IMG/VR virus record: IMGVR_UViG_3300007735_000444
Location: 1 to 20,070 of that record
Reading direction: 5' to 3' (one strand)
Origin: a virus
Length of the DNA stretch: 20,070 nucleotides
Notes under the pieces: model-generated
What the model saw: only the letters and a program-made list of their open reading frames with translations
Databases searched by the model: none
Told to the model about the DNA's origin: nothing
Position numbers and translations under genes: made by a program
Shown: piece after piece, positions 1-20,070 of the stretch
Position numbering within the stretch: the stretch's first letter is position 1
Layout: every line of letters starts with the position of its first letter

Positions 1-90
1 TGATTGATTAATGCCTTCTCGGATTAATTTAGCGCGCCGTGCGGCTAATCTAACCTTTGCGCCGTTTCGTTTTTTCCACGCGCGATTCAT
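1..90 (-). CDS. Small basic protein, 5' part of a gene running off the window
   Basis: An ATG at 90 opens a frame that stays open to base 1, giving 30 residues beginning MNRAWKKRNGAK. The codon just upstream (91-93) is an in-frame stop, so 90 is the earliest possible start. It begins 7 bases after the portal stop, which suggests translational coupling; no good Shine-Dalgarno site is visible. The N-terminus is very rich in Arg and Lys. I do not recognise the family. The position after the portal gene would suit a head-morphogenesis or maturation protein, but that is only positional inference. Confidence 0.5.
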   Translation of the reverse strand, partial: MNRAWKKRNGAKVRLAARRAKLIREGINQS

Positions 91-97
91 TTAGTGC

Positions 98-1909
98 CTA
101 TGCCAAATAGCGTTCAGCATACCAGCGCGCGCTATCGTAATCGGCTACTGATACAAATTTATTCAAAACATCGGCGTAAATAACTGGCACGGCTTGGAAA
201 CGGAAACTACGCGTAGGTGATTTGCCAAGCCATTTGATAAATTGTTTTAATTCTTTCTGTACAGATTTTTCTTCATTTTGTACATCTGATTCTATAAGTG
301 CTAATTCTGGCGTGGTAGTTGCTTGCCCATCTTCTGTTACTAACACATTTTCGTTAATGGCTTTCAATCCGCTATCTGTAACTAAATATGCACCAGCGCC
401 AGCAACCAATATGGGCATATCTGCTTCTGGCGCTTCAATAAGCGATAAACCAGCGCGTGAGCGTGCTTCGTTAAGCGTTAAAGTGCCTGATTTGATATTT
501 ATATCCGTGGTGCGAGCAAGTTGTTCTGTATCTTCGCGCCCACTTTCCATAAACTTAAATTCTAATTCGCGTGGCATACCTAAAAACATATAAGACAAAT
601 GGCTAATCATTTTGCCTATCCAATTAGCCAAAGGAAGCGCACCTAATACATCTCCCGTTTCAATTTGCCCATCTTGCCACCCTGCGCCACCTAAACCGCC
701 ATCAGGACTAAATCCAATTTCAGCAGGTGTTACGCCGTAATGACCGCAAATGCTATTTACCAAATAATCATCCAAAGTGCTCTTGAATCTTTCACCATAT
801 CCATCAAATTGAATTGGTGTCATACCTGCTGGTAATAAACGAACACGCTTGCGTTGTTCTGTTTGACCTGCCAAATCACTATTGAAAATGTTTTCGTAAG
901 CGCGTAATAAGTCTGGGTTATTGCCAAAATTAGCATCTGTTTGCATTAATAATTCTGGCGTAACGCCATCGGTATATTCTGCACGGAGCCATTGCTGACG
1001 GCGTAAATAAATATCTGCTAGTGGTAATGCTCTTTCAGTTGGTGAGTAACCATATACGCTAGTTGTTCTACGATTGCGAACAAAATAAGCCAATTCATCG
1101 CTAGTAAATTCACCATCTGCTTTTTCGTTTTCATCAGGTGCAGAAAATTCTGAGCGTGGGAAGCCGTATAGAATTTGTTGATATGCAGAAAATGGTGGCG
1201 TAGGGCGCATTCCTCTATCGTCAATAAGTGGTTTAATTGTTGAACCATCCAAGATTTGTAAGCCATTTAATTTATCGCCTACTGTCATTTGAGGCCATAT
1301 TGCCCACGCATCTAGCACTAATATTTCTTCCAATGCAATATTTAGCCAATCATAAAATAATAATCCGTTGCCTTTATCTGGTTGTTCCCAAAATTGCCTA
1401 ATTCGGTTAATATCTTCGGTGTATTTTTCTCTAGCAGAAGCCATTGCTCTAACGCGTGAGCCACCAATTTCACTAATTAACTTTTCAGCACTATCTTCGC
1501 CTAAAGTAATATCCCAGTTATAACCAAGTATTTTTGCTTTTTGCACTTCAATACATCTACGCAAAATATCAATTTGGTCTGCCGCCGCCCGTAAAGTTCT
1601 AAATGGAACTAAACGCGTTTCAGTTATATTTATATTTTGCGCTACTTGAAATTCATAACGCCTTGGGTCTGGTCTGCCATCATTTGCGCGTGGCGGATTT
1701 ATTGCGCCCGGAATAATTGGCTGACCTGGTGCAAATGGAACACCAGCAAGATTTGGTGCGCGTTCTAGTGGAACGCTTTGACCATAACTTGTGTTTGCGC
1801 CAGTTTGACGCATTTGTTGTTCTGTTACGGTGATAGCGCCAGATGGGAGATTTGGTGCCTTTACAATCTCCTTGGCTACTCGCTCCGCAAATCGGTCAAT
1901 AAGACCCAT
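98..1909 (-). CDS. Phage portal protein
   Basis: A 603-residue protein of portal size. Portals form the dodecameric ring at one capsid vertex through which DNA is packaged by terminase and to which the tail attaches. The start MGLIDRFAERV, a core with RRCIEVQKAKILGYNWDI (about residues 116-133), and an N-GHYGVTPAEIGF segment in the second half are typical of HK97/PF04860-like portals. The last 60 or so residues (ELKQFIKWLGKSP then FRFQAVP) look like the C-terminal extension seen in some portal families. The start has an excellent AGGAGG site 6-7 bases upstream. It lies downstream of terminase, as expected, but five fibre-like genes sit between them. Family assignment is by recognition of sequence style, not a search. 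Confidence 0.85.
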   Translation of the reverse strand: MGLIDRFAERVAKEIVKAPNLPSGAITVTEQQMRQTGANTSYGQSVPLERAPNLAGVPFAPGQPIIPGAINPPRANDGRPDPRRYEFQVAQNINITETRLVPFRTLRAAADQIDILRRCIEVQKAKILGYNWDITLGEDSAEKLISEIGGSRVRAMASAREKYTEDINRIRQFWEQPDKGNGLLFYDWLNIALEEILVLDAWAIWPQMTVGDKLNGLQILDGSTIKPLIDDRGMRPTPPFSAYQQILYGFPRSEFSAPDENEKADGEFTSDELAYFVRNRRTTSVYGYSPTERALPLADIYLRRQQWLRAEYTDGVTPELLMQTDANFGNNPDLLRAYENIFNSDLAGQTEQRKRVRLLPAGMTPIQFDGYGERFKSTLDDYLVNSICGHYGVTPAEIGFSPDGGLGGAGWQDGQIETGDVLGALPLANWIGKMISHLSYMFLGMPRELEFKFMESGREDTEQLARTTDINIKSGTLTLNEARSRAGLSLIEAPEADMPILVAGAGAYLVTDSGLKAINENVLVTEDGQATTTPELALIESDVQNEEKSVQKELKQFIKWLGKSPTRSFRFQAVPVIYADVLNKFVSVADYDSARWYAERYLA

Positions 1910-1922
1910 TTTTGCCTCCTAA

Positions 1923-3419
1923 TTAGCCGTGAACAACTACGCGATATTGATTACTGGTCGGTGCTACGCTGAACAATACAGTAATAGCCGAGGTGCTTGT
2001 GTGTTGAACATCGCAAACAACTTCGGCATATGGGCTGGAATTATCATATACGGCAACAGTTACATCTTTTGTGTTAAGACTATGAGTAACTGTGTATGAA
2101 GTAGCAGTTCCATCGCCAACGCTTACGGCATATTTGCGAACGGCAATGGCGGTATCAAGAGCAAAACCTGTTGCTCCGACAGTTAATCCACCATTTGATA
2201 CAACTACGCCAGTAAAGTTTGTGCCAGTTAAAAGAACGCCGTTGCTTGCAGTATAAGTTCCAGCACCGCTAAACTGTTGAAATACAACAGGGTCAGTTCC
2301 GACTGTATTTACTTCATCAATATTTACCCAACCAGTATTAGCAAGTGTTGAACCTGCATCTACGAAAGTAAAATCTCCGCCAGCAATTTCTGCGGCAGTA
2401 TCAAAGTCAGTTGCGCGAGTTAGCACCCAGTTAGTTGAACCGCTACCCACAGTTGTAAGTGTGTAAATACCATTTTCAAAAGTATTGGTTTGATTCTTAA
2501 CAAGAATACGAGCGTTGATAGATGGGCTTACGCCATCGGTGCTAAATGCTGCTTGTGCTCCTGCGTTTGTAAGTGTTGCGCCTACACCAGCAGTTCCGTT
2601 ACTGTAAGTAGCATTGAGATTAGCAGTAGTTGCGACATAAGAAGCAGCGTGAATATTTAAGCCCTGCGCAACATCATCTACATATTGTTTGTTTGCGGCA
2701 TCTGTTGATGCTACTGGCGTAGCAACGCTAGTAAGTTTGTAATTGCCAAGGGAAACATCGGCAGTAGGAACGGCAAGTGCTGATAAATTAATTAATGCGT
2801 GAGCCGCGTTATCGTGAGCAGGAGTTCCGTGCGTATGGTCAGCGCGAGCAACGCTAGTGCTACTACCATTACCTGATGCTGACCCAAATGAAGTTTGTGC
2901 AGTTACGCCACCAAAAGAAGGCATTGCGTGGCTATGGTCATCACGCGAAGGTGCGGTTCCAGTTCCAGCAGAAGCAGAACCACCAATAGAAAGAGATGAT
3001 GGCGTTGCATTACTTAATGACGGTGTGCCGTGAGTATGGTCTGCTCTTGCATAATCATTAGATGAACCATTACCACTAGATGCGCCGTAAGTTGTTTGAG
3101 AAGTTACTGAACCAAAGTTAGATATTTGCGCCCAAGTTGAACCATCATCAAAATAAAGCAATTGACGGTCTGTTGCATAATACAAACGACCTGCTTCTGA
3201 TGCCGCTGGTCTTGCCGCAAAAGTTCCATAAGTAACTTGCGCATTTGCTTGCGTGCTTTCCCAAGTTGTGCCATTGTAAAAATAAAGTTCATTATCGGCA
3301 GTATCAAAATAGATTTGACCTAATACTGGAGATGCTGGCGCCGTGCCTAAATTTTGAATTACTGCATTTTGTAATTCGTTTTTGTTTAAGTCTATGCTTA
3401 CTAAAAATTTACGCGCCAT
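1923..3419 (-). CDS. Tail fibre / receptor-binding-type protein with His-rich repeats
   Basis: A 498-residue, Gly/Ser/Thr/Ala-rich structural protein. It carries two copies of a short module of the type GxLYYxTxxxLYxxxGxxW (about residues 34-53 and 77-96). A repeated segment follows: GNGSS...ARADHTHGTP at about 116-133 and 185-200, with a related DHSH at 161-164. HxH motifs like these coordinate metal in trimeric phage fibres such as T4 gp37, so metal-stabilised trimerisation is likely. The middle has DAANKQYVDDVAQGLNIHA (about 240-258), a common phage tail-fibre segment. The C-terminal part is beta-rich and probably binds the receptor. It is the last of five adhesin-like genes read from TerL towards the portal and starts 3 bases after the preceding stop. 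Confidence 0.75.
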   Translation of the reverse strand: MARKFLVSIDLNKNELQNAVIQNLGTAPASPVLGQIYFDTADNELYFYNGTTWESTQANAQVTYGTFAARPAASEAGRLYYATDRQLLYFDDGSTWAQISNFGSVTSQTTYGASSGNGSSNDYARADHTHGTPSLSNATPSSLSIGGSASAGTGTAPSRDDHSHAMPSFGGVTAQTSFGSASGNGSSTSVARADHTHGTPAHDNAAHALINLSALAVPTADVSLGNYKLTSVATPVASTDAANKQYVDDVAQGLNIHAASYVATTANLNATYSNGTAGVGATLTNAGAQAAFSTDGVSPSINARILVKNQTNTFENGIYTLTTVGSGSTNWVLTRATDFDTAAEIAGGDFTFVDAGSTLANTGWVNIDEVNTVGTDPVVFQQFSGAGTYTASNGVLLTGTNFTGVVVSNGGLTVGATGFALDTAIAVRKYAVSVGDGTATSYTVTHSLNTKDVTVAVYDNSSPYAEVVCDVQHTSTSAITVLFSVAPTSNQYRVVVHG

Positions 3420-3422
3420 TTA

Positions 3423-3869
3423 TTACATACCACCTAACATAAGAGAAGGAGCAAAACTGCTTGCTTCAATTGTTACCGAACCACCAAGAGATACCGAAGT
3501 GCCGTTAATTGTGATGGCACTATTAGTCAAACTACTATTACCAATTGCAGTAAGCGTATTAGTAGAACCGCTTATAGATTTATTAGTAAGTGTTTGACTT
3601 CCAGTTAGCGTTGCTACGGTTGAGTCAATTGAAAGTGTAACTGTGCCTGATGTGCCGCCTCCTGATAAACCTGAACCTGCGGTAACGCCTTCTATATCGC
3701 CTACGCCTAATACATATGCTAAAGAATTCCAAGCAGTAGAACCATCACCAATTTTGCCTTTTTTAGTATCGGTTTCAAAACCCCATTCGCCAGAAGCAAG
3801 AGTTGGATTAGTAGAAGTCCATTGTGATGCCGTTCCGCGCCGTATTTGTATTTGTGTAACTACTGGCAT
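3423..3869 (-). CDS. Tail fibre protein with major-tropism-determinant-like N-terminus
   Basis: A 148-residue protein. The N-terminal 55 residues contain IQIRRGTASQWT, then LASGEWGFETDTKKGKIGDGSTAWNSL in pieces. This is the RRG...GE.g.etDt...KiGDG...Wn pattern of the Mtd_N-type fold found at the start of many phage fibre and adhesin proteins. The rest is a low-complexity Ser/Thr/Gly/Asn beta-rich segment (LTGSQTLTNKSISGS...), which resembles shaft repeats. It overlaps the upstream 83-residue gene by one base (3869). It is short for a complete fibre, so it may be one subunit of an adhesin assembled from several small proteins. No reverse transcriptase or template repeat is present, so there is no sign of a diversity-generating retroelement. 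Confidence 0.7.
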   Translation of the reverse strand: MPVVTQIQIRRGTASQWTSTNPTLASGEWGFETDTKKGKIGDGSTAWNSLAYVLGVGDIEGVTAGSGLSGGGTSGTVTLSIDSTVATLTGSQTLTNKSISGSTNTLTAIGNSSLTNSAITINGTSVSLGGSVTIEASSFAPSLMLGGM

Positions 3870-4120
3870 TATGGAGTTCCTCCGTCATATGTTTGTGTTG
3901 CCGTGCTTGTTGGGTTGCCACCATTATACGGTGCAATACTATCAAATACTCCGCCGTCAATTTCTGTAATTGCTGGGGCGACACTTTCCCACGCTGACCC
4001 CGTATAAACTTTTAATCCTGATGATGTGTTGTAATACAAATCGCCCGCACGAAGCGTAGGCGTATTTATATCCGTAGCACTAGCAGGAACATTTGTGGGA
4101 GTTAAGGCTAATCTGCTCAT
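3869..4120 (-). CDS. Short fibre-module protein
   Basis: An 83-residue protein with the segment AGDLYYNTSSGLKVYTGSAW (about residues 25-44). This matches the LYYxT...LxxYxGxxW modules of the larger fibre protein at 1923-3419. The C-terminal third, from about residue 54 (IDGGVFDS...PTSTATQTYDGG), is Gly/Thr-rich and disordered-looking. It overlaps the upstream gene by 4 bases and the downstream gene by 1 base, so the fibre genes appear translationally coupled. It is probably a small structural or adhesin component; no enzymatic motif is visible. Confidence 0.6.
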   Translation of the reverse strand: MSRLALTPTNVPASATDINTPTLRAGDLYYNTSSGLKVYTGSAWESVAPAITEIDGGVFDSIAPYNGGNPTSTATQTYDGGTP

Positions 4121-4401
4121 ATTACATACGCCGTTCCAGTAAAGGCGCTACTAAAAGTTATCACCATTTGATTGCCCGATGGGTAAGAAAATGTGCCTTC
4201 ACATTGCGTTCCTGCGCTATCTAACACTACGGCAGTTGGGTTGCCATTAAGATTATGGTTAATTGTCCATACGGCACTAGCAACTGCTTGCGTATGAACA
4301 TAAAATACGGAACCTGCCGCACCCGATGGGCCTTGCGGTCCTGGTGCTGATACTGTAATAACTGGAACAACTGGTTTGATTACAATTAAATCATCAGCCA
4401 T
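4117..4401 (-). CDS. Small tail protein with collagen-like stretch
   Basis: A 94-residue protein. Near residue 20 it has a very short collagen-like stretch (GPQGPSGAAG), followed by a compact beta domain containing WTINHNLNGNPTAVVLDSAG and an aromatic C-terminal strand. The WTINHNLNxxPxVxVxDSxG pattern recurs in the last domain of phage tail-fibre proteins, where it is thought to form part of a trimeric tip or carbohydrate-facing domain. The long neighbour at 1923-3419 ends with a comparable YTVTHSLNTKDVTVAVYDNSS segment. It overlaps neighbours on both sides by 1-4 bases. Structural role is inferred from composition and position. Confidence 0.6.
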   Translation of the reverse strand: MADDLIVIKPVVPVITVSAPGPQGPSGAAGSVFYVHTQAVASAVWTINHNLNGNPTAVVLDSAGTQCEGTFSYPSGNQMVITFSSAFTGTAYVI

Positions 4402-4946
4402 TATCTTGTCACCTCTGCCGATACTACAATTTGTCCCTGTGCCAACCGCGTAACAACGCTAGTTGGGCTAGTAATTTCAATATCGTAATAATAAATACCT
4501 TCATCAATATTAGCAGTTTGATTTGCCGTTGCATGAACCGCAAATAAACCATTAGTTGTGCCTACGGTGATACCACTAGAACTTGTTAAAGATAATACCG
4601 CAGTTGGACTTTCTGGCAAAGAGCGTAATTGTAATGCCGCCGTATAACCAGTTACATTTACAGGCGCATATGCAATACCGCCGTTAATATAAGTGCCAGT
4701 TACCGCATTTAATACTGTAAATTGAGAACTAGTTGCCGCATTTACTAATACGCTTTGCAGATTATAAGTAGATGGATTAACGCCAGTTATGCTTACTATT
4801 TGTGCCGCACTAAAGCCATTTACGGCAGTATAAGTAACTGTCGTTCCATTAGCAGTTATATTTGTAATTTCGGCTGGTTGATTATAAACAAAATTAACAT
4901 ACCAATCCGAACCTTGGTCTATTGTTAAGTTATAAGTAACTGCCAT
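4401..4946 (-). CDS. Tail/baseplate-associated structural protein
   Basis: A 181-residue beta-rich protein. It begins with YNLTIDQGSDWYVNFVY and later has VTGYTAALQLRS. This is the 'xLxIDQGxxW...GyTaxxqvR' pattern of small phage tail or baseplate proteins. Between these halves (about residues 30-95) sits an inserted-looking segment, VTYTAVNGFSAAQIVSITGVNP and onward to SSQFTV, which resembles a domain scattered through structural proteins of environmental phages. It follows TerL directly (stop and start share base 4946), with a GGGAG site inside the end of terL. It is the first of five structural genes between terminase and portal. No catalytic motif is seen. Confidence 0.6.
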   Translation of the reverse strand: MAVTYNLTIDQGSDWYVNFVYNQPAEITNITANGTTVTYTAVNGFSAAQIVSITGVNPSTYNLQSVLVNAATSSQFTVLNAVTGTYINGGIAYAPVNVTGYTAALQLRSLPESPTAVLSLTSSSGITVGTTNGLFAVHATANQTANIDEGIYYYDIEITSPTSVVTRLAQGQIVVSAEVTR

Positions 4947-6292
4947 TATTCTCCCAGACTAGCACCGCAGGATACACAAACTTTTGCCGTTTTTGGTGAC
5001 GGCATACCGCACTTAGCACACAATGATGCCATATTTGCTAAGGCAATCATACTACTTCCGCCCTGACTTAATTCTGTTAATGCCCATACTAAAGCATCTA
5101 ATCTATCTGGGCTTTCATTTGATAACGGTGTCCATTCGCACATCTGCGTTTCCAAATCAGCAAAATAGCCAATATGATGCACTTTACCTTGCTCATATAA
5201 AGCACTTATTGGTTCGGCTCTTAATTGCTTACCCCTAGTTGCCGTTACTTTTTTAGTGGCAACGCTTCTATCTACTTGTTGAAGTGTTAATATCACCATA
5301 TCGCCGCCGTTATTTGTTTCAGCAATAATCTTATCTGCTTTCAATTCGTGATATAGATTTACCGCTTGTCTTGCCCAAGCATCAGGGCTGGCGCGTAACG
5401 ATTTATCCGACAATATGTAATAATCGCCATTACTAGATATACCTGCCGCAATAATGCCTGTTTCATCGCTATTTTCATTACTGGTTACGGCAGGGTCTAA
5501 GCCAATTACTATGCGAATTAAGGGTGGCGCACTTACGACCCGAGCACTCTCTATCATTTCGCGAGTCCATAGTGCGCCTTCTACATTATCCAATATTTCG
5601 CCATAAAGTTCTTGCCTACCCAACCGCGTGTTCTCATAACGCAACTTAAATTCGGCTATGGCACTAGGCGCTAAGTTAGCGGCGTTATCAAATGTGCTAC
5701 CGCGTATGACTTTAACGCCGTTACGGTCAATTAAATCTTTTATAAGCCTAATTGGCTTTGGCGTAGTTGTAACAATAGTTTGTGGAAATGCGCCTAAGCG
5801 TAAGCCAAATTGATACTGGTCCCACGCTTCTGGATGCTTAAATGCCGCTAATTCATCAAACCAACCGCCGTGATGCTGAGGCCCACGCAAACGCTCTGGT
5901 TCTTCACCACTAAACAATTTAATCCGTGAGCCGTTAAGTAGAAATATCTCGCCAATGCTACGGTTATAATCTTTCAAAGTGCCATACTCACGCAATATTG
6001 CCACGATACCCGAATTGCCTTCGGCGCAAGTATCACGCGCATCTCCGTAAGTAGGCGCCACGATAGCCCACCGAGTTTTAGGATGACTAGATGCCTGATA
6101 CGCCAACCATTCTGCCGCCGTGCGTGTCTTGCCCGCACCGCGACCCGCTAAATATAACCAAGTCTGCCAACTGTTATCTTCAGTTGGTAACTGTTCCTGT
6201 CGGGCTAATTGGTGTGTCCAGCGCACTCTGCGGCTTGCTATTAAGGAGAGCGACAAGTCTGGCGACTTCGGCATCAATGCTATCTCGGTCAT
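4946..6292 (-). CDS. terL: Terminase large subunit
   Basis: A 448-residue packaging motor: ATPase plus headful or site-specific nuclease. Walker A is GRGAGKT (50-56). Walker B ends in WFDE (144-147), and a TTTPKP coupling motif lies at 175-180. The RNase-H-like nuclease has D266 in IGLDPAV, E325 in AETNNGGD, and D397/D399 near the C-terminus. The start of the ATPase (ARQEQLP...WLYLAGRGAGKTR) matches the GTA/Terminase_6-type family. Unusually, the last 25 residues form a zinc ribbon (C425, C428, C439, C442). The reading frame overlaps TerS by 113 bases. Later GTG or TTG starts exist (for example codon 23), so the true N-terminus is uncertain. Confidence 0.93.
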   Translation of the reverse strand: MTEIALMPKSPDLSLSLIASRRVRWTHQLARQEQLPTEDNSWQTWLYLAGRGAGKTRTAAEWLAYQASSHPKTRWAIVAPTYGDARDTCAEGNSGIVAILREYGTLKDYNRSIGEIFLLNGSRIKLFSGEEPERLRGPQHHGGWFDELAAFKHPEAWDQYQFGLRLGAFPQTIVTTTPKPIRLIKDLIDRNGVKVIRGSTFDNAANLAPSAIAEFKLRYENTRLGRQELYGEILDNVEGALWTREMIESARVVSAPPLIRIVIGLDPAVTSNENSDETGIIAAGISSNGDYYILSDKSLRASPDAWARQAVNLYHELKADKIIAETNNGGDMVILTLQQVDRSVATKKVTATRGKQLRAEPISALYEQGKVHHIGYFADLETQMCEWTPLSNESPDRLDALVWALTELSQGGSSMIALANMASLCAKCGMPSPKTAKVCVSCGASLGE

Positions 6293-6656
6293 AAATATTC
6301 ACCTCTACTTGCGATTTAACAGGAACATCTAGTCCTAATAAACGCGCTCGCCTTTCCATTATTTTAATTAATGCCAATATGGCACGGGCACGCTCTTGCG
6401 CATCTACGCCATTAACTACATCGCCCCATATAGCCGCCTGAGCAATATCTAAGCGGTCTATTTCAGCATTTCTTATTGCTACTACATCTTCAACCACGAT
6501 ACGCCGACACGCCGATTGATACGCTTTATGCGCACCACTAGCGTTGGCATATCCAAGGCGTTCAGCAATTAAATCAAATGTTAATCCGCCACGCCGTAGT
6601 TCCAGCACTTTTTTCTCGCGTTCAATTACTGCTGGGTCTGATTTACCTCTTGCCAA
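6180..6656 (-). CDS. terS: Putative terminase small subunit
   Basis: A 158-residue protein directly upstream of TerL. The N-terminal half reads as a DNA-binding helix-turn-helix: REKKVLELRRGGLTFDLIAERLGY then a second helix with AYQSACRRIV. A helical stretch follows (about residues 65-110, ending in IMERRARLLGLD), as in many small terminases that recognise the packaging site. A C-terminal VNIYDRDSIDAEVARLVALLNS segment is probably the TerL/portal contact. The start codon is TTG at 6656, preceded by a GGGGGGA run. An ATG at 6669 is in another frame and stops after eight codons. The C-terminus overlaps TerL by 113 bases. Confidence 0.8.
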   Translation of the reverse strand: MARGKSDPAVIEREKKVLELRRGGLTFDLIAERLGYANASGAHKAYQSACRRIVVEDVVAIRNAEIDRLDIAQAAIWGDVVNGVDAQERARAILALIKIMERRARLLGLDVPVKSQVEVNIYDRDSIDAEVARLVALLNSKPQSALDTPISPTGTVTN

Positions 6657-6688
6657 TTTTTCCCCCCATATATCCTACAAATATAGCA

Positions 6689-7819
6689 TTAATTAGATGG
6701 TTTTGGACAAAGTATTTTTGCTATATCTTCATTGGGCGCACCTGCGTAACGGAAGCCAGTAGTAATGCGACTACGCGATAACCCCAGCCTACCCGTTATT
6801 GATGATGTTTTGCCCCTTTGGGCGACCCGTGAGGGTTCTCTAATCATTTCCCAATTAGATGACTTATTCAACGCCCTAACACGCGCTGGATGACTTGTGG
6901 TCGTATATGTAGAGAGCCCCTGAGCCTTTAACCCAGCGCAAATAGCATCTACGAATTTACCGCCTAAGCCTATTCCCTGATAATCAGGTAAAACTACTGT
7001 TCGGCTGATTCTACGAGCGGCTTTCACATTGGCATTTATAAGTGGCAATATTGCCGTCATTATTGCTGGCTGGTCATTAATCAAACCCACATATAGTTGC
7101 GCCGATTTATTCAAAGTATCGCTTAAATAGTGATGTTTAGCGAAGATTTGCCACGCCGTATAGTTTGCCCAAATGATTTCACAATTGACTTGTGGGCGGG
7201 GTTGAACCGACCCCCAAGTGAAGGCACCTAAGTGCGGCTGATAAATCCAATCGGGTTGTAACCATTCTTCTATATCATAATGGCACGATACGGCAACAAA
7301 TTTCTGATTTCTGGCTCTAACAGTTTTGGCTATTGCGGCTGAACCTATTTGCGCAACTGTGCGGTCAATAACCGATGTAAATTCATCTACAACGGATATA
7401 TCTTCACTTTCTGCCAATATTCTTGCCATAGCAACCCTAAATTTTTCACCATTACTTAAATTTTCATAAGGGCGTAACCACGCTGGCGGTGATGAGAAAC
7501 CCACCGAAGATAACAATTCTGTTATATCTTTAATTGGCATTTGTTTTGGGAAATCATCAATAACGGCGTTATTAGCACTCCATTTCATATTTTCTGCCAA
7601 CGATAATTCTTTATTAAACATATTTTTAGCAATAGTTGTTTTACCTGCGCCTGATGGCCCAACAATTAACCCTATATTCCAAGAGCGAGTAGATAAATCA
7701 GGGATATTATTTGGCACTTCCGTTACAGATAATTTAGCCGCCTGTAAATCAAATATGCCTTCTAATTGCATTACGCGTGGCGTTCTTTCAATTTGCGTAG
7801 TTAATTTGATAGTGCTCAT
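6689..7819 (-). CDS. ABC-type ATPase fused to Mom-like GNAT acetyltransferase
   Basis: A 376-residue two-domain protein. Residues 1-200 are a compact soluble ABC ATPase: Walker A GPSGAGKT (54-61), signature LSNGE (121-125), Walker B ISVVDE (141-146) and an H-loop at H180. There are no membrane segments, so this is not a transporter. Residues 213-350 form a GNAT-type acetyltransferase with FAKHHYL (226-232), VVLPDYQGIGLGG (275-287; the acyl-CoA-binding loop is QGIGLG) and SHPARVRALNKSSNW. The HHYL plus PDYQG pattern is that of phage Mom-like proteins; Mu Mom is a GNAT-fold enzyme that modifies adenines to evade restriction. The gene overlaps the ParB-like gene in an ATGA junction. A role in DNA base modification is inference; partner and substrate are unknown. 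Confidence 0.8.
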   Translation of the reverse strand: MSTIKLTTQIERTPRVMQLEGIFDLQAAKLSVTEVPNNIPDLSTRSWNIGLIVGPSGAGKTTIAKNMFNKELSLAENMKWSANNAVIDDFPKQMPIKDITELLSSVGFSSPPAWLRPYENLSNGEKFRVAMARILAESEDISVVDEFTSVIDRTVAQIGSAAIAKTVRARNQKFVAVSCHYDIEEWLQPDWIYQPHLGAFTWGSVQPRPQVNCEIIWANYTAWQIFAKHHYLSDTLNKSAQLYVGLINDQPAIMTAILPLINANVKAARRISRTVVLPDYQGIGLGGKFVDAICAGLKAQGLSTYTTTSHPARVRALNKSSNWEMIREPSRVAQRGKTSSITGRLGLSRSRITTGFRYAGAPNEDIAKILCPKPSN

Positions 7820-8349
7820 ATAACAATAGCCCTTACTCTTAATCCTTCTTCCGATAATCGCAAAAGTAAAGCAGTTTGTTCGTTTTCATCAGCGCACTCA
7901 ATTACTACTTCATAGCGTTCAGCAATTTCTTTTATGCTGGTATCTATTTCATCACGGGTTTTCAAATCAAAATCTTTGAAACCTAATTCACCAATGTTCC
8001 ATTCTTCTAATTTTAATTCCCGTAACTGGCTTAATAGTATTTCTGTATTCCAAGATGCTAATTCAGCCGTGCGATTATCAGCAAGCGCATATGCTTTTAT
8101 CGTATCTTCATCCCAAGTATCGGGAACACGCACTACGGATAAACCTTTCCACCCTATTTGCCGAGCGGCTTCTAATGTGCCGTTACCAGCAACTACGATA
8201 TTATCTTTTGTTATAACAACGGGTTTTCGTTGCCCAAATGTTTGTAACGATTTAGCAATAGCATCTATATTTTTCTTGTTATGGCTTCTTGCGTTATTGG
8301 CATCAAGCATTAAATCATCAATCGGGATAATTTCTACATTTAGTTCCAT
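7816..8349 (-). CDS. ParB/Srx-fold (ParB N-terminal domain) protein
   Basis: A 177-residue protein of the phage ParB-like class. Residues 20-69 carry R-S-H-N-K-K-NIDAIAKSL-TFGQRKPVV and VAGNGTLEAARQIGW. The GNGT motif replaces the GERR box of chromosomal ParB. After DNRTAE (91-96) there is an alpha/beta tail, YEVVIECADENEQTALLLRL and onward, that is shared with other phage ParB-like and DNA-modification proteins. Such proteins have been proposed to act as nucleases, CTPases or DNA-loading factors. Stop and start of the ABC-GNAT gene overlap as ATGA, so the two are co-translated and probably act together. The start has a GGAAAGG site and lies just beyond the 8374-8407 hairpin. Confidence 0.8.
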   Translation of the reverse strand: MELNVEIIPIDDLMLDANNARSHNKKNIDAIAKSLQTFGQRKPVVITKDNIVVAGNGTLEAARQIGWKGLSVVRVPDTWDEDTIKAYALADNRTAELASWNTEILLSQLRELKLEEWNIGELGFKDFDLKTRDEIDTSIKEIAERYEVVIECADENEQTALLLRLSEEGLRVRAIVI

Positions 8350-8373
8350 TACTAGCCTTTCCTAAGATTAAGT

Positions 8374-8407
8374 GAGAGGGGTGCCAAGGGACGGAAGCAC
8401 CCCTCTC
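8374..8407 (-). terminator. 11-bp perfect hairpin between early and late modules
   Basis: GAGAGGGGTGC (8374-8384) and GCACCCCTCTC (8397-8407) are perfect inverted repeats around a 12-base loop. The hairpin sits between the HTH gene stop (8414) and the ParB-like start (8349). The stem is G+C-rich and stable, but the following bases (ACTTAATCTTAGG on the minus strand) hold no U tract. It may therefore be a weak or factor-dependent terminator, an mRNA processing or stability element, or a protein-binding site. Confidence 0.5.
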
Positions 8408-8413
8408 TATTCG

Positions 8414-8617
8414 CTACTCCGAAGGGATAAACGGAGTGCGAACTGCCTTCACTCGCTGGACATCTGCCAAAGTAAAAAGCGACCTACGCTTTTGTTTGCC
8501 TACTGGTATTAACAATTTACGATGCACTAATTGTCGCAAATTATTTGGCGTGATGCCAAGTAATTCGGCGGCATAAACGCTATCTACAATATCGTCTGAT
8601 ATATCTGTGTTTTCCAT
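8414..8617 (-). CDS. Small MerR/excisionase-type helix-turn-helix protein
   Basis: A 67-residue protein that is almost entirely one winged-helix domain. SVYAAELLGITPNNLRQLVHRKLLIPVGKQKRRSLFTLADVQRV (in parts, residues 13-56) has the 'AA.lLGit..nlRqlv.r..l.p....rr..f...Dv' pattern of MerR/HTH_17 and excisionase-like proteins. It probably binds DNA as a regulator or as an architectural factor in recombination. No integrase lies in this window to make it a clear Xis. The start has AAAGGCAG 5 bases upstream. It follows SSB by 12 bases and precedes the 8374-8407 hairpin, so it is the last gene of the early module. Confidence 0.7.
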   Translation of the reverse strand: MENTDISDDIVDSVYAAELLGITPNNLRQLVHRKLLIPVGKQKRRSLFTLADVQRVKAVRTPFIPSE

Positions 8618-8629
8618 TATCTGCCTTTC

Positions 8630-9028
8630 TTATGCCCAAGGGTCATCAACTGGGTCCTCTATTGGTTTATTATGCTCAACCGTTAATGGTTCAGCCGTAT
8701 TTTTTGGAACAATGCCGTAAGTATCACAATTTATTTGTAATGTTTTTTGATTATTGCCTTCTTTATCTACCCAAGATTCCACATTAAATCTGCCACTAAT
8801 TACTACGCGTTTGCCTTTTCGTAATTCGTTAGCCGCGCCCGTAGCATCTTTACCCCAAACAAAACACCGAAACCAAATTGTTTCGCCATCTTCCCATTCG
8901 TTATTTTTTTTAACGCGTGGAGTATTTGCTATGGTAAAACTTGTAACTAATGCACCCGTTGGTGTTTTTCTTAATTCTGGGTCGCTTCCTAAATTACCTG
9001 TAACTGTTAATATGCCTTCACCAGCCAT
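8630..9028 (-). CDS. ssb: Single-stranded DNA-binding protein
   Basis: A 132-residue SSB. The N-terminal 105 residues are a classic OB fold: LTVTGNLGSDPELRKTPTG, then FTIANTPR, WFRCFVWGKDA, LRKGKRVVISGRF and WVDKEGNNQKTLQI. It coats single strands made during replication and RecT-mediated annealing. The acidic tail ends PVDDPWA rather than the usual DDxxPF that docks replication and repair proteins. A Trp-based tip may serve a phage-specific partner or a host with a divergent SSB tail. It overlaps the HNH gene by 11 bases. Confidence 0.93.
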   Translation of the reverse strand: MAGEGILTVTGNLGSDPELRKTPTGALVTSFTIANTPRVKKNNEWEDGETIWFRCFVWGKDATGAANELRKGKRVVISGRFNVESWVDKEGNNQKTLQINCDTYGIVPKNTAEPLTVEHNKPIEDPVDDPWA

Positions 9029-9368
9029 AACCTTCTATCCTTTCAATATAATCGTATTGCCCATCATCCGTTAGTGTAACAATAGAACCGTTAGGCAACT
9101 GTAATGGAATATTATCTGGCTCGGCGTGTCGTGAAACTATATGACCCGATAGCGTAGATTTTTTTATGTTCATATGAACACTAAATGATGCCAAGTTATG
9201 GCAATCGTGATGTAACGCAATTAAATTATTAACTTCATCTTTACCGCCACGCGATTTGAATTTGCGATGATGTAATGCAAAATTATCTGTTAATACTAAC
9301 CCACATAATTCGCAGTATCCTTTACACCGTGCTAACACCAAATCTCTTAGAGATTTCCAATCCGCCAT
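9018..9368 (-). CDS. HNH endonuclease
   Basis: A 116-residue protein. Residues 15-60 form an HNH/treble-clef nuclease: C19-E-L-C22, H33-H34 with RKFKSRGGKDEVNNLIALHHDCHN, where N47/N48, H53 and the C56-H57 pair complete the metal and zinc sites. A C-terminal half with HIVSRHAEPDNIP and LTDDGQYDYIE is less familiar. HNH enzymes in phages serve as packaging partners, homing nucleases or recombination nucleases. This one sits between RusA and SSB, so a recombination or DNA-processing role fits better than a packaging role. The start has GGAAGGC 6 bases upstream. Confidence 0.88.
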   Translation of the reverse strand: MADWKSLRDLVLARCKGYCELCGLVLTDNFALHHRKFKSRGGKDEVNNLIALHHDCHNLASFSVHMNIKKSTLSGHIVSRHAEPDNIPLQLPNGSIVTLTDDGQYDYIERIEGYGW

Positions 9369-9397
9369 TAGATGCCTTCCTAGAATTTAATGAGGGT

Positions 9398-9886
9398 TTA
9401 ATCGGTATATGTGTTGAAGTAATCGTCAAGGATTTGTGTATTGCTGATACTGCGGCTTAATTTTGCACGGTCTGTAATTTTAATCCAAGCCCCTTCTATA
9501 TCAGAATATTCTTTGCTAGCAGTTAATTTAACTACTTGCTCATCATCATTATAAGCAACGCCTGTTAAAGCATCTAATACTGCTCTTGCTAACTTATCTA
9601 TATCAGGGCGTTTATGCGGTTCTTTGCGTTTAACTGTTTTCGGGCGCGCCATATGGAAAGTTACATTAATTTCTACGCCTTCTTCTGCTTTAGTAACTTG
9701 TGCGTGGCGAGCGCAGTTAGCAATTGTTGCTCGCCACACAGCCAAGTCATTTGCCCTCATATGAATTGCGTGACCATTAATGAATTTTAACGAACCTTGC
9801 GGCACGGCTTTACCAGCCACGAAAAAATGAGCATTAATACCATTTATTTCGTTGCCAGTATTTCCAAGCGTTACAAGGTGTTCCAT
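9398..9886 (-). CDS. rusA: RusA-family Holliday junction resolvase
   Basis: About 162 residues from the ATG at 9886; a TTG at 9898 gives four more. The core reads HFFVAGKAVPQGSLKF near the N-terminus, then KRPDIDKLARAVLDALTGVAYNDDEQVVKL. These are the acidic cluster (PD-D-K, LDAL and NDDEQV) that binds Mg2+ in RusA dimers cutting four-way junctions. It would resolve branched DNA before packaging or during RecT recombination. The N-terminal 17-20 residues overlap the end of the upstream hydrolase gene. Neither start has a convincing ribosome site, so start choice is uncertain by a few codons. Confidence 0.88.
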   Translation of the reverse strand: MEHLVTLGNTGNEINGINAHFFVAGKAVPQGSLKFINGHAIHMRANDLAVWRATIANCARHAQVTKAEEGVEINVTFHMARPKTVKRKEPHKRPDIDKLARAVLDALTGVAYNDDEQVVKLTASKEYSDIEGAWIKITDRAKLSRSISNTQILDDYFNTYTD

Positions 9887-10235
9887 AGCGGTGCTCAATA
9901 TACCGCAATCCGTTAATGATTTGTTTCATCGGGTCGGTGCTTGTTTCACCAAGCATTTGTGCTATACCAAAAGCCGTGCTAGTAGGGTTATCAGCAAGAT
10001 GATTCCACGCTGATTCTTTACCCCAAAGCATATTTAGGCATTTGGATTGTTTTTTACCCCAACCATATTTAGCCATTTTTATTTTGGCATATGTTTTGGG
10101 TTCAGTGTGTGCTATCGCTTTATGGACTTGTCTTATCTCTAGTTTAGGCGCGGTGGCTTCTGCTGGATATATGATTCCAACCGCCAACGCAATAGCCATA
10201 ATTAGAGTTGTTTTTAGTTTTTTGCGATTTGGCAT
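9834..10235 (-). CDS. Secreted SLT-like peptidoglycan hydrolase (lytic transglycosylase type)
   Basis: A 133-residue protein with a signal peptide: KK-rich start, a hydrophobic stretch TTLIMAIALAVGIIYP (9-24) and probable cleavage after AEA. The mature C-terminal domain has CLNMLWGKESAWN, where E74 is the expected catalytic acid, then TSTAFGIAQML and RYIEHRYGTPCNAWKYWQRNKWY. The 'RYGxPCxAWxxWQxxxWY' ending with two Cys (C66, C121) is typical of actinobacterial SLT or aggregation-promoting-factor-like enzymes. It should cleave cell-wall glycan outside the membrane. Its place in the replication/recombination module rather than a lysis cassette is odd. The start has a strong AAGGAG. It overlaps RusA by 53 bases. 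Confidence 0.8.
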   Translation of the reverse strand: MPNRKKLKTTLIMAIALAVGIIYPAEATAPKLEIRQVHKAIAHTEPKTYAKIKMAKYGWGKKQSKCLNMLWGKESAWNHLADNPTSTAFGIAQMLGETSTDPMKQIINGLRYIEHRYGTPCNAWKYWQRNKWY

Positions 10236-10247
10236 ATCTGCTACTCC

Positions 10248-10562
10248 TTAGAGAGTGCGAGTTTTTTCGCTCTCTTTGTTATCGTAGTTTTCTGCGTGTT
10301 TATATTTGGAGCGTTCTCTTAATCTTTGCCCCATTTCCTCGGTGCTAACGGAGGTATTTTGGATTTCTGCTCTCTCATAATTACAAACCGAGCAGAATTG
10401 CACCCCATCATACCATTTTTCCACAACGATTTTTTCGCCTTTATTCCATCGTTCCTGTTGGTCTAAATAACGAATATGAATAAAGCCTTTTTCACATCCT
10501 TCGGTGTGTGTGCAACGGCAGTTTAATCTGCCACAATGATTATGATTTTGTCCCAGTAACAT
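10248..10562 (-). CDS. Cys-rich hypothetical protein, likely zinc-binding
   Basis: A 104-residue protein. The N-terminus is dense in Cys and His (C10, C15, C17, C23 with HNHC and CRC), and a CSVC pair lies at 57-60. These residues could hold one or two zinc ions. The C-terminal third is charged (RLRERSKYKH...NKESEKTRTL) and probably disordered. The ATG shares a base with the stop of the 57-residue gene upstream (TAATG). I recognise no family. A DNA- or RNA-binding accessory role would suit the zinc-binding look, but there is no direct evidence. Confidence 0.6.
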   Translation of the reverse strand: MLLGQNHNHCGRLNCRCTHTEGCEKGFIHIRYLDQQERWNKGEKIVVEKWYDGVQFCSVCNYERAEIQNTSVSTEEMGQRLRERSKYKHAENYDNKESEKTRTL

Positions 10563-10735
10563 TACATTTCCCTTCTTATTAGATTCATTACATCATCTAT
10601 AGCCGTTTCAAAACCGTGCTTATAAATAAAAGCAAGTTCATTCATTGGCTCATCTTTTACGCGTAATTCATTTATATTGCGTAAAAGTTTTTGTAGTAAT
10701 TCAAAATTACTAAGTTCAGTTGGTTTTTCCGTCAT
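10562..10735 (-). CDS. Small helical protein, 57 residues
   Basis: Reading the minus strand from the ATG at 10735 gives MTEKPTELSNFELLQKLLRN and onward to NLIRREM, ending with TAA at 10562-10564. It overlaps the end of the upstream gene by 20 bases and the next ATG by one base, so it fills what would otherwise be a 153-base gap in a tightly packed operon. The composition is mostly helical and acidic, with no Cys. No family is recognised. The overlaps on both sides are the main evidence that it is real. Confidence 0.6.
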   Translation of the reverse strand: MTEKPTELSNFELLQKLLRNINELRVKDEPMNELAFIYKHGFETAIDDVMNLIRREM

Positions 10736-11015
10736 AGTTTCCTAACGCTATATCGGCGCAAATCGTTTGAACGCCTATTAGAGCATTATCAACCGAACCA
10801 GCAGTTTTGATGATTTGTTTGCGATTGTTTAATGGTTTCCAAGCCATTATTTGTTCAGCAATTTGGTTGCGTATTTGTGCTTCCAATACTGATATTACTT
10901 GTTTAGCCAATTCGGTATCTTTGCCTTTTGGCGTATCAAGCAATAATTGTCCGTTTTTTACAGACCAATGCGGTTTGGTGCATATGCCAAAATTAAACAA
11001 ATGCCGAATCTGCAT
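10716..11015 (-). CDS. Hypothetical protein, 99 residues
   Basis: A 99-residue protein beginning MQIRHLFNFGICTKPHWSVKNGQLLLDTPKG. The middle is helical (ELAKQVISVLEAQIRNQIAEQIMAW), and the C-terminal part (TAGSVDNALIGVQTICADIALGNYDG) is mildly hydrophobic but not membrane-spanning. The ATG has AGGCAGG at the end of the preceding 38-residue gene, whose stop is 2 bases away. I do not recognise the family. It is part of the chain of small genes between the replication protein and the SLT hydrolase. Confidence 0.6.
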   Translation of the reverse strand: MQIRHLFNFGICTKPHWSVKNGQLLLDTPKGKDTELAKQVISVLEAQIRNQIAEQIMAWKPLNNRKQIIKTAGSVDNALIGVQTICADIALGNYDGKTN

Positions 11016-11017
11016 AA

Positions 11018-11134
11018 TTACCTGCCTCTTTTGTGGTCAATGGATAATTCGTAATGATAATCGCATAGTGCCTTACCCATTTTGGTATGGGTTGCTATAT
11101 CTTTACATAAGATACAAGTTGTCCCTTGTTCCAT
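11018..11134 (-). CDS. 38-residue zinc-finger-type miniprotein
   Basis: The ATG at 11134 overlaps the stop of the replication-protein gene (TAATG). The frame gives MEQGTTCILCKDIATHTKMG and ends in HKRGR with TAA at 11018-11020. C7-x2-C10 and C24-x2-H27 form a CCCH zinc-finger pattern that fills most of the protein. The TAATG junction, the 2-base gap to the next ATG and the regular Cys spacing support a real gene despite its size. Such mini zinc ribbons are common in phages and often unannotated; no function is known. Confidence 0.6.
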   Translation of the reverse strand: MEQGTTCILCKDIATHTKMGKALCDYHYELSIDHKRGR

Positions 11135-11928
11135 TATTTGCCCTGCCTTTCTTTATACATATTCTGAGCCACGCGATATGCGTAACTTACTAAATCTGTT
11201 AAATCTTTACTTGCCGCCTCATCTATAGCCAATAAGGCTATACGCCCAAAGCGTTTAGTCATTTGACCTATGCGCCCAATTTCTGCGCTGGATAATTGCC
11301 TAGTTTGTAATTCCGCTACATACCAAGCAGTTAATGCAATACATCCGCCTATATCGTTAGCGTTATGTAATGCATCCCATTGTTCTTCCACTAACTTAGA
11401 TAAGTTCCAAGCGTTAATACCATTTGCTCTTGCTTCGGCAAGTTTATTGCCTATTGCTTCAACGGCATTTTTAGCACTTGCTACTCTAGGCGTAGGAAGT
11501 TGTTTATTTATCTGTATTCTGTTTTCTGTATTCTGTATTCTGTATTCTGGCTCTGTTACTAACGCGTTATCCCACCCGTCATCATCTGCTTCGGATTGTT
11601 TTTGTCGGTAACGCTTGGCTCTAGTCCGTAATGCTTCCCGTTTATGTTCAACCTGAGCCTTACTGGTTTGATGTGCCAAATAATCGTGGATTTGAAATCC
11701 TTTTTCCACTCTTATCCATAAACCGACTTCTTCCAATTCATCCGATGGTTTGGCGGTGCTTTCTTTATCACTTAGCATTCCTGATACTGCCTGATATGGA
11801 ACAAACCCATCTGTTAAATATTTACCTGAATAGCATAATCCGCGTATATGTAGCCGAAATGCTAAATCAGATAAACCAATAACTTTTGGATGGTCGGGAA
11901 AACTATCGTCAATTTTTATCCAAGCCAT
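11134..11928 (-). CDS. Replication-initiation-like protein (winged-helix N-terminus)
   Basis: A 264-residue protein. The start MAWIKIDDSFPDHPKVIGLSD and the following LAFRLHIRGLCYSGKYLTDGFVP are the N-terminal winged-helix signature of phage replication and replisome-organiser proteins. A basic linker (KREALRTRAKRYRQKQ, about 96-111) leads to a low-complexity joint encoded by tandem heptamers (YRIQNTENRIQ, about 129-139). A helical C-terminal domain follows, about 160-264. By analogy with lambda O or DnaD-like organisers, the N-terminus would bind the origin and the C-terminus recruit helicase; this is inference. The start has a strong AAGGAG. Confidence 0.65.
   Translation of the reverse strand: MAWIKIDDSFPDHPKVIGLSDLAFRLHIRGLCYSGKYLTDGFVPYQAVSGMLSDKESTAKPSDELEEVGLWIRVEKGFQIHDYLAHQTSKAQVEHKREALRTRAKRYRQKQSEADDDGWDNALVTEPEYRIQNTENRIQINKQLPTPRVASAKNAVEAIGNKLAEARANGINAWNLSKLVEEQWDALHNANDIGGCIALTAWYVAELQTRQLSSAEIGRIGQMTKRFGRIALLAIDEAASKDLTDLVSYAYRVAQNMYKERQGK
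11515..11549. repeat. Five tandem heptamers (TATTCTG) inside the replication-protein gene
   Basis: Five contiguous 7-base units: TATTCTG, TTTTCTG, then TATTCTG three times. The second differs by one base. They lie between the N-terminal and C-terminal parts of the replication-like protein and encode its RIQNTE-type linker. Seven is not a multiple of three, so gain or loss of a unit would shift the frame. Placement matches origins that sit inside initiator genes, as in lambda O. Confidence 0.85.
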
Positions 11929-11930
11929 TT

Positions 11931-12164
11931 TTACTCCTTCCTTTTTCCCGAGGCTATATCAGCCGCTTCGTTCCATAAGTTTTCAATCTCGGCAAGTCTT
12001 ATAGCACTTTCCGAATAGAGTTGTCGCCAATGCAACTGGTCGGTATTTGCACTTTTGTTCTCAAAATCTTCCTTCCAGTAACAGGCTTCACTTGCTCTTT
12101 TGCGCAAAATCCGTTCTATGGATTGTCTTACTTCAAGTTCCGTTGGCGGTAAAAAGTTTTCCAT
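11931..12164 (-). CDS. Hypothetical helical protein, 77 residues
   Basis: A 77-residue charged protein, MENFLPPTELEVRQSIERIL and onward. Two amphipathic helices are likely: residues 8-30, and 45-66 (WRQLYSESAIRLAEIENLWNEAA). The ATG follows the Cas4-like gene stop without a gap, and the replication protein starts 3 bases after its own stop with an AAGGAG site located within this gene's end. It has no recognised family. Its place between exonuclease and initiator suggests a small accessory of replication or recombination. Confidence 0.55.
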   Translation of the reverse strand: MENFLPPTELEVRQSIERILRKRASEACYWKEDFENKSANTDQLHWRQLYSESAIRLAEIENLWNEAADIASGKRKE

Positions 12165-13097
12165 TTATTTCACCGTCAATCGCATACTTGCTTGACCTTG
12201 TTTGAACGGGATAGGCTCACCGTATCTTTCATAGAATTGCGCTACTTGTTCTTCATCTAGCATTTTACGACCAGCCGTTTGCGACCAAGCCACCTTTATG
12301 CCATCAGATGTAACGCCTTCGGTGTTTTCAAGAAATGCTTTTAAGGCATCTTTTTCTTTTTCCAGTTCTTTTATATCATCGGAAACATCTAAATAGCGTT
12401 TAACGGCTTTTACAGTTTGATTATCCGTAATAGTTATTTCCGATTTTTCTTTTCCCTTACCACCGCAAGCCTGACCAAAATAAGGGCAATAATGTTGGCA
12501 AAATTGCGCCGCATATCGTTCGGGTGCTGGTGGTTCGGTCATATTTTGCACTTCGCGATACCATTCCATCGCTTCTAATGCAATTGCTTCGTTATATTCT
12601 TCCGTGTGTATTTTGATATTGCGCTCATCTCCATCACGCGGTATAGCCACTAAAGTAACAGTTTTAGGGTCGTTTGCTCCAGCGTATTTAATAAGCCAAC
12701 CATATAACTGCACTTGCCAGCGTTGTTGTTTGCTAGGAAAATAATCCAAATTGCGTAACTTGGTTGTTTTCCAATCAATTACTGCTCCTATTGCTGGTAT
12801 ATACATATCTATATGCCCTTTTATGCCATCTTTTTCAAACTCTTCCTCTAGCCAATAATCCTTCCATTCATTTTTGATAGTTTGCGTAAAAGCATTTTCT
12901 ATCATTTTATGAATAGCGGTTCCCATAAGTGCTGGGAGTTTTAAGGTGTTATTTTCTTTAGGAGTGCGTTGTAATTGATGCCAAACCTGCCTACGGCAAC
13001 CACCAATTTGGCTTACGCCCACTTCGGTTTGTTGGCTTCGTTTGCGGTCAGCGTCATAAGTTGTTAGCGTTTTAACTAACAATTCATCTATTTTCAT
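12165..13097 (-). CDS. Cas4/RecB-like PD-(D/E)XK exonuclease with Fe-S cluster
   Basis: A 310-residue nuclease. Motifs in order: C34 in GGCRRQVWH, H63 in GTAIHKMIE, D97 in GHIDMY, D108-W-K110 in AVIDWKTTK and Q130 in QVQLYGW, which together make the PD-(D/E)XK core. A C-terminal Cys triplet (C200, C204, C211 in FCQHYCPYFGQAC) pairs with C34 to form a 4Fe-4S site as in Cas4 and AddB-like enzymes. A tail of about 90 residues follows, with a coiled coil (SDDIKELEKEKDALKAFLE) as in phage exonucleases. With RecT upstream it forms a Red-type exonuclease/annealase pair. No CRISPR array is present. Its ribosome site is GAAAGGGATA. Confidence 0.88.
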   Translation of the reverse strand: MKIDELLVKTLTTYDADRKRSQQTEVGVSQIGGCRRQVWHQLQRTPKENNTLKLPALMGTAIHKMIENAFTQTIKNEWKDYWLEEEFEKDGIKGHIDMYIPAIGAVIDWKTTKLRNLDYFPSKQQRWQVQLYGWLIKYAGANDPKTVTLVAIPRDGDERNIKIHTEEYNEAIALEAMEWYREVQNMTEPPAPERYAAQFCQHYCPYFGQACGGKGKEKSEITITDNQTVKAVKRYLDVSDDIKELEKEKDALKAFLENTEGVTSDGIKVAWSQTAGRKMLDEEQVAQFYERYGEPIPFKQGQASMRLTVK

Positions 13098-13107
13098 TTT
13101 ATCCCTT

Positions 13108-13446
13108 TCAGATTTCTAATGAAGCCCTAACGGAAGTTCCGATAGAGCGTGCAATATCCACTTGTGTGCGAATACGCGTAGCGTTAGCCCTAGCCGCTTT
13201 AACTATGGCTTCTGCTTCATTTAATGCCGTAAATTCATCACGACAAGATAACAATGCGTGGTCATTTACATCTTGAACACGCATTTTTTCCGACCCATAA
13301 CTCAATCGTGCCGTTGCTATGGCTATTTCATACTGGGTTTTGGCTCGGTGATAACCGTGCTCGGCTTTCTCTAGGAAACTGTGTGCATCATCAATTTCTT
13401 TAGATAAAGTTGCTAATCTATTTTCTATAGCCTGTGGTGTAACCAA
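13108..13446 (-). CDS. Conserved-looking helical phage protein of the recombination module
   Basis: About 112 residues from a TTG at 13446 that has a perfect AAAGGAG seven bases upstream. An upstream ATG at 13491 would add 15 residues that are only the shadow of the overlapping zinc-ribbon gene. The protein is almost all helix and coiled coil: RLATLSKEIDDAHSFLEKAEHGYHRAKTQYEIA, then a Cys/Asp-rich turn and EAEAIVKAARANATRIRTQVDIARSIGTSVRASLE. The layout resembles a family of actinophage and other phage proteins found beside exonuclease and RecT genes, function unknown. It may be a partner of the recombinase or exonuclease. Confidence 0.65.
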   Translation of the reverse strand: MVTPQAIENRLATLSKEIDDAHSFLEKAEHGYHRAKTQYEIAIATARLSYGSEKMRVQDVNDHALLSCRDEFTALNEAEAIVKAARANATRIRTQVDIARSIGTSVRASLEI

Positions 13447-13549
13447 TTGGTTTCTCCTTTCCACTATTTCCACAAATTGAACACGCATCATCTGCGTTGC
13501 TTTTCCAGTTTGCGCAATACCAACAACGGTAAGGCTCTTTACTCACCAT
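13418..13549 (-). CDS. 43-residue zinc-ribbon miniprotein
   Basis: From the ATG at 13549 (or the GTG at 13546) the frame reads MVSKEPYRCWYCANWKSNAD and continues with CSIC to GYTTGYRK, stopping with TAG at 13418-13420. Two CxxC pairs (C9/C12, C23/C26) make a complete zinc ribbon. The start overlaps the end of the upstream gene by 11 bases. The strong AAAGGAG of the next gene lies inside this one, and the end overlaps that gene by 29 bases. This explains the otherwise unusual 92-base gap before 13446. No family is recognised beyond the ribbon fold. Confidence 0.62.
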   Translation of the reverse strand: MVSKEPYRCWYCANWKSNADDACSICGNSGKEKPIGYTTGYRK

Positions 13550-13781
13550 CGGCGTGATTAGCAATCCCAATTACAATAATTAAGGCTTCGTCTTTTTCAA
13601 AACCAGCCATAACTAAATTGGCATATAGTTCAAACAATTTATCCACCGATACCGACACTAAAGGCTTATCATCCTTTTTGGTAACAGTTTTAATTGTGGT
13701 GCTGGTATAACTACTAAAATTATCGTTATTGATAATCTTTGCAAAGTCATACCAAGTTGGTTGTTTATCTTTTGACTCCAT
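13539..13781 (-). CDS. Hypothetical protein, 80 residues
   Basis: An 80-residue protein. The N-terminus is polar and Thr/Lys-rich (SSYTSTTIKTVTKKDDKP). The C-terminal half is a helix-turn-helix-like pair (VDKLFELYANLVMAGFEKDEALIIVIGIANHADGE). The start has AAGGAG 7 bases upstream. Its first base is the last base of the upstream gene, so the two are coupled. I recognise no family. It lies in the RecT-exonuclease interval. Confidence 0.55.
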   Translation of the reverse strand: MESKDKQPTWYDFAKIINNDNFSSYTSTTIKTVTKKDDKPLVSVSVDKLFELYANLVMAGFEKDEALIIVIGIANHADGE

Positions 13782-14110
13782 TAGTTGCTCCTTATGCTTC
13801 TTAGTTCAAATATGCCATCCCACTCTGGGTGGCGTTCCAGTATCAACCGTGCGTAATAAGGTGCATAGTTGTTATTTATCTTGAAATCGCTATTAGGGTC
13901 GCTGGTAGTCATATAGTAATTCCAGCGTAAAACTTCAAATAGCATTTTGATGCCAATTTTGCCCCTACCACGATTTACCAATTCACGCGTCATTGATTCA
14001 AGAGCCGTATAAACCTGCGGATTAAGTCTGTGATATTCCTCAAACTTATCCGCAGGGTTTATAACGCCAGTTAAATCAAGTTCCATATGATGGAAACTTG
14101 AATTAGCCAT
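13781..14110 (-). CDS. Conserved phage protein of unknown function (FKxNNNY type)
   Basis: A 109-residue protein with a distinctive pattern: FEEYHRLNPQVYTALESMTRELVNRGRGKIGIKMLFEVLRWNY in the middle, then FKINNNYAPYYARLILERHPEWDGIFELR. I recognise this as a widespread phage protein ('fhxxNPxVyxxl...GixmLFEvlRW...fKlNNNYrxxYARL'), often near replication or recombination genes, with no known activity. The NNNY-x-YARL segment is the best conserved part and suggests a ligand or DNA contact. GAGAAGGC precedes the ATG, which overlaps the RecT stop by 8 bases. Confidence 0.75.
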   Translation of the reverse strand: MANSSFHHMELDLTGVINPADKFEEYHRLNPQVYTALESMTRELVNRGRGKIGIKMLFEVLRWNYYMTTSDPNSDFKINNNYAPYYARLILERHPEWDGIFELRSIRSN

Positions 14111-14906
14111 TTGCCTTCTCGCTTTCTAGGAAGGCTTTTCTCTCCATAATTTCTGCTCGGAGAGTAGTTAATTGCCCATCATTTACCCGACTTGGAAATT
14201 CGGCATCTAATTCCGATTTCAGTTCGGCAAATAAGGTTCGCAAATCATTCAAATTATCAATTTTCTTGATATTAGAAGCAGTATCTTGATAATTGGCAAT
14301 ATGATGTGCGCCTTCAACTGGTTTTGATTCAGGTATTTCAACTGTAGTAATAACGGGTCGCGTTACTACTTCGGCTTGTTCCATCTCTTCCGTTGTATAG
14401 ATACCTGATAAATCATTAGGAAATGCCTTACGCAAAGCCAATGCTTCTGCGCATTTGGCAATCATTGTGTCGGGCATTTTGCGCCAAATTGGAGTAGTAG
14501 CGTTATAACTATTAAACTTTGCTACTGCCCATAATGGTTCATTAAAACCCTTACGCATTACCCCTACTTTTGCGGCAACGGGTGGTTTGGTATCTAGCCA
14601 AACATCTATCCACTCGCCATCATCACCACACCAATACGGGCCAACTTGTCCAGCATATTCGCCAGAGCGTTGTGCCACGATACGCAATCCATCAATACTT
14701 GCTTGAATTGTGTATCTGCCACCCCTTTCAATCATATATAACTGCCTAGCAAACGGGTCTAAACCTGTTCGTTGGGCATAGTGTAAAAATACGGCTAAAT
14801 CAGCCTTGGGAGCGTTTGCTAACCCCAATTGCTTAAGTGCCGCAAGTTGCTTTTCATCCCACATCTTTTGGTCATTACTGACCGCAAGAGCCGTTTTATC
14901 TGTCAT
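14103..14906 (-). CDS. recT: RecT/Bet-family single-strand annealing protein
   Basis: A 267-residue recombinase. The central part is diagnostic: AQRTGLDPFARQLYMIERGGRYTIQASIDGLRIVAQRSGEYAG (in parts, residues 45-89), then GPYWCGDDGEW, AKFNSYNATTPIWRKMPDTMIAKCAEALALRKAFP and LSGIYTTEEM. This is the Bet/RecT fold that coats single strands as rings or helices and anneals complements. The C-terminal 80 residues are variable, as usual, and would contact host SSB or partners. The Cas4-like nuclease downstream (12165-13097) supplies the single strands. An AGAAGGC site precedes the ATG, which directly follows the stop of the upstream gene. Confidence 0.93.
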   Translation of the reverse strand: MTDKTALAVSNDQKMWDEKQLAALKQLGLANAPKADLAVFLHYAQRTGLDPFARQLYMIERGGRYTIQASIDGLRIVAQRSGEYAGQVGPYWCGDDGEWIDVWLDTKPPVAAKVGVMRKGFNEPLWAVAKFNSYNATTPIWRKMPDTMIAKCAEALALRKAFPNDLSGIYTTEEMEQAEVVTRPVITTVEIPESKPVEGAHHIANYQDTASNIKKIDNLNDLRTLFAELKSELDAEFPSRVNDGQLTTLRAEIMERKAFLESEKANG

Positions 14907-15107
14907 TTATGCCTTCTTCCGTTCTACTCTAACTCGCAGAACCTTCGGATTAAGTTCTGCCATAGTTAATGAATCAACTACTTGTGATTCTGCTTGATTG
15001 CGTAACCATTCTGCTAGTTCCGCTCCCTTTAACTTACCTTCAACCGCGCCAGTATTTGGGTGGTTGATATCCACTCCAACTAGCAACTTGATGGTTGATT
15101 TAGCCAT
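14907..15107 (-). CDS. Hypothetical small protein, 66 residues
   Basis: The ATG at 15107 (MAKSTIKLLVGVDINHPNTG) is chosen because GAAAGGAAGGC lies 3 bases upstream. An in-frame ATG at 15137 would translate that ribosome site. The protein continues EGKLKGAELAEWLRNQAESQVVDSLTMAELNPKVLRVRVERKKA, an alpha/beta-looking small domain with a basic end. Its stop abuts the RecT ATG. I do not recognise the family; it could be a small partner or regulator of RecT. Confidence 0.6.
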   Translation of the reverse strand: MAKSTIKLLVGVDINHPNTGAVEGKLKGAELAEWLRNQAESQVVDSLTMAELNPKVLRVRVERKKA

Positions 15108-15164
15108 TTGCCTTCCTTTCGGTATATCTGTTGGCATTGTGCCAGCAGAAAATTAAAAAACTGC

Positions 15165-15368
15165 CTATAACCATTTGTAGCCATCACCTGTCCAATACAG
15201 ATTTAGCGCAATTTGATTTATAAGCAGACCAATTAAAAATGCCACTATAAATAACAATCGCTTACCGCGTAGTGTTAATTGAGAAGGATTGCCATTTGCT
15301 TTATTTGTTAATAACGCAATTACTCCCACCGATACGGAAAAGAGTATGCCGATTATGCTACTTATCAT
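15165..15368 (-). CDS. Small two-TM membrane protein
   Basis: A 67-residue protein with two hydrophobic segments, residues 2-20 (ISSIIGILFSVSVGVIALL) and 37-58 (RLLFIVAFLIGLLINQIALNLY), joined by a polar basic turn. This hairpin topology fits a small membrane protein, possibly holin-like or involved in superinfection exclusion, but nothing links it to lysis here. It is the first gene after the candidate promoter at 15437-15465 and has a GGAGG site 8 bases before the ATG, so it heads the recombination operon. Exact role unknown. Confidence 0.65.
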   Translation of the reverse strand: MISSIIGILFSVSVGVIALLTNKANGNPSQLTLRGKRLLFIVAFLIGLLINQIALNLYWTGDGYKWL

Positions 15369-15436
15369 TGGGTTTGCCTCCAGTTCATAGGTTATTAGAT
15401 GGGTCAGACATTTAACAAGTGATTTATTTGCAAGTC

Positions 15437-15465
15437 ATAATATTTTTTACTGTTATGCCTATCAA
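15437..15465 (-). promoter_or_regulatory. Candidate sigma70-type promoter for the recombination operon
   Basis: On the minus strand TTGATA (15460-15465) is separated by exactly 17 bases from TATTAT (15437-15442), each one base off consensus. It lies 70-100 bases upstream of the membrane-protein start and just past the hairpin at 15487-15551. Placement between a hairpin and the first gene of a module supports it. Confidence 0.6.
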
Positions 15466-15486
15466 ATGAATCGTGATTTATAAACG

Positions 15487-15551
15487 ATTAGGCGGGTTAG
15501 CACTTTGGGGGGATAACTTTATATAACCCAATGTGTGCCAACCCGCCTAAT
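15487..15551 (-). terminator. Long 17-bp hairpin at the end of the early operon
   Basis: The arms 15487-15503 and 15535-15551 pair over 17 positions. The only non-Watson-Crick pair is a G-U in minus-strand RNA (an A-C mismatch on the plus strand), so the fold favours the transcribed strand. Inside the 31-base loop, TTGGG and CCCAA can pair further. It starts 13 bases after the DUF932 stop. The following bases (CGTTTATAAATC) are A/T-rich but not a clean U tract. It is either a terminator or an RNA-stability/processing hairpin. A small second inverted repeat AATCGT/ACGATT (15469-15489) abuts it. Confidence 0.65.
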
Positions 15552-15564
15552 GACCTGCTATGAC

Positions 15565-16560
15565 TTAGAGTAGATTCAATACCTTGTTCTTGAACCTATC
15601 TCCAGCGCCAGTTACGATACGGATAGCCCTAGCAGTATCAGCGTTAGCATCTCTAACAGGCTTAGCCCAATCCGCGTATTCGGCAAATGCGTTATATGCC
15701 GCCCATTTGGTATTGGCTATATTGGCTTGTGTTGGTGCTTTCCATAAGCCATTAACAGTAGAGCGTGCCGTTTCTGCCATAGTTACGGCTCTTGGTGATT
15801 CCTCATCCTTAATTGGAAAAACTTTATCCACTAAGGCGTAGAAATCTTTGTCCGTCATACTTTGTTTAAGTAAATTATCAGCAATTTTCTTAAACTCGGC
15901 TTGATACTTGAATGTAACTTTCAAGGTGTCGCGAGCCGCTTCAATTTTGTCATTAACGCCAGCAGTATGTCTGACGATAAATGTTTGTGCGGCTTGCTTA
16001 ATAGCGGCAGTAAGTGTGTTTTGGCAGACAACGCGGATAGGAGTTACCAATACATTGAATGATGATGACCCATCGTGCGTGTTCCAAGCCATAAGGTACA
16101 TATCAATAGCATCTACGCCACCAATTAAAATACCCTCTGGCATTTTCATAGTCATAAATACTTTACGACCATTATCAATACTGCCAGCCGTTTCAAATAC
16201 TGCGCCAGATTCATCGGCAATTGCATTTAGAAAGCCAAATGCTTCTGAATTTTGAACTGGTGTGTATCGTGAGCCAACTACACCAAGTGCTTCCGCCTTG
16301 CGTGTCTTTGGATGATACCGATAAGTCATAAATTTATCGGTATATGTGATTGTTTCCGTTTTGTCGCCATCATAGGCTGGGACAATTGTTGTTACTGGGT
16401 TTTCTGATTTGGTAACTGTCCAATCCAGAAATGCAGTTTCAAGTGCTTGGTCGGAAGTAAGCGCGCCATCGGTAACTGTTCCAAGTTTATGCCACGCTAC
16501 CTCACGGTTGGTGAAGAAGGCAGTATCGCCATCCTCAAATTGCTCTAATCGGTGAGACAT
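15565..16560 (-). CDS. DUF932 phage/plasmid-like protein
   Basis: A 331-residue protein of the DUF932 family (phage/plasmid-like protein, TIGR03299-type). Recognisable parts are the N-terminal FFTNREVAWHKLGT, then GVVGSRYTPVQNSEAFGFLNAI, GRKVFMTMKMPEGI, MYLMAWNTHDGSSSFNVLVTPIRVVCQNTLTAA and a helical C-terminal half. The family is common in phages and plasmids and has no established activity; DNA metabolism or recombination has been suggested. It overlaps the glycosylase gene by 26 bases. Its ribosome site is GAAAGGGATA, the same as those of the ribozyme-led genes. It ends the early operon before the 15487-15551 hairpin. Confidence 0.88.
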   Translation of the reverse strand: MSHRLEQFEDGDTAFFTNREVAWHKLGTVTDGALTSDQALETAFLDWTVTKSENPVTTIVPAYDGDKTETITYTDKFMTYRYHPKTRKAEALGVVGSRYTPVQNSEAFGFLNAIADESGAVFETAGSIDNGRKVFMTMKMPEGILIGGVDAIDMYLMAWNTHDGSSSFNVLVTPIRVVCQNTLTAAIKQAAQTFIVRHTAGVNDKIEAARDTLKVTFKYQAEFKKIADNLLKQSMTDKDFYALVDKVFPIKDEESPRAVTMAETARSTVNGLWKAPTQANIANTKWAAYNAFAEYADWAKPVRDANADTARAIRIVTGAGDRFKNKVLNLL

Positions 16561-17020
16561 TATTTATCCCTTTCGTTGTAGTTGTTTGTAATGGACCTGC
16601 GTAAAATGTGCCGTCAGGGCGACACCAGATATACGGCAGGTTTGAAGCGACCCCAAATTTGTAATGTATAGGGTCTTTCCGCATCAAATTGCTTTGATGG
16701 GAAATATGAAGTGGCTCAAAGCCCAGCCACCAAGGGTTACCTGTATCGGTAAGATTTTCGCTAACTTCTGCAAATTTAGGTAATAAAGTGTCTTTGAAAC
16801 CACGATATTCCCATTCAACGCAAATCGTTATGCCATAGAGCGCAAGTAAATATTCGTAACCTTGCCACATCTTGGTAGCAGGGTGGTTAGCCCACCCTGC
16901 TGATTTGCCTGTAAGCGTATTAAGTATTTGCCACGCTTCAACACGCTGTTTGCCTAGCCGTTTGTTATCTAAAACAACTGCTGATTTTGTGAAGTTAGCA
17001 TATGGTAGAAATGTTTGCAT
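16535..17020 (-). CDS. Pyrimidine dimer DNA glycosylase-like protein (MSMEG_6728 type)
   Basis: About 161 residues from the ATG at 17020, chosen because GGAAGG lies 7 bases upstream. An ATG at 17038 would place this site inside the gene. The start MQTFLPYANFTKSAVVLDNKRLGKQRVEAWQIL, then GWANHPATKMWQGYEYLLALYG, and later SHQSNLMRKDP and LPYIW, match the Pyr_excise/MSMEG_6728 family. That family resembles T4 DenV, which removes UV-induced pyrimidine dimers through its N-terminal amine. It would repair sunlight damage, consistent with a surface-water phage, though enzymatic activity is inferred. It overlaps both neighbours. Confidence 0.82.
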   Translation of the reverse strand: MQTFLPYANFTKSAVVLDNKRLGKQRVEAWQILNTLTGKSAGWANHPATKMWQGYEYLLALYGITICVEWEYRGFKDTLLPKFAEVSENLTDTGNPWWLGFEPLHISHQSNLMRKDPIHYKFGVASNLPYIWCRPDGTFYAGPLQTTTTKGINNVSPIRAI

Positions 17021-17261
17021 TATCTGCCTTCCATTCATTTAAGTCATCGGCAACCGATTTGGCAATTTCATAATTATCGCCACAAAAGGCTGGTTGTGGT
17101 GGCGTAACTGGCAAGCGTGAAAATCTTGCTTCGTTATACCATTTGTTCCAAGCGGTAAAACTAACCACTAAATGCTGACCAACTTTGCAAAACCCTTTGC
17201 GTTGGCAAGCATCGGCGTAATAGCCGCCCGGACTTACTACTACATATGTTATTTCGTCCAT
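16995..17261 (-). CDS. Hypothetical protein, 88 residues
   Basis: An 88-residue protein beginning MDEITYVVVSPGGYYADACQRKGFCKVGQHLVVSF in parts. Three Cys, many aromatic residues and TPPQPAFCGDNYEIAKSVADDLNEW suggest a compact domain. It has a strong AAGGAG 7 bases upstream that is embedded in the end of the 51-residue zinc gene, and its end overlaps the glycosylase gene by 26 bases. No family is recognised. It is co-transcribed with the ribozyme-led unit starting at 17880. Confidence 0.6.
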   Translation of the reverse strand: MDEITYVVVSPGGYYADACQRKGFCKVGQHLVVSFTAWNKWYNEARFSRLPVTPPQPAFCGDNYEIAKSVADDLNEWKADNANISTIC

Positions 17262-17404
17262 TTTTTATTCTCCTTACATATTTGGCAATTGATTGACCCT
17301 GTATAACAATGGCAACAATATCCATCGCCATTGGCATCCCATCCTTCAAATGGGAAATGTATTGCTTTATCTTCGCATAAAAAGCAGATAATGCCGATAG
17401 TCAT
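17249..17404 (-). CDS. 51-residue Cys-rich zinc-binding miniprotein
   Basis: The ATG at 17404 lies 2 bases after the upstream stop. The frame encodes MTIGIICFLCEDKAIHFPFE and continues through YCCHC and CQIC to the TAA at 17249-17251. Cysteines at 7, 10, 30, 31, 33, 40 and 43, with H32, could bind two zinc ions. It overlaps the next gene by 13 bases and contains that gene's AAGGAG site. It therefore fills the 145-base gap between two clear genes. No family is recognised. Confidence 0.65.
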   Translation of the reverse strand: MTIGIICFLCEDKAIHFPFEGWDANGDGYCCHCYTGSINCQICKENKKWTK

Positions 17405-17406
17405 AT

Positions 17407-17880
17407 TTATTCTGCTTCCACTTCGTCAACTTCATATTCTTCATCTTCAATCGTGTCGTAAGTAATATCGTTTGCAATTTGATAACTAATTGCTTCCAAT
17501 ATGGTTGATTTGGCATCTTCCTCATTTTCTGCTTCCACGCCAGTAATTGTGAATTTAATGGTTACATTAGCGGAATAAGCAAATTTGATTTCATCTGCAC
17601 CAATAAGTGTTAATAACTCATTGATAGCATCTGCATCCATTTCAACTGTTTTATTTTTATCTCCGTCTAATTCCTCTTGGAAATATTCACGGGCTTTTTT
17701 ACGCAAATCGGTAGTTTCTGCCATTGCTTTCCAATAAGCGGTTTGATAATAATCAACGCGTTCATCTAAATGTGTTACTACGGCTAAAAGTTTATCCACT
17801 TCTGCCATTAGATTTTCGCCTTGAAGTTTGTCTAGCATTTGTCTGATTGTTTCGCGTGTTGCTTGTGTATCTCTTGCCAT
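17407..17880 (-). CDS. Acidic hypothetical protein led by a hammerhead ribozyme
   Basis: A 157-residue protein. The N-terminal two thirds are helical and probably coiled coil (RETIRQMLDKLQGENLMAEVDKLLAVVTHLDERVDYYQTAYWKAM in parts). A beta-rich segment, FAYSANVTIKFTITGVEAENEEDAKSTILEAI, follows, then a strongly acidic tail (DTIEDEEYEVDEVEAE). I do not recognise the family. The tail recalls DNA mimics or Ocr-like proteins, but composition alone does not show that. It is the first gene downstream of the hammerhead at 17906-17960 and carries the GAAAGGGATA ribosome site at 17885-17894. Confidence 0.65.
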   Translation of the reverse strand: MARDTQATRETIRQMLDKLQGENLMAEVDKLLAVVTHLDERVDYYQTAYWKAMAETTDLRKKAREYFQEELDGDKNKTVEMDADAINELLTLIGADEIKFAYSANVTIKFTITGVEAENEEDAKSTILEAISYQIANDITYDTIEDEEYEVDEVEAE

Positions 17881-17905
17881 TTTGTATCCCTTTCATAGTC
17901 TGATG

Positions 17906-17960
17906 AGGCTCATCAGTAGTGCCGTCCAGCACTAGACCGCGCCGAAGCGCGGTTTCGCCT
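17906..17960 (-). ncRNA. Type II hammerhead ribozyme B
   Basis: Read on the minus strand from 17960: stem II 3' strand AGGC; core GAA (17956-17954); stem III A15.1-CCGCGC, UUCG loop, GCGCGGU16.1; C17 at 17935; stem I UAGUGC, loop UGGACG, GCACUA; core CUGAUGA (17916-17910); stem II 5' strand GCCU, which pairs with AGGC. Every invariant core base is present and all three stems are Watson-Crick. Cleavage is expected between 17935 and 17934. The stop codon of the upstream gene (17960-17962) overlaps stem II. The processed mRNA would have a 54-base leader before the ATG at 17880, capped by the stem I hairpin. Confidence 0.92.
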
Positions 17961-18154
17961 TACCTTATATTTACATACCGACTTGCAACGCGTAGTAAAT
18001 TTTGGTAGTCGCCACTCATTGAATCCATTGTGTATTGGTCCAATTGTTCTTTAGTTGCGCCAGCCTTTTTCAACGCGTTCCGAACTGAACCCATAATTGC
18101 AAACGCGTTACCATCGTTGCCCGATAATTTAACTGTTACATTGAATAATGCCAC
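17960..18154 (-). CDS. Conserved small phage protein (LSGNDGNAFAIMG type)
   Basis: A 64-residue protein, MALFNVTVKLSGNDGNAFAI then MGSVRNALKKAGATKEQLDQYTMDSMSGDYQNLLRVASRYVNI. The GNDGNAFaixG.v..aLrkaG.....i......SGDYd.LL......V pattern is familiar from small phage proteins of unknown function, often in early regions. It is probably an alpha/beta domain of about 60 residues. The start follows the upstream stop by 2 bases. Its stop codon overlaps stem II of ribozyme B, so translation could influence folding of that ribozyme. Confidence 0.75.
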   Translation of the reverse strand: MALFNVTVKLSGNDGNAFAIMGSVRNALKKAGATKEQLDQYTMDSMSGDYQNLLRVASRYVNIR

Positions 18155-18156
18155 GA

Positions 18157-18585
18157 TTATGCCTCCTCTCTAACTAGACGGTGCATTTGATGTTGCCAAA
18201 TGCTTACATTGTCATCTAATCTATCGCCGAATACGCGGACATATTCAGCAATATCTTTTTGTCGTGATGATACGCAAGATAAAATAACATCAATTGAAAT
18301 ATGAACTCTGCCATTTAGCCAGCCATTGCCAACATTTGTTGGAACTTCAATTGTTCTATATTCATCTTGTTCCCAGCCAACGCCTTCTGAACAAACCAGT
18401 GCATATTTTGGTTCGCCCCAAGGGTCTTGTTTAGCCAATTTAATCAACAACAAATCGTCAATTTTGACGGAACTTGGATTGTCGTATTGAAGTGCTAATA
18501 TCTGATTAGCAATTTTGGCTAATGCCCAGCCATTAATTAGATAACCTGTATAACCTTTGGTGCGTTGTTCCATTCTGTCGTTCAT
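18157..18585 (-). CDS. Hypothetical protein, 142 residues, pseudoknot-led
   Basis: The start at 18585 (MNDRMEQRTKGYTGYLINGW) is chosen because GAAAGGGATA lies at 18591-18600. Starting from an upstream ATG at 18663 would translate through both that site and a structured RNA. The protein continues with ALAKIANQILALQYDNPSSVKIDDLLLIKLAKQDPWGEPKYALVCSEG in parts and a C-terminal helix with QKDIAEYVRVFGDRLDD. I recognise no family. It is the third gene after ribozyme A and the only one in the unit preceded by the pseudoknot at 18622-18666. Confidence 0.65.
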   Translation of the reverse strand: MNDRMEQRTKGYTGYLINGWALAKIANQILALQYDNPSSVKIDDLLLIKLAKQDPWGEPKYALVCSEGVGWEQDEYRTIEVPTNVGNGWLNGRVHISIDVILSCVSSRQKDIAEYVRVFGDRLDDNVSIWQHQMHRLVREEA

Positions 18586-18621
18586 TTGCTTATCCCTTTC
18601 GTGTTTGGTTTGTTTGCTAAC

Positions 18622-18666
18622 TGCACGGTATAAAACAAATGCCGACCCCGTGCAAGTCGGCAATTG
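18622..18666 (-). ncRNA. H-type RNA pseudoknot in the leader of the 18585 gene
   Basis: In minus-strand RNA, stem 1 is UGCCGAC (18662-18656) with GUCGGCA (18646-18640), extended past a U-U mismatch by CAA/UUG. Its 9-base loop contains UGCACGG (18654-18648), which pairs perfectly with CCGUGCA (18628-18622) downstream. Loop lengths (1 base crossing the 7-bp stem 2, about 12 bases crossing stem 1) suit a classical pseudoknot. It ends 22 bases before the ribosome site. Function is unknown: it could be a translational regulator, riboswitch or ribozyme. Confidence 0.6.
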
Positions 18667-18683
18667 CTATTGCTATTGCTATA

Positions 18684-18866
18684 TTAAATTTGTGTTCCAC
18701 TTTTAACTCTCCAGATTTCCATATCAAATCTGGGATTGCTAACTGAAAACGCTCCAGCCAACATATTAGATACTGCATCTAATACATCGCTTGAATCTGG
18801 ATATTGTTCTCTTGCTATTGTAATGATTGCCGCAATTACTTCATAGTCTTTTTTTGTTGTAGCCAT
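18684..18866 (-). CDS. Hypothetical protein, 60 residues
   Basis: The ATG at 18866 (MATTKKDYEVIAAIITIARE) is chosen because it lies 2 bases after the upstream stop and has AGAGGGA about 12 bases upstream. An earlier in-frame ATG at 18908 would overlap the upstream gene. The protein continues SSDVLDAVSNMLAGAFSVSNPRFDMEIWRV, with one long helix and then a short beta part. No family is recognised. An AGCAAT hexamer repeated three times (18663-18680) follows its stop, just before the pseudoknot. Confidence 0.6.
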   Translation of the reverse strand: MATTKKDYEVIAAIITIAREQYPDSSDVLDAVSNMLAGAFSVSNPRFDMEIWRVKSGTQI

Positions 18867-18868
18867 TG

Positions 18869-19066
18869 TTATGCCATCCCTCTTAGTTGTTGTTGAAATG
18901 TTGCCCAAGTATTTTCCATTGTTTCTTGTGTATTAATTTCCTGCTTATTTAGTTTTACAAATGTATCAAAACATACATCACAAAAAATAGTTGCTTCTGT
19001 ATTTTCTGTGTCATATGGGAATTGATATTTGATTGTTCCTGTGTTACCGCAGTTTGCGCATTCCAT
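18869..19066 (-). CDS. 65-residue zinc-ribbon protein led by a hammerhead ribozyme
   Basis: A 65-residue protein. C3-x2-C6 (MECANCGNTG) and C29-x2-C32 (FCDVCFDTF) make a zinc ribbon across the first 35 residues. The rest is a Gln/Thr-rich helix ending QQQLRGMA. It is the first gene of the early operon and begins 58 bases after the predicted cleavage site of ribozyme A. GAAAGGGATA (19072-19081) is its ribosome site. No specific family is recognised; nucleic-acid binding is the usual role of such ribbons. Confidence 0.72.
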   Translation of the reverse strand: MECANCGNTGTIKYQFPYDTENTEATIFCDVCFDTFVKLNKQEINTQETMENTWATFQQQLRGMA

Positions 19067-19089
19067 TGTGTTATCCCTTTCAATGTTGG

Positions 19090-19162
19090 CTTCCTCATCA
19101 GTAACTGCGTGCCAATAGCAGTTAGACCGCGCTGACTTTTAGTGCCAACGCGGTTTCGGAAA
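19090..19162 (-). ncRNA. Type II hammerhead ribozyme A
   Basis: On the minus strand from 19162: stem II 3' strand UUUCC; GAA (19157-19155); stem III A15.1-CCGCG..., extended to 12 bp with G-U pairs around an ACUAAAA loop, back to CGCGGU16.1; C17 at 19125; stem I UAACUGC, loop UAUUGGCAC, GCAGUUA; core CUGAUGA (19101-19095); stem II 5' strand GGAAG. All invariant core positions match. Stem sequences differ from ribozyme B while pairing is kept. Cleavage is expected between 19125 and 19124, which leaves a 58-base leader before the ATG at 19066. Confidence 0.92.
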
Positions 19163-19292
19163 TTGTTGTCCCTAGTTATTTATGTTGTGCAATTGTGTGA
19201 ATTGCTATCGGTGTGCCAAACCGACCTAAAAGGTAATTCTCCATACCGACTTCCGCTTTATTTGGATTGCGCTGGTTACTCGCTAGTTTCCA

Positions 19293-19315
19293 CCTAAGTC
19301 TGTCACTAACTTAGG
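19293..19315. repeat. 7-bp hairpin with 9-base loop
   Basis: CCTAAGT (19293-19299) and ACTTAGG (19309-19315) are perfect inverted repeats in the leader. Flanking GCGC words (around 19270 and 19317) could close a larger three-way structure that includes a GGAAAC segment on the minus strand. Confidence 0.45.
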
Positions 19316-19432
19316 CGCCTGTTTTGGTCTTATGCCGAGGTGCGTTCCCTTATTTGCGTGTCATAACTCCGTGCAATGTGTTACATCGGCTAATTGCTAA
19401 CCTTGCCGAATACCGTTACTAATGCCTAAATG

Positions 19433-19463
19433 TTATCCGCCGTGCTTGGCAACGGGCGGATAA
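19433..19463. repeat. 9-bp perfect hairpin
   Basis: TTATCCGCC (19433-19441) and GGCGGATAA (19455-19463) pair perfectly, with a small inner TGC/GCA stem in the 13-base loop. There is no U tract on either side. It is a structural element of the leader RNA or a DNA-binding site. Confidence 0.5.
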
Positions 19464-19563
19464 TCTGTGCTGGCTATAACGGACTTGCACTTTGTTACTG
19501 GATACTCTGGACGGTGCCGCCAAAATAACGGATGCGGCTTGCCGTCTGTGCCTTCCATATAAA

Positions 19564-19667
19564 AAATAAGTTGCAAAAACTGTCGTCAGGGCGGTGCGGT
19601 GCGGTGGTGATATTTCAACCAACAATGCGTTATGCCGATGCCTTCACCGTGTTTTTGTAACTTATTT
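19564..19667. repeat. 17-bp inverted repeat bounding a 70-base loop
   Basis: The arms 19564-19580 and 19651-19667 are complementary at 16 of 17 positions. The exception pairs as G-U in plus-strand RNA (A-C in minus RNA), so the fold slightly favours a plus-strand transcript. The loop holds three tandem GCGGT units followed by GGTG, and CACCG near the other arm, which could extend the stem. A/T-rich ends make it unlike a normal terminator. Confidence 0.6.
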
Positions 19668-19875
19668 AATTGTCATTGTTCGGTGAGAATTACTACTGCC
19701 TAGAGCCGAAGTTGTGGGAGTGCCACTGCCGATTTCTCGGGTAACGGTTGAACTGGGTTCGTAATCTCTATTAAGTTATGGAGTAATCCTATCATATAAA
19801 GGAAATCACTGTTTTTAGAGGGTCAAATAACGGCGTTACAGCCCCGTAGAGAGGCAAATAAATGCTAGTGGCTAA

Positions 19876-19904
19876 CTTATAGCACTTGCTAATCAAAGTG
19901 TCTA
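19876..19904 (-). promoter_or_regulatory. Candidate early promoter for the ribozyme operon
   Basis: On the minus strand TAGACA (19899-19904), 17 bases, then TATAAG (19876-19881); each hexamer is one base off the sigma70 consensus. It would start the structured leader about 745 bases upstream of the ribozyme A cut. The plus strand of the same stretch has TATAAT at 19903-19908, so divergent promoters may overlap here. Confidence 0.5.
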
Positions 19905-20000
19905 TAATTGGCTTACAAGGCTAATTAACGGTATGTATAGGCAGTTGTTACTTGCCGTGTGTGCGCTTGCAATGCCACGCATATATGGCTTTACACTTGG

Positions 20001-20029
20001 CTTATGGCAAAAAATGAAGTGAATGTCAA
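20001..20029 (-). promoter_or_regulatory. Second candidate minus-strand promoter
   Basis: TTGACA (20024-20029) is a perfect -35 box, 17 bases from CATAAG (20001-20006). The -10 is weaker (four of six). It overlaps the possible plus-strand start codon at 20004, so only one direction may be active at a time. Confidence 0.4.
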
Positions 20030-20070
20030 TATCGGCGAGTTATTTATTAGCATAACTACCGACCACAATT
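20004..20070 (+). CDS. Possible divergent gene, 5' end only
   Basis: The ATG at 20004 opens a frame that continues to the window end: MAKNEVNVNIGELFISITTD, 22 residues visible. It would be the only plus-strand gene. There is no clear Shine-Dalgarno site, but a TATAAT at 19903-19908 could give a plus-strand transcript. The short length makes this tentative; a divergent repressor or the start of another operon would be expected at such a place. Confidence 0.35.
   Translation, partial: MAKNEVNVNIGELFISITTDHN

What the first reader, a model, noticed from the sequence alone, without database searches (positions are those of the whole stretch)
17906..17960. Second complete type II hammerhead 1.2 kb downstream
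Ribozyme B has the same core and order, with a UUCG-capped stem III, a 6-bp stem I and AGGC/GCCU stem II. Its stem and loop sequences differ from ribozyme A while pairing is preserved. That is covariation within one window and strong evidence that selection acts on the fold. Two such ribozymes in the same operon is unusual.
Basis: partly seen in the sequence, partly recalled or inferred. Interest (0 to 1): 0.85.

Follow-up and report, generated by a model that had tools for sequence, protein, structure and literature searches.

The report
Phage self-cutting RNA with self-blocking tail
A phage messenger RNA carries, between two genes, a small self-cutting RNA (a hammerhead ribozyme) followed by a short tail that can pair with and block its own catalytic core, and in related phages this tail has changed in step with the core, suggesting a built-in off state that I did not find described in the papers I could search.

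Summary
Window 17960-17906 (-) is a type II hammerhead lying exactly between a stop codon and the next gene's ribosome-binding site. Rfam RF02276 scores it 33.9 bits, just under its cut-off. 21 distinct phage sequences (window included) show compensatory changes in all three stems.
That alone is ordinary: arrays of hammerheads between phage genes were published in 2011, and I found up to nine per phage contig.
The tail after stem II (UCAUCAG) is the exact complement of the catalytic CUGAUGA, so hammerhead and hairpin exclude each other. The only free core base, N7, changes together with its tail partner: U7:A 28, C7:G 22, no crossed case. One orthologous site shows about 5 co-changes, at least 3 well supported.
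Pseudoknot hammerheads (ribozyme A) come first in all 17 contigs holding both kinds. Anti-core ones follow between genes; 60 of 84 abut the upstream stop codon (pseudoknot kind: 1 of 23).
Best reading: a self-limiting ribozyme that cuts in a short co-transcriptional window, then refolds, releasing the upstream mRNA and capping the downstream one. The pairing is well supported; the function is inferred. New variant of a known kind.

The parts
17906..17960 (-). Type II hammerhead ribozyme B (stem II 17960-17957/17909-17906, GAA 17956-17954, stem III 17953-17936, C17 at 17935, stem I 17934-17917, core CUGAUGA 17916-17910)
17934..17935 (-). Expected self-cleavage site (after C17935)
   Evidence: position follows from the hammerhead fold (after NUH); not tested experimentally
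17900..17916 (-). Anti-core hairpin CUGAUGA-GCC-UCAUCAG, mutually exclusive with the hammerhead core and stem II
17900..17906 (-). Anti-core tail UCAUCAG (its first U is shared with stem II)
17960..17962 (-). Stop codon UAA of the upstream gene; its last A is the first base of stem II
17960..18154 (-). Upstream gene (64 aa, phrog_1933, unknown function)
17888..17893 (-). Shine-Dalgarno AAAGGG of the downstream gene
   Evidence: read from sequence
17407..17880 (-). Downstream gene (157 aa, no known family)
19090..19162 (-). Type II hammerhead A, pseudoknot class (19161-19158/19094-19091 stem II; cut expected between 19125 and 19124)
19086..19115 (-). Pseudoknot of ribozyme A: loop I UUGGC (19115-19111) with tail GCCAA (19090-19086)

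Best explanation
Ribozyme B is a type II hammerhead that processes a polycistronic phage mRNA between two genes, and it carries its own off state. Shown: hammerhead folds with covarying stems; a conserved tail complementary to the catalytic core; covariation of the tail with the one free core base; placement between genes, mostly touching the upstream stop codon. Inferred: (1) as RNA polymerase passes, the hammerhead can form once stem II has emerged; (2) about 6 nt later the anti-core emerges and pulls CUGAUGA and the 3' strand of stem II into a 7-bp hairpin, ending the catalytic window; (3) in molecules already cut, the same refolding breaks stem II, releases the upstream mRNA, prevents religation, and leaves the downstream mRNA with two abutting hairpins at its 5'-OH end; (4) in molecules not yet cut, it preserves the uncut message. 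The element is thus a self-limiting, one-way mRNA processing site.
For: Covariation in all hammerhead stems. In the motif test, N7 against the base 5' of tail UCAG/UUAG gives U:A 28, C:G 22, U:G 0, C:A 0 (Fisher 1e-14), and 19/13/0/0 in loci not picked by a palindrome pattern. At one orthologous site N7 and its partner change together 5 times, 3 of them forced by well-supported branches, never apart. In seven contigs whose hammerheads differ in N7, each tail fits its own core. Pseudoknot hammerheads vary N7 with no tail change, e.g. L070 against L078. Nascent-chain computation: P(stem II) 0.99 until 3 nt past stem II, P(anti-core) 0.99 from 6 nt on. Products stay annealed by about 4.6 kcal/mol with a scrambled tail, about 0 with the real tail. 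Stronger stem II goes with stronger anti-core (rho 0.64, p 0.046, 10 classes). Engineered 3' alternative helices block ribozymes in yeast mRNA in the same way (PMC2817708).
Against: No cleavage, RNA-end or half-life data. Nearest-neighbour energies leave out the hammerhead's Mg2+ and tertiary stabilisation, so the balance may differ. Some hammerheads in other phages lack any anti-core (L248, L179, Streptomyces phage phiRKBJ001), so it is not essential. GAAC-type tails make only 4 bp. A conserved loop I (UAAAYG) may give a tertiary contact that outcompetes the hairpin.
Confidence: 0.5

Rival explanations
1. Translation-gated ribozyme. The upstream stop codon touches stem II, so a terminating ribosome covers the 5' half of the hammerhead while the free core folds into the anti-core hairpin. 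Translated messages stay whole; poorly translated ones are cut. The pseudoknot kind in the untranslated leader has no such gate and cuts freely.
For: Anti-core hammerheads abut the upstream stop (within 2 nt) in 60 of 84, pseudoknot ones in 1 of 23 (p 3e-9); random sites 2.5%. In 17 of 17 contigs with both kinds the pseudoknot one is first; in the window phage it lies in a ~790-nt leader without a convincing gene, after a divergent gene.
Against: Abutment may only reflect tight gene packing: hammerheads with neither pseudoknot nor anti-core also abut (10 of 20). No translation data.
Confidence: 0.3
2. The hairpin is only a 5'-end stabiliser (or spacer) of the downstream mRNA and uses the core as a convenient arm; it has no effect on cleavage or product release.
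For: In the 3' product stem I and the anti-core hairpin abut with no linker, giving a structured 5' end before a free ribosome-binding site.
Against: Any hairpin would serve; pairing specifically with the core, conserved over several stem II classes and roughly matched to stem II strength, points to competition with the hammerhead.
Confidence: 0.12
3. The palindrome CTGATGAGCCTCATCAG is a DNA operator for a dimeric regulator that overlaps the ribozyme.
For: Perfect 17-bp inverted repeat (one central base) in the window; covariation keeps DNA palindromes too.
Against: 18 of the anti-core helices hold a G.U pair, loop lengths vary (3 to 8 nt and more), helices are 4 to 8 bp, one has a bulge, and the element always starts at the core of a hammerhead.
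Confidence: 0.04
4. An ordinary type II hammerhead; the tail match is a lineage relic without function.
For: Related sequences share tails; some hammerheads do without one.
Against: Repeated joint changes of N7 and partner, own-core matching within a genome, and 45% of non-pseudoknot hammerheads not picked by the palindrome pattern carry a matching 5-nt anti-core against 7.6% of other CTGAYGA sites.
Confidence: 0.04

Closest known systems
Type II hammerhead ribozyme, Rfam RF02276 (Perreault et al. 2011, PMC3088659)
   Same: Core, open stem II, closed stems I and III, phage context, several per operon between genes.
   Different: The known consensus uses the tail after stem II for a pseudoknot with loop I that supports fast cleavage; here the tail pairs with the catalytic core instead. 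Score 33.9 is below the Rfam cut-off; nearly all relatives are missed by Rfam at that cut-off.
Engineered alternative-helix ribozymes in yeast mRNA (PMC2817708)
   Same: A downstream complementary insert forms a helix that excludes the active ribozyme fold.
   Different: Artificial chimeric mRNAs with another ribozyme; here natural, conserved and in phages.
Viroid hammerheads that act co-transcriptionally (review PMC3185496)
   Same: Activity tied to folding during transcription, with inactive metastable folds possible.
   Different: Viroid hammerheads serve rolling-circle replication; here a 7-nt local tail in a DNA phage mRNA.
HDV-like theta ribozymes of gut phages (PMC10879173; title and start of abstract only)
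   Same: Self-cleaving RNA in phages.
   Different: Other ribozyme class, linked to tRNA-based recoding.

Membership tests
Type II hammerhead ribozyme (RF02276) | Conserved core CUGANGA / GAAA / UH with three stems, stem II open | tested here: met
   Read in sequence; stems covary in 21 distinct sequences
Type II hammerhead ribozyme (RF02276) | Score at or above the Rfam gathering cut-off | tested here: not met
   33.9 bits against 37. This is a library threshold, not a feature of the fold; E for this one family in this record 3.3e-7
Type II hammerhead ribozyme (RF02276) | Loop I pseudoknot with tail of at least 4 bp (described for a majority, not for all members) | tested here: not met
   Ribozyme B: at most 2 bp found; ribozyme A has it. 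Hence B is filed as a type II hammerhead by fold, of a variant without the pseudoknot
Type II hammerhead ribozyme (RF02276) | Self-cleavage after NUH giving 5'-OH and 2',3'-cyclic phosphate | not testable with these tools
   needs in vitro or in vivo RNA ends
Anti-core variant proposed here | Tail complementary to own core, N7 and partner covarying | tested here: met
Anti-core variant proposed here | Hairpin forms in RNA and competes with the hammerhead | tested here: inconclusive
   Energy model favours it by 3.6 kcal/mol without tertiary terms; no probing

The most novel reading that the evidence does not exclude
Phage operons carry two functional classes of hammerhead: an unrestrained pseudoknot kind in the untranslated leader and, between genes, a translation-gated kind whose anti-core keeps the ribozyme off while a ribosome terminates at the abutting stop codon, so that cutting reports on translation of the upstream gene.
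Probability: 0.27. Interest if true: 0.85.

Novelty: new variant of a known kind. Interest (0 to 1): 0.62.

Why it matters
The role of hammerheads in prokaryotes has been called an open question (PMC6155905). A conserved, covarying element that opposes the ribozyme is evolutionary evidence that the extent or timing of cleavage is under selection, and it predicts simple tail-swap experiments. The two positional classes (leader against between-gene) give a concrete hypothesis for why one operon keeps several ribozymes.

Tried and rejected
Chance motif: rejected by shuffles and covariation. Tail as a loop I pseudoknot in ribozyme B: at most 2 bp. Tail pairing with other hammerheads of the same genome: rejected, each tail fits its own N7. 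DNA operator: disfavoured by G.U pairs and variable loops. Terminator: no U-run follows the hairpin. The first estimate for non-hammerhead CTGAYGA sites was inflated by loci picked for the palindrome; it was redone without them. Partner assignment by folding favours paired cases, so the motif test, which does not depend on N7 pairing, is the one to trust. Host search: one weak match in genome contigs. Protein relatives are mixed: DUF932 gives mostly actinobacteriophages, but the 64-aa gene also hits many Listeria and Campylobacter phages and the terminase's listed best hits include Roseobacter, Brevundimonas and Microcystis phages beside Arthrobacter phages, so an actinobacterial host is only a guess. 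Isolated phages: phiRKBJ001 (Streptomyces) has at least 5 type II hammerheads, none with an anti-core; the stretches fetched around matching genes or matching DNA in four further isolates (Arthrobacter and Mycobacterium phages) gave no hammerhead; DNA searches for an isolate with an anti-core kind led to no such isolate (their hits were not scanned). Papers: nine searches brought up no account of an anti-core in titles or abstracts, nor in the passages of four papers that I looked up (searches; passages), but the library lacks most subscription journals, including part of the 2011 hammerhead literature.

Full report
The window is a 20,070-base viral record holding phage genes (terminase, RecT, DUF932 and others), with its recognisable genes on the minus strand. 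On that strand ribozyme B reads AGGC GAA ACCGCGCUUCGGCGCGGU C^ UAGUGCUGGACGGCACUA CUGAUGA GCCU from 17960 to 17906. Rfam's type II model matches at 33.9 bits, E 0.0014 over all Rfam, short of its gathering score of 37; ribozyme A reaches 42.4. In 100 dinucleotide shuffles of the window no motif as good as B appeared.

B sits between two genes with no room to spare. The UAA of the 64-aa upstream gene is 17962-17960, so its last A is the first base of stem II. The Shine-Dalgarno (17893-17888) of the 157-aa downstream gene follows the structure described below after 6 bases.

I collected relatives by the two flanking genes, by a palindromic pattern and by two patterns of stem I and core that say nothing about the tail. 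A descriptor scan found 130 distinct candidate hammerheads, 127 after dropping weak or cut-off ones. Contigs carry up to 9. This agrees with what Perreault et al. 2011 reported for prophages (PMC3088659), so two in one operon is not unusual. On 21 distinct sequences with B's geometry, B included (stem III trimmed to its first and last 6 bases), 12 of 16 stem pairs have two-sided changes, 72 cells against 18 in shuffles, 99.4% paired. Rfam's model finds many of the others below its cut-off.

The new point is the tail. After stem II, B continues CAUCAG, so that CUGAUGA-GCC-UCAUCAG is a perfect hairpin. It uses the whole catalytic core and the last base of stem II and cannot coexist with the hammerhead. 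The core is invariant except for N7, so N7 is the only place where two-sided covariation can show. It does. Taking hammerheads without a loop I pseudoknot and looking only at the base before UCAG, UUAG or UCAA in the tail, U7 goes with A 28 times, C7 with G 22 times, and the crossed pairs U:G and C:A never occur; four others (U:U twice, C:U, U:C) are not of this kind, and 36 of 90 have no such tail motif at that spacing. Without the loci that were picked by the palindrome the counts are 19, 13, 0, 0. The pattern allowed crossed pairs, so it did not force this result. In a tree of the downstream protein of one orthologous site, N7 and partner each change 5 times, and every independent pair of rows that differs in N7 differs the same way in the partner; starred branches force at least 3. 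The sign test cannot reach significance with so few pairs, so the repeated joint events are the evidence. Where one genome has hammerheads with different N7, each tail fits its own core. Variants include G.U pairs (UCGUUAG), a bulged form (CUG-a-CGAG CCUA CUCGCAG) and short forms (CUGA/UCAG in GUUCAG).

Pseudoknot hammerheads, such as A, use the same tail position to pair with loop I. Their N7 varies with no tail change (L070 U7, L078 C7, same tail). In all 17 contigs with both kinds the pseudoknot one is first and single. Anti-core ones abut the upstream stop codon in 60 of 84 cases, pseudoknot ones in 1 of 23, random positions in 2.5%. In the window phage's near twin, A lies after about 790 bases without a convincing gene next to a divergent gene, so probably in a leader.

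Mechanism, inferred. Folding the growing RNA, stem II is 99% formed until 3 bases after it and the anti-core 99% formed from 6 bases on. Full precursor: anti-core fold -27.9, hammerhead fold -24.3 kcal/mol, without Mg2+ or tertiary terms. After cleavage the products would stay annealed by about 4.6 kcal/mol if the tail is scrambled, and by about nothing with the natural tail. Thus the anti-core should close a short catalytic window, release the upstream message, and leave the downstream message with two abutting hairpins at its 5' end. In yeast, competing helices placed after a ribozyme can block it, and short ones exchange fast (PMC2817708). Whether the purpose is limiting the extent of cleavage, product release, or gating by the terminating ribosome cannot be told from sequence. 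I favour the self-limiting, one-way site (0.5) over the translation gate (0.3).

Limits. The statistics rest on metagenomic viral contigs, partly near-copies, and no host is known. No isolate with an anti-core hammerhead was found. Classes were assigned by simple rules, so the borders between 'anti-core' and 'none' are soft. I have no activity data.

Noticed in passing
L036 4622, 6470, 8728; L042 1345, 3652; L044 2759, 3761; L127 5557, 7871; L095, L114 (offsets on the oriented strand): A ~19-nt word GT[AC]NGCA-N(2-5)-TTTAATCC lies inside stem III of many anti-core hammerheads and also stands alone elsewhere on several of the same contigs; it may be a protein-binding or transcription element.
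   Followed up: partly
L070 (-) 7298 and 8957; L050 4857; L066 1360 (offsets on the oriented strand): A hairpin GCGCARUUGUUYAAGC..CGC sits in stem III of an anti-core hammerhead and directly after a pseudoknot hammerhead of the same phage, like a portable regulatory site.
   Followed up: partly
window, stem III of ribozyme A (about 19154-19126, -) and relatives: Stem III of pseudoknot hammerheads is capped by the same loop ACUAAAA in 17 of 23 although the stems differ.
   Followed up: partly
Streptomyces phage phiRKBJ001, MT936332.1, L299 2957-9027: An isolated phage with at least 5 unannotated type II hammerheads between genes, no anti-core; the annotated start of gene 91 falls inside one of them.
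   Followed up: partly
L248: A 75-kb phage contig with 9 hammerhead candidates in one region, 8 of them with the same stem II GGUC/GACC and no anti-core.
   Followed up: no
window 19163-19950: About 790 bases without a convincing gene upstream of ribozyme A, between a divergent gene and the operon; probably promoter and leader.
   Followed up: no

Follow-up and report, generated by a model that had tools for sequence, protein, structure and literature searches.

The window analysed here is an IMG/VR record of 20,070 bases. On its minus strand it carries a leftward operon whose first gene encodes a protein of 65 aa with two CxxC motifs, with genes for RecT, an exonuclease and a DUF932 protein further on. 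Its leader contains, as had been read from the sequence originally, a type II hammerhead ribozyme (HHR1) directly 5' of a ribosome site. HHR1 ends 28 nt short of the first gene's ATG (19066), and the SD-like AAAGGG between them is at 19080-19075. A second hammerhead, HHR2, absent from that reading, sits 1.19 kb beyond HHR1 and precedes the operon's next gene block. Upstream of HHR1 lies a non-coding region with a conserved structured RNA. No tRNA or tmRNA was found in a search of the window, and a promoter scan gave matches no more often than chance. A terminase query yielded 80 related contigs. Close isolated phages were not found by nucleotide search, and the terminase relatives among isolates have less than 60% identity, so that no host can be named. 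The features are as follows.

19230-19554 (-): conserved structured non-coding RNA, core fold (alifold z, covariation); conserved non-coding sequence continues to HHR1
19086-19161 (-): HHR1, type II hammerhead with loop I-tail pseudoknot, class A (RF02276 42.4 bits, covarying helices and pseudoknot)
19161-19158 (-): HHR1 stem II, 5' strand UUCC
19157-19155 (-): HHR1 GAA
19126-19154 (-): HHR1 stem III, 11 bp, heptaloop ACUAAAA; predicted 3' end of the upstream RNA
19125 (-): HHR1 C17
19102-19124 (-): HHR1 stem I, 7 bp; predicted 5' end of the early mRNA
19095-19101 (-): HHR1 catalytic core CUGAUGA (RF02276 and direct reading)
19094-19091 (-): HHR1 stem II, 3' strand GGAA
18869-19066 (-): first early gene, for a 65-aa protein with two CxxC motifs (hammerhead-gene spacing in relatives 26-35 nt)
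17935-19124 (-): predicted processed mRNA of 1,190 nt with four small ORFs, between both cuts (from coordinates)
17900-17962 (-): HHR2, type II hammerhead, class B (RF02276 33.9 bits, relatives, folds)
17407-17880 (-): gene behind HHR2, 157 aa, strongly acidic C-terminus, with AAAGGG at 17893-17888 (no Pfam or PHROG match)

The hammerhead before the first early gene

The RF02276 match, a motif parser and comparative covariation agree with the original prediction that HHR1 is a complete type II hammerhead in minus-strand RNA. The Rfam scan proposed with that prediction gave a full-model match to RF02276 (Hammerhead_II) at 19161-19084 (-), with 42.4 bits against a gathering score of 37; the E-value is 2.1e-7 when 501 nt are searched and 2.0e-9 for the genome. 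A default scan of the whole window at the gathering setting listed nothing, probably because the speed filters dropped the match. The parser, an independent one that encodes the known core and stems, detected two complete type II hammerheads, and both lie on the window's minus strand.

Direct reading, RF02276 and the parser all find the core CUGAUGA, GAA, the A15.1-U16.1 pair and C17, in the type II order in which stems I (7 bp) and III are closed and stem II is open, and they place the predicted cut at 19125|19124, the position given originally. Two details of the helices need correction. Stem III has 11 pairs rather than the 12 claimed, around the heptaloop ACUAAAA. For stem II, read as UUUCC/GGAAG, a stem of 4 bp (UUCC/GGAA) is the best reading because G19090 belongs to a pseudoknot that had been missed. 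This pseudoknot of 5 bp joins UUGGC in loop I (19115-19111) to GCCAA in the tail (19090-19086), and it covaries among the relatives of HHR1 (UUGGC/GCCAA, UAGGC/GCCUA, UCGC/GCGA and GCC/GGC).

Stems I and III likewise display compensatory changes across relatives. Such changes in the stems, together with a core that is near-invariant across many phages and with 150 dinucleotide-shuffled windows in which the parser matched nothing, make it very improbable that we are dealing with chance resemblances or with decayed, inactive ribozymes. Inactivity does occur among hammerheads that fit the consensus, as 4 of the 18 tested by Perreault et al. (PMC3088659) were inactive, and HHR2 scores under the Rfam cut-off.

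Hammerheads in related phages and the structured RNA upstream of HHR1

Matches to RF02276 are present in 9 of the 50 related contigs searched first, several of which match twice, and the parser adds hammerheads with a longer stem III. Among the related contigs of at least 36 kb, 9 of 10 have hammerheads. The set was enlarged by a scan with the neighbouring metallophosphoesterase and by a pattern scan that used no more of the tail than its first base. With these, the related phages in IMG/VR have 87 type II hammerheads that are distinct from one another; as the sequences are related, such counts do not represent independent events. Nearly all of the 87 have an ATG 19-37 nt from the core, and an SD-like sequence is present at 84. 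Two contigs (L195 and L215) have five type II hammerheads each, in a row, before five different genes.

We divide these elements by loop size and by the match between loop I and tail into a class A, to which HHR1 belongs, and a class B of the HHR2 type, a split of our own in which a few members are loosely sorted. Class A hammerheads have the loop I-tail pseudoknot, with sequences that differ between phages and still match each other, and follow a non-coding region of roughly 0.6-1 kb. The position of HHR1 is kept while the gene behind it varies from phage to phage. The stem III heptaloop ACUAAAA (within 19154-19126 in the window) is mostly conserved among class A relatives and is possibly a binding site. 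An extra U stands between CUGAUGA and stem II in the class A hammerheads of L109, L112, L114, L115, L118, L136-L140 and L143, the last of which has the core CUGAAGA. In L101 and its relatives an opposite-strand ORF of 70-88 aa, located ~0.8-1.07 kb upstream of HHR1, converges on the metallophosphoesterase gene.

The non-coding region upstream of HHR1 is 67-86% conserved between many relatives, and several lines of evidence indicate that it forms a structured RNA. The alifold z values of two windows are -12.7 and -10 versus column shuffles, and double-sided changes occur in 56 of 110 predicted pairs in an alignment that includes HHR1. Within the domain 19502-19359 pairing holds in 97.2% of the cells, and of the 38 pairs 20 show double-sided changes, compared to 9.6 expected from shuffles; sliding the partner by one to three columns abolishes this signal. 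A covariance model of this domain gave 27 hits in 90 loci. In all 22 of these 27 that were checked a class A hammerhead follows 144-214 nt downstream of the model match, with the hammerhead of one (L109) identified by direct reading, as the automatic search had halted at a spurious core. The L110, L145, L153 and L230 group was left out of model building, yet is among the matched loci. The model has no match in the L104, L108, L132 and L148 groups, although similar blocks are discernible by eye in L104 and L108.

GOLLD and ROOL are large non-coding RNAs of phages and bacteria which, like the RNA upstream of HHR1, are long, covarying and structured. The latter differs from both in that it has no convincing Rfam match except the hammerhead, even with permissive filters. 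In the window region nothing in Rfam, GOLLD and ROOL included, matches at E values up to 1 apart from the hammerhead, and the corresponding region of L101 gave with permissive filters only a weak snoRNA match (E 1.1), far under the cut-off.

HHR2 and the core-complementary tail of class B

HHR2 has the core, GAA, C17 and three stems in type II order, and its predicted cut is at 17935|17934. Its RF02276 match at 17960-17900 scores 33.9 bits, below the cut-off of 37, while a relative of the same class in L132 passes with 40.4 bits. A loop I-tail helix of at least 3 bp with a loop of at least 7 was not found in HHR2; instead, its tail UCAUCAG (17906-17900) is complementary to the core CUGAUGA (17916-17910). 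The hammerhead starts on the TAA of the upstream ORF (17962-17960) and lies 29 nt upstream of the ATG of the gene for the 157-aa protein. Most of the closer relatives likewise have a gene for a similar acidic protein after HHR2. Short nucleotide matches to HHR2 were judged to be chance.

Both peculiarities are common in class B. These hammerheads are located between genes, and 55 of the 69 have an upstream ORF whose stop codon is no more than 15 nt from GAA; mostly the codon ends 3-4 nt before GAA, with its last base in or beside stem II. In many of them stem III is rich in GC and is capped by a UUCG, UACG or GNRA-type loop. The tail just 3' of stem II is complementary to the catalytic core CUGANGA. 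Core-tail helices of at least 6 bp are present in 39 of the 69, compared to 2.4% with shuffled tails. Predicted folds of the full RNA, with energies that leave out tertiary contacts, bury the core in 61 of 69 versus a mean of 14.6 with shuffled tails, and in 3 of 18 class A hammerheads; in the remaining 8 of class B the core is left unburied. The difference in energy between the hammerhead fold and the MFE was also considered as evidence for the classes and was dropped, as energy alone does not separate class A and class B. The class B pattern was not found in bacterial and archaeal genomes.

Position 7 is informative on the pairing because it is the sole free base of the core. In an anchored count, since helices found through their pairing would make the count circular, position 7 and the opposite tail base are U-A in 24 cases, C-G in 10 and U-U in 2, with neither C-A nor U-G (0 each); after collapsing similar tails the numbers are 10, 7 and 2 (p 5e-5). 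Within one phage most hammerheads before different genes carry different tails, each fitting its own core, though exceptions exist.

Folding of truncated HHR2 RNA predicts the hammerhead fold until the tail emerges and a switch thereafter, and the 3' product of a cut HHR2 is predicted to start with two hairpins. The active fold of HHR2 being predicted as most stable only before tail transcription, cleavage could be regulated, with the anti-core tail of class B or the pseudoknot of class A tying it to the speed of transcription or translation. The stop codon that overlaps or abuts stem II in most of class B fits with this, as stem II and GAA would be hidden under a ribosome that terminates at a flush stop codon, and the cut would come later. 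The core-tail pairing, however, also suits a purely structural role after the cut, and we consider such regulation possible, if doubtful.

Proposed processing of the early transcript

The comparison of related phages suggests that the hammerheads cut the structured RNA apart from the early messages and these from one another. Our main reading, to which we give a probability of about 0.6, is that HHR1 is active on a long early transcript and separates the structured RNA from the early mRNA, and that HHR2 cuts the operon again. The leftward early transcript would start in the non-coding region; its first part would be the structured RNA, at least about 325 nt long, and HHR1 would follow. Cleavage at 19125|19124 would leave the structured RNA with a 3' end formed by the stem III hairpin and a C with a 2',3'-cyclic phosphate, and the early mRNA with a 5'-OH end at the first pair of stem I, 58 nt before the AUG. 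HHR2 would make another cut in the operon at 17935|17934, where the fourth ORF has just ended with its stop codon. As the cut of a type II hammerhead falls between two closed hairpins, both new ends would carry a hairpin, which may protect the upstream piece at its 3' end and the downstream piece at its 5' end. We infer that a hairpin at both products makes type II hammerheads suitable for mRNA processing. In class B, HHR2 included, the tail would pair with the core once transcribed. In an uncut molecule this would lock the ribozyme in an inactive state; in a cut one it would release the 5' piece, bar re-ligation and add a second 5' hairpin. Against this explanation count the chance-level promoter scan, the score of HHR2 below the cut-off and its lack of a loop I-tail pseudoknot, the 8 of 69 class B cores that are not predicted to be buried, and the extra U in part of the HHR1 family.

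The placement of HHR1 has a parallel in the HHphage element of haloviruses HF1 and HF2 (PMC3088659; PMC7230728), which also belongs to an early polycistronic transcript and has the first ORF only a few nt behind it. Directly behind HHR1, too, stands the first ORF of the predicted early transcript. In the halovirus a transcript 5' end falls within three nt of the cut (PMC3088659). HHphage differs in its variant core and in its archaeal virus, and the available text of these papers reports for it neither a second hammerhead nor a linked structured RNA. As a leader ribozyme HHR1 is thus an already-known type of element, and the role in mRNA maturation that was originally proposed fits, but is incomplete in that the leader removed would be a conserved structured RNA and the operon has a second hammerhead.

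Another explanation would be simple leader trimming or operon segmentation. The cut would then do no more than set the 5' ends of mRNAs, the conserved RNA upstream would be a control element unrelated to it, and the class B tail would serve only as a protecting 5' hairpin of the product. It draws on the precedent of clustered phage hammerheads and of the halovirus HHphage (PMC3088659) and on the SD and AUG behind nearly every hammerhead. In the loci checked, however, the structured RNA always has HHR1 downstream of it, and the core-tail pairing far exceeds that of shuffled tails and tracks position 7, a pattern that a hairpin in the product only would explain too. On balance we think this account unlikely.

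The two hammerheads would also free a segment of 1,190 nt whose 2',3'-cyclic phosphate and 5'-OH ends a host ligase could join into a circular RNA. The end chemistry is suitable for this and pairs of hammerheads on the same strand recur in many relatives. Against it, the segments vary in size and gene content, the contigs with five hammerheads resemble serial cutting, and Perreault et al. saw no circles in their own examples (PMC3088659). We hold circularization to be highly unlikely.

Perreault et al. (2011; PMC3088659) described type II hammerheads with a pseudoknot and in prophage clusters, and proposed that they cut long phage transcripts into gene-length mRNAs. The elements described here share the permutation, the core and the clustering in phage operons with those bacterial and prophage hammerheads (RF02276), and HHR1 also shares the pseudoknot. 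In contrast to what the available text of that study describes, HHR1 is tied to a conserved structured RNA without an Rfam model, and HHR2-like elements have, in place of the pseudoknot, a tail complementary to the core, and the stop codon upstream of them is flush. In a search of open-licence papers we found no description of the core-complementary tail, the fusion with a stop codon or the linked structured RNA.

The discovery of hammerheads in bacteria and phages in 2011 did not settle what they do there. We tentatively propose, at somewhat less than even odds, that in this phage family hammerheads are the standard scissors of early operons, of which one frees a new large structured RNA and others, located between genes, fused to stop codons and equipped with a core-sequestering tail, can cut only in the brief time before the tail is transcribed. 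The fixed layout of structured RNA, hammerhead, gene block and hammerhead, with up to five hammerheads in a row, makes these phages a tractable system in which to study how ribozymes may process operons. With its complementarity to the core, the tail would offer a natural means of switching off the ribozyme or releasing its product. The structured RNA linked to HHR1 is a candidate for a new RNA family.
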